Below, one piece after another: positions 1 to 64,000 of a DNA stretch of 64,000 bases (position 1 is its first letter; each line of letters opens with the position of its first letter). Source of the DNA: Nocardia brasiliensis (GTDB taxonomy: Bacteria; Actinomycetota; Actinomycetes; Mycobacteriales; Mycobacteriaceae); NCBI RefSeq assembly GCF_011801125.1, contig NZ_CP046171.1, positions 5,518,001 to 5,582,000 on the forward strand, read 5' to 3'. Below the pieces are notes generated by a model, which was not told where the DNA came from, did not search any database, and saw nothing but the letters and a program-made list of their open reading frames with translations. Made by a program: the position numbers and the translations under genes.

Positions 1-221
1 GTCGCGACCAGCAGATCTCCCTTGCACGACCTGATCAACCACACCAGGCTCTCGGAGTATCTGCCGCCCCCTCAGCACTGCGAACTGACGAACGGGACCA
101 GCCTGTTGGGTGGGCAGCGGGTCAGAGCGGATGCTGATGGACAACTGCACTGTTCCTGGTGCGGCGTTACCGACAGGTTATGGTCCTTGTCAGCTCAACG
201 CTGACCGTGAAGGGGGACCTC
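1..221. other. leading intergenic stretch
   Basis: No convincing gene is seen here. A 60-codon open frame (22-204) has no recognisable family features and overlaps the leader of the following small gene. The stretch probably holds the promoter of the type VII secretion-linked operon that starts at 222. Confidence 0.4.
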
Positions 222-539
222 GTGGCACTACTCCAAGCCGATATCGACAGACTCAATACGCTGGCCACGGCCATGGAGGACATCGCTAAACAGGTTGATG
301 ATATCGACGTCCGCACCTCCGCCAAGGAGATAGCCGCTGCATTGTCCGGCACGCCTATCGGTTCCGCCTGCGAGCTGGCCACCGAATATACCGAGGGAGC
401 ATGGCTGCGGGTGTCATGGCGGGTCGGGCAAGTCGCCTCGGCGATCCGGCAGACCGCCAACGATCTGGCCACCACCGATGAGAGCTTCGCGGCTCGTCTC
501 GACGAGTTCGATTACCGGGTCGCGCAGGGGCCTCGATGA
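222..539 (+). CDS. EspC-like type VII secretion-associated small protein
   Basis: A predicted 105-residue, all-helical protein resembling the T7SS EspC/type VII secretion target family. These proteins have a helix-turn-helix hairpin like WXG100 proteins and are encoded next to larger secreted substrates. Support: length near 100 residues, two long amphipathic helices, and a C-terminal half with the family pattern of A-W-x-x-V-x-x-R followed by A-x-A-I-R-x-x-A-x-x-L and a run of D/E. The start is taken at GTG 222, seven bases after a purine-rich ribosome site (gaaggggga), rather than further upstream in the same frame. The stop overlaps the next start (ATGA at 536-539), so the two are probably translationally coupled and may form a secreted complex. 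The family call is from pattern recognition, not a search. Confidence 0.6.
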   Translation: MALLQADIDRLNTLATAMEDIAKQVDDIDVRTSAKEIAAALSGTPIGSACELATEYTEGAWLRVSWRVGQVASAIRQTANDLATTDESFAARLDEFDYRVAQGPR

Positions 540-2038
540 GCGGCTGGGACCTGACCCGAACCAACGTCACCAACTGGAACACCAGCCAGTTGGCCACCCT
601 CGCTATCAAGCTCGCGACCAGCAACAACACCTTCGCTTATCAGATCGACCGCATGCCGCAGGAGTTCTCCAACTTCGGTGCCGACTGGGTAGGACGCGCC
701 CACGACGCGGCCTATGGGCGGATCAGCGAGGATCACCTGCAAGCGCGCAAGATCAAGGAAGAGACCGGCGACCTGGTCACTGTCCTCGGCCAAGCCGCCG
801 ACGGCTTGTACTGGACGCGCGATGCCCTGCTGAAGAAGGTCTCCGACGCCGAGGCCCCGAACGCCGCCGGTGAAGGCGCGACCATGAAGGTCGAGAACAA
901 CTGGTCGGTCACGCTCACCATCGCCGATACGGTCCCGAGCGACAAGCACGCCGACATCCGCGCTGCCGCTCAGGACCATCAAGACCTGATCGCGAAAGCG
1001 TTCACGGAATTGCGTACTGCCGCCGAAGAGACCGACCGGCTCATCCGCGAAGCGGGTTGGCAGATTCGCTACGCCGGGAACCACTTCGGCGACGGCATCG
1101 ATGCCCCGACCACCCCAGGGACTGCCGACCCCGGCGACTCTGTGTATCAACGGCAGCAGGCACCGGGCACCGAGGGGTTCAGCGAGGAACGCACCCAAGC
1201 CGCCGCGGCCGCATTCGAGGCGGTGTTCGGCCGACCACCGACCTCGCCGACCGACTGGCAGACCGCGCATATCCTGAACCCGAACAGCTACACACCCAAG
1301 TTCCAGGGCGTGGCACCGGTGATCCAGGTGGTCAAGATCGACAAGGTTCCTGGCCAAGGTGTGGTGCGTGCAGCACAGTACATCGAGCAGCGAGATGTCA
1401 GCAGTTGGCCTCCACCGAAACGAGATCTGGGCGATAACCGGACCGCCGACCCGCACTTCGATCCGGAGCATGCCAAGGTCAGCACCTATATCGACTATGA
1501 GAACGGGATAGTCGTTCTCCGGCAGAACCCGTCGGTTCGGCAGAACCCTGACGGTAGCCCGGGAGAGGTACAGATCGGTATTCCCCAGGGCGAGGTCTGG
1601 CAGGCCAACGACGGCTCGGTGCGCATCAAGTACGACGCAGGCAACCCGTTCGCCCCGGACTGGACCGCCAACGCGCCCGGCGACACCAAACTCGATCAGC
1701 ACGGGGTCACGGTCAACGGGGATCTGGTCTTCAAGCCGGGGGCCAACGGTGTCGAAGTGCATGGCACCCGTACGGATTATCCCTCGCTCGAGGTGTATCA
1801 GGATGACCCGCAAGGCAATACGCGGACCGTTGTGCTCGATCCGGCTGTGAGCGGACGGTCATGGGGGCCGAGCGTGAACCTCCCGTTCCACCACGACATC
1901 GGACTCGGTGAAACGGCTACTCGCCCATTCCAGGAGTGGAACTCCACCTACGACGTCCCGGGGCCGGACAAGCCGTCGACCCCTATCGGGCCGACCACGA
2001 ACCCACCACATGTTCCGCTTCCGAAAGGAACTGTTTGA
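536..2038 (+). CDS. large WXG-type protein, candidate type VII secretion substrate
   Basis: A 500-residue protein whose first ~110 residues look like a WXG100 helical hairpin: a W-V-G turn (residues 51-53) sits between two long helices. A second helical segment follows at about 140-175, then a low-complexity linker. From about residue 225 there is a beta-rich C-terminal module (pattern FGRPP..DW..A..LNP.SY.PK.QGV..V..V.I..VPGQGVVR...). I associate this module from memory with uncharacterised mycobacterial and nocardial proteins encoded beside small T7SS helpers. No toxin catalytic motif is visible. It overlaps the EspC-like gene upstream (ATGA) and the small membrane gene downstream (TGATG), so the four genes are one transcription unit. 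A secreted effector or cell-surface role is inferred. Confidence 0.6.
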   Translation: MSGWDLTRTNVTNWNTSQLATLAIKLATSNNTFAYQIDRMPQEFSNFGADWVGRAHDAAYGRISEDHLQARKIKEETGDLVTVLGQAADGLYWTRDALLKKVSDAEAPNAAGEGATMKVENNWSVTLTIADTVPSDKHADIRAAAQDHQDLIAKAFTELRTAAEETDRLIREAGWQIRYAGNHFGDGIDAPTTPGTADPGDSVYQRQQAPGTEGFSEERTQAAAAAFEAVFGRPPTSPTDWQTAHILNPNSYTPKFQGVAPVIQVVKIDKVPGQGVVRAAQYIEQRDVSSWPPPKRDLGDNRTADPHFDPEHAKVSTYIDYENGIVVLRQNPSVRQNPDGSPGEVQIGIPQGEVWQANDGSVRIKYDAGNPFAPDWTANAPGDTKLDQHGVTVNGDLVFKPGANGVEVHGTRTDYPSLEVYQDDPQGNTRTVVLDPAVSGRSWGPSVNLPFHHDIGLGETATRPFQEWNSTYDVPGPDKPSTPIGPTTNPPHVPLPKGTV

Positions 2039-2340
2039 TGGCACAGGGCAGACTGGGCTCTCCGTACTGGGTCGGGGCCACCGCCGCCCTCGCGGTGGCG
2101 TGCGTTGTCGAGCTTTCGATGGTGGCGTTCATCCTGCGACTGCGTGATCCCGAATATCTTCGAATGCCAGCCATCGCCTTCCTGATTCCGGTGGGGATCG
2201 GACTGGCGGTCGCCGCGGTGTTGCGAAAGTCGGCGTCGAATACCGCGCGAGGATGTGCGCGCGGCGCGTTGGCCGTCTCGGTGATGATCGCCATTACCGG
2301 CCTGCTGGCTGGACTGCTGTATCGCGGAGGATGGATCTGA
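2038..2340 (+). CDS. small three-helix membrane protein
   Basis: A 100-residue hydrophobic protein with three predicted transmembrane segments (about residues 10-32, 42-60 and 74-95) joined by short basic loops. No family is recognised. The ATG at 2038 overlaps the stop of the WXG-type gene, and its own stop overlaps the next ATG (TGATG and ATGA junctions). It is therefore almost certainly co-translated with its neighbours. It may anchor, export or neutralise the upstream secreted protein; that is inference from position only. Confidence 0.6.
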   Translation: MAQGRLGSPYWVGATAALAVACVVELSMVAFILRLRDPEYLRMPAIAFLIPVGIGLAVAAVLRKSASNTARGCARGALAVSVMIAITGLLAGLLYRGGWI

Positions 2341-2627
2341 TGGCTGACTTCGCCTCTCACAGTGCACAGCCGACCCCCGACCAGCAGTGGTTCGGCCCTT
2401 CCACGTTCACCGCTGCCGCAACCGCGATGTCGGTCAACATCGTTCCGGTACTGGTGATCCCGTATTTGTGGGTGCTGTACCTGGTCGTCATTCCCGTCGA
2501 GATCCTGACCGGTGGCCTCCTGCTTCTTCGGCCGGGGGCGGGCCGTCAAGCCGGGGCGGGCATCCTTACCGGCGTCCTGGCTTCCGCGGCGGCCACCGGT
2601 CTCGGCCTTCTGATCTTCAACGCGTAG
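2340..2627 (+). CDS. small two-to-three-helix membrane protein
   Basis: A 95-residue protein with a polar N-terminus (residues 1-25) followed by hydrophobic stretches at about 30-60 and 72-94. It is the last gene of the type VII secretion-linked operon; the ATG at 2340 overlaps the previous stop. No conserved domain is recognised. A longer reading frame extends upstream to 2253, but the overlapping start at 2340 fits the gapless organisation of the operon better. Confidence 0.6.
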   Translation: MADFASHSAQPTPDQQWFGPSTFTAAATAMSVNIVPVLVIPYLWVLYLVVIPVEILTGGLLLLRPGAGRQAGAGILTGVLASAAATGLGLLIFNA

Positions 2628-3073
2628 CGCACGGAGGCGCTCATCGCAACGTGAAGTCGGGAGACCTGGTCTATCAACGCGTCGTCAAGCGAAATCGTCG
2701 CAGTAACCACACTCGACCTCGATATGCCGCTCACACCCGCCCCTTCGATCTCGACCAGTCTTCGATGCGCCTCTTTGACCGGCTGGCTGGGCTCGATCAT
2801 GGTGTCGGTGTTGTCGGCCTCCTCGAGGTCGAGGATCTGCTCTCGTTCGACGAGTTCGCCCGGCAGCACGTAGTGCCGCAGTTCGGCCATCCCCGCAGCA
2901 ACCTCTGCCTCGGTCAACCGGTATATCTCCGATCGTGGCCGGTGCTTGCGGTCGGCCCACAGGCGTATGAGGAACTGCTCCCCTTCGAGCGGGTGCTCGG
3001 TTTCGACGGAGTCGTGTAACTGCAGTTTGTCCTTGTTTCCGGTCACGGCGTCGGACCCCACACCGCGGCCCAC
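2628..3073 (-). pseudogene. doubtful hypothetical ORF or gene remnant
   Basis: A minus-strand frame open from 3073 to 2546 reads through this stretch. Its first two thirds look protein-like: acidic, few rare codons, with a segment rich in E, L and R (EGEQFLIRLWADR, then EAEVAAGMAELRHYVLPGEL). The last ~27 codons are antisense to the membrane gene ending at 2627 and look like a shadow. There is no clear ribosome site. It may be a decayed gene that lost its own 3' end, or a real hypothetical gene overlapping its convergent neighbour. I recognise no family. Confidence 0.25.
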
Positions 3074-3422
3074 CTAGAAGTCGGCATCCACCCCGAAATG
3101 GCTGGCTGGTTTGGCGATGTGCCGATGGCGACGCTGAAAGCTCGCCAAAGCGATTCACGCCCTCCAAATCCGCGAACTCGAAACCACAGATTTCGAGACT
3201 CTAGCGTGTCCAGGACGCAAGGTAGATACACCGATAGCCCCATTTGACACCCCTGGTCGCGCCTTCGGACGCAGACTGAGCCGATCTCGCTGGCCCTCAA
3301 CCCGCGACAGTCCGCTCGCATACCCCGACGCTGACAGTCCCAGTCGAGCAACCACCACCATCACCGCCACGAGATTTGCGAAACTTTCGAATCGAAGCAT
3401 CGGGCACGGTAGGTTGCGGGGC
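3074..3422. other. intergenic stretch before the secreted protein
   Basis: No gene is supported here. A short inverted repeat (CTCGAAA at 3177-3183 and TTTCGAG at 3191-3197, 7-base loop) is the only structure noticed. The base composition is less GC-rich than the surrounding coding DNA. Confidence 0.35.
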
Positions 3423-3860
3423 ATGATCGCACGCAACACAATTCGAGGGTTTGTCGTAGCGTCATCGGCCGCGGCGGCCATCACCGCCGCTCCCGGTTTC
3501 GCCGGGGCGGCCATCACCATCCCGCCGAGCAGCGCGACCTTACTAGTCGAGGGCAGTGCCGTCACTGCCGCGTTGACCACGATCAGTTCCGATCTGCCCG
3601 ACGCGCAGGTGCAGTGCACCCTGCTGATCGACGGCGATCCACAGCAGAACACGTTGTCCGAGCGTGCCGCCGCCCCGGCGGACTTCACGCTGCGCCGGGA
3701 GGTGGGTGCCGGCGACCATCTGGCCGTCACCTACTGCGCCGACTTCGCGGGCGACTCGCAGACACCCGGCACGTACCCGACCCTGGCCTGTGCCAAGGTA
3801 TCGATGCCTGCGGCAACGATCGAGTCGTTACCGGTCGATCGCTGCTTCCTGCCCAGCTGA
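3423..3860 (+). CDS. small secreted protein
   Basis: A 145-residue protein with a Sec-type signal peptide: basic start (MIARNTIRG), a hydrophobic alanine-rich core, and a likely cleavage site after AGA near residue 28. The mature part has four cysteines (about residues 63, 103, 122 and 140 from the chosen start), consistent with disulfide bonds outside the cell. No family is recognised. ATG 3423 is preferred over TTG 3414, which would add only three residues. A strong hairpin terminator begins 17 bases after the stop. Confidence 0.6.
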   Translation: MIARNTIRGFVVASSAAAAITAAPGFAGAAITIPPSSATLLVEGSAVTAALTTISSDLPDAQVQCTLLIDGDPQQNTLSERAAAPADFTLRREVGAGDHLAVTYCADFAGDSQTPGTYPTLACAKVSMPAATIESLPVDRCFLPS

Positions 3861-3876
3861 GCTACCGCACGGAACG

Positions 3877-3905
3877 CGAAACCCCGGGCCTTGCCCGGGG
3901 TTTCG
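3877..3905. terminator. bidirectional terminator hairpin
   Basis: A 13-bp perfect stem (3877-3889 with 3893-3905) and a 3-base loop lie between the convergent secreted-protein gene and dinF. The stem carries A-rich and T-rich outer ends, so it can act as an intrinsic terminator for both strands. Confidence 0.8.
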
Positions 3906-3909
3906 TCCG

Positions 3910-5322
3910 TCAACGGGCCGGAACCTCCGCACCGACCCGCGCCCAGCGACCGGAAGCCGCCCGCCAGGACACCGCGCCGAGGCGCAGCACCATGAAGGCC
4001 ACAAGCCCGGCCCAGATTCCGGCGATACCCCAGTCGAAGGCCAGCGAGAGCCAGATGGCGGGCAGGAAGCCGAGCATCGCCGACCCGAGGGTGCTGGTCC
4101 GCAGGTAGGCCGCGTCCCCCGCGCCGAGCAGCACCCCGTCCAGGGCGAACACGATGCCCGCGACCGGGATGATGCCGACGAAGAACCACCACGCCACGTG
4201 CGTGCGATCCAGCACCGCGGGATCGTCGGTGAACAGCTTCGGGATCAGCACGACGCCCGCGGCGAAGCAGGCGGCCAGCCCCAGTGAGAAGATCTCCGAC
4301 CACCGGGTGACCCGCCGGGCCAGCGTGCGCGCGCCCGCCGCGTCGTGCGCGCCGAGGGCGGCGCCGACCAGCGTCTGCGCCGCGATCGCGAGCGAATCCA
4401 AGGTCAGCGCAAGGAAATTCCAGAGCTGCAGCACCAGTTGATGAGCCGCGACCGAGGCCGCGCCGAAGCGGGACGCGACCGCCGCGGCCGAGACGAAACA
4501 GGCCTGGAAGGCCAGGCTGCGCACGATCAGATCGCGCCCGAGCACCAGCTGGGCCCGCATCACCGACCAGTGCGGCGCGAGCGGAACCCGCGTGCGGACA
4601 AGCGTATTCACGAACAGCGCCGCCATCACCAGCTGGCCGATCACGTTCGCGACCGCCGACCCGGCCAGCTCCAGTCGCGGCGCGCCCAGCAGCCCATGCA
4701 CCAGCACCGGACACAGCACGCCCGAAACCGCAAGCCCGGCAATCACATAGAGCAGCGGCCTGCGTGTTTCCTGGATACCGCGCAGCCATCCGTTGCCCGC
4801 CATGGAGATCAGGATGAGCGGCACCCCGAACAGCGCGATCCGTAGCCACGGCAGCGCCTCGCCCGCGATCTCCCCGCCACCGGAGATCGCGTTCGCCAGC
4901 GGCACCGCACCCACCTGGACCAGCACCAGGATCAACAGTCCGACCCCGATCGCCAGCCAGGTCGCCTGCACCCCTTCGGCCACCGCACCACGCTCGTCCC
5001 CCGCGCCGTGCCTGCGCGCCGCCCGCGCCGTCGTCCCGTAGGACAGGAAGGTCAGCTGCGAACTCACCTGCGCCAGAATCAATCCGCCGATCGCGAGCCC
5101 GGCCAGCGCGAGCGCGCCCAACCGCCCGACCACGGCGAGGTCGAACAGCAGATAGATCGGCTCGGCGACGAGCACACCGAGCGTGGGGATCGCCAGACCG
5201 AGAATCCGGCGCGGACCGGCTTGCGCCGCGGTCTCGGCGGGCACCGCCGCGGCACCCACAGCCGACGGCGCGGCACCTTCAGCCGGATCGTCCTCGACCG
5301 ACGATTCACGTCCGCCGCTCAC
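3910..5322 (-). CDS. dinF: MATE-family efflux protein (DinF type)
   Basis: A multidrug and toxin extrusion (MATE) family integral membrane transporter of about 470 residues and 12 hydrophobic helices. Family features include the N-terminal LAIPTLGVLVAEPIYLLFD region and the matching second-half repeat around RSLAFQACFVSAAAVASRFG. The position after nrnA matches the mycobacterial order nrnA-dinF. The start is placed at GTG 5322, just after a GGCGAGG site; an upstream in-frame GTG at 5346 is less likely. In the ancestral operon it would be read through from nrnA. Here an IS110 element and a repeat-containing spacer separate the two, so it may now depend on a different promoter. The substrate is unknown. 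Confidence 0.85.
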   Translation of the reverse strand: MSGGRESSVEDDPAEGAAPSAVGAAAVPAETAAQAGPRRILGLAIPTLGVLVAEPIYLLFDLAVVGRLGALALAGLAIGGLILAQVSSQLTFLSYGTTARAARRHGAGDERGAVAEGVQATWLAIGVGLLILVLVQVGAVPLANAISGGGEIAGEALPWLRIALFGVPLILISMAGNGWLRGIQETRRPLLYVIAGLAVSGVLCPVLVHGLLGAPRLELAGSAVANVIGQLVMAALFVNTLVRTRVPLAPHWSVMRAQLVLGRDLIVRSLAFQACFVSAAAVASRFGAASVAAHQLVLQLWNFLALTLDSLAIAAQTLVGAALGAHDAAGARTLARRVTRWSEIFSLGLAACFAAGVVLIPKLFTDDPAVLDRTHVAWWFFVGIIPVAGIVFALDGVLLGAGDAAYLRTSTLGSAMLGFLPAIWLSLAFDWGIAGIWAGLVAFMVLRLGAVSWRAASGRWARVGAEVPAR

Positions 5323-5344
5323 GCACGCACCTCGCCGACGCCCC

Positions 5345-5517
5345 ACAGTAAGGCACGCGATGGCACGCGATGCCCACCCCGCACAGCCCCTTGCACGACT
5401 GATCGGACGGTACTTCGCCCGCTCATGCCTCCGCCTCGCCGACGCTCAGCTCCACCATGCGCGAAGACGCACTGCCACATGATTCGCTCACTACGTTCGC
5501 TCATGGGATCTCCATAA
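5345..5517. other. spacer upstream of dinF
   Basis: This is the spacer between dinF and the left part of the IS110 element. It carries the TTCGCTCA repeat described separately. A minus-strand frame here (5319-5504, beginning MSERSERI) overlaps the dinF start as GTGA. It has no family features and looks like a by-product of the repeat. Confidence 0.4.
5481..5504. repeat. short direct repeat upstream of dinF
   Basis: The octamer TTCGCTCA occurs at 5483-5490 and again at 5496-5503. On the minus strand this reads TGAGCGAA-CGTAG-TGAGCGAA. I recall similar sequences upstream of many nocardial and rhodococcal genes, where they create spurious N-termini beginning MSERSERI. That genome-wide claim is from memory. 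Confidence 0.5.
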
Positions 5518-5710
5518 GGTTGTAGGTGTTCAGGACACGAGGTTCTGGATGCCCGGGACGACGGGGTGTGGCTGATGGGTTCTTGCCGTTTGGTGGTTCC
5601 GAAGGAGTAGCCGCCTCGCCGTTCTGGACGCCCTGGCTGCTGATTGAAATCTGCGGGTTGTCGCTGTTTATGGAGCTGCTGGCGGGTCGTCTTCGGGGTT
5701 GTAGGCGTGG
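5518..5710 (+). ncRNA. candidate IS110 bridge-RNA region
   Basis: IS110-group elements carry, upstream of the transposase, a structured non-coding RNA that pairs with donor and target DNA. This stretch is the only non-coding DNA of the right size and place. The 9-mer GGTTGTAGG occurs near both ends (5518-5526 and 5697-5705, 179 bases apart). The two RNA guide loops could not be resolved by eye, so the call rests on family knowledge and position. Confidence 0.45.
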
Positions 5711-5725
5711 GAGAGGACGAACCGC

Positions 5726-6943
5726 GTGGCGGTGCGTGAAAAAGTTTGGGTGGGAATCGATGTCGGCAAGGCCGCCCATCACGCGTGTGTGGTCGACCCT
5801 GCGGGCAAGGTGGTGTTCTCGCAGAAGGTTCCCAACACCCAGATCAAGATCGAGCAGTTGATCGCCCGGGTCGCGAAGGTCTCCGCCGATGTGGTGTGGG
5901 CCGTGGACATGACCTCCGGGGTGGCCGGGCTGTTGCTGATGTTGTTGACCGGGACCGGTCAGCCGGTGCTGTATGTGCCCGGTCGGGTGGTCAACCGGAT
6001 GGCCGATGCGTTTCCCGGCGAGGCCAAGACCGATGCGCGTGATGCGCGCACGATCGCTGAAACAGCGCGTCTGCGTAGCGATCTCACCCCGATCACCAAT
6101 CCGGATGTCGTCGTGACCGATCTGCAAGTCCTGACCGCGCGGCGCGAGGACCTGATGGCCGACTGGGTGCGCGGGGTCAACCGGCTGCGTGAGTTGCTGA
6201 CATCGATCTTTCCTGCACTGGAAGCCGCCTTCGACTACACCGCTCGCTCGCCGCTGATCCTGCTCACCGGTTTCTGTACCCCCGAAGCGATACGCACCGC
6301 CGGCGCCACAGGAGTGGCCGAGTACCTCCATGCCCACGGCGCATGGACCAAAGGCATTGCGGGGATGGCGGATACGGCGCTGGGTGCGGCCCGCACGCAG
6401 ACCCTCGCGGTGCCCGCCGAGGCCGTCACCGCGCCGCTGATCACGCGGCTGGCCCGTCAACTGCTGGACCTGGACCGCGAGATCAAAGACCTCGACAAGC
6501 AGCTCACCGGCCGATTCGCCGACCACCCCGCCGCCGAGTCGATCACCAGCATCGACGGGTTCGGTCCGATCCTGGGCGCCCAGCTCATCGCCGATACCGG
6601 CGGCGACATGATCACCGCGTTCGGCACCTCGGCCCGGCTCGCCGCTTACGCCGGGTTGGCGCCGGTGCCCCGCGATTCCGGCCGCGTACGCGGCAACCTG
6701 CACCGACCCATCCGCTACCACCGCGGCCTGCGCCGGGTGTTCTACCTGGCCGCTCTTTCCAGCATCAGACGTCCCGACGGCCCATCGCGCATCTTCTATC
6801 AGCGCAAACGATCCGAAGGCAAAATCCACACCCAAGCCTTGATCGCACTGGCTCGACGCTTGGTCGACCTCGTATGGGCCTTGATCCGCGACAACCGCAC
6901 CTTCACCGCCGAGGCGCCGACCCCGATCACTGCTGCGGCTTGA
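5726..6943 (+). CDS. IS110-family transposase
   Basis: A 405-residue transposase of the IS110/IS116/IS902 family. The N-terminal DEDD RuvC-like domain shows D12 in GIDVGK, D61 in the VWAVDM segment, and D103/D106 in TDARDA. A central helical region follows. The C-terminal IS116-type domain carries GFGPILGAQL and RLAAYAGLAPVPRDSG, with the probable nucleophilic serine at S318. The gene is intact with no frameshift, so it is potentially active. GTG 5726 is preceded by GAGAGGA at 5711-5717; GTG 5732 is an alternative start. It is transcribed opposite to the host operon. Confidence 0.93.
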   Translation: MAVREKVWVGIDVGKAAHHACVVDPAGKVVFSQKVPNTQIKIEQLIARVAKVSADVVWAVDMTSGVAGLLLMLLTGTGQPVLYVPGRVVNRMADAFPGEAKTDARDARTIAETARLRSDLTPITNPDVVVTDLQVLTARREDLMADWVRGVNRLRELLTSIFPALEAAFDYTARSPLILLTGFCTPEAIRTAGATGVAEYLHAHGAWTKGIAGMADTALGAARTQTLAVPAEAVTAPLITRLARQLLDLDREIKDLDKQLTGRFADHPAAESITSIDGFGPILGAQLIADTGGDMITAFGTSARLAAYAGLAPVPRDSGRVRGNLHRPIRYHRGLRRVFYLAALSSIRRPDGPSRIFYQRKRSEGKIHTQALIALARRLVDLVWALIRDNRTFTAEAPTPITAAA

Positions 6944-7068
6944 CACGGTCATTGAAACTCCCTCACCACAACACCTTCGGCTACCCGCGTCGTGCGCGGA
7001 CCGAACACGCGCTTCACCCTGCCAGGCGGCACCGACAAACCGCGGTCCCGAGGGCGGCGCGTGCGCAC

Positions 7069-8070
7069 TCACTCCAGCGCGGCCAGCAGTGTGGCGACGA
7101 GCTCATCGGCGGTACCGAACGCGGTGTATCCGGCGGCGAAGCGATGGCCGCCACCGCCGAGTCCGCTCGCGATCTCGGCAACGTCCACCCCGTCCTGCGC
7201 GCCCGGACTGCTGTCGCGGGAACGCAGCGACACCGTCCACCGATCGGCGACGGTGCGAGACTGCTTGAATACCGCGGCGATTCCCGCTTCGGCGGTGGTG
7301 CGGACGATGTCGATGACGCTTTCGGCCTCTTCGGAACTGACCTCGGCGATGTCGTCGCGCCGCACGAAGGCGTACACCAGCCCGATTCCGCCGCGGGCCT
7401 GCGGCACCAGCACGGTGGTGGCCAGCACCTTCGAGAGCATGGTCAGCCAGCCGAAAGGGTGGGTGTCCAACAGGGTTCGGGCGATCTCGCCGCCATCGAT
7501 GCCGGTGGCGAGCAGCCGCTCGGCGAGCACGTGCGTCCCGGGACGCACCCAGCGAAACGATCCGGTGTCGGTCACCAATCCGGCGTAAAGACAGTGCGCC
7601 ACTTCGGAATCGATCGGGATGCCCCAGGTGTCGAGCACCCGCGCGATCAGGCTGGTGGTCGATTCGGCACCGGGATCGATCACATTGATCGTGCCGAACC
7701 TGGTATTGGAGCGATGATGGTCGAGCACCAGAACCGTTGCGGCCCCGGCCATTCGGTCGGCGAGCGCACCGAGACGCCCGGCGCTGCCGCAGTCGACCGC
7801 GATCAGCAGATCGACCTCGGCGGGCACCTCGGCCGGCGGCACCAGATGCTGAACACCCGGCAGCGAACGCATCGACTCCGGCAGTTCGGCGGGCTCGGCG
7901 AACGACACCCGCACCGGGATCCCGCGCCGGTGCAACACCAGCGCCAGCGCGAGACCACTGCCGACGGTGTCGGCATCCGGTTGCACATGACAGACGACGG
8001 TGACCGAGCGGGCGGCTTTCATCGCCTCGACAGCCGGTTCGAGGTCGACTGCTTCCCGCATCGTCGTCAT
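7069..8070 (-). CDS. nrnA: DHH-family phosphoesterase, nanoRNase/pAp phosphatase
   Basis: A 333-residue bifunctional oligoribonuclease and 3'-phosphoadenosine-5'-phosphate phosphatase. It degrades 2-5 nt RNA fragments and clears pAp in the cytoplasm, and probably also handles cyclic-dinucleotide breakdown products. Visible motifs: VCHVQPDADTVGSG (metal-binding DxD), VDCGS, the DHH signature VLDHHRSN, and the C-terminal DHHA1 glycine-rich GLGGGGHRFAAG. It lies 13 bases downstream of rbfA in the conserved infB operon. The IS110 element now sits just beyond its 3' end, separating it from dinF. Confidence 0.9.
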   Translation of the reverse strand: MTTMREAVDLEPAVEAMKAARSVTVVCHVQPDADTVGSGLALALVLHRRGIPVRVSFAEPAELPESMRSLPGVQHLVPPAEVPAEVDLLIAVDCGSAGRLGALADRMAGAATVLVLDHHRSNTRFGTINVIDPGAESTTSLIARVLDTWGIPIDSEVAHCLYAGLVTDTGSFRWVRPGTHVLAERLLATGIDGGEIARTLLDTHPFGWLTMLSKVLATTVLVPQARGGIGLVYAFVRRDDIAEVSSEEAESVIDIVRTTAEAGIAAVFKQSRTVADRWTVSLRSRDSSPGAQDGVDVAEIASGLGGGGHRFAAGYTAFGTADELVATLLAALE

Positions 8071-8083
8071 CGCCTACCGCATG

Positions 8084-8524
8084 TCACTCGTCGTCGCGTT
8101 CGACCTTGTAGGGGTCGGCGTCACCGGCGTGCCTGGCCGTGGCCGCGACCTTGGCCACCGCCTCGTCCGCCGCCCGTGCCTTGGCCAGCAGCGCTTCCAT
8201 GTCCGCCGCGACCTCGGGCACCTTGTCCAGGACGAAAGCCAGCGTCGGCGTGAACTTCACGCCGGTGCCCGCGCCGACCTTCGAGCGCAGCACGCCCTTG
8301 GCCTTCTCCAGGCCCTGCGCCGCACCCTCGTAGTCCGGTTCGGCGTCCAAGGTTTCACCGAGCACGGTGTAGTACACCGTCGCCTCGCGCAGATCGCCGG
8401 TGACCTTGGCGTCGGTGATGGTCACGAAACCCAACCGCGGATCTTTGATCTCGTATTCGATCGCGGTCGCCACGATCGAGGAAATCCGCTTCGCGAGTCG
8501 GCGTGCCCTGGCTTGATCCACCAT
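8084..8524 (-). CDS. rbfA: 30S ribosome-binding factor A
   Basis: RbfA (146 residues, single KH-like domain) binds the 30S subunit during late maturation of 16S rRNA. Family features: start [47 protein letters not shown], then a C-terminal [21 protein letters not shown] helix. ATG 8524 is chosen because an AGGAGG site lies seven bases upstream; the longer in-frame start at 8545 would swallow this site. It sits between the DUF503 gene and nrnA, the standard order. Confidence 0.92.
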
Positions 8525-8578
8525 GGCTGAACCCTCCTCTTTCACTGGTGACCGGAGTAAACGGGCCTCCAGCCACGG

Positions 8579-8869
8579 TCAATCTTCGGGTCCGAAGATC
8601 CTGCGGCGCACTGCCAGCAACTGTAACTCCGGACGTGCCGCGACGTGCCGCTCGCAACGATCGAGTACCTCGGTCAGATGATCCATACCGGAACTGACGA
8701 AGGCGACCCCGAGCAGCGAGCGACGATGGCGGTCATGCTCCCCACCCTCGGCGGCACTCACCCCGAAACGCTGCAACTCGGCCAGGATCGGCCGGATCAC
8801 CGAGCGCTTCTCCTTCAGTGAATGCACATCGCCGAGGAGGAGGTCGAACTCCAGTGCACCCAGGTACAC
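8579..8869 (-). CDS. DUF503 (YlxP-like) protein
   Basis: A 96-residue protein of the DUF503 family, seen between infB and rbfA in many Gram-positive bacteria. Signature: an opening beta strand (YLGALEFDLLLGDVHSLKEKRSV) and the SLLGVAFVSS strand. Its function is not established; it is probably linked to ribosome assembly or translation by context. GTG 8869 follows a GAGGTGGATGG ribosome site. A strong hairpin lies between infB and this gene. Confidence 0.8.
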   Translation of the reverse strand: MYLGALEFDLLLGDVHSLKEKRSVIRPILAELQRFGVSAAEGGEHDRHRRSLLGVAFVSSGMDHLTEVLDRCERHVAARPELQLLAVRRRIFGPED

Positions 8870-8901
8870 CCATCCACCTCACATCGGTCTGGAACAAGGC
8901 C

Positions 8902-8936
8902 GGACCGTGCGCCACGCCGGGCGTGGCGCACGGTCC
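8902..8936 (-). terminator. 16-bp hairpin between infB and DUF503
   Basis: Perfect inverted repeat 8902-8917 / 8921-8936 with a 3-base loop, five bases after the infB stop on the minus strand. No long U-tract follows, so it may attenuate, process or only partly terminate the infB transcript before the DUF503-rbfA-nrnA part of the operon. Confidence 0.7.
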
Positions 8937-8941
8937 AGAGC

Positions 8942-11941
8942 TCAGTCGCGCGGCTTCTCGCGCAGCTCGTAGGCCTCGACGATGTCGCCTTCCTTGATGT
9001 CGTTGTAGGTCAACGTCAAACCGCATTCGAAGCCCTCGCGGACCTCGGTGACGTCGTCCTTTTCCCGCTTCAAGGAGGAGATCGTGACGGTCTCGGCGAT
9101 CACCACGTTGTCCCGGAGCAGGCGCGCCTTGGCGTTGCGCTTGACCGAACCCGAGGTGACCATGCAACCGGCGATGTTGCCGACCTTCGACGAACGGAAG
9201 ATCGCGCGGATCTCCGCCCGGCCCAGCTCGACCTCTTCGTAGATCGGCTTGAGCATGCCCTTGAGGGCCTTCTCGATCTCGTCGATGGCCTGGTAGATCA
9301 CCGAGTAGTACCGGATGTCCACGCCTTCGCGGTTGGCCAGCTCGGTCGCCTTGCCCTCGGCCCGGACGTTGAACCCGATGATGATCGCGTTCGAGGCCGA
9401 GGCCAGGTTGACGTTGGTCTCGGTGACGCCACCGACACCACGGTCGATGACCCGCAGCCGCACCTCGTCGTCGATCTGGATCCCGAGCAGCGCCTCTTCG
9501 AGGGCCTCGACGGTACCGGAGTTGTCGCCCTTGAGGATCAGGTTGAGCTCCGAGGTCTCCTTCAGCGCGGCATCCAGATCTTCCAGGCTGATCCGCTTGC
9601 GGCTGCGCGCGGCCAGTGCGTTGCGCTTGCGCGCGTTGCGCCGGTCGGCGATCTGGCGCGCGATCCGGTCCTCGTCGACCACGAGCAGGTTGTCACCGGC
9701 GCCCGGCACCGACGTGAAGCCGATGACCTGGACCGGCCGCGACGGCAACGCCTCGGTGACGTCGTCGCCGTGCTCGTCGACCATGCGCCGGACGCGACCG
9801 TAGGCGTCGCCCGCCACGATCGAATCGCCGACGCGCAGCGTGCCGCGCTGGATCAGCACGGTCGCCACCGGGCCGCGGCCACGGTCGAGGTGCGCCTCGA
9901 TGGCGACACCCTGCGCGTCCATGTCCGGGTTGGCCCGCAGGTCCAGCGCCGCGTCCGCGGTGAGCAGGACCGCCTCGAGCAGCTGGTCGATATTGGTGCC
10001 CTGGCGCGCCGAGATGTTGACGAACATGGTGTCGCCACCGTATTCCTCGGCCACCAGGTTGTATTCGGTCAGCTGCTGACGAACCTTGTCCGGGTTCGCG
10101 CCTTCCTTGTCGATCTTGTTGACCGCCACCACGATCGGCACGTCGGCCGCCTGCGCGTGGTTGATCGCCTCCACCGTCTGCGGCATGACGCCGTCGTCGG
10201 CGGCGACCACCAGGATCGCGATGTCGGTGGCCTTCGCACCACGGGCACGCATGGCGGTGAACGCCTCGTGACCCGGGGTGTCGATGAAGGTGATGAGCCG
10301 GTCCTGCTCGCCGAGGTGGGTGAGCACCTGGTAGGCGCCGATGTGCTGGGTGATGCCACCGGCCTCGCCCTCACGGACGTTGGCCTTGCGGATCGTGTCC
10401 AGCAGTCGGGTCTTACCGTGGTCGACGTGACCCATCACGGTCACGACCGGCGGACGCTGCTCGAGGTCCTCTTCGCCGCCCTCGTCCTCGCCGTAGGTCA
10501 GGTCGAACGATTCCAGCAGCTCGCGGTCCTCGTCCTCGGGACTGACCACGTGCACGACGTAGTTCATCTCGCTGCCGAGCAGCTCGAGCGTCTCGTCGTT
10601 CACCGACTGGGTCGCGGTGACCATCTCGCCGAGGTTGAACAACGCCTGCACCAGAGCGGCCGGGTTCGCGTCGATCTTCTCCGCGAAGTCCGACAGCGAG
10701 GCGCCACGGGCGAGCCGGATGATCTCGCCGTTGCCGCGCGGCAGCCGCACGCCGCCGACGGCGGGCGCCTGCATGCTCTCGTACTCGGCGCGTTTCGCCC
10801 GCTTCGACTTGCGGCCACGACGCGGGGCGCCACCGGGACGACCGAACGCGCCCGCGGCACCGCCACGACCGCCGGGACCACCCGGACGACCGCCACCGCC
10901 ACCGGGACGACCACGGAAACCACCCGCGGCGCCACCGGCACCGGGCGCACCGGCGCCCGCACCGCCGCCACCGGGCGCACCGCCGCGGTAGCCACCGCCA
11001 CCGCCGCCGGGACGACCGGCGCCGCCGCCGGGACCGCCACCGGGACGACCCGGACGACCGGCACCCGGGCCGCCCGCACCACCCGGACGTGCCGCACGCG
11101 ACGGCATGGCGCCGGGGTTGGGCCGCGGCGGCATCGAGCCGGGGCTCGGCCGCGGGCCACCCGGACGGGGACCGCCCTGGCCGGGAGCCGGACGCGCGCC
11201 GCCACCCTGAGCGGGTGCGCCGGGACGCGGGGCGCCCTGGGCCGGGCCGGGACGCGGACCGCCCTGAGCCGGGCCCGGACGCGGACCGCCCTGGCCCGGA
11301 GCCGGACGCGGCGCGGGACGCTCAGGCGCGGAAGAATACGGATTGTTGCCGACCCGAGGCGTTTTCGGGCCGGGACGCGGACCGGAACCACCGGGACGCG
11401 GGGCACCCGGGGTGGGTGCGCCGGGACGCTGCTGCTGACCCGGACGCGCGGCGTTCGGGGTCGGGCGCGGGCCGGCCGGCGCCGCGCTGGTCTCGGCGGC
11501 GGCCGAGGCGGCCGGTGCCGCAGGCGCGGATTCGCGGGCCGCGGCGGGCTTCGGCGCGGGCACCGGGCCGGGACGGGCGGCGGGGCCCGGCTTCACGGCC
11601 GGTCCCTCGGTACGCGCCGGGCTCGCTTCACGGACGGTTTCCTGAGCGGCCTGGGCGGGCGCGGGGGCCGCGGGGCGCGGGCCCGGGCGGGGACCGTTTC
11701 CTGCGGGCTTCGCGGCCGGACGGGCCGAGGAGGACGGGCCGGGGCGTGAACCCGACTTGGTGCCGTTCGACGGGGCTGATTTCGATGCGAACGACTCACG
11801 CAGCCTGCGCGCGACGGGAGCTTCCACCGTTGACGACGCGGACTTCACGAACTCGCCCTGCTCCTTGAGCGTTGCGAGTAGTTCCTTGCTGGTGACACCG
11901 AGTTCTTTGGCCAACTCGTGCACGCGGGCCTTGCCTGCCAC
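8942..11941 (-). CDS. infB: translation initiation factor IF-2
   Basis: A 999-residue GTPase that delivers fMet-tRNA to the 30S subunit. The IF2 N-terminal domain comes first ([21 protein letters not shown]). It is followed by a very long Pro/Arg/Gly/Ala low-complexity region (about residues 60-380), then the G domain with GHVDHGKT at about residue 504 and NKIDK, and the C-terminal domains II-IV. GTG 11941 is taken as the start because it aligns with the mycobacterial N-terminus and has an AGGAGA site just upstream. GTG 11953 is the other option. The gene belongs to the nusA-ylxR-infB operon. Confidence 0.95.
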
Positions 11942-12050
11942 TGCTCTCCTCACTGAGAGGTCGAGCAGTGCACCCGTTGTTCAGGGACGGGGCCCGCACG
12001 ACCTCGGGTTATCTCCGATGGACGTTCATCGTTGGTGCTTCACGGTGTGC

Positions 12051-12560
12051 TCATGAGTGCTCGTGCCTGTTCTCGAGGTACTGCTCCAGGGCTGAGATAT
12101 CCAGATTTCCGGACACTCTTAGTGCTCTGCCGAATGCTCGGCGCCGCTCTGCCGCGTTCAGACAAGCCGAGACGGGGTGCAACCAGGCACCCCGTCCGGG
12201 AAGTCTGCGCCGCGGATCGGGAACGATCATGACAGCGGGGACACCGTTTCCGGTATCCGATTTCCGCGCCACGATCCGTAACAGACCGGCGGCCAACTCG
12301 CGCTTCCGGCATCCGATACAGGTCCGAATCGGTTGCGCGTGCTGAACCTCTGTCCACTCTACCGCTGCACCGGTCGGATCACCGAACCGCTCCCCTGCGG
12401 AAGTTACCAACATGTCATCCCGATGGTCCGAAGCACGGCAAACGGTGTTGAATTCGCGGTGCTCCCGGCGCCCTGCGTGGTTACGCTCCGCTACCTCCTC
12501 CGGGCACGTCGCTCGCACCGCGGCATCCAACGCGCGGTGCGTCGCGTCGGTTCCGGTCAA
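12051..12560 (-). CDS. ylxR: YlxR-family (DUF448) protein
   Basis: The C-terminal ~95 residues are a YlxR domain: [12 protein letters not shown], then LLRIVARK, then [27 protein letters not shown]. YlxR is a small RNA-binding or transcription-modulating protein encoded between nusA and infB. The chosen start gives an ATGA overlap with the nusA stop (12557-12560) and adds a ~75-residue N-terminal extension with no recognised domain. No alternative ATG/GTG/TTG directly before the domain has a good ribosome site; ATG 12413 is the main competitor. The family call is firm, the N-terminus is not. Confidence 0.8.
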
Positions 12561-13588
12561 CTGCGGTGCGCCTCCGTCCGCACCGTGCCGCCGCCCATGT
12601 CAGGGGCCGCGTCGCTGCGGATATCGATCCGCCACCCGGTCAGCCGGGCGGCCAGGCGAGCGTTCTGGCCCTCCTTGCCGATGGCCAGCGACAACTGGAA
12701 GTCCGGCACCACGACGCGCGCGGCCCTGGCCTCGGCGTCGACAATGGTGACCGACACCACTTTCGACGGCGAGAGCGCATTGCCGACGAAGGTCGCCGAA
12801 TCCTCGGCGAAGTCGATGATGTCGATCTTCTCCCCGGCCAGCTCGCTCATCACGTTGCGCACCCGCTGCCCCATCGGGCCGATGCACGCGCCCTTGGCGT
12901 TGACCCCGGACACCGTGCTGCGCACCGCGATCTTCGAGCGGTGCCCGGCCTCCCTGGCCACCGCGACGATCTCGACCGAGCCGTCCGCGATCTCGGGCAC
13001 CTCGAGCGCGAACAGCCGGCGCACCAGGTTCGGGTGCGTGCGCGAGAGCGTGATCTGCGGGCCGCGCGGGCCACGCGAGACACCGACGACGTAACACTTG
13101 ATCCGGTCGCCGTGCTCGTAGGTCTCGCCCGGTACCTGTTCGGCGGGCGGGATCAGCCCCTCCGCGCCGTGCAGTTCGCTGCCGATGCGCACCACGATGG
13201 TGCCGCGGGCGTTGGCGCGCGCGTCGCGCTGCACCACACCGCCGACGATGTCGCCCTCGTGGGTGGAGAACTCGCCGAAGGACTTCTCGTTCTCGGCGTC
13301 GCGCAGCCGCTGCAGCACCACCTGGCGCGCCGTGGTCGCCGCGATCCGGCCGAAACCCTCAGGGGTGTCGTCCCATTCGGAGATCACGTTGCCGTCGGCG
13401 TCGAGCTCGCGCGCCATCACCCGGACCGTGCCGGTCTTCTGGTTGATGTCGATGCGCGCGTTGGGCTGGTGGCCCTCGGTGTGGCGGTACGCGGTGAGCA
13501 GCGCCGACTCGATCGCGGAGATCACGGTCTCGATCGAGATCCCCTTGTCGGCGACGATCGCGCGCAGGGCTTCGATTTCGATGTTCAT
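12557..13588 (-). CDS. nusA: transcription termination/antitermination factor NusA
   Basis: A 343-residue NusA that binds RNA polymerase and nascent RNA to control pausing, termination and antitermination. Order: N-terminal polymerase-binding domain ([18 protein letters not shown]), S1 domain around residues 110-180, and two KH domains ending in [24 protein letters not shown]. It lacks the C-terminal acidic repeats of E. coli NusA, which is normal for actinobacteria. Its start overlaps the rimP stop and its stop overlaps the ylxR start (ATGA at both junctions), indicating tight coupling. Confidence 0.95.
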
Positions 13589-14259
13589 TCCACGATCCCT
13601 TCGGTCGGCGAATCGGACGCTGTTACTGATCCGGGTAGTGCATTCGTTGTTCCTGATACATCCGCGGCGTCGACCGCCGGCACATCATCTTCCTGGCCGG
13701 GCACCGGGCGCCCTGGCGCCACGCCGCCGGCGAGTTCCATTTCCCGCGGCCCCGGCTTGCCGAACTCGACCTGCACCACCGCTTCGGCGATGTCGGCCAG
13801 TGGCACGTGCACCCGATGCGGCTTGTGCCTGCCCCCGAGCACCAGCGCGACGGTGTCGCCGTCGAGCGCACCCACCCTGGCCTCGAATTTCCGGGCGCCT
13901 CCCGCGTCGGGCATGGGGGCGCCCTCGCGTAGGTGCACGAGCACCTTGCGACCGCGGGCCCGGCGCCAGTGCCGATCCTCGGTGAGCGGACGATCGATCC
14001 CCGGGGTGGTGACCTCGAGCAGATACGGCGTCTCCCCGAAATCGCCTGCCTCGTCCAGCAACTCCGAGACCGCGGCGCTGAGCACCGCGATCGCGTCGAG
14101 ATCGGACGGACCCTCGCTGTCGACGGTCACCTGCACCCGAGCCTGCGCGTCCGCATGCTTGCCCGCGGTCGAGATCTCGACCCGTTCGAGGTCGAATCCT
14201 CGGCGTTCGACGAGTCCAGCGATGAGCTGGCTCAGCCTTTCCTCGGTCGGCATCGGCAT
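13585..14259 (-). CDS. rimP: ribosome maturation factor RimP
   Basis: RimP (224 residues) helps early 30S assembly. N-terminal domain: [12 protein letters not shown] and VTVDSEG. The TPGIDRPL loop is highly characteristic, and the C-terminal SH3-like domain is around [14 protein letters not shown] to [18 protein letters not shown]. The last ~45 residues are a poorly conserved acidic tail. It is the first gene of the rimP-nusA-ylxR-infB transcription unit, so the operon promoter should lie between 14260 and 14579, shared with the divergent lipoprotein gene. Confidence 0.92.
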
Positions 14260-14579
14260 CTGGGGCGGCTCCTGGTTCAGTTGTGACGGCGGTGGGGAAA
14301 TTACTTCAACCGAAGGTCTAGCGTAACGCGCTCAGAGAGTGTAAAGGACCATCGGGCAGGCGGTACGCGCGCCACTCGTGCTGGTCGACGGCTCGGCGGC
14401 GGCAGCGAAGCGTACCCAGGCGAGGGCCGTCGCGTCGAACTCCGAGGATGGGCGACGCCTGGTCCGAGGCACCCCGGTGAATCTGGCACGATGGTGCCGT
14501 GCCCATCCGCCCTTCCGTGCAGCCGAGCGCCGCACGCTCTTCCGGCTGCCCGCCCGACCGGCACGATTCCCGGTTCCCG

Positions 14580-15104
14580 ATGGACCGCCGCACCGCATTA
14601 CGGCTCGCCGGTGGCGGCGCGGTCGGCGTGCTCGCGCTCGGCGCGGCCGTCGGCTGCGCGACCGAAGACACCGTGCACGAGCCGGATCCCCTTGCCGCCC
14701 AAGAGGTCAAGGCGCGCACGGACGCCGCGGCGGCCACCGCCGCGATCGCGCTCGCGCCGCACAAGCACGCCGCGCTCACCGCGATCGCGACCGAAAGGAC
14801 CGCGCACGCAGACGCTTTGCGCGCCGAGATCGCCCGGGTGATCGGCGTCTACGGCGACGGCACCACGCCGGCGCACCGCACCAGGGCGAGCGCGCCCGGC
14901 CCGGCGGCAGGCTCGGCCGCGGTGGCCTCCGGTACGGCGGTGCCGCCCGTCGCGGCGCCGAGCCTGGACACCCTGCGCGCGCAACTGACCGAGTCCAGAC
15001 AGTCCGCCGCCGCCCTCGCGAGCAGCCAGTCCGGCTACCGGGCCGGGCTGCTCGCCTCGATCAGCGCGGCCTGTGCCGCCGAGGCTGGAGTACTGCTCGC
15101 ATGA
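14580..15104 (+). CDS. Tat-exported lipoprotein, partner of DUF4439 protein
   Basis: A 174-residue protein starting MDRRTALRLAGGG: twin arginines (R3-R4), a hydrophobic core, and a lipobox ending at C26, so Tat export and lipidation are likely. The mature part is alanine-rich and helical with scattered histidines. It occupies the position of Rv2843 in M. tuberculosis, between rimP and proS. ATG 14580 fits a signal peptide; the upstream GTG 14499 would add 27 unrelated residues. It overlaps the next gene by ATGA. Function is unknown. Confidence 0.65.
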   Translation: MDRRTALRLAGGGAVGVLALGAAVGCATEDTVHEPDPLAAQEVKARTDAAAATAAIALAPHKHAALTAIATERTAHADALRAEIARVIGVYGDGTTPAHRTRASAPGPAAGSAAVASGTAVPPVAAPSLDTLRAQLTESRQSAAALASSQSGYRAGLLASISAACAAEAGVLLA

Positions 15105-15535
15105 CCGACGCCGAACGTCAGGCGCTGCTGGACGCGTTGCGCGCCGAATACGGCGCCGTCTACGCCTACGGCGTGGTCGCCGCGTACGCCTCGCGGGAAC
15201 GCTATCGCCTCGTCGGCGAGCACACCGCGAGCCATCGCGCCCGCCGCGACGCCACCGTCGACGCGCTCACCGCGGCCGGCGTGAGCGCCCCGCCGCCGGA
15301 TGCCGCCTACACGATGCCGTTCCCGGTGAACGACCCGATTCCCGCCGCGCGCCTGGCCGCGACCGTCGAGTCCGACACCGCGGTGGCGTGGCGGGCCGTC
15401 GTCGAGCACGGCACGTCCGAGTCGCTGCGCCGGATGGGCATCGACGCGCTCACCGAATGCGCCGTGCGCCTTGCCACATGGCAGGCCATCCTGGGCGCCG
15501 ATCCGCCGACGACCCCGTTCCCAGGCAAGGTCTGA
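15101..15535 (+). CDS. DUF4439 ferritin-like protein
   Basis: A 144-residue four-helix-bundle protein of the DUF4439 (ferritin-like) family, the Rv2844 position. Helix features: TDAERQALLDALRAEYGAVYAYGVVAAYAS and HTASHRARRDATVDAL, with E and H residues that could bind metal, and a proline-rich central loop. It begins at ATG 15101, overlapping the lipoprotein stop. The pair may form an envelope-linked complex, but no reaction is known. Confidence 0.75.
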   Translation: MTDAERQALLDALRAEYGAVYAYGVVAAYASRERYRLVGEHTASHRARRDATVDALTAAGVSAPPPDAAYTMPFPVNDPIPAARLAATVESDTAVAWRAVVEHGTSESLRRMGIDALTECAVRLATWQAILGADPPTTPFPGKV

Positions 15536-15560
15536 ACCCGGGGCCGAGCCGAAATATACT
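15532..15560 (+). promoter_or_regulatory. candidate promoter in a convergent intergenic region
   Basis: A near-consensus -10 hexamer TATACT (15555-15560) stands 17 bases after CTGAAC (15532-15537), a weak match to TTGACA. It lies just past the DUF4439 stop and points toward a terminator 124 bases on, with no ORF between them. Confidence 0.4.
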
Positions 15561-15566
15561 GTGCGC

Positions 15567-15718
15567 CAAGTCACTTCGAAAATCCGGCGCGCGGCGTTTC
15601 ACGACCGGCGCGCCGGGTACCCGGCACTCGTAATGGGTGCGCGGTTCGTCCGACCGTGAGGTACGGGTGAGCTCGCACGAAAGGGCCGACCCCACAAGGC
15701 TTGCGGGGTCGGCCTTTT
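15567..15718 (+). ncRNA. candidate small structured RNA
   Basis: About 150 bases run from a TATACT promoter to a hairpin plus TTTT terminator, between two convergent genes. Inside is an 8-bp stem (15584-15591 with 15609-15616), followed by the palindrome CCGGGTACCCGG (15613-15624). No coding frame fits. It could simply be the long 3' UTR of the DUF4439 gene. I do not recognise a known RNA family. Confidence 0.35.
15684..15718 (+). terminator. intrinsic terminator
   Basis: 10-bp stem (15684-15693 with 15705-15714), 11-base loop and a TTTT run at 15715-15718. It can end the plus-strand transcript. On the minus strand it also lies just after the acyl-CoA dehydrogenase stop. Confidence 0.8.
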
Positions 15719-15730
15719 CGGTCTCCGTGG

Positions 15731-17482
15731 CTACGGACGCATCTCGTAGGCGCCGTCATAGGAGGCCACCTCGGCCCACACCCGGTCGAAGCGCGCCCGA
15801 TCGGCCACCGGCGGACGCAGCGCCGAGGCCGCCCATGCCTGCTGGTCGGGGCTGGCCGACGGCTTGCCGTAGAGCGTGGTCGCGTAGGTGTTGAAGTCAC
15901 GGACCTGGAAGTCGAAGATCTGGTCGATCAGATCCCGATCGAGGCCGGTGATCGCCGCCTGCTCCAGGATCAGCTGGCCGTACACCACCAGCGAGAACAG
16001 GTGACCGATGGTCAGCATGAAGTCGAGATCCTTCTGCTGGTCCGCATCGGGGGCCGCGGTGCTCAGCAGCGTGCGCAGCGCCTGCGCCTGCTCATAGAAG
16101 CGACCGACGTTCGGGATATCCGAGTGCTGCTCGTACACCGGGGTCCAATCGGCGAACTGCACCTTGCCCGCGCCCCGGGCGGGGCCCTGCTGCCAGAAGA
16201 ACTCGTCGTCGGCCGCGTCGAGGCGGGTGCCGATCGCCGGGTATTCCTTGGGGTTGAACAGGTAGTTCGGCATGAACTTCAGGATCTGCCCCACGTTGAC
16301 GTGCACCGTGCCCTCGAGCCGGGGCAGCGTGTTGATCAGGCGCGCCACCTCGGCGAAGTAGGTGTTCTTCTCGAATCCCTTGGCCGCCAGCACATCCAGC
16401 AGCAAGGTCATCACCGTCTCGCCCTCCGAGGTCACCTTCGACTTCGTCATCGGGTTGAACAGCAGGTAGCGGCGATCCTCGAGGCTCGCGCTGCGGAAGT
16501 AGTCGACGGCGCGATCGCTGAACTGCTTCATCGCGACGATCCTGGCGTAGGCGTCGACGAAATTGCTGCGCACGTGCGGGAAGTCGGTGACCGGGTTGCC
16601 GTAGAGGATGCGGTTGTTCGCGTGCGTGATCGCCTCGTAGAACGAGTGCTCGACCATGCCGATGCCGCCGTGGCACAGGTTGAACTTGCCCACGTTGACG
16701 GTGTTCAGCGCGGCGGAGAAGGCCTCGGGACCGGTGTGCAGGATGTCCTCGGCCCGCACCGGGTAGTTCTCCAGCCGGAAGGTGCTGACGTACATCTGCT
16801 GGTGCACGACATTGCCGAGCAGGTGGTAGTTCTCGTGCCTGCTGTCCGCGGCGAACCAGACGTAGCCGTCGGCGCCCTCGACATCGGCGCGGCGGGAGAA
16901 CACCGAAACCATGCTCGCCACATTGCCGTTGCCGATGTAGTACTTCTCGCCGTTGGCGCGGAACAGGATGCCCGCCTGTTCGTCCGCGCTGCCCGGCTCG
17001 CTCGGGGTCAGCACCAGGTCGGTGTTGTAGATGTCGGCGCCGTGCTCACGCTCGGACAGTCCGAACGCCATCACCTGTCCCGCGGCCAGGTCGGCGGCCG
17101 CGCGCTGCTTGGCTTCCTTGTTCTCGCTCTGCCAGATCGGGCCGAGGCCAAGGATGGTCACCTGCTCGGCGTACCAGTAGGCAAGTCCGTAGAAGCCGAA
17201 GATCTCCGACAGCGCCGCATTGCGCGCGGCGTCCCAGCGCCGGTTCTCGTCGCCGTCGGCGAACGCCGCGGGGGTCAGGAAGGTCGCGAACAGCTTCTCC
17301 TTCGCGACGAACTCGAGGAACTCGGCGGTCCAGACCGCGTCCGCGTCGTCGGCCAGCAGCTGCCGCTTGCCCCGCGACTCGAACCACTCGATGGTGGCGC
17401 GCAGCAGGCGCCGGGTCTCGGCGTCGAAGTGCTGCGGGTCGTAGGTCGCGGGGTTGAACAACAGCGGATCGGTGCTCGTCAT
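15731..17482 (-). CDS. acyl-CoA dehydrogenase
   Basis: A 583-residue FAD enzyme of the acyl-CoA dehydrogenase family, oxidising acyl-CoA to the enoyl-CoA with transfer to ETF. Visible features: an N-terminal helical domain, GLSEREHGADIYNTD (the substrate and FAD segment), GEKYYIGNGNVASMVSVFSR (beta domain), then HGGIGMVEHSFYEAITHANNR in the C-terminal helical bundle. It is longer than the ~390-residue short-chain enzymes and resembles the long FadE-type proteins of mycolata; the substrate is not predictable. It stands alone between the DUF4439 gene and proS and is not part of the M. tuberculosis order at this place. Confidence 0.85.
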   Translation of the reverse strand: MTSTDPLLFNPATYDPQHFDAETRRLLRATIEWFESRGKRQLLADDADAVWTAEFLEFVAKEKLFATFLTPAAFADGDENRRWDAARNAALSEIFGFYGLAYWYAEQVTILGLGPIWQSENKEAKQRAAADLAAGQVMAFGLSEREHGADIYNTDLVLTPSEPGSADEQAGILFRANGEKYYIGNGNVASMVSVFSRRADVEGADGYVWFAADSRHENYHLLGNVVHQQMYVSTFRLENYPVRAEDILHTGPEAFSAALNTVNVGKFNLCHGGIGMVEHSFYEAITHANNRILYGNPVTDFPHVRSNFVDAYARIVAMKQFSDRAVDYFRSASLEDRRYLLFNPMTKSKVTSEGETVMTLLLDVLAAKGFEKNTYFAEVARLINTLPRLEGTVHVNVGQILKFMPNYLFNPKEYPAIGTRLDAADDEFFWQQGPARGAGKVQFADWTPVYEQHSDIPNVGRFYEQAQALRTLLSTAAPDADQQKDLDFMLTIGHLFSLVVYGQLILEQAAITGLDRDLIDQIFDFQVRDFNTYATTLYGKPSASPDQQAWAASALRPPVADRARFDRVWAEVASYDGAYEMRP

Positions 17483-17594
17483 GCCGTTAACTTACCAGCG
17501 GGTAACAGCAGTCCGAAGCCACTCCACCCCACGTCACACTGCAAATCCAGGCTACGGTCGCGTAGGTCGCGCCGAGGCGCCCGGCCGCAGACGC

Positions 17595-17630
17595 GCGACG
17601 GCCCCGATGGCGATCCATCGGGGCCGTCGC
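17595..17630 (-). terminator. terminator of proS
   Basis: Perfect 16-bp inverted repeat (17595-17610 with 17615-17630) and a 4-base loop, 12 bases beyond the proS stop. No long U-run follows, as is common in high-GC actinobacteria. Confidence 0.75.
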
Positions 17631-17641
17631 GAACGCCGGAA

Positions 17642-19399
17642 TCAGCCGCGCACCCTGGCGACCACCGCCTCGACCGCGGCATCCGCCGGGAGTTCGCTCG
17701 CCTCGCCGGTGAAGCGGTCGCGCAGCTCCACCTTGCCCTCGGCCCAGCCCCGGCCGATGACGAGAACCAAAGGCATGCCGAGCAATTCGGCGTCCTTGAA
17801 CTTGACGCCGGGCGAGGCCGTGCGGTCGTCGAAGAGCACGTCCAAGCCCTTGGCGTGCAACCCGGCGACGACCTGCTCGGCGCCCGCGCGGGCCGCCTCG
17901 TCCTTGTTCGCGATGACCACGTGCACGTCGTACGGCGCGATCTCGGCGGGCCAGCGCAGGCCCTTCTCGTCGTGCTGCTGCTCGGCGATCACCGCGACCA
18001 TGCGCGAGACACCGACGCCGTAGGAGCCCATGGTGAGCCGGACCGGCTTGCCGTTCTCGCCGAGCACGTCGACATCGAAGGCGTTGGTGTATTTCTGGCC
18101 GAGCTGGAAGATGTGCCCGATCTCGATGCCGCGCGAGGCCACCAACACGCCACGACCGTCCGGCGAGGGATCACCGTCGCGAACCTCGGCGGCCTCGATG
18201 GTGCCGTCCGGGATGAAGTCGCGGCCCGCCACCAAGCCGACCACGTGCTTGCCCGGCGCGTCCGCGCCGGTGATCCACACGGTGCCGGTGCCGACCCTGG
18301 GATCGACGAGGTAGCGAACACCGTTGGCCTGCAATGCCTTCGGGCCGATGTAGCCCTTCACCAGGAACGGGTTGGCCGCGAAATCGGCCTCGGTGAGCAA
18401 TTCGACCTCGGCCGGCTCCACCGAGGCGCCGAGCCGCTTGTCGTCGACCTCGCGATCGCCCGGCACGCCGATGCCGACGATCTCGGACTTGCCGTCGGGG
18501 TGGCGCAGCTTCACCATCACGTTCTTGAGCGTGTCCGCCGCGGTGACAGGGCGGCCGAATTGTTCGGCGATGCCCGCGCCGTTGGCCCAGTCGACCAGCG
18601 TCGCGATCGTCGGCGCGTCCGGGGTGTCGTGCACGACCGCCTCGGCCAGGCCCTCGATCGGCAGCGGCGCGGGCGCGGGGGTGACCACGGCCTCCACGTT
18701 GGCCGCGTAACCCGACTCGACACAGCGCACGTAGGTGTCCTCACCGACCGGGCTGTCGGCCAAGAACTCCTCCGACGCACTGCCGCCCATCGCGCCGGAG
18801 GTGGCGGCCACGATGACATACTTCACGCTCAACCGATCGAAGATCCGCTGATAGGCCTCGCGGTGCGCGGCGTAGCTGGCCTTCAGACCGTCCTCGTCCA
18901 GGTCGAACGAGTACGAGTCCTTCATGATGAACTCGCGGCCACGCAGGATGCCGGCGCGCGGACGCTCCTCGTCGCGGTATTTGGTCTGGATCTGGTACAG
19001 GGTGACCGGCAGGTCCTTGTACGAGTTGTATTCGCCCTTCACGGTGAGCGCGAACAGTTCCTCGTGCGTCGGGCCGAGCAGGTAGTCCGCGCCCTTGCGG
19101 TCCTTGAGCCGGAACAGGCCGTCGCCGTATTCGGTCCACCGGTTGGTGGTCTCGTACGGGTCGCGCGGCAGCAGCGCTGGCAGCGAGATCTCCTGCGCGC
19201 CGATCGCGTCCATCTCCTGGCGCACCACGTCCTCGACCTTGCGCAGCACCCGCAGCCCCAGCGGCAACCACGAGTACACGCCCGGCGCGATGCGCCGCAC
19301 GTAACCGGCGCGAACGAGAAGTTTGTGGCTGGGCACCTCGGCGTCGGCGGGATCGTCACGCAGGGTACGCAGGAATAAGCGGGAGAGGCGGGTGATCAC
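17642..19399 (-). CDS. proS: prolyl-tRNA synthetase
   Basis: A 585-residue class II prolyl-tRNA synthetase of the bacterial type, with the editing (INS/YbaK-like) domain inserted between motifs 2 and 3. Features: [47 protein letters not shown] (motif 1 region), [32 protein letters not shown] (motif 2), the editing domain at about residues 220-400, and the [17 protein letters not shown] motif 3, then an anticodon-binding domain. GTG 19399 is chosen because it matches the conserved N-terminus; the frame extends upstream to 19684 without family similarity. Confidence 0.95.
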
Positions 19400-19457
19400 G
19401 GATGCACAGGGTAGTCGCTGCTCGCGCGATGCTCGCAACGCATTACCGTATTCGTTC

Positions 19458-20201
19458 GTGCTGGTGCTGCTGCCTCCCTCCGAAACCAAGTCCGACGGCG
19501 GTGCCGACGCGCCGCTTGCCCTGGACGCACTGTCGATGCCGCAGCTCAACGCGGTGCGCGACCAGTTGATCGACGAGCTCACCAAGCTCGCCACCGACCC
19601 GGACGCCAGCCGCGCGGTGCTCGGCCTCGGCAAGGGGGCCGACGCCGAGATCGCCCGCAACGCCGCCCTGCGCACCGCCCCCACCCGGCCCGCGCTCGAG
19701 CGCTACACCGGCGTGCTCTACGACGCGCTCGACGCCCGCTCGTTCACCAAGGCGCAGCGCGCCAAGGCTTATGCGCGTCTCGGCATCGGGTCCGCGTTGT
19801 TCGGCGCGGTGCGCGCGAGCGACCCGATCCCGGCCTACCGGCTCTCCGGTGGCGCCAAACTGCCCGGCCTGCCCACGCTTTCGGCCATCTGGCGCGATTC
19901 GCTGACCGAGGCGCTGCTCGCCGAAGCCGCGGGCGATCTGGTGGTCGACCTGCGCTCGGGTACCTACCAGCAACTCGGACGCGTCCCCGGCGCGGTCACC
20001 GCCAACGTGCTCACCGAACATCCCGACGGCTCCCGCACGGTGGTGAGCCACTTCAACAAACACCACAAAGGCCTGCTCGCCCGCGCCCTCGTCGGCACCC
20101 GCGCCGAGCCCACCGACATCCGCGCCCTCGCCAAGGTGGCCACCAAAGCCGGCCTCAAAACCGAAATAGCCTCCCCCACAGAACTACTGATCCTCACCTG
20201 A
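19458..20201 (+). CDS. yaaA: YaaA-family peroxide-stress protein (DUF328)
   Basis: A 247-residue YaaA/UPF0246 family protein. Its E. coli member binds DNA and limits Fenton damage under peroxide stress by lowering free iron. Signature: [11 protein letters not shown] at the N-terminus, [29 protein letters not shown], and [17 protein letters not shown] near the end. GTG 19458 matches the family start. It is divergent from proS with 58 bases between starts, so the two promoters overlap. Confidence 0.85.
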
Positions 20202-20343
20202 CCCCGAATCGGCGATCACCGCAGCCAACTCCCGATCCAGATCCAGGCAGAGGCAACCGTGTCGATCTCAGACTCTCGCTCCAGCATGAGTATTCGCCGC
20301 CGAACACCGACGGTACGAGGAAGGGACACGCACGCGACGAGAC

Positions 20344-20371
20344 GCCGGTTCGACTCCGGCCTTCCCCGCCA
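20344..20371 (+). other. tRNA 3'-end-like fragment
   Basis: The sequence folds like the last 28 bases of a tRNA: T-stem GCCGG (20344-20348), T-loop TTCGACT (20349-20355), closing stem CCGGC (20356-20360), acceptor half CTTCCCC (20361-20367), discriminator G and CCA (20369-20371). No matching GGGGAAG acceptor half or anticodon arm lies upstream at tRNA distance. The CTTCCCC instead pairs with GGGGAAG immediately downstream (20373-20379). This could be an attachment-site scar or a tRNA remnant. Confidence 0.45.
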
Positions 20372-20444
20372 TGGGGAAGAGGTCCAAAGGCACGACACGC
20401 CGTGAATCTCAGCCCCATCCCTACCCCGCACCGGGGTGGGCGAA

Positions 20445-21185
20445 TTAGGCGGCACCAGGGAACCCGGGGGCGGGCCAAGCTCCCGGCTTCCGCGCTGTCA
20501 GCGGCGTGCGGCGGCGTGCGGCGGCGAGCAGTGTGCGAATCTTCGTGCCGTCGGCGGGCTCAGGGCCGTTCTCCCAGAACGGCGGCTTCCCCGCGTAGGC
20601 CTCGGCATAGGCAGGCGTGTCGGGTTGGAAGCGCCAGCTCTCGCTCAGCGGACCGACATCGACGGTGTCGTAGCCGAGCGCGTCGATCAGTTGTGCCGCA
20701 GCGGCTTTCGCGCCGGTGTCGTTGCCCGCGATGGGCAGCGCGCTGCGATCGACGGTGCCCGCGGGGCGGGCGAGTGCCGCCAGATGCACGAAATAGATGT
20801 TGTTGAACGCCTTGACCACTTTCGAGGTCGGAAGGTGTTTCTGCAGCAGTTCGCTGCTGGTCACGCTGCCGTCCGCGAGCTCGGGGAAGGTCCCGTCGCG
20901 GTCCGGGTAGTAGTTGTTGGTGTCGATGACGACCTTGCCCGCCAAGGGCGCGACCGGCACCTGCTGGTAGTTGCGCAGTGGCACGGTCACCACCACGATG
21001 TCCCCCGCCGCGGCCGCCGCGTCGGCGGTCGCCGCTCGGGCCCGTGGGCCGAGCTCCGCGACAAGATCGGTCAGGGTCTCGGGGCCACGCGAGTTGCTGA
21101 GCACCACGTCGAGTCCTGCGGCGATGGCCAAGCGCGCCAGGGTGGCGCCGATATTTCCGCTGCCGATCAATCCTAGAGTGGTCAT
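20445..21185 (-). CDS. NADPH:F420 reductase-like dinucleotide-binding protein
   Basis: A 246-residue Rossmann protein of the F420-dependent NADP reductase (Fno)-like family. N-terminus MTTLGLIGSGNIGATLARLAIAAG (GxGxxG) and DIVVVTVPLRNYQQVP, followed by the VIDTNNYY segment and KVVKAFNNIYFVHLAALARP. These are typical of family members that reduce NADP with F420H2, or of related oxidoreductases. ATG 21185 is preferred to GTG 21200. The C-terminal ~30 residues are rich in R/T/P and look non-conserved. It shares no operon with its neighbours and ends close to the tRNA-like fragment. Confidence 0.7.
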   Translation of the reverse strand: MTTLGLIGSGNIGATLARLAIAAGLDVVLSNSRGPETLTDLVAELGPRARAATADAAAAAGDIVVVTVPLRNYQQVPVAPLAGKVVIDTNNYYPDRDGTFPELADGSVTSSELLQKHLPTSKVVKAFNNIYFVHLAALARPAGTVDRSALPIAGNDTGAKAAAAQLIDALGYDTVDVGPLSESWRFQPDTPAYAEAYAGKPPFWENGPEPADGTKIRTLLAAARRRTPLTARKPGAWPAPGFPGAA

Positions 21186-21300
21186 ACGGCGTACAACCAC
21201 GCGCGGACCTGCGATGTTCCCGGCGCGAGCCGCTGATCGAGGCGGGTGTGAGCCACGCCATGGACACGGTTGATCGCGCCCGCCAAGCGCCCGAGCCTGC

Positions 21301-22893
21301 TCAGCGCGCGTGCGCCGTCAGATCCCGGATCAGCAGCGCCGCGTGCAACGACGTGCGCGATTCCCCATCCGCCAGATCGACGGCGAGGATGCGTTCGATC
21401 CGGGCCAGCCGCTCGTACAGCGCGGGTCTGCTGATGTTGAGCCGGCGCGCGAGTTCGGTCTTGTTGCCCGCCAGCTCGAGGAACTGGCGCAGCGTGCGGG
21501 TCAGCTGCGCGCCGTGGCGAATGTCGTAGCGCAGCAACGCACTCAGCTCGGTTTCGGCGAACCGCTGCACCCCGGGTTCGTTGCGGATCAGCGAGAGCAG
21601 CCCGCGCAGGCGCACGTCACCGCTGCGATAGAACGGCCGCGGCGCCGCCGTCTCGAGCGAGAGCGCCACCTGCGCGACGTGCGCCGCGTGCGGCAGCTCG
21701 TGGGCGGTGTCGAGCAGCGAATCCGCTTCGGCGCCAACGCCGATCACGACCCGTTCGACCCCGTCGACCCGGCGCACTTCCCCCGCGATCGTCGCGCAGG
21801 CCGCGCTCAGGTGATCGTCGAGCGCGCCGGTGCGCGGCAGGGCCAGGATCATCCCGACCCGGTCGCCCTGGTCGGCGGCGGCGAGCGCGGTCACCTTGGC
21901 CAGGCCCAGCCCGTGCGTCACGGCGTCGAGAATGCCCGCGGCGCGGCGCTGACGGGCGACCGGATCGGTCTCGGCGACGGCGGCGACATCGATGGCCAGC
22001 GGCACGTAGGCGGCGCGGCGGGCCAGACCGAGCGCGGCCGCCCTGGCCACCGCGTCGCGCTCGTCCACCACCCGGCCGTTGACCATGTCGTCGATGAGGC
22101 CGGTCTGGGCCTGACGGTGCAGGCCGAAGCGGTCCTTCTCGATCATCCGGTGCAGGGTGAGCGTCTGGGCCGCCCGTTCCAGCACCATCGTGGCGCGCGC
22201 GGTCGGCACCGCGCCGTCGCGCAGGATCAACCGCCCCCAGCGCTGGGTGTGCGGGCCGACGGCCACCGCGTTACCGCCGTCGGGCAGCAGCCGCGAGGTG
22301 TGCTCCCAGTCCTCGAGCAGCGTCGATGTGCTCGCGTGCTTGGCGGTGAACGCGAGCACCCGGTGCGCGAGATCCTCCAGCACCACCGACGAATCCAGCA
22401 GGTCCGCAGCCGTTTTCACGATCTCGGCGAGGGAGGCGCGGCGCACGCTGAGATCGGTGAAGGTCTCGTGCACGCTGCGCGCGAACTCCACCTCGGCATA
22501 CTGATCGGCCACGATGACCCGGTGCACCGCCTCGGTGATCTCCACGAATCGGGTCACCCGGTGCAGCGCGATCACCGGCAACCCGAGTTCGTCGGCGGTG
22601 CGCGCGACGGTCGGCGGCAATCGCGGCACGTACGCGCCGAGCTCGACCACCAGCCCGGATACCCCCGCGGCGGCGAGCGCGCTCAGGTAGTCGGCGGTCG
22701 CGGCGTCGCCGTGACTCATCGGCTGCCCGGTGGTCAGGATCAGCTCCCCGCCCGCCAGCAGCTGCGCCACCTCCGCGACCTCGCTGACATGCACCCAGCG
22801 CACCGGTCGTTCCAGCGAGCCGCCGCCGACGACCTCGGGCTCCCCGGCCCGCACCACCGGCATGGCCAGCACATCGGACACGGAGGGAAGCAC
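21301..22893 (-). CDS. PucR-family transcriptional regulator (upstream of mmsA)
   Basis: A 530-residue regulator: N-terminal purine-catabolism PucR domain (residues 1-125, MLPSVSDVLAMPVVRAG..RPVRWVHVSEV..LLAGGELILTTG), a central GGDEF-like segment, and a C-terminal helix-turn-helix of the PucR type (LELAGNKTELARRLNISRPALYERLARIERIL). Members sense nitrogenous metabolites and activate adjacent catabolic genes. It is divergent from mmsA (136 bases between starts), so it probably controls the mmsA-aminotransferase pair. It resembles the second PucR at 31004-32533 in domain layout. Confidence 0.88.
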   Translation of the reverse strand: MLPSVSDVLAMPVVRAGEPEVVGGGSLERPVRWVHVSEVAEVAQLLAGGELILTTGQPMSHGDAATADYLSALAAAGVSGLVVELGAYVPRLPPTVARTADELGLPVIALHRVTRFVEITEAVHRVIVADQYAEVEFARSVHETFTDLSVRRASLAEIVKTAADLLDSSVVLEDLAHRVLAFTAKHASTSTLLEDWEHTSRLLPDGGNAVAVGPHTQRWGRLILRDGAVPTARATMVLERAAQTLTLHRMIEKDRFGLHRQAQTGLIDDMVNGRVVDERDAVARAAALGLARRAAYVPLAIDVAAVAETDPVARQRRAAGILDAVTHGLGLAKVTALAAADQGDRVGMILALPRTGALDDHLSAACATIAGEVRRVDGVERVVIGVGAEADSLLDTAHELPHAAHVAQVALSLETAAPRPFYRSGDVRLRGLLSLIRNEPGVQRFAETELSALLRYDIRHGAQLTRTLRQFLELAGNKTELARRLNISRPALYERLARIERILAVDLADGESRTSLHAALLIRDLTAHAR

Positions 22894-23029
22894 CGACGAA
22901 TCGTAATATGAAGGACCGAATCGCGTACAGATCGTCGGGCGATATCGCAGGGTTGATGCCGGAGAGTAGTAGCAGGGAGGCGTCCATCCGCCGCCGCACC
23001 GCGACGCTCACGGATCGAAACGAGGAAAT

Positions 23030-24520
23030 ATGCAGACAATCGCGCACTGGCTCGACGGCAAGGCCTTCGCTGGCACCAGCGAGGCGACGGCGGCGGTGAC
23101 CAATCCGGCGACGGGCGTGGTGACCGGACAGGTGGCGCTGGCGAACGTGGCCGACACCCGCGCGGCGATCGACTCGGCCGCCGACGCGTTCCCAGCCTGG
23201 CGCGACACCTCGCTGGCGCGCCGCACCCAGATCCTGTTCCGCTTCCGTGAGCTGCTCAACAGCCGCAAAGCCGAACTGGCGCAGCTGATCACCGCCGAGC
23301 ACGGCAAGGTGCTCGCCGACGCCATGGGCGAGGTGAGCCGCGGCCTCGAGGTCGTCGAATTCGCCTGTGGCGTCCCGCATCTGCTGAAGGGCGGCTACAC
23401 CGAGAACGCCTCGACGAAGGTGGACATCTTCTCCATCCGCCAGCCGCTCGGCCCGGTCGCGGTGATCTCGCCGTTCAATTTCCCGGCGATGGTGCCGATG
23501 TGGTTCTTCCCGCTGGCCATCGCCGCGGGCAACACCGTGGTGCTCAAGCCGAGCGAGAAGGATCCGTCGTCCTCGCTGTGGATGGCCGAGCTGTGGGCCG
23601 AAGCCGGTTTGCCCGCAGGCGTTTTCAACGTCGTGCAGGGCGACAAGGTCGCGGTGGACGAGCTGCTCGACCACCCGAAGATCAAGGCCGTCTCGTTCGT
23701 CGGCTCGACCCCGATCGCGCAGTACGTGTATCAGCGTGGCACCGCGGCGGGCAAGCGGGTGCAGGCGCTCGGCGGGGCGAAGAACCACATGGTGGTGCTG
23801 CCCGACGCCGACCTCGACCTGGCGGCCGACGCGGCAGTGAACGCCGGATTCGGTTCCGCCGGTGAGCGTTGCATGGCGATCAGCGTGGTCGTCGCGGTGG
23901 GCGGCACCGCCGATGCGCTGGTCGCGAAGATCACCGAGCGCGCCACCACCATCAAGACCGGCGACGGCACCCGCGAGACCGATATGGGCCCGCTGGTCAC
24001 CAAGGCACACCGCGATCGCGTCGCCGACTACATCGCGGCGGGCGAATCCGCGGGCGCCCGAGTCGTACTCGACGGTCGCGGCATCGCGGCCGACGGCGAA
24101 GCGGACGGATTCTGGCTCGGCCCGACGATTCTCGACCACGTCGGCACCGAGATGAGCGTCTACACCGACGAGATCTTCGGCCCGGTCCTGTCGGTGGTGC
24201 GGGTGGACAGCTACGACGACGCGCTCGCCCTGATCAACGCCAACCCGTACGGCAACGGCACGGCCATCTTCACCAACGACGGCGGCGCGGCCCGGCGCTT
24301 CCACAACGAGGTCGAGGTGGGCATGGTCGGCATCAACGTGCCGATCCCGGTGCCCATGTCCTACTACAGCTTCGGCGGCTGGAAGAACTCGCTGTTCGGT
24401 GACTCGCACGCGCACGGCACCGAGGGCGTGCACTTCTTCACCAGGGCCAAGGCGGTCACCACCCGCTGGCTGGATCCGAGCCACGGCGGGCTCAACCTCG
24501 GTTTCCCCGAGAACAAGTAG
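23030..24520 (+). CDS. mmsA: methylmalonate-semialdehyde dehydrogenase (CoA-acylating)
   Basis: A 496-residue aldehyde dehydrogenase that converts methylmalonate semialdehyde (or malonate semialdehyde) plus CoA and NAD to propionyl- or acetyl-CoA. Features: HWLDGKAFAG and TNPATGVVTG at the start, the active-site cysteine in GSAGERCMAISV, and FNFPAMVPMWFFPLAIAAGNTVVLKPSEKDPSS. The FPAMVPMWF and GERCMA sequences are typical of the MmsA/IolA subgroup. A GAGGAAAT ribosome site precedes ATG 23030. It is followed at 55 bases by an aminotransferase gene, making an amino-acid-to-acyl-CoA route (see findings). Confidence 0.92.
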   Translation: MQTIAHWLDGKAFAGTSEATAAVTNPATGVVTGQVALANVADTRAAIDSAADAFPAWRDTSLARRTQILFRFRELLNSRKAELAQLITAEHGKVLADAMGEVSRGLEVVEFACGVPHLLKGGYTENASTKVDIFSIRQPLGPVAVISPFNFPAMVPMWFFPLAIAAGNTVVLKPSEKDPSSSLWMAELWAEAGLPAGVFNVVQGDKVAVDELLDHPKIKAVSFVGSTPIAQYVYQRGTAAGKRVQALGGAKNHMVVLPDADLDLAADAAVNAGFGSAGERCMAISVVVAVGGTADALVAKITERATTIKTGDGTRETDMGPLVTKAHRDRVADYIAAGESAGARVVLDGRGIAADGEADGFWLGPTILDHVGTEMSVYTDEIFGPVLSVVRVDSYDDALALINANPYGNGTAIFTNDGGAARRFHNEVEVGMVGINVPIPVPMSYYSFGGWKNSLFGDSHAHGTEGVHFFTRAKAVTTRWLDPSHGGLNLGFPENK

Positions 24521-24575
24521 TCCGGAGCCGGGCAGCAGGTAGCCGTACGCACAAGTGACGCAGGAGAACTCGACG

Positions 24576-25946
24576 ATGACCCTCCCGAACGGATTGACCA
24601 CAGCGGCCGCCCGTGCGGCGGCGGCGCGGGCCTACGAGCTCGATCGTCGCCACGTCTTCCACTCCTGGTCCGCCCAGGCGCACCTGGATCCGATGACCAT
24701 CAGCGCCACCCAGGGCTGTTATGTCTGGGACGGCGCGGGCAATCGGCTGCTCGACTTCTCCTCCCAGCTGGTGAACACCAATATCGGACACCAGCATCCG
24801 AAGGTCGTCGCGGCGGTGCAGCAGCAGGCGGCCAAGCTGTGCACCGTCGCTCCGCAGCACGTCAACGACGCGCGCTCGGAGGCGGCCCGGTTGATCGCCG
24901 AGCGCACGCCCGGTGAGCTGAACAAGGTCTTCTTCACCAACGGCGGCGCCGAGGCGGTCGAGCACGCGGTGCGGATGGCCCGGCTGCACACCGGCCGCTA
25001 CAAGGTGCTCACCCGCTACCGCTCGTATCACGGCGGCACGGAGACCGCGATCAACCTGACCGGCGATCCGCGGCGCTGGCCCAACGATCACGGCAACAGC
25101 GGGGTCGTGCACTTCTTCGGTCCGTTCCTCTATCGCACGCAGTTCCATTCGAGCGATGAAACCGAGGAAACCGCACGGGCTTTGGCGCATCTGGAACAGA
25201 CCATAGTGTTCGAGGGCCCGAGCACCATCGCGGCGATCGTGCTCGAATCCATCCCGGGCACAGCGGGAATCATGATCCCGCCGCCCGGGTACCTGGCCGG
25301 GGTGCGCGAGCTGTGCGACCGGTACGGCATCGTCTTCATCGCCGACGAGGTGATGTCGGGCTTCGGCCGGACCGGGAAGTGGTTCGCGATAGAGCATTTC
25401 GACGGCGTGGTGCCCGACCTGCTGACCTTCGCCAAGGGCGTCAATTCCGGATACGTGCCGCTGGGCGGTGTCGCGATCAGCCCGGCGATCGCCGCGTCCT
25501 TCGACGAGCGCCCCTACCCCGGCGGGCTGACCTACTCGGGCCATCCGCTGGCGACCGCGGCCGCCGTCGCGACCATCACCGCGATGGCCGAGGAGGGCAT
25601 CGTCGAGCACGCCGCCGACATCGGTGCGCGGGTGCTCGGTCCCGGCCTGCGCGAGCTCGCCGAACGGCATCCCAGCATCGGCGACGTGCGCGGCGCCGGG
25701 GTGTTCTGGGCGCTCGAACTGGTCCGGGACCGGACGACCCGGGAACCGCTGGCCCCCTACGGCGGGACCAGCGCGGCGATGACCGAGGTGGTCGCCGCCT
25801 GCCGCGCGGCCGGGCTGCTGATGTTCGTGAACTTCAACCGCCTGCACGTGGTCCCGCCGTGCATCGTCAGCGAGGCCGAGGCCAAGGAGGGGCTGGCCAT
25901 CCTCGACAACGCGCTGACCGTCGCCGACCGGCACGCGCAGAGCTGA
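24576..25946 (+). CDS. class III aminotransferase, probably beta-amino acid:pyruvate type
   Basis: A 456-residue PLP-dependent class III aminotransferase. Features: GNRLLDFSSQLVNTNIGHQHPKVV, FFTNGGAEAVEHAVRMAR, the PLP-binding aspartate in FIADEVMSGFGRTGKW, and the Schiff-base lysine in LTFAKGVNSGYVPLG. Related enzymes use beta-alanine, beta-aminoisobutyrate, taurine or omega-amino acids as donors. Next to mmsA the product would be malonate or methylmalonate semialdehyde, so beta-alanine or beta-aminoisobutyrate is the favoured substrate; this is inference. ATG 24576 has a GGAG site nine bases upstream; GTG 24555 is the alternative. Confidence 0.85.
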   Translation: MTLPNGLTTAAARAAAARAYELDRRHVFHSWSAQAHLDPMTISATQGCYVWDGAGNRLLDFSSQLVNTNIGHQHPKVVAAVQQQAAKLCTVAPQHVNDARSEAARLIAERTPGELNKVFFTNGGAEAVEHAVRMARLHTGRYKVLTRYRSYHGGTETAINLTGDPRRWPNDHGNSGVVHFFGPFLYRTQFHSSDETEETARALAHLEQTIVFEGPSTIAAIVLESIPGTAGIMIPPPGYLAGVRELCDRYGIVFIADEVMSGFGRTGKWFAIEHFDGVVPDLLTFAKGVNSGYVPLGGVAISPAIAASFDERPYPGGLTYSGHPLATAAAVATITAMAEEGIVEHAADIGARVLGPGLRELAERHPSIGDVRGAGVFWALELVRDRTTREPLAPYGGTSAAMTEVVAACRAAGLLMFVNFNRLHVVPPCIVSEAEAKEGLAILDNALTVADRHAQS

Positions 25947-25960
25947 GCTGAGCACGCGGT

Positions 25961-25999
25961 CCGTGCCGCGCCCCACCCGCACGGTGGGGCGCGGCACGG
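25961..25999 (+). terminator. terminator after the mmsA operon
   Basis: A 17-bp perfect inverted repeat (25961-25977 with 25983-25999) and a 5-base loop, 14 bases after the aminotransferase stop. No U-tract is seen. Confidence 0.75.
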
Positions 26000-26033
26000 A
26001 ATGTCTCGCGGACGCGCCGTGTTTCAAACAGGC

Positions 26034-26447
26034 ATGAGCGAAACGGGCGTGCTTTCCACGGAACTGAAGAAGCATCTTGACGAGTCGAAGGTGTTCGCCA
26101 CCGCGGCCACGATCGGGCCGAACGGCCAACCGCACCTCACCGTCATCTGGCTCGAGCGCGACGGCGACGACCTGTTGTTCTCCACCACCACCGATCGCCA
26201 GCAGGGCAAGAACCTGGCCCGCGACCCGCGCGTCACCATCATGATCAATCCGCCGGAGCGTCCCTACGTCTACGCGGAGATCCGCGGCACCGCGACGCTC
26301 ACCCCGGACCCGGACAAGACGCTGCCGGACACGTTGTCCGCCAAGTACACCGGGCAGAAGTACCTGGATTTCAACCCCGCCTCGGTGCATGACGGTCCGC
26401 GGGTCATCGTGCGCGTGACCCCGCGCAAGGTGGTCGGCCGCCTCTGA
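26034..26447 (+). CDS. PPOX-class F420-dependent oxidoreductase
   Basis: A 137-residue split-barrel flavin/deazaflavin protein of the pyridoxamine-phosphate-oxidase-like superfamily (TIGR03618-type, mostly F420-binding in actinobacteria). Pattern: KVFATAATIGPNGQPHLTVIWLERDGDDLLFSTTTDRQQGKNLARDPRVTIMINPPERPYVYAEIRGTA. The substrate is unknown. ATG 26034 is used; a longer frame begins at 26001 inside the upstream hairpin and is unlikely. It is convergent with efpA. Confidence 0.82.
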   Translation: MSETGVLSTELKKHLDESKVFATAATIGPNGQPHLTVIWLERDGDDLLFSTTTDRQQGKNLARDPRVTIMINPPERPYVYAEIRGTATLTPDPDKTLPDTLSAKYTGQKYLDFNPASVHDGPRVIVRVTPRKVVGRL

Positions 26448-26463
26448 GCGCGACGCCCGGGCA

Positions 26464-27948
26464 CTAGGACTGCTGGGCTTCTTCCTGCGCGTGCTGGGCC
26501 TGGGCGACCTGCGTCGCCGTGTAGCGGATGGCGAGCGCGATCAGCAGCGTCAGCAGCACACCGACGCCGCACAGGAAGAGCGCGAGGGTGTAACCGCTGC
26601 TCAGCGCGTCGAGCTGCACCGTGTTCATGGCGCTGGGTTTGACGGTGTTGCTGCCACCCAGCGCGAGGCTGCGCGAGACCACGACCGGGCCGAGAAAGCC
26701 GAGCGCCAGGGCGGGCCCGAACGCCAGCAGCATCTGTCCGACCGCGCTCAGCGGGCCGATCTCGGTGGGCTCGACGCCCACGATCAGGCACAGGGGCACG
26801 ATGACCAGCACGATGCCCACGCCGGTGCCGATCACCAGGAACAGCACCAGCAGCGTGGGCAGATCGGCGGTGCGGTCCAGGGTCGAGCCGAACAGCAGGG
26901 CCAGCGCCGCCAGGCCGCCGCCCGCGCCGATCAGGACCCGCGGGGCCACCCGCATGACCAGCTTGGAGGTCACCGCACCGCCGGCGCCCATGCCGATGGT
27001 GAACGGGATGAAGATCAATCCGGCCTGTAAAGCGCTGTAGCCCAGTACGTTCTGCACGTACTGCGCGCCGAAGACGGAGATGCCGCCCATCACGCCGCTG
27101 GCCAGCAGCACCGCGAGGAAGGTCGCGACCCGGTCCTGGCTGCTGAACAACGACCACGGTAAGAGCGGATTGTCCACGTTGCGCTCGGTGACGACGAAGG
27201 TGACCAGCAGAACGCCGCCCGCCACCAGCGAGCCGATGATCGCCGGATGACCCCAGCCCAGCGCGGGGCCCTCCATGCCGCCGAACACCAGCGTGGCGAC
27301 GCCGATCGTGGCCAGCACGGCCCCGCGCACGTCGAGGGACAGACGGTGGTGTTCGGTGTCGCGCAGACAGCGCAGCGCACCCACGAAGACCAGCAGGCCA
27401 ATCGGCACATTGATCAGGAAGATGCCGCGCCACCAGACATCGGCGAGCGCACCGCCGACCACCAGACCACCGACCGAACCGACCCCGACCATGGCGCCGA
27501 AGATCGCGATCGCTTGATTGCGCGCCTTACCCGGCGCGAACGTGGTGGCGACCAGAGCCAAGGCGGTCGGTGAGGCGAACGCCGCGCCGACGCCCTGCAG
27601 GGCGCGCATGCCGATCAGCATGCCGCCGTTGATCGCCAGCCCGCACAGCAGCGAGGAGAAGGTGAACAGGCCGACGCCGAGCAGGAACATCTTCTTGCGG
27701 CCGAACGCGTCGCCGACCCGCCCGCCGAGCAGCATGAGGCCCGCGTAGGTGAGCGCGTAGGCGGTGATCACCCAGTTCGCGCTGGACGCCGACATCCCGA
27801 AATCCGCCTGCAACCGCGGGACCACCAGGATCATGACCGTGCCGTCGAGCACGCTCATCAGCTGCATCCCGCTGAGAACGAGAATCGCGAGCCCGAACGC
27901 CCGCTCTTTCACTGGATACTGCATCGGCGCAGCGGGATTCTCGAGCAC
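26464..27948 (-). CDS. efpA: EfpA-like MFS efflux transporter
   Basis: A 494-residue major facilitator protein of the 14-helix DHA2 family. Motifs: GMQLMSVLDGTVMILVVPRLQADF (motif D1), WVITAYALTYAGLMLLGGRVGDAFGRKKMF (motif A), QGVGAAFASPTALALV. Close resemblance in order and sequence to mycobacterial EfpA (AQYVQNVLGYSALQAGLIFIPF, and the C-terminal TATQVAQAQ) plus its place between proS and cysG support orthology. EfpA exports drugs and, by recent work in mycobacteria, lipids. GTG 27948 and ATG 27924 are both possible starts. It lies 46 bases downstream of cysG on the same strand. Confidence 0.85.
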   Translation of the reverse strand: MLENPAAPMQYPVKERAFGLAILVLSGMQLMSVLDGTVMILVVPRLQADFGMSASSANWVITAYALTYAGLMLLGGRVGDAFGRKKMFLLGVGLFTFSSLLCGLAINGGMLIGMRALQGVGAAFASPTALALVATTFAPGKARNQAIAIFGAMVGVGSVGGLVVGGALADVWWRGIFLINVPIGLLVFVGALRCLRDTEHHRLSLDVRGAVLATIGVATLVFGGMEGPALGWGHPAIIGSLVAGGVLLVTFVVTERNVDNPLLPWSLFSSQDRVATFLAVLLASGVMGGISVFGAQYVQNVLGYSALQAGLIFIPFTIGMGAGGAVTSKLVMRVAPRVLIGAGGGLAALALLFGSTLDRTADLPTLLVLFLVIGTGVGIVLVIVPLCLIVGVEPTEIGPLSAVGQMLLAFGPALALGFLGPVVVSRSLALGGSNTVKPSAMNTVQLDALSSGYTLALFLCGVGVLLTLLIALAIRYTATQVAQAQHAQEEAQQS

Positions 27949-27994
27949 AGAGAGCCACTGTAGACGACCTGGGCCACCGTGCCGCCCCGGCCGA

Positions 27995-29266
27995 TCAGTC
28001 GGCGACCGGCACCGAGAAGGCCGCGGTCGGGCCGATCACGACGATCGCGGGCGGACGGATGCCCTCGGCGCGCACCCGCTCGGCGACCGTGCCGAGGTCC
28101 GCGCGCAGCACCCGCTGCGTGCGCAGCGTGCCCTCCTGAATGACCGTGGCGGGACTGTCCGCGGGACGGCCGCCCTCGATCAGCGCGTTCGCGAACTGCT
28201 CGATCCGCTCCACCGCCATCATCAGCACCAGGGTGCCGCGCAGCCGGGCCAGCGCGGGCCAATCCACCAGGGAATCCGGATGATCCGGCGCGACGTGCCC
28301 GCTGACCACCACGAATTCGTGCGTCACCCCGCGATGGGTCACCGGGATGCCCGCCGCGGCGGGCACCGAGATCGGACTCGTGATGCCCGGCACCACGGTC
28401 ACCGGAATGCCCGCCGCGACGCACGCCTCGAGTTCCTCGAATCCGCGGCCGAACACGTATGGGTCGCCGCCCTTGAGCCGCACCACGAACTTGCCCGCCT
28501 TGGCGCCGTCGATCAGCGCGGCGTTGATCGCGTCCTGCGCCATCGCCCGGCCGTACGGGATCTTCGCCGCGTCGATCACCTCGACATCGGGTCCGAGCTC
28601 GGCCAGCAGTTCCGGTGGCGCGAGCCGATCCGCGACCACCAGGTTCGCTCGGCCGAGCAGCCGCCGACCGCGCACCGTGATCAGATCCGGATCGCCGGGG
28701 CCGCCGCCGACCAGTGCCACGCCCGGGGTGATCGGCGTCGAATCATCGGTCACCACACCGGATTGCAGCGCCTCGAGCAGCGCGTTGCGCACCGCGGCGG
28801 AGCGCCGGTGCTGGCCGCCGGCCAGCACACCGAGGGTCATGCCGTCGTAGCGGGCGGTCGCCGGGGTGACCGCGGTGCCGAGCCTGGCGTTGTCGGCGCG
28901 CACACAGAAGATCCGCCGCCTAGTGGCCTCGGCGAGCACCGCCGCGTTGGTCTCCGGCTCGTCGGTGCAGGCGATCGCGTACCAGGCGCCGTCCAGATCG
29001 CCGTCGGCGTAGGCGCGCAACGTCACCGTGAGCTGACCGGAGGTGGCCATCCCCTCGACGGCCGGGGTGACCTCGCGGCTCACCACGTGCACGTCCGCGC
29101 CCGAGGCGATCAGCAGCCCGAGCCTGCGCTGGGCGACCGTGCCGCCGCCGACCACGACGACGCGGCGGCCGTCGAGATCGAGTCCGACCAGATAGTTCGG
29201 GTCGCCCTCGTGCGGCGCGGCTTGGGATACCGCCTGGTCATCGGTGGGGTCTGGCGTGTTCGGCAC
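27995..29266 (-). CDS. cysG: siroheme synthase / uroporphyrinogen-III C-methyltransferase
   Basis: A 423-residue two-domain enzyme. Residues ~15-165 are the precorrin-2 dehydrogenase/ferrochelatase part (YLVGLDLDGRRVVVVGGGTVAQRRLGLL). Residues ~175-423 are the SAM-dependent uroporphyrinogen-III methyltransferase (GGGPGDPDLITVRGRRLL, VVRLKGGDPYVFGRGFEEL, GVTHEFVVVSGH). It makes precorrin-2 and siroheme, linking sulfite/nitrite reduction to the cobalamin genes of this window. GTG 29266 is taken as the start; the frame is open upstream to 29695 antisense to the permease and carries no family sequence there. Confidence 0.93.
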   Translation of the reverse strand: MPNTPDPTDDQAVSQAAPHEGDPNYLVGLDLDGRRVVVVGGGTVAQRRLGLLIASGADVHVVSREVTPAVEGMATSGQLTVTLRAYADGDLDGAWYAIACTDEPETNAAVLAEATRRRIFCVRADNARLGTAVTPATARYDGMTLGVLAGGQHRRSAAVRNALLEALQSGVVTDDSTPITPGVALVGGGPGDPDLITVRGRRLLGRANLVVADRLAPPELLAELGPDVEVIDAAKIPYGRAMAQDAINAALIDGAKAGKFVVRLKGGDPYVFGRGFEELEACVAAGIPVTVVPGITSPISVPAAAGIPVTHRGVTHEFVVVSGHVAPDHPDSLVDWPALARLRGTLVLMMAVERIEQFANALIEGGRPADSPATVIQEGTLRTQRVLRADLGTVAERVRAEGIRPPAIVVIGPTAAFSVPVAD

Positions 29267-29459
29267 AGTTTTCGAGCCTACGGCCTGCCCGTGAACCGAC
29301 GGCAATCGCCTCGCCGGGTCGGCGGTCGGTCCGCGTCGTGGCACTGCGTCGAGCCGATCGTCGCTCGCACCTCGGGTGGGCGAAGTGTCGGCCGATCGGC
29401 ACCGACGTACGTACGAACCGTCCGTTGTCTGCCGCCCCGCGGCCGAGGAGTGTTCAGGC

Positions 29460-30833
29460 ATGGCTTTGACCGAGGACCCGCCCCCGGCGTCGGAGTACGC
29501 CGACCGCGTCATCGCGGTGGAACCGGGCGGCAACGAATACATCCCCGACGCCGCCAGGCACGGCCGCCCGCGCGGACTGTTCTGGACCTGGATGTCGCCG
29601 AATCTGGAATTCGCCACCATCTTCATCGGCGTGCTCTCGGTCACCGCCTTCGGGATGAGCTTCTGGCAGGCGGGGCTGGCCCTCACCGTCGGCATCGGGC
29701 TCGCCGCCGCCGCGCACTATGTGCTCTCGGCGCGCGGTCCGGCACATGGTGTCCCGCAAATGGTGCTGGGGCGCGCGGCTTTCGGCTATCGCGGCAACGC
29801 GTTGCCCGCCGCGTTCATGTCGATCATGTGCGGGGTGGGCTGGTTCGCCACCAACAGCGTCAGCGGCGCGTTCGCGTTGAGCACGCTCACCGGCATGCCG
29901 AAGCTCACGGCGCTGGCGCTGATCGTGGTGGTGCAGACGGGTTTCGGCGCGTTCGGGCACAACCTGGTGCACGCCTTCGAACGCCTCGTCTTTCCGGTAT
30001 TGGCCATCGTCTTCGTCGTGGTGACGATCGCGATCCTCGGCAAAGCCGATCTCGGCGCGGCCGCACCGGCGGGCGGGGTCGGCGGGATCGGCGGCTTCCT
30101 GCTGACCGTCGGCACCGCGTTCGGCTACGCGGGCGGCTGGAATCCCTACGCGGCGGACTACTCTCGCTATCTGCCGCGCACCGTGTCCCGTGCCGCCACC
30201 GGCGGCTACGCGGCGGCCGGGCTGTTCGTATCGTGCCTGTGGCTGTCGTTGCTCGGCGCGGCCTCGGCGACCATCGTCGGCACCGCGACGGGCAGCCCCA
30301 CCGACGTATTCACCGCCAATCTGCCCGGGGCACTGGCGAATCTGGCGTTGCTCGCCATCGCCCTCGGCGCCGTCGCGGCCAACGCGCTGAACGTCTATTC
30401 CGGGGCAATGGCTTTCGTGACGATCGGCATCACCCTTCCGATGCGCACCCAGCGGGCGGTCGTCTCGCTCGGTTTCGGCGCCGTCGGCTTCCTCGTCGCG
30501 TGGTGGGCGCTGCCGGACGCGGCGGCGAGCTACGAGGCGTTCCTGTTGATCGTCGCGTACTGGATCGGCCCGTGGCTCGGCGTGATGTTCGTCGACCAGT
30601 ACCTGCGCCGGGGCGCGTCCCTGGACAACGTCCTGTACAACCGCGCGTACTCGAATCATCCCGGGGTGGCGGCATTTCTGACCGGCTTGGCGGTGTCGGT
30701 GCTGCTGTTCTCCCATCAGGCGAAGTTCACCGGCTACCTCGTACGCGAGTTTCCGGCACTCGGCGATATCACCGTCTTCGTCGGCTTCCTCGTCGCCGGC
30801 GCGACCTACGCGGCACTGTCGCGGCGACACTGA
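29460..30833 (+). CDS. NCS1-family nucleobase permease (cytosine permease-like)
   Basis: A 457-residue, 12-helix transporter of the nucleobase:cation symporter-1 family. Features: FWTWMSPNLEFATIFIGVLSV near the start, MVLGRAAFGYRGNALPAAFMS, GYAGGWNPYAADYSRYLP (typical NCS1 substrate-site segment), and WIGPWLGVMFVDQYLRR. NCS1 members import cytosine, uracil, purines, hydantoins or thiamine. The following PucR regulator, deaminase and oxygenase argue for a pyrimidine-like substrate. ATG 29460 follows a GAGGAG site at 29445-29450. Confidence 0.85.
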   Translation: MALTEDPPPASEYADRVIAVEPGGNEYIPDAARHGRPRGLFWTWMSPNLEFATIFIGVLSVTAFGMSFWQAGLALTVGIGLAAAAHYVLSARGPAHGVPQMVLGRAAFGYRGNALPAAFMSIMCGVGWFATNSVSGAFALSTLTGMPKLTALALIVVVQTGFGAFGHNLVHAFERLVFPVLAIVFVVVTIAILGKADLGAAAPAGGVGGIGGFLLTVGTAFGYAGGWNPYAADYSRYLPRTVSRAATGGYAAAGLFVSCLWLSLLGAASATIVGTATGSPTDVFTANLPGALANLALLAIALGAVAANALNVYSGAMAFVTIGITLPMRTQRAVVSLGFGAVGFLVAWWALPDAAASYEAFLLIVAYWIGPWLGVMFVDQYLRRGASLDNVLYNRAYSNHPGVAAFLTGLAVSVLLFSHQAKFTGYLVREFPALGDITVFVGFLVAGATYAALSRRH

Positions 30834-31003
30834 CCGTTCCCGCTCGAGCGCGGGAGCACCGAACGCGGGCGCGAGGTCCGGCCGGATGCCGCCGCGGTTC
30901 AGCTCATCGCCCGGCGGGGACGAGCAGGAGCCGATACCCGGGTCGGACCGGTGACGACAACGCGGCCAGATGGCACGCAGAACCGCGGGCCTTCGAGGCA
31001 GAC

Positions 31004-32533
31004 CTAATCGCGCAGGCGGTGCGCGCACAGCGCGAGCAGCAGCGTGCCAGCCAAAGCGGGCGCGGCCGGGTCGTAGCCGAGCAGGTCGCGGATGCGTTCC
31101 AGGCGCTGATACAGCGACTGCCTGCCGATGTGCAGGGCCGCCGCGCACCGGGTCGCACTACCGCCGTGCCGCAGGTAGACCTCCAACGTGCGGGTCAGCT
31201 CGCTGTGATGCGTTGTGTCCCAGGCGATCAGCGGTGCGATGGTGGTGCCGATCAGCCGGTCGCGCTCGGCGACCGGCAGCGCCTCTACGACGAGTTCGGT
31301 GGCCAGCTCGCGACACGTCGAGAGCGGGCTGCCCGCGAGCCAGTCCCGGCGATACCGGGTGGCCAGGCGCAACGCCGAGCGCGTCGCCTCCAGCGAACCG
31401 GTCAGTGCCGCGGCGGTGAACTCGCACGGATCGCCCACCACCACGGTCACCCCCTCGACCGCGTTGGTGGCGAAGGCGTTTCGCAGCAGGCGCGCCGCCT
31501 CCCCCACCGGGTCCGGCACCGCCGGGTCCAGGGCAAGCACGCCGTAACCGGTCGCGTGCACCTCTGCCACGAGGGCGGTCCTACCGAGTTCCTTTGCCGC
31601 GGTATCGATCAGGCGGGTCGCGATGCGCGCGTCGGGCGCGTCGGCGGCCACCGGCACCAGCGCGCGCCCGCCCAGAACCGGAACACCGGCCGCGGTGGCG
31701 CGGACTTTCAGATCCGCCTGCCGAATCGTCTTGCCGTCCAGCAGGTCCGCGAGCAGCGTGCTCGCCGCGAGCTGCGGGCGACCGGTCGGTGAGCCGGAAT
31801 GGGCGAGCGCCAGACCGAGACTCGGCGCGGACTGCGCCAGCACCGCACCGAGCGTGGCGTCGTCCAGCACCGAGCCGGGGCCGGCCGTGAGCGTCCCCCA
31901 GGTGTTCTCCTTGGCCCGGATCACCGCGGTCGCGGTCGCGGATTCCACCGCGGCCCAGGCCGATCGGTCGTCGTCCACGCCGTGCGCGGCGATCAACGCG
32001 CCGTTACCGCTGGTCACGATCAGGGCGCACCCTGTGGCCGCGCCCACGCGGGTCAGCAACTGCGCGAGCCCGTTACCCGCCGCGAGTTCCTCGGTGAGAT
32101 CCCGCGCGAGCGCGTTGAGCAGCCGCAGCGAGCCCACCTCGCGCGAGACGATCTCGGTGTTCGCGGCCCGGCACAGCTCGATGAACGGCACCACCGCCCG
32201 CAGCGCGATCAGCGGCAGACTGTGGCGCGAGGCCTCCTCGACCATGTCGGGCGGCACGGCGTCGAAGGTGCGGCCGAGTTCGACGGCCACCCCCGCCACG
32301 GCGCGACCGGCGATCTCGCGCAGATAGTGCCGTCGCGTCCCCGCGTCCACCCCGGACAGGCCGAGCCCGGTGGTGAGCAACAGCTCGCCGCCCGACAGCA
32401 GCGGGCTGATCTCGTAGATCTCGCTCGAGTGCACCCAGCGCACCGGTCGCCGCAGAGCGCTGTGACCTGCGAGGACGAGCGGATTCGCCGGGGCGAACGG
32501 GCCGTCGAGCACGTCGCGCAGGGAGGGCAGCAT
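31004..32533 (-). CDS. PucR-family transcriptional regulator (nucleobase module)
   Basis: A 509-residue PucR-type regulator with an N-terminal purine-catabolism domain (RRPVRWVHSSEIYEISPLLSGGELLLTTG), a central ligand-sensing region and a C-terminal helix-turn-helix (GGSATRCAAALHIGRQSLYQRLERIRDLL). It is divergent from the deaminase-oxygenase pair (85 bases) and convergent with the permease, and is the probable regulator of all three. It and the PucR at 21301 share domain layout but are only moderately similar, so they are probably not recent duplicates. Confidence 0.87.
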   Translation of the reverse strand: MLPSLRDVLDGPFAPANPLVLAGHSALRRPVRWVHSSEIYEISPLLSGGELLLTTGLGLSGVDAGTRRHYLREIAGRAVAGVAVELGRTFDAVPPDMVEEASRHSLPLIALRAVVPFIELCRAANTEIVSREVGSLRLLNALARDLTEELAAGNGLAQLLTRVGAATGCALIVTSGNGALIAAHGVDDDRSAWAAVESATATAVIRAKENTWGTLTAGPGSVLDDATLGAVLAQSAPSLGLALAHSGSPTGRPQLAASTLLADLLDGKTIRQADLKVRATAAGVPVLGGRALVPVAADAPDARIATRLIDTAAKELGRTALVAEVHATGYGVLALDPAVPDPVGEAARLLRNAFATNAVEGVTVVVGDPCEFTAAALTGSLEATRSALRLATRYRRDWLAGSPLSTCRELATELVVEALPVAERDRLIGTTIAPLIAWDTTHHSELTRTLEVYLRHGGSATRCAAALHIGRQSLYQRLERIRDLLGYDPAAPALAGTLLLALCAHRLRD

Positions 32534-32618
32534 ACGGTCATCTTGTCATTGCGGCAGCCTTCTCGCCCGGACGATCTGTACGTTGCGGCGGGGCCGCTCG
32601 CCTTGGAGGCTGGAGGCC

Positions 32619-33092
32619 ATGACGCACGCGACACCGGCACGACAACTGCTCGAGGTGGCCTACCAGGAGGCACTGCTCGGACGCGCCGAGGGCGGCATCC
32701 CGATCGGGGCGGCGCTGTTCGACGCGGACGGGACGCTGCTCGGTCGCGGCCACAACCGCCGCGTGCAATCCGGCGATCCCAGCATGCACGCCGAAACCGA
32801 CGCCTTCCGGGCCGCGGGGCGCAGACGCGACTACGGCCCGACGATCATGGTGACCACACTGTCGCCGTGCTGGTACTGCAGCGGCCTGGTCCGCCAGTTC
32901 GGCATCGGCACGGTCATCATCGGCGAATCCCGCACCTTCCACGGCGGCCACGACTGGCTGGCCGAGCACGGCGTCGCGGTGACCGTGCTCGACGACGAGC
33001 GGTGCGTGGAGATGATGACCACGTTCATCGCCGACCATCCGGCGCTCTGGCACGAGGACATCGGCGTCGCCGACGAGGCGGCGGCGCAATGA
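32619..33092 (+). CDS. cytosine-deaminase-like nucleoside deaminase
   Basis: A 157-residue zinc deaminase of the CDA/tRNA-adenosine-deaminase fold. The zinc and catalytic motifs are complete: HAE (SMHAETDAF) and PCWYC (LSPCWYCSGLVRQFGIGTVIIGE). The PCWYC form and the following SGLVRQFGI resemble yeast-type cytosine deaminase more than guanine deaminase or TadA. The expected reaction is cytosine (or 5-substituted cytosine) to uracil (or its 5-substituted form) plus ammonia. ATG 32619 has a GGAGG site; the stop overlaps the oxygenase start (ATGA), so the two enzymes are co-translated. Confidence 0.82.
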   Translation: MTHATPARQLLEVAYQEALLGRAEGGIPIGAALFDADGTLLGRGHNRRVQSGDPSMHAETDAFRAAGRRRDYGPTIMVTTLSPCWYCSGLVRQFGIGTVIIGESRTFHGGHDWLAEHGVAVTVLDDERCVEMMTTFIADHPALWHEDIGVADEAAAQ

Positions 33093-34048
33093 GCGCCATC
33101 GCGTCGATCGACCTGGCGCGCTGGCGGGCCGGCGGCGCGGCGGCTGAGCAGGTGGAACGCGAGGTCGACGCGGGGTTGCGGCGCGCCGGGTTCCTGCTGG
33201 TGTACGGCCACGGCGTGCCGCAGGAGCTGGCCGCGGCGGTGCGGGCCGCCGCGCGGCGCTTCTTCGCCCTGCCGGACGCGGTGAAGCAGCGCTATGCCGT
33301 GACGGTCGGCGAGCGCGGCTGGATCGGGCCGGGCAAGGAGGCCAACGGGTACGCCGAAGGCACCCCGACACCACCCGATCTCAAGGAGACCTTCGCGGTC
33401 GGCGCGGACACCGCGACCGGCGATCCGCGCGTCGACGACGTCTGGTTCCTGCCCAACATCTGGCCCGACGAGGTGCGCGAGCTGCGGGAGTCGCTGACCG
33501 CCTACACCACGGCGGCGCACGCCCTCTCGGACGAGTTGCTGGCCCTTTGCGCGGCGGCATTGCGCCTGCCCGACAACCCTTTCCGCACGCTGGCCGCCCG
33601 GCCGACGTGGACCTGCAACATCAACCACTACCCACCGATGACGACGGTCGGCCGACCGCGACCCGGCCAGTTCCGCATCGGCCCGCACACCGACTTCGGC
33701 ACGGTCACCGTGCTGGACCGCGAGCCCGGCGCGGGCGGGCTCCAGGTGTACACCGAGGCCGAGGGCTGGGCCGACGCACCCTATGACCCGGCCGCCCTGA
33801 CGGTGAACATCGGTGACCTGCTTGCCTATTGGAGCGCCGACCGCTGGCCGTCGGGTCGCCATCGCGTGCTGCCGCCGCAGGAGCGAGCGCCCGAGGAAGA
33901 CCTCGTGTCCCTCATCTACTTCTACGAACTCGATCACGACGCGGTGGTCACGCCGCTTGCCCCGCCGATCGGCCGCACCACCGGCTTGCCGCCGGTGGTC
34001 TCCGCCGAATTCCTGCGCACCAGACTGGATGCCATCACCCTCGGCTGA
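33089..34048 (+). CDS. isopenicillin N synthase-family Fe(II) oxygenase
   Basis: A 319-residue double-stranded beta-helix oxygenase of the isopenicillin N synthase/2-oxoglutarate dioxygenase family. The N-terminal DIOX_N-like part shows FLLVYGHGVP and RRFFALPDAVKQRYAV. The facial triad is clear: H200 and D202 (GPHTDFG) and H258 (SGRHRV). The RxS motif that normally binds 2-oxoglutarate is replaced by L272-V273-S274, so cosubstrate use may differ. Coupling to the deaminase suggests oxidation of a nucleobase, by analogy with fungal thymine-7-hydroxylase of the same family; this is inference. It overlaps the deaminase by ATGA. Confidence 0.8.
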   Translation: MSAIASIDLARWRAGGAAAEQVEREVDAGLRRAGFLLVYGHGVPQELAAAVRAAARRFFALPDAVKQRYAVTVGERGWIGPGKEANGYAEGTPTPPDLKETFAVGADTATGDPRVDDVWFLPNIWPDEVRELRESLTAYTTAAHALSDELLALCAAALRLPDNPFRTLAARPTWTCNINHYPPMTTVGRPRPGQFRIGPHTDFGTVTVLDREPGAGGLQVYTEAEGWADAPYDPAALTVNIGDLLAYWSADRWPSGRHRVLPPQERAPEEDLVSLIYFYELDHDAVVTPLAPPIGRTTGLPPVVSAEFLRTRLDAITLG

Positions 34049-34064
34049 CCCACCGCGGCCGCGG

Positions 34065-35453
34065 TCAGCTGAAGTGCGGCTGATCCTGGACCCACTTGAA
34101 CGGAGTGCTGCGCAGTTTGAAGGAGTTCAGATCCACCTGCTCCAGCGACACCGTCACCGGATGGCCGTTGAACTCGCCCTCGAGTCGCAAGCGGTCCGGG
34201 GCGGTCTGGGTGAAGGTGAACGTACCGAGCCGGTCCGCGTTCGCCTCGGCGACCAGCCCAGGTGCGCTCGGCGCGGTGGTATCGGACACGGTGATGGTGT
34301 GCGCTGCCGGGTCGACCGCGCCGACCACGGGCACCAGCGTGCCGTCCATCTTCTGGTATGCCATGCCGGTCACGTCGAAAATCACCCGCTGCCACCGATT
34401 CTGGTCCGTCGTCAGAGGCGGGAGCGGCTGACCATCGCGGGTGAACTCCGCGACCGACCAGATGCCATACAACTCGGGTTTTGTTGCGCCCCCGCCGGTC
34501 TCGTTCCAGATGACCCGGGCCTGGTGCGTGATTCCGGCCAGCACCCACAGCCCCAACGCGACCTGCACCACCACCGCGATGGTGCGCGCTCGCTTGCCGC
34601 GCAACGGCTCCGGCTGCGTGGCGGGCGCCGACGGCCGTTGCAGCACAAGCACATCGGCCAGCCGACGCGCCTGCGGAGCCAGCAGCACGAACGAGATCAG
34701 CAGCAGGTGGCCGGACAGGATCTTCACCGGCACGTCGAAGGTCATGTTCAAGATGAACACCTGCGCCATGCTGATCAGGCTGATCAGCGCGCCCAGCGTC
34801 GCGGTCCGCGGCCAGAACAGCAGCAGGCCGCCGAGCACCTCCGCGCTGCCGAGCAGGATCTCATAGACCGGCGCGGAACCGACCTGCATCCACAGCACCG
34901 CGGCGGGCGTGAAGTCGCCGTACTGGGAGAGCAACGCCACCAGCGGCGGCTCCGGCATCTGCGTAGGAACGACCTTCGCCATCCCGTAGAACAGCATCTG
35001 GCCGCCCAGGCACAGCCGCAGGAAGAGCAGGAACCAGGCGTTGAGGCGCTGATAGTGCGGGCGGCGTCGATCGAGTACGGACCACACCACCGTGACCGCC
35101 ATGGCCACGACCAGGACACAGAACACGAAGATCCAGATGATCCGCTGGTCACCACTGCCCGAACTCATGTCGAGCTCGGCGTCCATCCCGAACACGGTCC
35201 GGCCCGCCCAGTTCCAGATCGGGCTCAGCGGGTCCAGCAAGCCATTGATGGCCCGCTCCGGCAGCTTGTCCCAGAACAGCCCGCTGTAGACGAACAGGAA
35301 CTGCGGGAAGATCACGCAGAACAACCCGAAGTAGGTGAAGCAGAACCGGAACGCTATGCGCGTCAACGGATTCCAGCTCCGACCGGCGGCCATGGCGGCA
35401 CCGGTAACCTCCGTGCCTCCCCGCTCGATCGACTGTGTACTCGACGCGTTCAC
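34065..35453 (-). CDS. DoxX-like membrane protein
   Basis: A 462-residue membrane protein with six or more hydrophobic segments, including a DoxX-like four-helix region (WFLLFLRLCLGGQMLFYGMAKVVP..LLGSAEVLGGLLLFWPRTATLGALISL). A ~140-residue soluble C-terminal domain follows (from about 325), rich in beta strands. The precise function is unknown; related proteins occur widely in mycobacteria and Nocardia. GTG 35453 has a strong GGAGGAGGGG site, so the longer frame to 35504 is not used. A palindrome at 35476-35486 lies just upstream. Confidence 0.7.
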   Translation of the reverse strand: MNASSTQSIERGGTEVTGAAMAAGRSWNPLTRIAFRFCFTYFGLFCVIFPQFLFVYSGLFWDKLPERAINGLLDPLSPIWNWAGRTVFGMDAELDMSSGSGDQRIIWIFVFCVLVVAMAVTVVWSVLDRRRPHYQRLNAWFLLFLRLCLGGQMLFYGMAKVVPTQMPEPPLVALLSQYGDFTPAAVLWMQVGSAPVYEILLGSAEVLGGLLLFWPRTATLGALISLISMAQVFILNMTFDVPVKILSGHLLLISFVLLAPQARRLADVLVLQRPSAPATQPEPLRGKRARTIAVVVQVALGLWVLAGITHQARVIWNETGGGATKPELYGIWSVAEFTRDGQPLPPLTTDQNRWQRVIFDVTGMAYQKMDGTLVPVVGAVDPAAHTITVSDTTAPSAPGLVAEANADRLGTFTFTQTAPDRLRLEGEFNGHPVTVSLEQVDLNSFKLRSTPFKWVQDQPHFS

Positions 35454-35475
35454 CGCTGACCCCTCCTCCGAAACT

Positions 35476-35486
35476 TGCACAGTGCA
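35476..35486. promoter_or_regulatory. candidate operator palindrome
   Basis: TGCACAGTGCA is a perfect 11-base palindrome 22 bases upstream of the DoxX-like gene start. The position suits a repressor site; the regulator is unknown. Confidence 0.3.
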
Positions 35487-35550
35487 CGAACGGTATCGAG
35501 CCACCCGATATGTAAGCCTCCAGGAAATCCCCGGTTTTTCTCTCGGTAGG

Positions 35551-35589
35551 AAGTCGTACGTGCCAGCCGCCGAAGTCGTACGTGCCAGC
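35551..35589. repeat. 17-bp direct repeat in a divergent promoter region
   Basis: AAGTCGTACGTGCCAGC occurs at 35551-35567 and 35573-35589, two helical turns apart (22 bp). It contains the palindromic core GTACGTG/GTAC. The place, between divergent genes (DoxX-like and phosphotransferase), suggests binding of a regulator in tandem. No other features are seen in 35490-35822. Confidence 0.4.
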
Positions 35590-35822
35590 TACACCATGAC
35601 CGGGCGACGGCAGGTCCGATGCGGCCGCGTGAAGGCCCGGCGCAGGCCGAGTACTCGCATGTCAAGGGCTGGTTCCGGCCAGTGAGCCGGTTCGTCCACC
35701 TCGATCGCTTTCCACCCGCGCGCCGACTGCAACGCGTTACTGTCGCGTATCGCGGCGCACCGCCGGCGATGTGGGCTGCGTTCAAGCGCGCGGCCGCGCT
35801 TCATGGTGTCAGGAGGACAACG

Positions 35823-36953
35823 ATGGCCGATGATCCGGATCCCGCCGAGCGGCAGCAACTGACCGTCAGCGAACGCGATCTCGACGTGCTCGCCGAGGAT
35901 CTCGCGCGCTGGCTGGATTCGAAAGTCGCCGCCGATCATCGGCCGCGCGTTTCCGGTTTGTCGCGACCGCAGGCGGGCGGCATGTCGAGCACGACCATCC
36001 TCTTCGACGCCGAATGGAGTGTGGACGGTCGGCACGAGCGTGGCTCATTCGTCGCGCGGATGGCGCCGGAGGCCGGGTCCTTTCCGGTATTCGAGACCTA
36101 CGACCTGGTCACCCAATACCAGGTGATGTCCGGGGTGGCCGAGCACACGACCGTGCCCGTGCCCGGCCTGTGCTGGCTCGAGGAAGACGAAACCGCGCTC
36201 GGTGCACCGTTTTTCGTGATGAAGCGGGTCGACGGCCGGGTGCCGACGGACAACCCGCCGTATGTGTTCGTCGGCTGGTTGTTCGACGCCACCCCCGAAC
36301 AGCGCGCAGAGCTCACCGCGAACACCGTCGAGGTGATCGCGAAGATCCATCAGATCCCGGACCCGGCACTGCGATTCCCAGCGCTGCGCGGCGCGGGCCA
36401 GTCGCTGCGCAGGCACTTCGAGGCCCAAAAAGCTTGGTACCGCTGGGCCTTGGCCGACGACGGCTACGAGATCCCGTTGCTCGAGCGCAGTTTCGACTGG
36501 CTCGAAGCGAACTGGCCGAGCGATCCCGGACCTGACGTGCTCAGCTGGGGCGACGCCCGGCCGGGCAACATCATCTTCGACGAGTTCCGGCCCGCCGCGG
36601 TTTTGGACTGGGAGATGGCCGCGCTGGGGCCGCGCGAACTCGACGTCGCGTGGGTGATCTTCATCCACCGGTTCTTCCAGGACATCGCCACCCGCTTCGC
36701 TCAGCCGGGCCTGCCGGACTTCCTGCGTCGAGCCAATGTGGTCGCGAAATACGAAGAGCTGACCGGATATACGGTGCGTGACCTGGATTGGCACCTCGTC
36801 TACGCCGCGCTGCGGCACGGCATCGTGATGGCCAGGGTAAAGCGCCGGATGATCCATTTCGGCGAGGACACCGACACTCCCGACCGGGACGACTATGTGA
36901 TGCATCGGGCCTGCCTGGAACGGCTGCTCGATGGTACCTACGAATGGGATTGA
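35823..36953 (+). CDS. aminoglycoside phosphotransferase-family kinase (acyl-CoA-dehydrogenase-associated type)
   Basis: A 376-residue kinase-fold protein of the APH/ACAD10-like phosphotransferase family. Motifs: the Brenner-type loop VLSWGDARPGNIIF with catalytic aspartate, the metal site AAVLDWEMAALGPRELDVAW, and an N-lobe around GGMSSTTILFDAEW. Family members phosphorylate small hydroxylated substrates, including hydroxy-acyl derivatives. ATG 35823 has an AGGAGGA site. It is followed after nine bases by a gene of unknown function, forming a recurring pair. This is not evidence of antibiotic resistance. Confidence 0.8.
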   Translation: MADDPDPAERQQLTVSERDLDVLAEDLARWLDSKVAADHRPRVSGLSRPQAGGMSSTTILFDAEWSVDGRHERGSFVARMAPEAGSFPVFETYDLVTQYQVMSGVAEHTTVPVPGLCWLEEDETALGAPFFVMKRVDGRVPTDNPPYVFVGWLFDATPEQRAELTANTVEVIAKIHQIPDPALRFPALRGAGQSLRRHFEAQKAWYRWALADDGYEIPLLERSFDWLEANWPSDPGPDVLSWGDARPGNIIFDEFRPAAVLDWEMAALGPRELDVAWVIFIHRFFQDIATRFAQPGLPDFLRRANVVAKYEELTGYTVRDLDWHLVYAALRHGIVMARVKRRMIHFGEDTDTPDRDDYVMHRACLERLLDGTYEWD

Positions 36954-36962
36954 GAGAGCACC

Positions 36963-38060
36963 ATGGCAGTTCCCTTGGACGAATACCCGATCCACCAGAT
37001 CGCGCTGTCACTGGCCCGGGTGGCGAGTTCGGACCGAAACTTCTACGACCGCAGCTACTTCAACGGCCACGACCGTGACGGCGGCAGCTTCTTCATCACC
37101 GGGTTCGGGGTATACCCGAACCTCGGCGTGACCGACGCCTACGCCTGCCTGCGCCGGGGCGACGTCCAGCGCGCGGTGCGCTTCTCCGACGCGCTCGAGG
37201 AACGCGGCCTGGAACAGCGGGTCGGCGGCTACCGGATCGAGGTGGTGCAACCGCTGCAACGGATCAGGGTGGTCTGCGAGCACGACGACCTGTCGTTCGA
37301 CCTCACCTGGGAGGGCGCCTTCCCCACCGTGCAGGAGCAGCCGCACCTGATCCTGAGCGGCAACCGGCCGATCATCCAGGCCACCCGGTTCGCGCAGGTC
37401 GGTTCGTGGGCGGGCACGTTGCACGTCGACGGGCAGGACATCACCGTCGACCCCGCGGTGTGGACCGGCACCCGGGATCGATCCTGGGGCATCCGGCCGG
37501 TCGGCGAGTCCGAGCCGCCGGGGCGGGCTGCCGGCGAACCGTCCGGCGGTTTCTGGTGGTTGTACGTGCCGCTGCGGTTCGACGACTTCGCCGTGGTGAT
37601 CATCGTGCAGGAGGAGCCGGACGGCACCCGCACGCTCAACGACGCGGTACGGATCTGGCCGGACGGGCGCGTCGAGCAGCTCGGCTGGCCCCGCATCGCC
37701 ATCGACTACCGTTCCGGCACAAGGCATCCCCTCGGTGCCAGGCTCGAGCTGACCACGCCCGACGGCAAGCCGCTGGAGATCGAGGTGACCACCGGCACCA
37801 ACGTGCCGCTGCACGTCGGCTGCGGCTACGGCGGCGACCCGGACTGGCTGCACGGGCAGTGGAAGGGCCGCGACTGGTCCCTGTCCAGCCGCTACGACCT
37901 GACCGACCCCGCCATCGTCGCCCGCGCCCCCTACGGCGTCATCGACCACGTCGCCCACGCCCGCTGCAACGGCGCCGAAGGCTGGGGCCTGTTCGAACAC
38001 GCCAGCATGGGCCGCCACGACCCCACCGGCTTCCCCGACTGGCCCGCCGTCGCCCCCTAG
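36963..38060 (+). CDS. conserved hypothetical, beta-rich protein paired with the kinase
   Basis: A 365-residue protein rich in predicted beta strands with many Trp and Gly residues (GGFWWLYVPLRFDDFAVVIIVQEEPDG, DRSWGIRPV, HGQWKGRDWSLSSRYDLTD). No membrane or signal sequence. The pattern recalls lipocalin-like or hydroxyneurosporene-synthase-like folds, but the assignment is weak. Its conserved neighbour is the kinase-fold protein (9-base gap), so both probably act on one lipid or terpenoid substrate. It ends close to a nested inverted repeat. Confidence 0.6.
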   Translation: MAVPLDEYPIHQIALSLARVASSDRNFYDRSYFNGHDRDGGSFFITGFGVYPNLGVTDAYACLRRGDVQRAVRFSDALEERGLEQRVGGYRIEVVQPLQRIRVVCEHDDLSFDLTWEGAFPTVQEQPHLILSGNRPIIQATRFAQVGSWAGTLHVDGQDITVDPAVWTGTRDRSWGIRPVGESEPPGRAAGEPSGGFWWLYVPLRFDDFAVVIIVQEEPDGTRTLNDAVRIWPDGRVEQLGWPRIAIDYRSGTRHPLGARLELTTPDGKPLEIEVTTGTNVPLHVGCGYGGDPDWLHGQWKGRDWSLSSRYDLTDPAIVARAPYGVIDHVAHARCNGAEGWGLFEHASMGRHDPTGFPDWPAVAP

Positions 38061-38067
38061 GTGCGCA

Positions 38068-38143
38068 ATCCACACCAGTTCTCGGGATCCACACCAACTC
38101 CGGGACTCTAGAACTGGTGTGGATCCCTGAAACTGGTGTGGAT
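38068..38143. repeat. nested inverted and direct repeat at convergent gene ends
   Basis: Four copies of a 13-base element: ATCCACACCAGTT (38068), a variant ATCCACACCAACT (38087), and two inverted copies AACTGGTGTGGAT (38112 and 38131). Together they form a large imperfect hairpin of about 30 bp per arm with a 10-base loop. It covers the last codons and stop of the cobE-like gene (TAG at 38108-38110) and begins 8 bases after the opposite gene. It can serve as a bidirectional terminator. Confidence 0.8.
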
Positions 38144-38503
38144 GTCAGCTTCGGCTATGGCGAGGACTAGGCCGGTGGTGGTGTGTTTCGGGAGGAGGAG
38201 GGGGAGGGGGGTGCCTGCGGCCAGGAGGGCTGCGGCTTCGGCGACGCTTGGGGTGCCGATCGCGGTGGCGGTGCGCGACGTAGGGTTCGGTACGGTTACT
38301 TTGGCGAGTTCTGTCGCCGTGAACGCGCGGATCGGCACGCCCAACTCGGCGGCCGCTGCTCGCACGCTGGCTTCTGCCGCTCGCCGATCCAGTGTTGCCA
38401 AGCAGTTGATCGTGTTCTCGCCCACTATCTCCCGCACCACCCGCACGATGAGGTCGGCGGGAGTGCCGGGACGTAGACCGAGGCCGACCACCAGTTCACT
38501 CAT
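38108..38503 (-). CDS. cobalamin biosynthesis protein, CobE/CbiG C-terminal type
   Basis: A 131-residue stand-alone CobE/CbiG-C-domain protein. Signature: VVGLGLRPGTPADLIVRVV and CLATLDRRAAEASVRAAAAELGVPIRAFTATELAKVTVPNPTSRT, ending in LLLPKHTTTGLVLAIAEADI. In CbiG this domain helps open the delta-lactone ring of cobalt-precorrin-5A; as CobE its exact role is unclear. The last ~10 codons lie inside the ATCCACACC repeat. It is separated from cobB by a tandem-repeat tract. Confidence 0.75.
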   Translation of the reverse strand: MSELVVGLGLRPGTPADLIVRVVREIVGENTINCLATLDRRAAEASVRAAAAELGVPIRAFTATELAKVTVPNPTSRTATAIGTPSVAEAAALLAAGTPLPLLLPKHTTTGLVLAIAEADIHTSFRDPHQF

Positions 38504-38684
38504 CGTTCTGGCACCCGATCACCGGCTCACCGCCCGTCCTGCGCCGCCGCGAGAACCCCGACGCACCCGCAGCGAGAAGGTCGGCCACCACAAGACCCGG
38601 CCGAGGACCGAACCCCAACCCACGCCACACACCACGACGAAACCTCACGCCCCGAGCAAGGCCGCAGGCCAACGCATTCCGTGT

Positions 38685-38890
38685 CACCGGCCGACATGGC
38701 ACCTCACGCCCTCCGCTGCGGCTACGACGGAACAAGTCGCCGCCGTCACCGGCCGACGTGATTCCTCACGCATTGCACCACCACTGCGACCACGAGCCAC
38801 CGCCATCACCGGCCGACATGAGAACTCGCACACTGCACCACCACTGCGACCACGAGCCACCGCCATCACCGGCCGACACGAGAACTCGCG
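38685..38890. repeat. ~60-bp tandem repeat spanning the cobB stop codon
   Basis: The anchor CACCGGCCGAC occurs at 38685, 38747, 38807 and 38867 (spacings 62, 60, 60). The two best copies are nearly identical over 48 bases (38773-38820 and 38833-38880). Read on the minus strand, each unit includes the last codons of cobB, its TGA, and 3' sequence, so the gene end has been copied downstream three times. Outside the repeat, 38504-38684 holds no supported feature. Confidence 0.85.
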
Positions 38891-40701
38891 TACTCCGCCG
38901 CGGCGGTGACGAAACGGGTTGTCGCTTCGGGGTTTCCGGCGGGGTGGGTGTGGAGGTAGGAGGCGTGGACCCGGTGGACGAGGGCGCCTTCCGTGGCGCG
39001 CGTCCCGTCACTGCCGCGCCAACCCCATGCGGGAGCGGCGGTGCCGGGGACGTGCAGGCGGGTGCGGTGGAATTCGTGGCCGCGTACTCGTTCACCCGCC
39101 CGCCAGAGTGTGGAATCGGCAAGTGCCACGGCGTCTCGGTAGCCGAGGGTCAGTCGCGGGCCGAATTCGGCGTCGGCGTCGAGCACGCCCGCCATGGGAT
39201 GGCCGTCCAGGGAACGCGTGAGATACAGCAGGCCCGCGCATTCCGCGTGCACCGGCATTCCCTGCGCGGCCAGCGCGCCGACCGCAGCGAGCAGGCCAGT
39301 GTTCGCGGCCAGCTCCGCCGCGTGCTCCTCGGGAAACCCGCCCGGCAGCACCAAACCCGCTGTCCCCTCGGGCAATTCGTCCCGCAACGGATCGAACACC
39401 CGCACCTGCGCGCCCGCCGCGCGCAACAGTTCCCGATGCTCGGCGTACCCGAACGTGAACGCCGGCCCACCCGCCATCGCGATCACCGGCGCCCCGTCGG
39501 CACCGCGGCCCCCAACCGCACTGCCACCGGCCCCCGCCTGCGCGACAACCGCCTCTGACGCCCCATCGGCACGACCACCCCCAACCGCACTGCCACCAGC
39601 CCGCGCCCGCGCGACAACCACCTCTGACGCCCCATCGGCACCGCGGCCCCCGACCTCGCTGTCACCGGCCCCCGCCCGCGCGACAACCACCTCTGACGCC
39701 CCATCGGCACCGCGGCCCCCAACCGCACTACCACCAGCCCGCACCTGCGCGACAACCACCTCTGACGCCCCATCGGCACGACCACCCCCAACCGCACTGC
39801 CACCAGCCCCCGCCCGCGCGACAACCACCTCTGACGCCCCACCGGCACCGCGGCCCCCAACCGCACTGCCACCAGCCCGCACCTGCGCGACGACCACCTC
39901 TGGCGCCCACGCCGCGCCGGTGACGGTCGAGCGGGCCAGCGCCGCGATCGCGGGCAGGTCCAGGTGGGCGGCGACGAGGTCGGTCATGGCCGAGACCGCG
40001 GCGGTGGCGGCGGAGCCGTGTTCGACGGCCGGGATGAGGCCGAGATGCCGTGAGGGCACCTCCAATTCGGTCATCCGGGGCAGGCTGCCGAGGACCGGGA
40101 GGCCGACCCGGTCGCAGGCGGCGCGCAGCACCTGATCGTGCCGTTCGCTGCCGACGCGGTTCAGAATCACGCCGCCGAGCCGTATTCCGCTGTCGAAGGT
40201 AGCGAAGCCGTGCAGCAGCGCGGCGAGGCTCTGGCTGTGTCCCCGCGCGTCGACCACCAAAATCACCGGCGCACCGAGCAATCCGGCGACCTGCGCGGTG
40301 GACCCCTCGGCGACCGGGCCCGCATGGTGTTCGTCGATGCGACCGTCGAACAGCCCCATCACTCCCTCGACCACCGCGAGGTCACATCCCCGCGCCCCGT
40401 GCTGGTACAGCGGCACCACGCGTTCCGCACCGACCAGCACCGGATCGAGGTTGCGTCCGGGCCGCCCCGCCGCCAAGCCGTGGTACCCGGGATCGATGTA
40501 GTCGGGCCCCACCTTGAACGGCGCCACCTTGTGCCCCGCCCGCCCGAGCGCCCCGATCAACCCCGTCGCCACGGTCGTCTTCCCACTCCCCGACGCCGGC
40601 GCCGCGACCACCACCGCGGGCACACCCCCCATCACCGCCACCCCCGCGCGCGGCGGCCGAGGGGGAACTGACGGCGGCAAAGCCCGAGAGGGCTCCGCCA
40701 C
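38866..40701 (-). CDS. cobB: cobyrinate / hydrogenobyrinate a,c-diamide synthase with inserted repeat
   Basis: A 611-residue ATP- and glutamine-dependent amidotransferase that amidates the a and c side chains of the corrin ring. N-terminal synthetase domain: VVVAAPASGSGKTTVATGLIGAL (P-loop), KVGPDYIDPGYH, VVEGVMGLFDG. C-terminal glutaminase domain: LVLPGGFPEEHAAELA, HAECAGLLYLTRSL (active cysteine), HEFHRTRLH. Between them lies a six-copy 23-residue repeat (residues 267-404, counted from 40701); without it the protein would be about 473 residues, a usual length. ATG 40632 is an alternative start. It follows cobO by 19 bases. Confidence 0.92.
   Translation of the reverse strand: MAEPSRALPPSVPPRPPRAGVAVMGGVPAVVVAAPASGSGKTTVATGLIGALGRAGHKVAPFKVGPDYIDPGYHGLAAGRPGRNLDPVLVGAERVVPLYQHGARGCDLAVVEGVMGLFDGRIDEHHAGPVAEGSTAQVAGLLGAPVILVVDARGHSQSLAALLHGFATFDSGIRLGGVILNRVGSERHDQVLRAACDRVGLPVLGSLPRMTELEVPSRHLGLIPAVEHGSAATAAVSAMTDLVAAHLDLPAIAALARSTVTGAAWAPEVVVAQVRAGGSAVGGRGAGGASEVVVARAGAGGSAVGGGRADGASEVVVAQVRAGGSAVGGRGADGASEVVVARAGAGDSEVGGRGADGASEVVVARARAGGSAVGGGRADGASEAVVAQAGAGGSAVGGRGADGAPVIAMAGGPAFTFGYAEHRELLRAAGAQVRVFDPLRDELPEGTAGLVLPGGFPEEHAAELAANTGLLAAVGALAAQGMPVHAECAGLLYLTRSLDGHPMAGVLDADAEFGPRLTLGYRDAVALADSTLWRAGERVRGHEFHRTRLHVPGTAAPAWGWRGSDGTRATEGALVHRVHASYLHTHPAGNPEATTRFVTAAAEYASSRVGR
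39490..39903 (-). repeat. six-copy 69-bp in-frame tandem repeat inside cobB
   Basis: Six exact-length 69-bp units encode variants of a 23-residue unit beginning (S/P)EVVVA and ending VGG(R/G)(G/R)A(D/G)GA. Units differ by a few substitutions, in alternating patterns (Q-V-R versus R-A-G, GRG versus GGR) that suggest higher-order duplication. All are in frame, so copy-number change would keep the gene open. Confidence 0.93.
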
Positions 40702-40720
40702 CAGTTCCCCCTCGACGCAC

Positions 40721-41335
40721 TCACCACTCGATGCCGCGCTGGCCTTTACGGCCCGCGTCCATCGGGTGCTTGACCTTGGTCATCTCGGTGACCAGGTCCG
40801 CGGCCTCGAGCAGGGCCGGTGGCGCGTCGCGGCCGGTGATGACGACGTGCTGGTTGCCGGGGCGAGTGCGCAGCGTCTCGACGACCTCCGCGACGTCGAC
40901 CCAGCCCCACTTGAGCGGGTAGGTGAATTCGTCGAGCACGTAGAAGCGGTGCTGTTCGTCGCGCAGCCTGCGGGCGATCTCCTGCCAGCCGGCCAGCGCG
41001 GCGGCGGCGTGGTCCTCGTCGGAGCCCTGCTTGCGCGTCCAGGACCAGCCTTCGCCCATCTTGTGCCATTCGACCGGACCGCCCGCGCCGGTCTGCTCGT
41101 GCAGGGTGCCGAGGGTGCGAAAGGCCGCCTCCTCCCCCACTTTCCACTTGGCGCTCTTCACGAATTGGAACACCGCGACATCGAAGCCCTGGTTCCAGGC
41201 GCGCAACGCCATGCCGAACGCCGCGGTCGACTTACCCTTGCCCGGCCCGGTGTGCACCGCGAGCACCGGCTGATTGCGCCGCTGCCGCGTGGTGAGCCCG
41301 TCGTCGGGCACGGTCTCCGGAACGCCTTTGGGCAT
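40721..41335 (-). CDS. cobO: cob(I)yrinic acid a,c-diamide adenosyltransferase
   Basis: A 204-residue CobO/BtuR-type ATP:corrinoid adenosyltransferase that adds the upper adenosyl ligand. Motifs: LAVHTGPGKGKSTAAFGMALRAWNQG (P-loop), FQFVKSAKWKVGEE, FYVLDEFTYPLKWGWVDVAEVVETLRTRP, and VITGRDAPPALLEAADLVTEMTKVKHPMDAGRKGQRGIEW at the C-terminus. Length and order match mycobacterial CobO. It lies upstream of cobB and downstream of the chelatase-like gene on the minus strand. Confidence 0.95.
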   Translation of the reverse strand: MPKGVPETVPDDGLTTRQRRNQPVLAVHTGPGKGKSTAAFGMALRAWNQGFDVAVFQFVKSAKWKVGEEAAFRTLGTLHEQTGAGGPVEWHKMGEGWSWTRKQGSDEDHAAAALAGWQEIARRLRDEQHRFYVLDEFTYPLKWGWVDVAEVVETLRTRPGNQHVVITGRDAPPALLEAADLVTEMTKVKHPMDAGRKGQRGIEW

Positions 41336-41422
41336 CGAATCTCCTTGTCAGTTCACGACTCGTCGCTGAGCCGTCCAGCACACGTCCCCGCGACCTCGTC
41401 TCGGAAGTCGCGGGTCAGCCGG

Positions 41423-43438
41423 TCAAGCGGCGCGTGAGCCGCCCGGCCGACCGGACCCGGCGCGCACGATGTCGGCGACCGAATCACCGGTCAGCTCAGC
41501 CAGTCTCAGGTATCCGGCGCGCAGTGCGCGGGCGAGTTCGGCGGCGAGGCCGAGACGGATCATGCCGCGTTCGCAGTCGACCACAATCGAGGCGATGCCG
41601 TCCTGCGCGAGCAGCGCCGCCGCGGCACGGGCGCGCGGCACCGGTTCGATCCCGCCGGTGGCGCGACCGTCGGTGAGCAGCACCAGCATCGGGCGCCTGC
41701 GCGGGTCGCGGACGCGTTCGCGCCGGACGATCTCGCGCGCCTTCAGCAGACCCGCCGCCAGCGGCGTCTTACCGCCGGTGCGCATCCCGGCCAGCCGCCG
41801 GACCGCGATGTCGACCGAGGAGGTGGGCGGCAGCACCAGCTCGGCGTCCTGACCGCGCACCGTGATCACGGCGACCTTGTCGCGGCGCTGGTAGGCGTCG
41901 CGCAACAGCGTGACGACCGCGCCGGTGACGGCGGACAACCGGTCCCTGGCCGCCATGGATCCGGACGCGTCGACCACGAAGACGACCAGATTCCCTTCGC
42001 GCCCTTCGCGATACGCGCCACGCAGGTCCTCGGCGGCCAGCCTCAGCGGGCCCGCACCGCGACCACGCGCGTGCTGCCGCGGCGCGGCGGCGAAGATGGT
42101 GCCGAGCAGGTGCAGGCCGGTGCCGGTGTCGGAACTGGAACGAACGACCCGGCCGTGCCGGGATTCGGCGCGGGAGCGGCGGCCGGGCGCACCTTCGCCG
42201 ATCCCGGGCACCTCGAAGCGGGGTGGCTTGGCCGCGGCGGAACCCGGTGCGCCACTGCGACCTTCGCGCGGAGACCGCCCGCTGCCCGGACCGTCCGGCG
42301 GCGAGTCGGGATCGTCGTCGGGATCGGGGCCCTCGGCGGTCGACGGCTCGGCTTCGTCGCGCGACTCGGGCTGTTGTGCCTCGCCCGAGTCGAACTCGTC
42401 CGCGGGGCCGGAGGTTTCGTCGCGCTCGCGCGCCGCCTCGTCGGCGGCGTCGCGCATCGCGTCGTCGAGCTGCTCCTCGCTGATTCCCGGCTCGTCGAAC
42501 GGATCCCGCCGCCGCCGGTGCGGCAGCGCGAGTTCCGCGGCGACCCGCACGTCTTCCTCGGTGACGGCCTCGGCCCCGCGCCATGCCGCATGCGCGGTCG
42601 CGGTACGCGCAACCACCAGGTCGGCACGCATGCCGTCGACATCGAAGGCGGCGCACAGCGCGGCGATCCGGCGCAACTCGGTGTCGTCGAGGGCAACCCG
42701 GGCGATACGGTCGCGCGCACCCAGGATCCGTTCGGCGACAGCGCGATCCGCGGCGGCGTAGCTCGCGGCGAAACCGGCCGGGTCGGCTTCGTAGTCCAGC
42801 CGTCGCCGCACCACGGCCATGCGTACGTCCACATTCCGCGAGGCGGCCACGTCGACGGTGAGCCCGAATCGGTCGAGCAGCTGCGGGCGCAGCTCGCCCT
42901 CTTCCGGGTTCATCGTGCCGACGAGCACGAAACGTGCCGGATGCGAATGCGAGACCCCGTCACGCTCGATGTGCACCCGGCCCATGGCCGCCGCGTCGAG
43001 CAGCACGTCGACCAGATGGTCGTGCAGCAGGTTGACCTCGTCCACGTAGAGCACGCCGTGGTGGGCGGCCGCCAGCAGGCCGGGCCGGAACGCCTGTTCT
43101 CCGTCGCGCAGCACCCGCTCCAGGTCCAGCGAGCCAACCACGCGGTCCTCGGTGGCGCCGACCGGCAGTTCGACCAACCGCGCGGGCCGCGCGCCGGTCT
43201 CGTCCACCACCGGTGGCAGCAGCTGGGCCAGCGCGCGCACCACGGTCGATTTCGCGGTGCCCTTCTCGCCGCGCACCAGCACACCGCCGATACCGGGATG
43301 CACCGCGCACAGGATCAGCGCGAGCTGCAACCGCTCTTGACCGACCACCGCGGAGAACGGAAACCCGGCCTCCCCGTCGGCGGCCGCCCCGGTCGGCGAC
43401 TCGGGCGACGACAGTCTTTCGGCATGGGACAACGACAC
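41423..43438 (-). CDS. magnesium/cobalt-chelatase-like AAA+ and VWA protein
   Basis: A 671-residue fusion of a ChlI/BchI-type AAA+ ATPase ([15 protein letters not shown]-loop, [18 protein letters not shown]alker [18 protein letters not shown]) with a ChlD/BchD-type von Willebrand A domain. The VWA domain shows the MIDAS motif in [16 protein letters not shown] and TDGRATGG. An acidic, proline-rich linker (about residues 335-440) joins them. The arrangement matches Rv2850c, placed with cobO and cobB, and suggests a motor subunit for cobalt insertion, though no large CobN subunit lies in this window. Confidence 0.88.
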
Positions 43439-43505
43439 GCCCCAACTCTAGGCGCGCCACCCCGCGCCTTCGACGCTGCCCCACGCCGCGGCGGCCGGAA
43501 AGAAA

Positions 43506-43532
43506 CGAGGCGAGTCATGATGACTCGCCTCG
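43506..43532 (-). terminator. palindromic hairpin after the GNAT gene
   Basis: 12-base arms (43506-43517 and 43521-43532) with a 3-base loop, 9 bases beyond the GNAT stop on the minus strand and before the chelatase-like gene. It suggests the cob genes have their own promoter between 43439 and 43505. Confidence 0.75.
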
Positions 43533-43540
43533 ATAGGGGT

Positions 43541-43990
43541 CTAGCCCTTGCGCATCGGCAGATGCGGGATGCCGTCCTCTTCGAATTCCTCGCCGTCGGG
43601 CTTGAATCCGTGCTTGGCGTACATGTCGACCAGGTAGGTCTGCGCGCTCAAGCGCACGGTCGCCGAGCCGACCTCGGCCAACGCGGCCTGCAACAGCCGG
43701 GTGGTGTAGCCGTGGCCGCGCGCCGGGACCGCGGTGCACAGGCGGCCGATGCGGAAGGTCTTCACACCGTCGACGTGTTCCTCGAGCAGCCGCAGGGTCG
43801 CGATGACCTCGCCCTCGTCATCGAGCCAGAAGTGCCTGGTCTCCGGCTGCAGGTCGAGTCCGTCCAACTCCGGGTACGCGCACTTCTGTTCTACGACGAA
43901 GACTTCGACCCGCAGTTTCAACAGCTGATAGAGAGTGGCGGTATCGAGATCCAGGGCCCAGGACCGTTTGAGAGCAACCGTTGACATCAT
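43541..43990 (-). CDS. GNAT-family N-acetyltransferase (ElaA-like)
   Basis: A 149-residue acetyltransferase of the ElaA-like GNAT subgroup (Rv2851c position). Pattern: LYQLLKLRVEVFVVEQKCAYPELDGLDLQPETRHFWLDDEGEVIATLRLL, acetyl-CoA loop IGRLCTAVPARGHGYTTRLLQAAL, and C-terminal DMYAKHGFKPDGEEFEEDGIPHLPM. The acceptor is unknown. It is 12 bases downstream of mqo on the same strand and followed by a hairpin terminator. Confidence 0.85.
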   Translation of the reverse strand: MMSTVALKRSWALDLDTATLYQLLKLRVEVFVVEQKCAYPELDGLDLQPETRHFWLDDEGEVIATLRLLEEHVDGVKTFRIGRLCTAVPARGHGYTTRLLQAALAEVGSATVRLSAQTYLVDMYAKHGFKPDGEEFEEDGIPHLPMRKG

Positions 43991-44002
43991 CGCCTGTTGC
44001 TA

Positions 44003-45523
44003 TCACAACTGCGCGTTTGTCGCGACCCCCGCATGCTTCGGCGTGTTACCCGAATCACCGGTCAGGTTGAGCGTCTTGGACGTCCAGTCCCAGACTTCGC
44101 GGAACAACGCTTGGTCCTCGGACAGCTTGGCGCCCAACGACGGAATCATTTCCTTCAGTCGCGGCGTCCAGCCCGCGTACTCTGCGGGGAAGCAGCGCTG
44201 CATCACGTCGAGCATCGCGGTGACGCCCGTGGACGCGCCCGGCGACGCGCCGAGCAGGCCGGCGATCGACCCGTCCGCGGCGGCGACCACGGCGGTGCCG
44301 AACTCGAGCACACCGCCCGCGCCCTTACGCCGGATCACCTGCACGCGCTGGCCCGCGGTGATCAGCTCCCAGTCGCGGCCGACGGCGCGCGGGATGAACT
44401 CCTTGAGCGTGTCCACCTTGCCCGCCTCGGACTTGAGCAGCTCACTGACCAGGTACTTGGTCAGCCCCAGTTCGGTGACGCCCACGCCGAGCAGCGAGAA
44501 CAGGTTGTTCGGCTTCACCGACTTGAACAGATCGGTGAGCTTGCCCTCCTTGAGGAACTTCGGCGTCCAGCCCGCGTACGGGCCGAACAGCAGGCCGGGG
44601 GTGCCCTTGATGACGCGAGTGTCCAAGTGCGGCACCGACATCGGCGGCGCGCCGACGGCGGCCTTGCCGTACACCTTGGCCTCGTGCTGCCGGATCAGGT
44701 CAGGATTGGTGCAGCGGAAGAACTGACCGCTCACCGGGAAGCCGCCGAAGCCGTCGATCTCCTTGATGCCGGACTTCTGCAGCAGCGGCAGCGCGCCGCC
44801 GCCCGCGCCGACGAAGACGAATTTGCTCTTGACCGTGCGGGTTTCGCGGGTGCGCAGATTGCGTACCTTGACCAGCCAGGAGCCGTCGGACTGCTTGGCC
44901 AGGTCGCGCACCTCGTGCCCGAACGCCAGATCCGCGCCGGTGCGGCCGAGGTAGGCGAGCAGTTCCTGGGTCAGCGAACCGAAGTCGATATCGGTGCCAC
45001 CGTCGGTCCAGTTCAACGCGACCGGATCGGAGAAGTCGCGCCCGCGCGCCATCAGCGGCAGCCGCCGGGCGAACTCGTCGGGGCTGTCGATGAACTCCAT
45101 GCCCTCGAACAGCGGCTGCCGCGACAGCGCGTCGTAGCGCTTGCGCAGGTACTCGACGTTGTCGGCGCCGTGCACGAAGCTCACGTGCGGGATCGGGTTG
45201 ATGAACGTCGACGGCTCACCGAGGATGCCGTTCTCGACCGCGTACGACCAGAACTGACGCGAGACCTGGAACCGCTCGTTGATGTCGATGGCCTTGGTGA
45301 TGTCCACCGAGCCGTCGGCGTTCTGCGGGCTGTAGTTCAGCTCGCACAGCGCCGAGTGTCCGGTGCCCGCGTTGTTCCACGGGTCACTGCTCTCCGCCGA
45401 CGCGGCGTCGAGCCGTTCGAACAGGGAGATCGACCAGTCGGGCTGCAGCTGCCGCAGCAGCGCACCGAGGGTGGCACTCATGATGCCGGCACCGATGAGT
45501 ACTACATCGGTCTTTTCAGTCAT
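44003..45523 (-). CDS. mqo: malate:quinone oxidoreductase
   Basis: A 506-residue membrane-associated FAD enzyme that oxidises malate to oxaloacetate and feeds electrons to the quinone pool. Features: [24 protein letters not shown] (FAD fold), [50 protein letters not shown] 45523 matches the family start ([13 protein letters not shown]); the upstream extension to 45601 has no family sequence. It is divergent from an alpha/beta hydrolase gene with about 210 bases between starts. Confidence 0.95.
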
Positions 45524-45736
45524 GGCAGCGTTCGGCACGGGTAGATCGACTTCCTTGTCCTTCTGCGCGGGCCCACCGGGCGGGTGGACCTGCCTGGGCA
45601 CGGTGCTTGCGTGTTGCCTGGGTGGCGTAAACCATGGCGGGGGCTAGGTTACCCGCCGTTCACCTAACCTCAATTGTGCACCTCACCACGCCGATCCCCC
45701 GCGCCGAACCCGCCGAATGTGACATAGATTGTGTGT

Positions 45737-46810
45737 GTGACAAAGGAAACTTCCCTCGCCGTTCCCGGGACGCGTACAGAGGCCGACGGGCAGTGGAGAA
45801 CCGATGTCCTCGGCCCGAACTATCAGCAGCGCACGCTGGCTTTCGGCGCCGATCCCGATGGTGAGGGCGAGGCCGTCGCCACGCTGGTGCGCTACGCGCC
45901 CGGCGGCACCATCGCGGCCACCGCGGGTGCGGTGCTGTACGTGCACGGGTTCACCGACTACTTCTTCCAGGAACACCTCGCCGAACACTTCGCGGCGCAC
46001 GGCTATCAGTTCTACGCACTGGATCTGCGCAAATGCGGACGCTCGCTGCGCGAGGGCCAGACGCCGCACTATGTGACCGATCTCGCACTCTACGACGAGG
46101 AGTTGAACAAGGCCTTACGCATCGTGCGCACGGAGACCGGCGCGCCGGTGGTGCTCACCGCGCACTCGACCGGCGGTCTGATCTCGGCGCTGTGGCTGAA
46201 TCGGCTCAACAAGGCGCACGGCACCGCGCAGGCAGGCATCACCGGCGTGGTGCTCAACAGCCCCTGGTTCGATCTGCAGGGCCCGTCCTACTACCGCAAT
46301 ATCGGCACGTCGATCATCAAGGCGGTCGGGCGTTTTCGTAAGACGCTCGAGCTGCCCTCGGCCAAGGCCAGCAGCTACGGCGACAGCCTGCATCACAGCG
46401 TCGCGGGCGAGTGGGACTACAACCTGGACTGGAAACCGTTGCACGGCTTCCCCGTTCGGTTCGGCTGGCTGCGCGCGATCCGCAACGGCCACGCCGAATT
46501 GCACGGCGGCCTCGACATCGGGGTGCCGTCGCTGATCCTGCGCTCCCGGATGACGAAGTTCGCCCGCGAATACGGGCCGGCCGTCGACGTCGCCGATGCG
46601 GTGTTGGACGTCAAGCAGATTCAGCGCTGGTCCGGCTGCCTCGGCGATCGCACCAACATCGTGCCGGTCGACGGCGCGCGCCACGACGTGTTCCTCTCCT
46701 CGGCCGAGCCGAGGGCGCGGGCCTTCGCCGAACTCGACAGCTGGCTGACCTGGCTCAGCGCCTACCGGGCCGAGTTCGGCACCCCTGACTCACCATGTGC
46801 TGGTGCGTAG
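45737..46810 (+). CDS. alpha/beta hydrolase
   Basis: A 357-residue serine hydrolase with the lipase/monoacylglycerol-lipase-like pattern: VLYVHGFTDYFFQEHLAEHFAAHGYQFYALDLRKCGRS, nucleophile elbow VLTAHSTGGLIS, and a C-terminal histidine in DGARHDVFLSS. It occupies the Rv2854 position next to mqo. GTG 45737 is preferred; GTG 45731 adds two residues. Its 3' end overlaps the convergent downstream gene by about 20 bases. Confidence 0.82.
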   Translation: MTKETSLAVPGTRTEADGQWRTDVLGPNYQQRTLAFGADPDGEGEAVATLVRYAPGGTIAATAGAVLYVHGFTDYFFQEHLAEHFAAHGYQFYALDLRKCGRSLREGQTPHYVTDLALYDEELNKALRIVRTETGAPVVLTAHSTGGLISALWLNRLNKAHGTAQAGITGVVLNSPWFDLQGPSYYRNIGTSIIKAVGRFRKTLELPSAKASSYGDSLHHSVAGEWDYNLDWKPLHGFPVRFGWLRAIRNGHAELHGGLDIGVPSLILRSRMTKFAREYGPAVDVADAVLDVKQIQRWSGCLGDRTNIVPVDGARHDVFLSSAEPRARAFAELDSWLTWLSAYRAEFGTPDSPCAGA

Positions 46811-47353
46811 CACGATCTCGGTGGCCAGTTCGTGGTCGGCCTCGGTGGCCACGTTGGTGACGTCGACGTCGACCACCCGGAACTCGCCGTAGACGAAACG
46901 GCCGGACGCGTCGGCGACCGAGCGCGGCAGATTCTTGGTCACCAGCACGGTGGTCGGCAGTTCCACCGGCCGGACCGTGGCATCGGCGACGGTGCCGTCC
47001 GCACCGGGGGCCGCGGGATGCCCGCGATCGGCGACCACGAGGCTGATGAACCGGCCGAAGCCGGCCGCGCAGGCGCGCCAGGCCAGATCGGCGCCTGCCC
47101 CGCGAGCCGCGACATTCGCCCACGGCACCCCGATCTCGTCCAGGATCGCGGTGACGCCCGCAGCGTCGAGCCCCTCGATCGACTCCGGCACCACGGTGCG
47201 CAGATCGGAGTTGTGCAATCGGGCACACACCTGGTCGTAGACGTCCGCCGGGTCACCGAGGTCGGGCAACAGCAGCACGCTGTGCCGGGATTCCGGCCCG
47301 TCGATCCGCACGGTCCATGCCCGGTCACCGACCGTGATCTGCCGAGATTTCAT
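46790..47353 (-). CDS. small alpha/beta-hydrolase-like protein
   Basis: A 187-residue protein with the first half of an alpha/beta-hydrolase fold (SVLLLPDLGDPADVYDQVCARLHNSDLRTVVPESIEGLDAAGVTAILDEIGVPWANVAARGAGADLAWRACA). The elbow reads ARGAGAD, so the nucleophilic serine is missing. It may be a degenerate or non-catalytic member. It stands between the hydrolase and vapC and is convergent with the former. Confidence 0.6.
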   Translation of the reverse strand: MKSRQITVGDRAWTVRIDGPESRHSVLLLPDLGDPADVYDQVCARLHNSDLRTVVPESIEGLDAAGVTAILDEIGVPWANVAARGAGADLAWRACAAGFGRFISLVVADRGHPAAPGADGTVADATVRPVELPTTVLVTKNLPRSVADASGRFVYGEFRVVDVDVTNVATEADHELATEIVLRTSTW

Positions 47354-47397
47354 GCCGAATCACGCTACACGGCTCAGCTGAACGAGGTCCGGTCTTC

Positions 47398-47790
47398 CTA
47401 GGCCAGTAATCGCATCCCGGCCTGCTCGCCCGCGTTGTGGTCGAAGGTGACGGTGAGATCGCAGCCCGCCTCCTGGCCCAGCTGCTGGATGAGCGCGTCG
47501 GCGAAGTCGGCGCCGTCGGCGGCCCGGCGCAGCGCCTGGCGCACGGTGTCGGCGCGTTCGATGACGATCTCGGTCGAGTCGAGCAGGCCGAGCAGCACGT
47601 CGGTGACCGCCTCGGGATCCTGCTTGTAGCCGCGGCGCAGCACCCAGTGGATCTCGGCGAGCACGATCATCGTCACGTAGCCGGGCCGGGACTCGCTGAG
47701 CCCGTCGATCACCTGGTTGGCCCGCGCGGACTGCTCCGGGTCGTCCTGGGTGAGGTAGCGGATCAGCACGTTGGCGTCCAGACCGATCAT
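47398..47790 (-). CDS. vapC: VapC-family PIN-domain toxin
   Basis: A 130-residue PIN-domain ribonuclease, the toxin of a VapBC type II toxin-antitoxin pair. The acidic active-site residues are present: D5 (GLDANVLIRYL), E46 (VLAEIHWVL), D95/D98 (DGADFADAL) and D117 (TFDHN). It overlaps the antitoxin stop by ATGA (47787-47790), the usual coupling. The RNA target is not predictable. Confidence 0.88.
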   Translation of the reverse strand: MIGLDANVLIRYLTQDDPEQSARANQVIDGLSESRPGYVTMIVLAEIHWVLRRGYKQDPEAVTDVLLGLLDSTEIVIERADTVRQALRRAADGADFADALIQQLGQEAGCDLTVTFDHNAGEQAGMRLLA

Positions 47791-48074
47791 TTCTGCTTGC
47801 CTTCCACGATGTTGCCCGTGATGGCCTCGTTCATCTGCACGAGCCCGATCGGCGAGCCGGACCAGCCGACGATGCCCTTGAGCGACTTGATGGTGCGGGT
47901 TTCGGGCACCAGCTCGTAGGTGCCGTTCGCGGTCGGCACGAAGGCGACCCGGACCCCGGCCCGCAGCCCCATCGCGACCCGGACGTCGATCGGGATGGTG
48001 ATCTGCCCTTTGCTGGTCACGGTCGCGGATACCACGTTGCCCGACCTACCGCTCGGTCTCTTGTCTGCTGCCAT
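47787..48074 (-). CDS. vapB: AbrB-type VapB antitoxin
   Basis: A 95-residue antitoxin with an N-terminal swapped-hairpin AbrB/MazE DNA-binding domain (SATVTSKGQITIPIDVRVAMGLRAGVRVAFVPTANGTYELVP). Its C-terminal tail (about residues 60-95) should block VapC. ATG 48074 is used; 48083 is an alternative. The promoter and operator probably lie in 48084-48174, where an inverted repeat occurs. Confidence 0.85.
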   Translation of the reverse strand: MAADKRPSGRSGNVVSATVTSKGQITIPIDVRVAMGLRAGVRVAFVPTANGTYELVPETRTIKSLKGIVGWSGSPIGLVQMNEAITGNIVEGKQK

Positions 48075-48132
48075 TTCGCTCACCGACCATAACTTCCGCG
48101 CCGAGGACCCGCGCCTTACCCGGGGTCGAATT

Positions 48133-48150
48133 CCTTACTGAAACGTAAGG
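48133..48150. promoter_or_regulatory. inverted repeat upstream of vapBC
   Basis: CCTTAC (48133-48138) and GTAAGG (48145-48150) are separated by TGAAAC. The repeat sits about 60 bases upstream of the vapB start and is a candidate autoregulatory operator. Confidence 0.4.
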
Positions 48151-48174
48151 GGCGGTGTTCGCCGCGTCAACAGT

Positions 48175-49731
48175 TCAGCTCGACGAGGCGGCGATATCGG
48201 TGCTCGCGCGGGTGTGCAGCGTCGGCAACGAGGGCGGGGCGCCCTCGGTGACGAGCCGTTCGAGCTGCGCGAGATCCAGGTGCCGCTCGATCAGGTCGGC
48301 GAGCAGATCCAGCTGGCCGGTGCGCACGGCATCGACCGAAGTGCCCTCGGCGGCAACGAAACCCGTCCGTCCCGCGGCGGCGGCGACGGTACGCAGCCAG
48401 GCCCTGCGGAACTCGTCGGATTCGAGCAGACCGTGCAGGTGGGTGCCCCAGAGTGCCGGGCGGACCGAACCTTCCGGCGCACCATCGACCTCGAGCCAGG
48501 CCGGGTCGGCGTTACGCGTCACCCGCCCGTGGTGGATCTCGTAGCCGTGCACCGGGATTCCCGCGACCTCGGCCGCCGTGCCGTGACCGCTACTGCGCCG
48601 CAACACCTTCGGATCGGCGAAGGCGATCTCCAGATCGAACAGCCCTAGTCCCGCGATCTCCCCAGCGCCGGACTCGACCGGGTCCACGATCCGGGTGCCA
48701 AGCATCTGATAGCCGCCGCAGATCCCGAGGATCGGGCGGCCCGCGCCGGCCCTGGCGACGAGCGCGTCGGCAAGTCCGGTGCGTCGCAACCATTCCAGGT
48801 CCGAGACGGTCGCCTTGCTGCCCGGCAGCACCACCAGATCGGCCTCGCCGAGCCGGGACGGTTCGCTCACCCAGCGCACGGAAACCCCCGGCTCGCAGGC
48901 CAATGCCTCGACATCGGTGGAATTGGAGACGCGCGGCAGCCGGATCGCCGCGACGGTGAGCCATTCGGTACCGACGGGCGGCTGCTGGCGACCCACCGGC
49001 GCGTCCGCGACGGTGCTCAGCGAATCCTCGGCATCGATCCACAGCTCCGGTTCGAACGGCAGCACCCCGAGCGTCGGCCGGCCGGTGAGCTCGGTGAGCC
49101 GGTCCAGGCCTGGACGCAGCAGCTCGACGTCGCCACGGAACTTGTTCACCACGAAGCCCGAGATCAATTGCTGGTCTTCGGGTTCCAGAATCGCCACGGT
49201 GCCGAACAGGTGCGCCAGCACGCCGCCGCGGTCGATATCGCCGACCAGCAGCACCGGGAGACCGGCGGCCCGCGCGAGGCCGAGGTTCGCCAGATCGGTT
49301 GCGCGGAGGTTGATTTCGGCGGGTGACCCGGCGCCCTCACAGATCACCACCTCGAACTCGGCGCGCAGCGCGGCTAGTTCGGCGGCGACCACGGCGCGCA
49401 GTTCCCGGCGATGCCGGAAATAGTCGCGCGCGCCGACGGTGCCGGTCGCCTTGCCCCGCACCACCAGTTGCGAGCGGCGGTCGCTGCCCGGCTTCAGCAG
49501 CACCGGGTTGAACCGCACGCTCGGCTCCAGCCCACAGGCCTTGGCCTGCAACGCCTGCGCCCGGCCGATCTCCCCGCCGTCGAGGGTGACCACCGAGTTG
49601 TTCGACATGTTCTGCGCCTTGAACGGCGCCACCCGCACCCCGCGCCGCGCCAGCATCCGGCAGATCCCAGCCACCACGACGCTCTTACCCGCGTCCGAGG
49701 TCGTGCCCGCGACGAGCAGCGCCCCCTTCAC
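48175..49731 (-). CDS. cobQ: cobyric acid synthase
   Basis: A 518-residue glutamine-dependent amidotransferase that adds four amides to adenosylcobyrinic acid a,c-diamide. Motifs: [24 protein letters not shown] (P-loop), [39 protein letters not shown], glutaminase site [12 protein letters not shown], and [13 protein letters not shown] 49731 after a GGGGGCGGG site is preferred over 49785. It lies downstream of mapB and directly upstream of vapBC. Confidence 0.94.
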
Positions 49732-49790
49732 CCCGCCCCCACGCCACAGTCGGCAGTCCCGCATCCGCTCCGGAAACTGCCCCACGACAT

Positions 49791-49990
49791 GAGCTTCGGA
49801 TCGCGAACGCTCACGGCAAAGTCAAGATTTCCGTGGCCGCTGACCGGCGCGAACTTCGAACCGCGACCACTCACAGCAAAGCGAGGGTTCCCGCGCCGGA
49901 TTCCGTGAACACCCAACGGCGCAAGCTTCGGACCACGCCGAACACTCACGGCAAGGTCAGGATTTCCGCGCCGGTCTCCGTGACTACCAG
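49791..49990. repeat. tandem repeat spanning the mapB stop codon
   Basis: Three degenerate copies of a 60-75 bp unit. The anchor TCAC(G/A)GCAA appears at 49811, 49871 and 49946. The copy at 49946 is the real mapB end: on the minus strand each copy reads the last codons, a TGA, and about 40 bases of 3' sequence (FAVSGRGSKFAP-like in the shadow frame). Confidence 0.8.
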
Positions 49991-50809
49991 GGTGTGTTCG
50001 AACTGTGCCGTCCATTTGCGGTCCTTGGTGACCACGGTCCAGCCGTCGTCCCAGATCTCGTAGTCGATGCCGCCCAGGTTGATCATCGGCTCGATGGTGA
50101 ACGTCATGCCCGGCTCGATGATCGATTCGATGGCGGGCTGGTCGTAGTGCAGGATCACCAGACCGCTGTGGAAGGTGGGGCCGACGCCGTGCCCGGTGAA
50201 GTCGCGCACCACGCCGTAGCCGAAACGGTTGGCGTAGGACTCGATCACCCGGCCGATGACGTTGAGCGCGCGACCGGGCCGGACCGCCTTGATGGCGCGC
50301 ATCGTGGCTTCCTCGGTCCGCTCGACGAGCAGCCGGACCTCCTCGTCCACCTCGCCGGCCAGGTAGGTCTTGTTGGTGTCGCCGTGCACGCCGTGGATGT
50401 AGGCCGTGACGTCGATGTTGACGATGTCGCCGTCCTCGATCACGGTGGAATCCGGGATGCCGTGGCAGATCACCTCGTTCAGCGAGGTGCAGCACGACTT
50501 GGGAAAGCCCTTGTAGCCCAGGGTGGACGGGTAGGCGCCGTGGTCGCACATGTACTCGTGCGCGATCCGGTCCAGTTCGTCGGTGGTGACGCCGGGCGCG
50601 ACGGCCTTGCCCGCCTCGGCCAGCGCCTGCGCCGCGATCTTGCTCGCGATCCGCATCTTCTCGATCGTCTCCGCCGTCTGCACCCAGGGCTCGCGCCCCT
50701 CGTTGACGGTCTTCTTCCACGCGTATTCGGGACGCTCGATGGCGCGCGGTACCTCGCGGGTGGGCGAGAGTGTCCCGGGGGTGAGCGGCTGACGAGTGCG
50801 GACAGACAT
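49946..50809 (-). CDS. map: methionine aminopeptidase type I
   Basis: A 287-residue metallo-aminopeptidase that removes the initiator methionine (mapB, Rv2861c type, with the N-terminal actinobacterial extension). Features: [18 protein letters not shown] start, [40 protein letters not shown] (metal ligands D..D), [11 protein letters not shown] (H), [11 protein letters not shown] (E) and [17 protein letters not shown] (E). ATG 50809 matches the family start; the frame is open to 50986 without similarity. Its 3' end is duplicated downstream (see repeat at 49791). Confidence 0.93.
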
Positions 50810-51018
50810 GCGAACAGCGTAATCAACCCCCGCCACCCCCGCCGACAGCCCCATCCGGTCGATACGATCCCCCGTTCGATTCCGGCGACCTCCCACTACC
50901 GAACAGACCACATCACCCCGCACACAACCACACCGACAGGCATCGACTGAGTGCGGAGGTAGTGGACGGGGAACCGGTCGCGACACCGACCACTGGGAAC
51001 CCGGCCCTGGTTCGGCTT

Positions 51019-51321
51019 TCAGTCGGCGACGGTCAGGTTCTCGAGGATCTCGACTCGGCGGGCGAGGTAGTCGAGACCGTCGACATGAGAGCCCACGGCC
51101 TCACTCAGCGCCGAGAGTTCGATGTATTCGTCGCGGGTTATCGAGGGCTTCTCATGGAAGAGTGCGGCCAAGAGATTGTCGGCGCTCTCCTCCCATTCAC
51201 CACCGAAGTTCAGCGATTCACAGGCGTCCTTGTTCACCGGACTAAGGCGATCCCCGAGACGGTCCAACAGAGCGTTCGCCCTCGATTCCCATTCGGACGC
51301 TGTCCAATCAGGCGCAAGCAT
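51019..51321 (-). CDS. MafI-family-like immunity protein
   Basis: A 100-residue acidic helical protein. The pattern [60 protein letters not shown] resembles MafI-type immunity proteins (polymorphic-toxin systems), with a G-E-W-E..A...LL segment and an I-T-x-D-E-Y-x-x-L-x-x-L-x-E-A motif. ATG 51321 has a GGGAG site; a longer frame reaches 51429. No cognate toxin lies beside it. The family call is by pattern only. Confidence 0.5.
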
Positions 51322-51712
51322 CACCGTCTCCCACTGTCCTGGTCCGGGCTGGTCAAGGGTACCGGACTCCTGGTTAACCGGTTTTGCGAACACCTGCGCC
51401 ACAGGCAGGCCACGCCATTCTGAGCGCACCGTCGGAATCGACGAATACCGCGATCATGACGCCCATACGAGCGCGACCGCCATGCCACCGACGAGTCTCG
51501 ACGCAGACGACGGAAATTTCCCCGGATCGAGCGGCCGATCGACGACCAGACGGCGTGGCTCAAAGCCGAGTGGTATCGACGGCGTTCCGATCGAGGCGGC
51601 TGGGCCCGCGGTTGCGGGTGGCGGGCAGGGAGTGCTGTGCGGAATACCTGCGGACCGTGGTCCGTTTACGGTGGTGGTTGACATCGACACTATCCAGGAA
51701 AGAGGCTCGACC

Positions 51713-52723
51713 GTGGAATTGGGACTCACGACGTTCGCGGAGCTGTACCCCGTCGGCGACCGCCCCGCGCCGAGTGCCGCGCAGCGGCTGCGCCAGGTGG
51801 TGGACGAGGCGGTGGCCACCGAGCGCGCCGGGCTCGACGTGTACGGCGTCGGCGAACACCATCGCAAGGATTTCGCGGCGTCCGCGCCCGCGGTCGTGCT
51901 GGCGGCGATCGCGGCCCGCACCGAACGGATCCAGTTGACCAGCGCGGTCACCGTGCTGAGCTCCGACGATCCGGTGCGGGTGTTCCAGGACTTCTCGACG
52001 CTGGACGGGTTGTCCAACGGACGCGCCGAGCTGATGGCCGGGCGCGGGTCCTTCACCGAGAGCTTTCCGCTGTTCGGGTACGACCTGAGCGACTACGACG
52101 AACTCTTCGAGGAGAAGCTGGCGCTGCTGCTACATCTGCGCGAGGAGGGCCCGGTGAACTGGAACGGCAAGTTCCGCGCGCCGCTGCGCGACGCGATCGC
52201 CTACCCGCGCACCGAGAATCGCCCGCTGCCGGTATGGATCGCGGTGGGCGGCAGCACGGAGTCGGTGGTGCGCGCCGGACTGCTCGGATTGCCGCTGGCG
52301 ATCGCGATCATCGGCGGCCAGCCCGCCCGGTTCAAGCCGCTGGTCGATCTGTATCACCGCGCACTCGCCGAGGGCGGTCATGAGCGGCAGCCGGTCGCGG
52401 TGCACGCGCACGGCTACATCGCCGACACCGACGAGCAGGCGGTGGCCGACTTCTTCGAGCCCTACGCGGTGGCAATGAGCACCATCGGTCGCGAACGCGG
52501 CTGGGGCCCGATGACCCGTCCCCAGTTCGAGGCGTTGCGCTCGAAAGACGGTTCACTGTTCGTCGGCACGCCCGACTACGTGGCCGAGAAAGTCGCCGAT
52601 ATCCGCGACACCCTCGGCCTGGATCGATTCATGCTGCACACCAGCGTCGGCACGCTGCCGCACGAAAAGGTCCTGCGCAATATCGAATTGCTCGGCGAGA
52701 AGGTCGCACCCCAGGTCCGCTGA
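51713..52723 (+). CDS. LLM-class flavin-dependent oxidoreductase
   Basis: A 336-residue luciferase-like monooxygenase family protein (FMN or F420 cofactor). Pattern: LGLTTFAELYPVGD, DVYGVGEHHRKDFAASAPAVVLAAIAARTERIQLTSAVTVLSSDDPVRVFQDFSTLDGLSNGRAELMAGRGSF. The GEHH and GRGSFTESFPLFGYDL sequences are typical. Substrate unknown. GTG 51713 follows AGGAAAGAGG; an upstream frame to 51122 has no similarity. A terminator follows the stop. Confidence 0.88.
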   Translation: MELGLTTFAELYPVGDRPAPSAAQRLRQVVDEAVATERAGLDVYGVGEHHRKDFAASAPAVVLAAIAARTERIQLTSAVTVLSSDDPVRVFQDFSTLDGLSNGRAELMAGRGSFTESFPLFGYDLSDYDELFEEKLALLLHLREEGPVNWNGKFRAPLRDAIAYPRTENRPLPVWIAVGGSTESVVRAGLLGLPLAIAIIGGQPARFKPLVDLYHRALAEGGHERQPVAVHAHGYIADTDEQAVADFFEPYAVAMSTIGRERGWGPMTRPQFEALRSKDGSLFVGTPDYVAEKVADIRDTLGLDRFMLHTSVGTLPHEKVLRNIELLGEKVAPQVR

Positions 52724-52736
52724 GCCACACCCGATC

Positions 52737-52761
52737 ACCGAGCCCGAGTTAAGGGCTCGGT
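52737..52761 (+). terminator. terminator after the LLM oxidoreductase
   Basis: 9-bp stem (52737-52745 with 52753-52761) and a 7-base loop, 13 bases after the stop. The rest of 52762-52932 is less GC-rich and holds no ORF; it is the likely promoter of the PrnB-like gene. Confidence 0.7.
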
Positions 52762-52932
52762 GAATCTGGTTAAGCGGCAACGATTTAATTTACCCACAAT
52801 TTGCCAGAACCATGATTGACATAACCGCCGGACGTTTGTTTGCCTTACAGCACCCGAACATCCGACCGTACGACTGAGACGGCACACACAGGATCCGCCG
52901 AGTTCGCCGCGCGCGGATCGAGATAGGATCCG

Positions 52933-54060
52933 ATGCCGAGCTCACAACTACGGTCCCGGCCGATGACCAGCATGGACCATCCCCTCGCACTGGATATCGA
53001 CGAATTGTCGTGCCGAAAGGTGGCACGCCGTGATCCGCTCTCCGCCGACGCCGTGCTGGCGAATGTACCGAGCATGAACGCGAACGCCGATGTGCGCGGG
53101 CTCGCGACCGCTTTCCGAGAATTGCTGTGCCGTGCGAGAGAAGTCGAGTTGCCCGATATCGCCGACCGATTGGCGGCCATGCGCGATGTCGGCATGCTCA
53201 TGTCGTCTTTGCGCAGACACGGTGTCGAGCCGCTCGACCCGGTGCCGGAAGCCGCGGGCGTGCTCCTCGCGTGGGGCCATTCCGCCGGCATGGTGCCGCG
53301 AGACACGGTGCTGCACTACGGCGTCTGGAATCCCCGGGGTAGACGCCAGCGGATGTTCCTCGGCGAGCACGAGGAGAACGTCGTGCTCGACGCCGTGCGC
53401 GTGAGTACCTTGCTGATCAGCGAGATCACGCCGACGCTGGCCGGCTTGGCCGAGCTCCGGCCCGACGACACGGCGTTCGGCGAACTGCTGCACGCGGCAG
53501 CCGACCAGCTGGAGACCTTGCCGCAGTTGATGAGCGGCCTCTACCGCACGGTCGATCCGCTCGAGTTCTATGCCGCGCGATTGCGTCCGTTCATGGCCGA
53601 CGTGGTGGTGGCCGACCGGTCGTACTACGGCCCGGCGGCCGTGCACGTGCCGCTCTATCTCATCGACCGGCTCGTCTGGTCGTCCGATCACGGCGGTGTC
53701 GGCATGACCTATTTCCAGGACGATCTACTGAACTATGGACTCCCCCGCTGGCGGCGAATGTTCGACCACACCACCGACACACCCTCGCTGGTGACCCGGC
53801 TCGTCCAGGAATTCGATCGCCCCGACGGCCCGCCCTCCACCAAGGCGGCCTACGCGATGGACGGCATCATCCGAATCCTGGACGGACTGGTCGCCTTTCG
53901 CACCCGACACGGCATGCTCACCAGAGCCGCGTACACCGACGGCGCACGCTACGGCATGGGCATCGCCGGGGTCAGCCCCGCCGTCCTCGACCATGTTCTC
54001 GCCCTCACCCGGCGCTGCGCGGACTGGGCCCGCACCCGCCGCAAGGGCGCACGCAGCTGA
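52933..54060 (+). CDS. PrnB-like (monodechloroaminopyrrolnitrin synthase-type) heme enzyme
   Basis: A 375-residue protein of the PrnB family (DUF1864), relatives of tryptophan and indoleamine dioxygenases. In Pseudomonas, PrnB rearranges 7-chlorotryptophan during pyrrolnitrin synthesis. Close matches to remembered PrnB segments: DPLSADAVLANVPSMNANADVRGL, MRDVGMLMSSLRRHGVEP, PRDTVLHYGVWNPRG, SYYGPAAVHVPLYLIDRLVWSS. The heme-ligand histidine (PrnB H313) corresponds to H326 and Y321 to Y334; the PrnB S332 position is A345. There is no prnA, prnC or prnD here. It stands alone, convergent with the GntR gene, after a terminator. Start 52933 or 52963 is uncertain. Confidence 0.8.
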   Translation: MPSSQLRSRPMTSMDHPLALDIDELSCRKVARRDPLSADAVLANVPSMNANADVRGLATAFRELLCRAREVELPDIADRLAAMRDVGMLMSSLRRHGVEPLDPVPEAAGVLLAWGHSAGMVPRDTVLHYGVWNPRGRRQRMFLGEHEENVVLDAVRVSTLLISEITPTLAGLAELRPDDTAFGELLHAAADQLETLPQLMSGLYRTVDPLEFYAARLRPFMADVVVADRSYYGPAAVHVPLYLIDRLVWSSDHGGVGMTYFQDDLLNYGLPRWRRMFDHTTDTPSLVTRLVQEFDRPDGPPSTKAAYAMDGIIRILDGLVAFRTRHGMLTRAAYTDGARYGMGIAGVSPAVLDHVLALTRRCADWARTRRKGARS

Positions 54061-54086
54061 TCTTCGAAACCAACTACCGCACAGCA

Positions 54087-54863
54087 CTATTCGCCGAGAT
54101 GCGCCTCGAAGGCGATACGGTCGCCGCGGTAGAGGGCGCGGACGCGTTCGATGGGAGTGCCATCGGTGTCGACACTACGGCGGTGCAGGAGCAGCAGGGG
54201 CAGGGCCGTGGTGCATTCGAGGAGGGCGGCCTCGCGCGGGGAGGCGAGGACCGTCTCGATGCGTTCGGTGGCGCGGCCGAACACGACGCCGGTGGCGCGG
54301 ATGGCCGCGTACAGGGAGGTGGTCGGGTCGTAATGGGTGCGCAGATCGGCGAAGCGGTGCCACGGCAGAAAGGTGCTCTCCAAGCCGATGCGTTCGCCGT
54401 CGGCGAGCAGCACGCGTTCCAGGTGCATGACCGAAGTGCCAACGGGCACACCGAGATCGCGGGACACATCGGCATCGGCGGGCACGTCGTCCCAGCCGAC
54501 GAGCAACCGGCCCGGCACGCGCCCGTAGCTGATCGCGCCCTCGGTATAGGAGCGCAGCGACAGCGGCTGCACCATTTTCGGCCGCGAGACGACCGTGCCG
54601 CGCCCCTGCCGACGAATCCGCCCCTCCACCAGCAGATCTCGCAGCGCCTGCCGCACCGTCTCGCGCGCCACCCCGAAACGAACGGCGAGATCCCGTTCCG
54701 AGGGCACCGAGTCGCCCTCGTGCGACTCCGCGAGGATCGCCTCGATCTCGGTGCGCACCCGGTAGGACTTCGGGAGCCGGTCCGGCAGCGCGATCTCCGC
54801 GCGCTCACCCCCTGCCGCACCGTCCGCCGCGGTACCGACCCTGCCCACCTCCGTCGCGTCCAT
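54087..54863 (-). CDS. GntR/UTRA regulator of the phosphonate cluster (PhnF-like)
   Basis: A 258-residue GntR-family HutC/UTRA regulator: winged helix at about 30-100 (PKSYRVRTEIEAIL, SVPSERDLAVRFGVARETVRQALRDLLVEGRIRRQGRGTVVS), then the effector-binding UTRA domain (VMHLERVLLADGERIGLESTFLPWHRF). PhnF, which represses phosphate/phosphonate genes in mycobacteria, is of this type. It is divergent from the FAD oxidase gene and faces two TTGGTCTANACCAA operators at 54881-54944, so it likely controls both itself and the catabolic cluster. Confidence 0.88.
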   Translation of the reverse strand: MDATEVGRVGTAADGAAGGERAEIALPDRLPKSYRVRTEIEAILAESHEGDSVPSERDLAVRFGVARETVRQALRDLLVEGRIRRQGRGTVVSRPKMVQPLSLRSYTEGAISYGRVPGRLLVGWDDVPADADVSRDLGVPVGTSVMHLERVLLADGERIGLESTFLPWHRFADLRTHYDPTTSLYAAIRATGVVFGRATERIETVLASPREAALLECTTALPLLLLHRRSVDTDGTPIERVRALYRGDRIAFEAHLGE

Positions 54864-54880
54864 GGCCGACAGCGTACCCG

Positions 54881-54900
54881 CAATTGGTCTATACCAATTG
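54881..54900. promoter_or_regulatory. GntR-type operator 1
   Basis: CAATTGGTCTATACCAATTG is a 20-base inverted repeat: 8-base arms around CTAT. It starts 18 bases from the GntR start codon. The core TGGTCTATACCA closely resembles the remembered PhnF site TGGTATAGACCA. Confidence 0.75.
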
Positions 54901-54930
54901 TTAACCTGCCGTTCGCGCTGGTAATACCCG

Positions 54931-54944
54931 TTGGTCTAGACCAA
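54931..54944. promoter_or_regulatory. GntR-type operator 2
   Basis: TTGGTCTAGACCAA is a perfect palindrome, 17 bases before the FAD-oxidoreductase ATG at 54962 and 30 bases from operator 1. Two sites in the divergent region suit repression of both directions. Confidence 0.78.
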
Positions 54945-54961
54945 TGTGCACCATGGTTTCC

Positions 54962-56089
54962 ATGCGATTGGTCATCATCGGCGGTGGGATCCTCGGCACC
55001 GCGCACGCCCTAGCCGCAGTGCGCCGCGGTCACGAGGTCGTGCAGCTGGAGCGGGAGACCGAGGCGCGCGGTGCCACGGTCCGCAACTTCGGCCTGGTCT
55101 GGGTGTCCGGCAGGACCGCGGGCGAACTCGAGCTGACCCTGCGTTCGCGGCAGCTGTGGGAGGAGATCGGCGGCAAGATCCCCGGCGTCGGCTTCCGCCC
55201 CGCCGGGTCGATCACGCTGGTGCGCACCGCCGCCGAGCTGGCGGTCGCCGAGCAGGCCGCCGCGGGCCCGTCGGCAGCGGCCCGCGGCTTCGCGCTGCTC
55301 GAACCCGCCGAGGTGCGCGCGATCAACCCCGCACTGCGCGGGAAATTCCTTGCCGGACTGCACTGTTCGACCGACGCCTCGGTCGAGTCGCGACAGGCCA
55401 TGCCCGCCATCCGCGCCTACCTCACGGCGAGCGGCCGCTACACCTTCCACGCCGGCACCGAGGCCAGGACGGTCGGCGACACCGGCGCGGGCGCCACCGT
55501 GCGCGACGATCAGGGCCGCCGCTACGACGCGGACCTGGTGCTGGTCTGCCCCGGCGCCGCGCACACCGGCCTGACCCGCGAGCTCGCCGGAGCGCTGCCG
55601 GTGCGCCGGGTCCGGTTGCAGATGATGCAGACCGCGCCGCTCGGCGAGCCGCTCACCACCGCGATCGCCGACGGCGACAGCTTCCGCTACTACCCCGGCT
55701 TCGCGGGCGCGGCGGTGGACACGCTGAATCGCGAACAGTCCCAAGCGGCTACCGCCGCCGAACACAAGATGCAGTTGCTCTGTGTGCAGCGCCTGCACGG
55801 TGGCCTGACCATCGGCGACACCCACGAATACGACGAGCCGTTCGCCTTCGACGTCGACGAGGCGCCCTACGAACACCTCACCGCGGTCACCGAGGAACTG
55901 CTCGGATGCGCACTGCCGCAGGTGATTCGGCGCTGGGCGGGCGTCTACAGCCAGAGCGTCGACCCCACCGCGCTCGTCACCCGCGCCGCGGCCGGAGCAC
56001 ATACCTGGGTCGTCACCGGGCCGGGCGGGCGCGGCATGACCCTCGGACCCGCACTCGGCGAGCAAACCGCCGATCTCCTGAACCTGTGA
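54962..56089 (+). CDS. FAD-dependent oxidoreductase of phosphonate clusters (TIGR03364 type)
   Basis: A 375-residue D-amino-acid-oxidase-fold flavoprotein. It starts MRLVIIGGGILGTAHALAAVRRGHEVVQLE (FAD site) and shows RNFGLVWVSGR, YYPGFAGAAVDT and VTGPGGRGMTLGPALGEQ. This matches the HpnW-type oxidases that are syntenic with phosphonatase-like hydrolases and phosphonate transporters. It probably oxidatively deaminates an (N-alkyl) aminoethylphosphonate, giving phosphonoacetaldehyde; this is inference. ATG 54962 lies after the operator; ATG 54953 is an alternative. The stop overlaps or abuts the next gene. Confidence 0.82.
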   Translation: MRLVIIGGGILGTAHALAAVRRGHEVVQLERETEARGATVRNFGLVWVSGRTAGELELTLRSRQLWEEIGGKIPGVGFRPAGSITLVRTAAELAVAEQAAAGPSAAARGFALLEPAEVRAINPALRGKFLAGLHCSTDASVESRQAMPAIRAYLTASGRYTFHAGTEARTVGDTGAGATVRDDQGRRYDADLVLVCPGAAHTGLTRELAGALPVRRVRLQMMQTAPLGEPLTTAIADGDSFRYYPGFAGAAVDTLNREQSQAATAAEHKMQLLCVQRLHGGLTIGDTHEYDEPFAFDVDEAPYEHLTAVTEELLGCALPQVIRRWAGVYSQSVDPTALVTRAAAGAHTWVVTGPGGRGMTLGPALGEQTADLLNL

Positions 56090-56097
56090 GGATTGCC

Positions 56098-56787
56098 TTG
56101 TCGGAGAACACCATTCAGCTCGCCGTACTGGACATGGCCGGTACCACCGTGGCCGACGGCGGCCTGGTGCTGCGCGCCTTCGATGCCGCGGCCACTGCCG
56201 CGGGACTGGCGCCAGAAGGACCCGAGCGAGCGGCGGCCCGCGCCTACGTGCTCGACACCATGGGTCAGTCGAAGATCGCCGTGTTCCGCGCGCTGCTCGG
56301 CGACGAGGCACGCGCACAACAGGCGAACCACGCGTTCGAGACCGCGTACGAGGCGCTGATCGATGAGGTCGAGATCGCCCCGATTCCCGGTGCCGCCAAG
56401 GCGATCGATGAGCTGCGTGGCGCGGGCGTCAAGGTCGCGCTCACCACCGGCTTCAGCCGCTCGACCCAGGATCGTCTGCTGCACGCGCTCGGCTGGCACG
56501 ACCTCGCCGACCTGACGCTGGCCCCGGCCGACGCCGGACGGGGACGCCCCTACCCAGACCTGGTGCTCACCGCGCTGCTGCGGTTGCGGGCCGACGCGGT
56601 GGATCGCGTTGCCGTGCTCGGCGATACGACCAGCGACATCGCCACCGGCCGGGCCGCGGGCGCACGGATCGTCGCAGGAACGCTCACCGGCGCCCACGAC
56701 GAGACGCGACTGCGCGCGGCGGGCGCCACCCACGTGGTGGCCTCGGTCGTCGAATTCGCCGAACTGATCCTGACCGAGCAGCGCTGA
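56098..56787 (+). CDS. phosphonatase-like HAD hydrolase (TIGR03351 type)
   Basis: A 229-residue haloacid-dehalogenase-family hydrolase resembling phosphonoacetaldehyde hydrolase. Motif I LDMAGTT (D12), a cap-domain lysine in DTMGQSK (K59) like the Schiff-base lysine of PhnX, motif II TTGFS, and motif IV VLGDTTSDIATG. It would cleave the C-P bond of phosphonoacetaldehyde to acetaldehyde and phosphate. TTG 56098 has GAGG six bases upstream; GTG 56086 overlapping the previous stop is the other start. Confidence 0.82.
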   Translation: MSENTIQLAVLDMAGTTVADGGLVLRAFDAAATAAGLAPEGPERAAARAYVLDTMGQSKIAVFRALLGDEARAQQANHAFETAYEALIDEVEIAPIPGAAKAIDELRGAGVKVALTTGFSRSTQDRLLHALGWHDLADLTLAPADAGRGRPYPDLVLTALLRLRADAVDRVAVLGDTTSDIATGRAAGARIVAGTLTGAHDETRLRAAGATHVVASVVEFAELILTEQR

Positions 56788-56851
56788 CCCGCGGCACGGC
56801 ACCGCCCACGACCGACCCGCAGACACCCACCGAACCGAAAGTTGTAGTCAC

Positions 56852-57925
56852 GTGCGCACTTCCCCGCCGCGGCCCCGCCCGGCGCGCCGCCTGTCCCGTG
56901 CCGCGCTGCTCGTCGCCGCCGTCCTCACCGTCGCGGTCACCGCGGCCTGCGGTGGCACCGGCACGCGGAGCGCGAACGGCACGACCGTCACGGTCTACTC
57001 CGCCGACGGCGTAGGCAGCTGGTATCAGAACCGGTTCGCCGAGTTCGAGAAGCAGACCGGCATCGCGGTCAACCTGGTGCAGGCCGGCTCGGGCGAGGTC
57101 GTCAACCGGGTCGACAAGGAGCAGTCCAACCCGCAGGCCGACCTGCTCGTCACGCTGCCGCCGTTCATCCAGAAGGCGAAAACCGCAGGGCTGCTTCAGA
57201 ACAGCGGCGTGGACACCGGCGCCGTCCCGGCCGCCGACAAGGATCCCGATGGCGAGTACGTCACGCTGGCCAACAACTATCTGTGCTTCATCGCCAACCC
57301 CTCGGTCGATGCGAAGGCGCTCACCTGGGACGCGCTGTTACGGCCGGAATTCAAAGGCAAACTCCAGTATTCGACGCCGGGCCAGGCCGGCGACGGCACC
57401 GCCGTGCTGATCCTGCTGCAGCAGTTGCTCGGCAAGCAGCGCGCGCTCGACTACCTGGCCTCGCTGCAGGCCAACAATGTCGGGCCGTCCTCGTCGACCG
57501 GCAAACTGCAGGCCAAGGTCGACAAGGGCGAGCTCAGCATCGCCAACGGCGACGTGCAGATGAACCTGACCACGATCAAGGAGAAGGGCTCGAAGTTCAG
57601 CGTGTTCTTCCCCGCCACGGCCGACGGCAAGCGATCGACCGTCGCGGTGCCGTACGTGATGGGCCTGGCCAAGGGCGCACCGCACGCGGCCGAGGCGAAG
57701 CGGCTGATGGAGTTCTTGCTCTCGGCACCGGCCCAGCGGGCGCTCGGCGCGGACGCTTTCGCGGTGCCCGCGCGCGCCGAGCTGCGTGATGCCGCTGACA
57801 CCGGCTCGGGTCCGTCGCCGAGTTCGGTGCTGCGGGGCGTCGAAGTGCTGCCGATCGACTGGAACAAGGTGCTCAGCGAGCTGGACGGCGACTTGGCCGC
57901 GTATCAGAAGGCCACCGGTAGCTGA
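56852..57925 (+). CDS. ABC transporter substrate-binding lipoprotein (phosphonate type)
   Basis: A 357-residue extracellular binding protein with a lipobox ending at C33 (VAVTAACGG). The mature domain begins TVTVYSADGVGSWYQNRFAEFEKQTGIAVNLVQAGSGEVVNRV, as in the iron/aminoethylphosphonate (PhnS-like) binding family, and shows YSTPGQAGDGTAV and NVGPSSSTGKLQ. It is followed by the ATPase and two permeases in order, all in one operon. GTG 56852 is the start, with only a weak ribosome site. Confidence 0.85.
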   Translation: MRTSPPRPRPARRLSRAALLVAAVLTVAVTAACGGTGTRSANGTTVTVYSADGVGSWYQNRFAEFEKQTGIAVNLVQAGSGEVVNRVDKEQSNPQADLLVTLPPFIQKAKTAGLLQNSGVDTGAVPAADKDPDGEYVTLANNYLCFIANPSVDAKALTWDALLRPEFKGKLQYSTPGQAGDGTAVLILLQQLLGKQRALDYLASLQANNVGPSSSTGKLQAKVDKGELSIANGDVQMNLTTIKEKGSKFSVFFPATADGKRSTVAVPYVMGLAKGAPHAAEAKRLMEFLLSAPAQRALGADAFAVPARAELRDAADTGSGPSPSSVLRGVEVLPIDWNKVLSELDGDLAAYQKATGS

Positions 57926-57953
57926 AAAGCCCTAGCGCACAAAGGAGTCGACC

Positions 57954-59129
57954 ATGTCCGCCGGTGACGCGCAGACCAAGACATCCACCTCCGCCCCGCC
58001 AGGGACAGCAACCGACGCCGCACCCGCGATCGTGTTCGACCGGGTCGGCGTCAGCTATCGCAGCGGCCGCACCACGACCGTCGCGCTGGCCGATTTCACA
58101 CTGCGCGTGGCCGCGGGCGAAACCGTCGCCCTACTCGGCCCCAGCGGGTCGGGCAAGTCGACCGCGCTCAAGGTCCTTGCGGGTTTCGTCCGGCCGACCT
58201 CGGGCGCGGTCCGGCTGGCGGGGCGCGAGGTCACCACGCTCGCACCGGCCAAGCGCGGGATCGGCGTCGTGGTGCAGTCGTACGCGCTGTTCCCGCACAT
58301 GAGCGTGCGCGGCAATGTGGCCTTCGGCTTGAAGGCACAGCGCGTGCCGCGCACCGAGATCGGTGCACGCGTCATCGAGGCACTGGACATGGTGGGGATG
58401 GGCGCCTACGCCGAGCGACTGCCCAGGGAGCTGTCCGGCGGCCAGCAGCAGCGGGTGGCGATCGCCAGGGCACTGGCCATCCGGCCCAAGGTGTTGCTGC
58501 TCGACGAGCCGCTCGCCGCGCTCGACGCGCAACTGCGCCAGTCCATGCTCGCCGAACTCCAGCAGTTGCGGGCCGCGCTGCCGAACACGGCCATGCTGTA
58601 TGTAACCCACGACCAGTCCGAGGCACTCGCGCTGGCCGACCGCATCGCCGTCATGCGCGAGGCCCGCCTGGTCGACATCGACACCGCCGAAAACCTCTGG
58701 CGCCGACCGCCCTCGGAGTTCACCGCTGCGTTCCTCGGTGGCGCGAACCTGCTGTCCGCCACGGTGCACCGGGTGTCCGGCGGCGCGGCACTGGTCACGG
58801 TCGGCACCAGGACGCTGCGTGCGCAAGCGCCGACACCCGGTGTCGGCAGGCAAGGTTGGGCGCCGGACTCCCCCGCGCTGCTGTGCGTGCGCCCGCACAC
58901 CATCCGGATCGGCGCCACCTCCGAGCGGGATGCGCTGCGCGCCACGGTGAGCGCCACAGTATGGCGCGGTGCTTCGACCCGCTTGACGCTCGCCGTCGAC
59001 GGGCTGGCCGACGACGTCGTCGCCGATGTCCCCGGCCACGCCGAGCCGCCCGTCGGCGCGGTCGTCGGGGTCTGTTTCCCTGATCCCGCCGGTGTCCTGA
59101 TCCCGCACGCGGTGGGAGCCGACGCATGA
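57954..59129 (+). CDS. ABC transporter ATP-binding protein (phosphonate type)
   Basis: A 391-residue ATPase (PhnT-like): Walker A GPSGSGKST, signature LSGGQQQRVAIARAL, Walker B KVLLLDEPLAALDA, H-loop YVTHDQSEALALADRIAVM. The C-terminal ~110 residues form a TOBE-type regulatory domain. ATG 57954 follows AAGGAGTCGACC. It energises uptake through the two downstream permeases. Confidence 0.9.
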   Translation: MSAGDAQTKTSTSAPPGTATDAAPAIVFDRVGVSYRSGRTTTVALADFTLRVAAGETVALLGPSGSGKSTALKVLAGFVRPTSGAVRLAGREVTTLAPAKRGIGVVVQSYALFPHMSVRGNVAFGLKAQRVPRTEIGARVIEALDMVGMGAYAERLPRELSGGQQQRVAIARALAIRPKVLLLDEPLAALDAQLRQSMLAELQQLRAALPNTAMLYVTHDQSEALALADRIAVMREARLVDIDTAENLWRRPPSEFTAAFLGGANLLSATVHRVSGGAALVTVGTRTLRAQAPTPGVGRQGWAPDSPALLCVRPHTIRIGATSERDALRATVSATVWRGASTRLTLAVDGLADDVVADVPGHAEPPVGAVVGVCFPDPAGVLIPHAVGADA

Positions 59130-59235
59130 CCCGACGTCGTTGCCGCACCGGTCACGCTGTCTCACAACCTTTCCCACGGATCAGGGCAGGGTCGGGAGCG
59201 AAGCTCGGTGGCAGGTTCGCAATGGGAGGCCACGC

Positions 59236-60135
59236 GTGAGCGCGCCCGCCCTGCGCGAACCGATCGCCGAGGCGAGCCAGGAAAGACCCGCGCGACAACG
59301 CGACTGGAAACCGATGCTCTGGAGCCTGCCGCCGACCCTGGTGGTGCTGTGCGTCGCCGGGTACCCGATCATCCGGGTACTGGCCGAGTCCACCGTGACA
59401 CCCACCGGCCGGGGCACCGCGGTGTGGTCGGACGTGCTCGGCTCCGATTCGTTCCGTAACGCGTTGTGGCGCACGGTGTCCATCGCCGCCATGTCGACCG
59501 TCGGATGTCTGATCCTCGGCACGTTCCTGGCCGTCGTGCTCGCCTTCGTGCCCTTCCCCGGCGCGCAGGTGGTGGGCAGGCTCATCGATACGGTGCTGAC
59601 GCTGCCGTCGTTCCTGATCACCCTGGCGTTCACGTTCCTCTACGGCACCGCGGGCGCGGTGAACGCGCTGATCACCGAACTCACCGGCGCGAGAGCGCCC
59701 GCGGTGGACTTCCTCACCACGCCGCTCGGGGTGATCCTCGCCGAGATCACATTTTTCACGCCTTTCGTAGTGCGGCCGCTGCTGGCCGCGTTCGCGCAGG
59801 TGCCGCGCGAACAACTCGATGTCGCGGCGAGCCTGGGCGCTTCGCCGTGGCGCGTGCTACGCCAGGTGGTGCTGCCCGAGGCATGGCCTGCGCTGGCGGC
59901 GGGCGGCAGCCTGGTATTGCTGTTGACGCTCAACGAGTTCGGCATCGTGTTGTTCACCGGGGCGAAGGGTGTGCTGACGCTGCCCGCGCTGATCTACACC
60001 CGCGGCATCGTCACCTTCGATCTGCCCGGTGCCGCGGTCCTCGCCTGCGTGCAGGTGGCGCTCTCGCTCACGCTGTATCTCACTTACCGGTTGTTGTTCG
60101 CCCGGCTCACCGGCGCGCCGCGGCAGGAGGGCTGA
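59236..60135 (+). CDS. ABC transporter permease 1 (phosphonate type)
   Basis: A 299-residue six-helix permease (PhnU-like, binding-protein-dependent type). The EAA loop is DVAASLGASPWRVLRQVVLPEAWPALAAG. GTG 59236 follows GGGAGG at 59224-59229; the longer frame to 59140 lacks family sequence. It is separated from the ATPase by 106 bases. Confidence 0.87.
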   Translation: MSAPALREPIAEASQERPARQRDWKPMLWSLPPTLVVLCVAGYPIIRVLAESTVTPTGRGTAVWSDVLGSDSFRNALWRTVSIAAMSTVGCLILGTFLAVVLAFVPFPGAQVVGRLIDTVLTLPSFLITLAFTFLYGTAGAVNALITELTGARAPAVDFLTTPLGVILAEITFFTPFVVRPLLAAFAQVPREQLDVAASLGASPWRVLRQVVLPEAWPALAAGGSLVLLLTLNEFGIVLFTGAKGVLTLPALIYTRGIVTFDLPGAAVLACVQVALSLTLYLTYRLLFARLTGAPRQEG

Positions 60136-60137
60136 CC

Positions 60138-60935
60138 ATGCTGGTCTGGACGAGAAGCGGCAAGGCGATCCTGCTCGCGGCGTTCGCGCTCGTGGTGTGC
60201 GTGGTGTTCCTCGCCCCGATCGCCACCGTCGTGGCGGCCGCGCTGGCGGGCAGCTGGACCGGCCCGCTGCCCTCGAACCTCGGCTTCGCCAATTTCGGCA
60301 GGGCGCTGTCCGGCGAGCAGGCGGCTTCCCTCTCGGTGAGCCTGCAGACCGCGCTGCTGGCCGGCGCCGTCTCGCTGGTGCTCGGCACCTGGGCGGCCCT
60401 GGCGGTGCGCGAGGCGCCGGGTTGGTGGCGGCGCGGCACCGACGCGGTGTTCCACCTGCCGGTCGCGGTGCCCTCGGTCGCCATCGGCCTCGGCGTGCTG
60501 ATCGCGTTCAACGAGCGGCCCGTGCTGCTCGGTGGCACGAAATGGATTGTCATCCTTGCCCATTCGGTGCTCGTGCTGGCCTACGCGTACAGCGCAGTAG
60601 CGGCCGCGCTGAACCGGATCGACCCCGGCTACCGGCAGGCCGCCGAGTCGCTGGGGGCCGGACCGGCCCGGGTGCTGTTCCAGGTGACGCTGCCGCTGCT
60701 GCTGCCCGCCCTCGGCGCGGCCGCGGGCCTGGCCGTCGCGCTGTCGATGGGCGAGCTGGGCGCCACCGTCATGGTTTACCCGGCCACCTGGAAGACACTG
60801 CCGGTCAGCATCTTCGCCCAGACCGATCGCGGCGAGGTCTTCGACGCCGCGGCGAGCACCACCCTGCTGGTGCTGGTCACTCTGGTGGCGTTGGTCCTGC
60901 TCGGACGGATCCGCGGCCGCGCCGCCGTGCGCTGA
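60138..60935 (+). CDS. ABC transporter permease 2 (phosphonate type)
   Basis: A 265-residue six-helix permease (PhnV-like). The EAA loop is QAAESLGAGPARVLFQVTLPLLLPALGAAAG. ATG 60138 lies three bases after the previous stop and has an AGGAGGGC site. It completes the transporter; the cluster ends here, about 90 bases before an unrelated membrane gene. Confidence 0.88.
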   Translation: MLVWTRSGKAILLAAFALVVCVVFLAPIATVVAAALAGSWTGPLPSNLGFANFGRALSGEQAASLSVSLQTALLAGAVSLVLGTWAALAVREAPGWWRRGTDAVFHLPVAVPSVAIGLGVLIAFNERPVLLGGTKWIVILAHSVLVLAYAYSAVAAALNRIDPGYRQAAESLGAGPARVLFQVTLPLLLPALGAAAGLAVALSMGELGATVMVYPATWKTLPVSIFAQTDRGEVFDAAASTTLLVLVTLVALVLLGRIRGRAAVR

Positions 60936-61023
60936 TCCGCCGGCGACGGCCACGCGGCCGGTGGACGCCGCATGGCGTCGAGAGATGAGCCGAAGTTCCT
61001 GGACACGGCACTAGGATGGCCGA

Positions 61024-61620
61024 GTGACCGCACTTCCGTTGATCTTCACCGCGGGCTGGGCGAGCGGGGTGAACGCGTACGCCGTCGTTCTGCTGCTCGG
61101 TATCTTCGGGCGCACCGGTCTCGCCGATTCGGTACCCGCGGCACTGCAGCGGACCGACGTGCTGATCGCCGCCGTGGTGCTGTTCGTGGTCGAGGCGGTG
61201 GCCGACAAGATCCCGTACCTGGACTCGTTCTGGGACGCGTTCCACACCGTGGTGCGGCCCCTCTCCGGCGCGGTGGTCGCGGCATTGATTGCGGGACAGG
61301 ACGGTTCGCTGCCGGAACTGGCGGCGGGCGCGGTCGGCGGGTTCAGCGCACTGGCGAGTCATCTGGTCAAGGCGGGCACCCGGATGGCGATCAACACCTC
61401 GCCGGAGCCGTTCAGCAACGTGGTGGCGAGCACCGCCGAGGACACCGCCGTCGCCGGAATCGTCACGCTCGCGATCTTCCATCCGATCCTCGCGGCCGTC
61501 ATCGCGGGTGTGCTGCTGCTGATCGGCTTGCTCTTGGTGGTCCTGCTCGCCGCCCGCATCCGGCGTTACCTGCGCCGTCGCAGGCAACGTCGCGCGGCCG
61601 GGACCGCACCCGCGACCTGA
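61024..61620 (+). CDS. DUF4126 membrane protein
   Basis: A 198-residue protein of DUF4126 with four to five hydrophobic segments (LIFTAGWASGVNAYAVVLLLGIFGRTG, DVLIAAVVLFVVEAVADKIPYLDSFWDAFHTVVRP, ILAAVIAGVLLLIGLLLVVLLA) and a basic C-terminal tail. The function is unknown. GTG 61024 is the start. It may share a transcript with the HEAT-like gene 59 bases downstream. Confidence 0.75.
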   Translation: MTALPLIFTAGWASGVNAYAVVLLLGIFGRTGLADSVPAALQRTDVLIAAVVLFVVEAVADKIPYLDSFWDAFHTVVRPLSGAVVAALIAGQDGSLPELAAGAVGGFSALASHLVKAGTRMAINTSPEPFSNVVASTAEDTAVAGIVTLAIFHPILAAVIAGVLLLIGLLLVVLLAARIRRYLRRRRQRRAAGTAPAT

Positions 61621-61678
61621 CCGGCGCGGACCTTCCCAGCACCGACCCAGCGGCATCCGAAAGGCGGGCCGTCGAACC

Positions 61679-64000
61679 ATGGCAGCACCGGCGACAAAGC
61701 TCCTGAAAGACCTCGAACCGTTGTCCGCGCCGCAGCGCAGGCGCGCGATCGCCGCGGCGGCGCTGCGCCTGACCGGCACGCCCGAACTCGATGCGCTGCT
61801 CGGCGACCTCGCCGGACGCGGCCACTACGAGCGGGTCCTCGCCGTGCAATTGGCAACGATCGCCGCCGACCGCACCTTCCTGCTGACCCAACTCGACTCG
61901 GCGGAAACGGAATTCGCCTGCCGAGCACTGGCCGGGCTGGTGCGGATCGGTGTCGACCCGGCCGACCTGGTCGCCCGGGTGCCGCGGATGGCGCAGCGCA
62001 CCCGGCGCACGCTGTATCGCGTGCTCGGGCGCCGCTCGGCGGGCGCGGAACTGGCCGATGCGCTCCTGCCGGAGATCCGAACACATTTCGGGGATGCCGA
62101 AGCGGCAGGCATGGTGTCCTGTTGCTCCGCACCGGTGGTCGCCGCGCATCTGCCGGAACTCGCCTACGCCGTACCGAACTGGCGCACACTGCACCGCGAG
62201 CACTGCGAACAGGTGCTCGGTCACCTCGAGGGCCTGGCCGCCACGGCCAATGAGGCGCAGTGGCCGCGGCTGTGGCGGTGGATCGCCGCGGGGGCGGACA
62301 GCACCGCGCTGCGCCACCCGGACCGGCTGCTCGCCCTCGCCGCCCGCGCGGTGGACCACATCCCGCTTTCCGGACTGCGGACCATTGTCGGCGCGCTGGC
62401 CAGGCACGACGTGGACGCGGTCGTCGCCTTGATCCTGCACCCGAGTGGCCGCGGCACCGTCCTGACCGGTCGTGCCTTGTTCACCGCGTTGCGCGAGCTC
62501 CCCGACGACCGGTTGATCGCCTTGTGCACCGCTTACCCCGATGCCCAGCGACGGCGATTGCTGCGCGCGCTCGCGCCGGCGCGGCGAGCCGCGGTGATCC
62601 AGGTGTTCCTGCGACCGGGCGTCGATCCCGCGCAGGCCGATCTCGACGCACTGGATCAGCTCCCCCGCGACGAGCGGGCCGCCCGCGCCCGCGCGCTGCT
62701 CGCCGCGCACGGCGGCACCGAGGTTCGTGCAGTCCGCGAGCGACTGATCGCCCGGCTCCCCTGGGACGAAGCCGAACCCGTGCTGCGCGAGAGCATTCGC
62801 CGACCGACGGCAGAGGACCGTGCCCAGGCCTATCCGTTGCTGGTGACCGCCGCGATCGGCAGCCGCGATCCCGAGGTCGTCGGCGTCCTGCTCGATCTGC
62901 TGCGGCGGTTGCGTAACGAGCAGGACCCGGTGCGGCGCACCGCGTTACAGGCAATCGGCGATATTCCGCCCACGCTGCTGCGCAGTGCCCATCTGCCCGC
63001 GTTGACGATCCTGACGACCGACGCCGTGCAGGCCAGGGACCGCTCCGGAGCGACCGTCGACGCGATCGGCCGCATCGCCCGCACACTACTGGTGCACAGC
63101 GCCCGCACCGACGACCCGGACTTCGCGGCGGCGGCGCTGTCCATCATCGAAAGCCTTGCCGCGCACGAGAGTTCGGTGCCACTGTGGCGATTGGACCGGG
63201 ACCTGCCGCGCGGCGCCGAGCAGCGACTGTTCGACGCGCTGCGCACCCGGCTCGACAGCGCCGCGGCCCGCGACGAGTGGACGCTGACCCTGCGCCTCGC
63301 GCAGGGCCTGGACCGGCGCGCCTGGCAGGTACCCGCCTTGCAGCAGTTGCTGTTACTGGCCTGCACCGCGCGGGACGACCACGTCGTGCGCACCGCCGCC
63401 GAACTGGCGCTGGCGAATCCGGCCACCCGTGACGAGCACCTGGCCACCCTGCTGAACCGTGATCGCTCCCTCATCACGCTGCCCCGGGTGCGGCAACTGA
63501 TCGCCACCCGGCGCACCGATCTGCTCGACCTGGTGCTCGCCGGTGCCAATCCGGGCCGCTTCAGCTCGGCCAAAGTGCGTGTGGTGCCCGACTTCTCGAC
63601 CGGCTTCGCGCACTGGACACCGCGCCAGGTCGAGCAGTACGCCCGCGCGCTCGCCGCGCTGGTGCGCTCGAAAGACGCCGCGCCGTGGGAGAAGACCTGG
63701 GCGATCCATCGTTTGAGCCGCCTGCCCGAGAGTGTGCCGCGCCTGCTCGGCTATCTGGAGCATCCGGACCGCACGGTGGCCGAGGCCGCGCTCTCCGCGC
63801 TCGGCGGCAGCGAGCAGGCCGTGACGGCGCTCGAGGTGCTCGGCCGCTACGTGGCCACCGATCGGGCGCGGGTCGCGGTGAGCGGCATGGCTTCCCGCGC
63901 CAGAAGCATCGCACCCGACCAGCTCGCGGTGGCCCTGCGGCCGCTGCTGGACGCGCCGAAGATCACCGCGCGGAAAGAGGGCTTGCGCCTGCTCGCCGCC
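61679..64000 (+). CDS. HEAT-repeat-like protein, partial at the window end
   Basis: An open frame from ATG 61679 to the last base with no stop (774 codons seen). It is almost wholly helical, with repeated short amphipathic helix pairs (for example LSAPQRRRAIAAAALRLTGTPELDALLGDLAGRGHYERVLAVQLA and RTVAEAALSALGGSEQAVTALEVLG), as in HEAT/armadillo-like scaffolds. No enzyme motif or signal peptide is visible. Codon use fits the genome. The C-terminus lies beyond the window, so domains could be missed. The start is uncertain, with no strong ribosome site. Confidence 0.7.
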   Translation, partial: MAAPATKLLKDLEPLSAPQRRRAIAAAALRLTGTPELDALLGDLAGRGHYERVLAVQLATIAADRTFLLTQLDSAETEFACRALAGLVRIGVDPADLVARVPRMAQRTRRTLYRVLGRRSAGAELADALLPEIRTHFGDAEAAGMVSCCSAPVVAAHLPELAYAVPNWRTLHREHCEQVLGHLEGLAATANEAQWPRLWRWIAAGADSTALRHPDRLLALAARAVDHIPLSGLRTIVGALARHDVDAVVALILHPSGRGTVLTGRALFTALRELPDDRLIALCTAYPDAQRRRLLRALAPARRAAVIQVFLRPGVDPAQADLDALDQLPRDERAARARALLAAHGGTEVRAVRERLIARLPWDEAEPVLRESIRRPTAEDRAQAYPLLVTAAIGSRDPEVVGVLLDLLRRLRNEQDPVRRTALQAIGDIPPTLLRSAHLPALTILTTDAVQARDRSGATVDAIGRIARTLLVHSARTDDPDFAAAALSIIESLAAHESSVPLWRLDRDLPRGAEQRLFDALRTRLDSAAARDEWTLTLRLAQGLDRRAWQVPALQQLLLLACTARDDHVVRTAAELALANPATRDEHLATLLNRDRSLITLPRVRQLIATRRTDLLDLVLAGANPGRFSSAKVRVVPDFSTGFAHWTPRQVEQYARALAALVRSKDAAPWEKTWAIHRLSRLPESVPRLLGYLEHPDRTVAEAALSALGGSEQAVTALEVLGRYVATDRARVAVSGMASRARSIAPDQLAVALRPLLDAPKITARKEGLRLLAA

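What the first reader, a model, noticed from the sequence alone, without database searches (positions are those of the whole stretch)
52933..54060. Orphan PrnB homologue with a changed active-site residue
The protein matches long segments of the pyrrolnitrin enzyme PrnB and keeps the heme-ligand histidine (H326) and the active-site tyrosine (Y334) eight residues later. The position of PrnB Ser332 is alanine (A345). None of prnA, prnC or prnD is nearby, and it is flanked by a terminator and a convergent regulator. It may be a stand-alone indole- or tryptophan-modifying heme enzyme with a different reaction.
Basis: partly seen in the sequence, partly recalled or inferred. Interest (0 to 1): 0.75.

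Follow-up and report, generated by a model that had tools for sequence, protein, structure and literature searches.

The report
Lone PrnB-like heme enzyme, remodelled pocket
This Nocardia gene encodes a relative of the heme enzyme that rearranges tryptophan to make the antifungal pyrrolnitrin, but it stands alone in the genome, and its small Nocardia group has changed substrate-pocket positions that the other relatives compared keep unchanged, so it probably acts on a different substrate or gives a different product.

The parts
52933..54060 (+). PrnB-family (PF08933) heme enzyme, 375 aa (heme inferred)
   Evidence: start supported by conserved GAGATAGGA 5' of the ATG
53908..53910 (+). codon of H326, proximal heme ligand by alignment (PfPrnB His313, IDO His346)
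53932..53934 (+). codon of Y334 (PfPrnB Tyr321; Leu in FbPrnB)
53962..53964 (+). codon of I344 (ATC), at the position of PfPrnB Ser332 / FbPrnB Ser319; by motif IDO Thr379
   Evidence: FbPrnB Ser319 contact in PMC11791213 section 7
53569..53571 (+). codon of Y213 (Phe in 142 of 142 other homologues; IDO Phe226)
53584..53586 (+). codon of R218 (IDO Arg231; kept here, Gly in 5 of 14 Nocardia-clade sequences)
52736..52762 (+). 10-bp hairpin between the luciferase-like gene and the PrnB gene, probably a terminator (no T run)
51671..52723 (+). luciferase-like monooxygenase (TIGR03858 family), upstream neighbour; left flank of the variable junction (start from my own gene caller)
54087..54863 (-). 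GntR/UTRA regulator, convergent; right flank of the variable junction; next to a 2-aminoethylphosphonate cluster

Best explanation
A stand-alone PrnB-family heme enzyme. It has the IDO/PrnB fold and a histidine-ligated heme (inferred from invariant H326), and oxidises the indole ring of a tryptophan-like substrate with O2 at ferrous heme. The clade to which it belongs has rebuilt the part of the pocket that holds the substrate's alpha-amino/carboxylate end: the window protein has Phe213 to Tyr and the loop Ser344 to Ile. So I expect weaker or different recognition of free L-Trp, i.e. a substrate with an altered amino-acid end (for instance a decarboxylated, esterified, amidated or peptidyl tryptophan), and/or an oxidation that stops at a mono-oxygenated or cyclised indole instead of the aminophenylpyrrole that PrnB makes. 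It does not make pyrrolnitrin. Shown: family, predicted fold, conserved heme ligand, remodelled positions, purifying selection, orphan location. Inferred: heme binding, indole substrate, changed recognition, product.
For: Family and fold. Pocket: of 20 positions that are (nearly) invariant in 142 other homologues, exactly 4 are broken in the 14-sequence Nocardia clade (213, 218, 343, 344); the same test with the 13 nearest relatives held out breaks 0 of 20 in them. These four align with IDO F226, R231 and the Gly-Thr of GTGG (213 and 218; the loop by motif), which line the Trp site and hold its ammonium and carboxylate (PMC5700043 passages); FbPrnB Ser319 holds the carboxylate (PMC11791213 section 7). 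Functional gene: dN/dS 0.12-0.14 against four orthologues, I344 codon ATC in all five. Loop precedent: MarE has an aliphatic Leu at this place, and changing TDO's GTGGS to SLGGS gave a minor (about 5%) C3-hydroxylated tricyclic product (PMC12312684 passages). Orphan. The genome also has a tryptophan-dioxygenase-family gene, so this one need not serve Trp breakdown.
Against: R218, the counterpart of the carboxylate-pairing IDO Arg231, is kept in the window protein, and the loop backbone could still bind a carboxylate, as at MarE Leu232. The other Nocardia sequences change different members of the four, which also fits loosened constraint. FbPrnB's listed carboxylate contacts do not include the equivalent Arg, so IDO roles may not carry over. 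The loop is a weaker part of the folded model (blocks 331-350 pLDDT 67-69). In TDO the loop change still gave about 95% of the normal product, and in MarE the reverse change of the same two residues (SLGGR to GTGGR) made no significant difference.
Confidence: 0.5

Rival explanations
1. Ordinary PrnB chemistry: the enzyme rearranges free L-Trp to 3-(2-aminophenyl)pyrrole, without chlorine, and the pocket changes are tolerated.
For: Y334, R218, heme ligand and 18 of the 20 invariant positions are kept in the window protein. PrnB accepts unchlorinated Trp (PMC11791213 section 2). A PrnB homologue occurs in Rapidithrix thailandica (P0069), from strains of which 3-(2'-aminophenyl)-pyrrole was isolated (PMC2630848, start of the abstract in the listing).
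Against: The position that holds the carboxylate in FbPrnB is Ser in 142 of 142 other homologues and Ile here; Phe213 likewise 142 of 142 and Tyr here. P0069 and PfPrnB sit together on a distant branch of the tree.
Confidence: 0.22
2. Substrate is still free L-Trp, but the loop change turns the outcome to mono-oxygenation: 2-oxindole or a C3-hydroxylated, cyclised pyrroloindoline, as in MarE and loop-changed TDO.
For: MarE SLGGR versus TDO GTGGS: aliphatic residue at the same loop place; some loop changes shift products (PMC12312684 passages; PMC11904535 passages).
Against: MarE and TDO are a different branch of the superfamily; purified PrnB has shown no activity (PMC11791213). MarE's product depends mainly on ascorbate, MarE is called primarily a dioxygenase, and its SLGGR-to-GTGGR variant was unchanged.
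Confidence: 0.18
3. The pocket is decaying: a recently acquired orphan gene under relaxed constraint, or a non-catalytic heme/indole-binding protein.
For: Different Nocardia lineages carry different residues at 218, 236, 343 and 344; patchy, 7 of 150 Nocardia genomes; no conserved partner gene in the 7 loci examined.
Against: dN/dS 0.12-0.14, under HpnW (0.147) and PhnS (0.300) beside it, though above the luciferase-like gene (0.066) and GntR (0.099); Ile344 in 7 of 7 sequences of the brasiliensis-group branch; 16 of 20 invariant positions unbroken in all 14.
Confidence: 0.1

Closest known systems
PrnB (monodechloroaminopyrrolnitrin synthase), Pseudomonas fluorescens, and its Flavobacteriales homologue (PDB 2v7i, 9dfg)
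   Different: Ser332/Ser319 is Ile, Phe201 is Tyr; no prn partners found; 27-29% identity over the fold; far apart in the tree
PrnB-family proteins of Streptoalloteichus, Kitasatospora and relatives (P0010-P0022)
   Same: 42-51% identity, nearest relatives outside Nocardia; joined with the Nocardia clade at 100/97, their own unity weakly supported at 80/61
   Different: Keep all 20 invariant positions; in 11 of 11 loci stand tail to tail with a SAM methyltransferase gene that 7 of 7 Nocardia loci lack
IDO1 / TDO
   Different: 12-14% identity to IDO; GTGG loop is GIAG here; no PF03301 match in this protein
MarE (2-oxindole-forming, maremycin)
   Same: Aliphatic residue at the second place of the active-site loop (SLGGR versus GIAG)
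   Different: TDO-like family, different loop ends; resemblance is at one position and may be convergent
PdnC (Paenibacillus paenidepsin cluster) and PyrK1 (Streptomyces rugosporus)
   Same: PrnB homologues outside pyrrolnitrin clusters
   Different: PdnC lies in a biosynthetic cluster and its predicted indole hydroxylation is untested there; PyrK1's pyrroindomycin cluster is recalled; PyrK1 keeps the Ser

Membership tests
PrnB family (PF08933) | Match to the profile over its cut-off | tested here: met
   105.9 bits, cut-off 27
PrnB family (PF08933) | IDO/PrnB fold | tested here: met
PrnB family (PF08933) | Proximal heme-ligand histidine | tested here: met
   H326; His in 142 of 142 other homologues
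PrnB family (PF08933) | Loop serine that holds the substrate carboxylate (FbPrnB Ser319) | tested here: not met
   Ile344; Ser in 142 of 142 others. A conserved feature, not the definition of the family
PrnB family (PF08933) | Heme binding in the purified protein | not testable with these tools
   No experiment; inferred from conservation
Pyrrolnitrin synthase PrnB (function) | Turns 7-Cl-Trp or Trp into the aminophenylpyrrole | not testable with these tools
   No experiment
Pyrrolnitrin pathway | prnA/prnC halogenases and prnD Rieske enzyme clustered with prnB | tested here: not met
   Best PF04820 match in the genome 1.6e-6 (10 of 61 candidates scored), against E below 1e-130 for the full-length matches elsewhere in the genus; no Rieske match inside the window, 7 elsewhere in the genome
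IDO/TDO | GTGG loop motif | tested here: not met
   GIAG
IDO/TDO | Dioxygenation of Trp to N-formylkynurenine | not testable with these tools
   No experiment
MarE-type mono-oxygenase | Member of the TDO sequence family (PF03301; that MarE belongs to it is recalled) | tested here: not met
   Only PF08933 matches at E 0.001

The most novel reading that the evidence does not exclude
A natural PrnB-clade heme enzyme that has given up recognition of free tryptophan and, without any partner gene, oxidises a carboxylate-free or carboxylate-masked indole by a reaction not known for the superfamily.
Probability: 0.3. Interest if true: 0.72.

Novelty: new variant of a known kind. Interest (0 to 1): 0.5.

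Why it matters
How PrnB works is open: activity in vitro has been seen only with fresh crude Pseudomonas extract, and the isolated enzyme gave none (PMC11791213). A natural clade that keeps the heme site but rewrites four otherwise invariant pocket positions gives a ready comparison set: the residues point to the part of the substrate that has changed, and a homologue without neighbouring partner genes may be easier to reconstitute. It also warns that 'monodechloroaminopyrrolnitrin synthase' is probably the wrong product name for these Nocardia genes.

Tried and rejected
Ala345 as the changed active-site residue: rejected by alignment.

Pyrrolnitrin or another halogenated arylpyrrole pathway in this genome: no full-length tryptophan halogenase found; none either in the other six Nocardia genomes with this clade's gene (best E 2.6e-9 to 7.7e-8; that call scored only the 10 best first-look candidates per genome, and under the same cap it found the full-length halogenase of G124).

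Operon with the luciferase-like gene: hairpin between them, and that gene does not appear beside the PrnB gene in L037 and L038, where a GH5 glycosidase is a shared neighbour (85.8% identical).

Hidden methyltransferase partner: the methyltransferase of the nearest relatives has no close match in the genome, only weak domain matches, best 1.7e-7.

Promoter and terminator consensus scans found 0 and 0, against shuffle means of 0.3 and 0.7. The gap of about 800 bases in G116 shows no PrnB match at 1e-6; a looser comparison gave a best E of 0.015.

Rows dropped from counts: L013-L016 (remote PF08933 branch), P0027 (mis-framed tail), P0066 (truncated), L007 and L012 (duplicates of P0006 and P0003); of the 160 rows aligned, one search used 142 + 14. 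These homologues come from two searches seeded on the window protein and on A1 (each scored 7,997 candidates; the second listed 120 of 125 hits) and from genomes, so they are not an even sample of the family. Alignment A1 held the window protein and 67 of the 70 proteins (P0027, P0058, P0066 left out). The first locus extraction ignored strand and was redone; the script only wrote a file.

Literature: searches listed no paper on the Nocardia proteins (openly licensed PubMed Central papers only); three key PrnB/HDAO papers were not held.

Full report
What is there. The window lies in a 7.95-Mb single-contig genome whose genes at this place match Nocardia brasiliensis and N. vulneris at 79-100% protein identity. 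The ORF at 52933-54060 encodes 375 aa. It matches PF08933 (PrnB) with 105.9 bits (cut-off 27), no NCBIfam model at E 0.001, and PfPrnB and FbPrnB in the PDB at E 3.3e-43 and 1.5e-36. It is the only PF08933 match of the genome.

The changed residue. Pairwise and multiple alignments put it at I344 (GIAG against PfPrnB GSGG and FbPrnB GSAG). A345 corresponds to Gly333/Ala320 and is unremarkable. In FbPrnB this serine (Ser319) stabilises the substrate carboxylate together with Gly210, Gly211 and a heme propionate (PMC11791213, section 7 read). The same loop place is Thr379 in IDO and Thr342 in hTDO and Leu in MarE (passages); the match of loops is by motif, as the profile alignment to IDO ends before the loop.

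A clade-wide remodelling. I aligned 160 rows and, after dropping duplicates, a mis-framed and a truncated protein, compared 142 homologues with 14 distinct sequences of the Nocardia clade. Twenty positions are invariant or have one exception in the 142 (two of them with some gaps). The Nocardia clade breaks four: F213 to Tyr (14 of 14), R218 to Gly (5 of 14), G343 to Ala (3 of 14), S344 to Ile, Thr or Met (7, 5 and 1 of 14; Ser in 1). The other 16, heme ligand included, are intact in all 14 where a residue is present (position 34 is a gap in 4). With the 13 nearest relatives (P0010-P0022) held out, the same test gives 0 of 20 broken in them. By profile alignment 213 and 218 are IDO Phe226 and Arg231; in IDO these residues and the GTGG motif line the tryptophan site and hold its ammonium and carboxylate (PMC5700043 passages). 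Position 236 (FbPrnB Gly210, IDO Ala264), Ala or Gly in all 144 other rows, is Pro in 9 of 16 Nocardia rows, duplicates included. The window protein itself has Tyr213 and Ile344 and keeps R218, G343 and A236. The link to the substrate wall was made after seeing the positions, so I give no p value; the held-out relatives are the control. Several of the 14 Nocardia sequences are close kin, so they are not 14 independent events.

Is it a working gene? dN/dS against four orthologues is 0.12-0.14; four neighbouring genes, against one of those genomes, give 0.066, 0.099, 0.147 and 0.300. The I344 codon is ATC in all five genomes compared.

Relatives. In a 94-row tree the nine Nocardia rows are one clade (100/100), joined with the Streptoalloteichus/Kitasatospora rows (100/97), whose own unity is weakly supported (80/61); PfPrnB and the Rapidithrix homologue P0069 are far away. 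9 of 150 genomes of the genus have a PF08933 match; seven have this clade's gene (64-100% identity: G000, G029, G030, G031, G040, G080, G143) and two (G124 39%, G146 26%) have other branches.

Context. In the window and four brasiliensis-group loci (L002, L003, L004, L039) the gene lies between a luciferase-like monooxygenase and a convergent GntR/UTRA regulator beside a 2-aminoethylphosphonate cluster; in L039 a further 5.3 kb separates it from the regulator. In G023 the two flanking genes are under 20 bases apart with nothing between, and in G116 an unrelated stretch of about 800 bases lies there. Among 40 relatives, 12 fetched loci hold a close GntR-HpnW pair; 2 of these show the PrnB gene beside it (G000, G143); the loci reach only about 1.5 kb past the regulator and one is shorter still. 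In L037 and L038 (N. colli and N. ninae by 100% identity to P0006 and P0003) the gene has other neighbours, among them a GH5 glycosidase. So it behaves as a single-gene occupant of variable sites, gained or lost on its own. No full-length tryptophan halogenase was found in the genome (best PF04820 E 1.6e-6, 10 of 61 candidates scored), no Rieske match in the window, and a tryptophan-dioxygenase-family gene lies elsewhere.

Contrast. In the 10 loci fetched at length for the nearest relatives (L078-L087) and in the remaining close one (L069), 11 of 11, the PrnB gene stands tail to tail with a SAM methyltransferase gene, also found in L090 (39% identity), against 0 of 7 Nocardia-clade loci. In G124 the PrnB homologue is flanked by a tryptophan halogenase (515 bits) and an FAD monooxygenase, which shows what a PrnB locus looks like when partners are present.

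Mechanism. PrnB binds Trp with the amine on the iron, and its carboxylate is held by the loop serine, two glycines and a propionate; tryptamine, which lacks the carboxylate, binds 100-fold more weakly (PMC11791213). Replacing that serine by Ile should weaken this grip. In TDO, changing GTGGS to SLGGS lowered dioxygenation and gave a minor C3-hydroxylated, cyclised product (about 5%); the reverse change of these two residues in MarE had no significant effect (PMC12312684 passages). I therefore expect an indole oxidase whose substrate end, and perhaps product, differs from PrnB's. The alternative that free Trp is still rearranged to an aminophenylpyrrole is open.

Verdict. New variant of a known kind; chemistry untested.

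Noticed in passing
L078-L087 and L069 (for example L082:9325-11203): In 11 of 11 loci of the Streptoalloteichus/Kitasatospora relatives the PrnB-family gene is convergent with, and in some overlaps, a SAM methyltransferase gene; also L090. A conserved two-gene module of unknown product.
   Followed up: partly
L035 (G124), 7239-11241: PrnB homologue between a full-length tryptophan halogenase and an FAD monooxygenase in a Nocardia: candidate halogenated arylpyrrole cluster.
   Followed up: partly
window 52724-54086; L107, L104, L039: The junction between the luciferase-like and GntR genes is a variable site: empty, another stretch, PrnB gene, or PrnB gene plus 5.3 kb.
   Followed up: partly
L013-L016: A remote PF08933 branch scores 264-329 bits on the Pfam model, far above the window protein (105.9), on a branch of 4.5 changes per column; the Pfam family mixes two groups.
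   Followed up: no
L088, L089, L091: Another PrnB-family branch sits with an FAD monooxygenase, an MFS transporter, an HpaB-type hydroxylase and an AraC regulator (families on L088; the others by clustering).
   Followed up: no
window 54087-60935: GntR regulator, TIGR03364 (HpnW) FAD oxidoreductase, HAD hydrolase, 2-aminoethylphosphonate-binding protein and ABC transporter genes: a probable phosphonate-use cluster.
   Followed up: no
window 47398-48035: PIN-domain gene with a small gene 5' of it that matches MazE just under its cut-off (23.3 of 24.7 bits): probable toxin-antitoxin pair.
   Followed up: no
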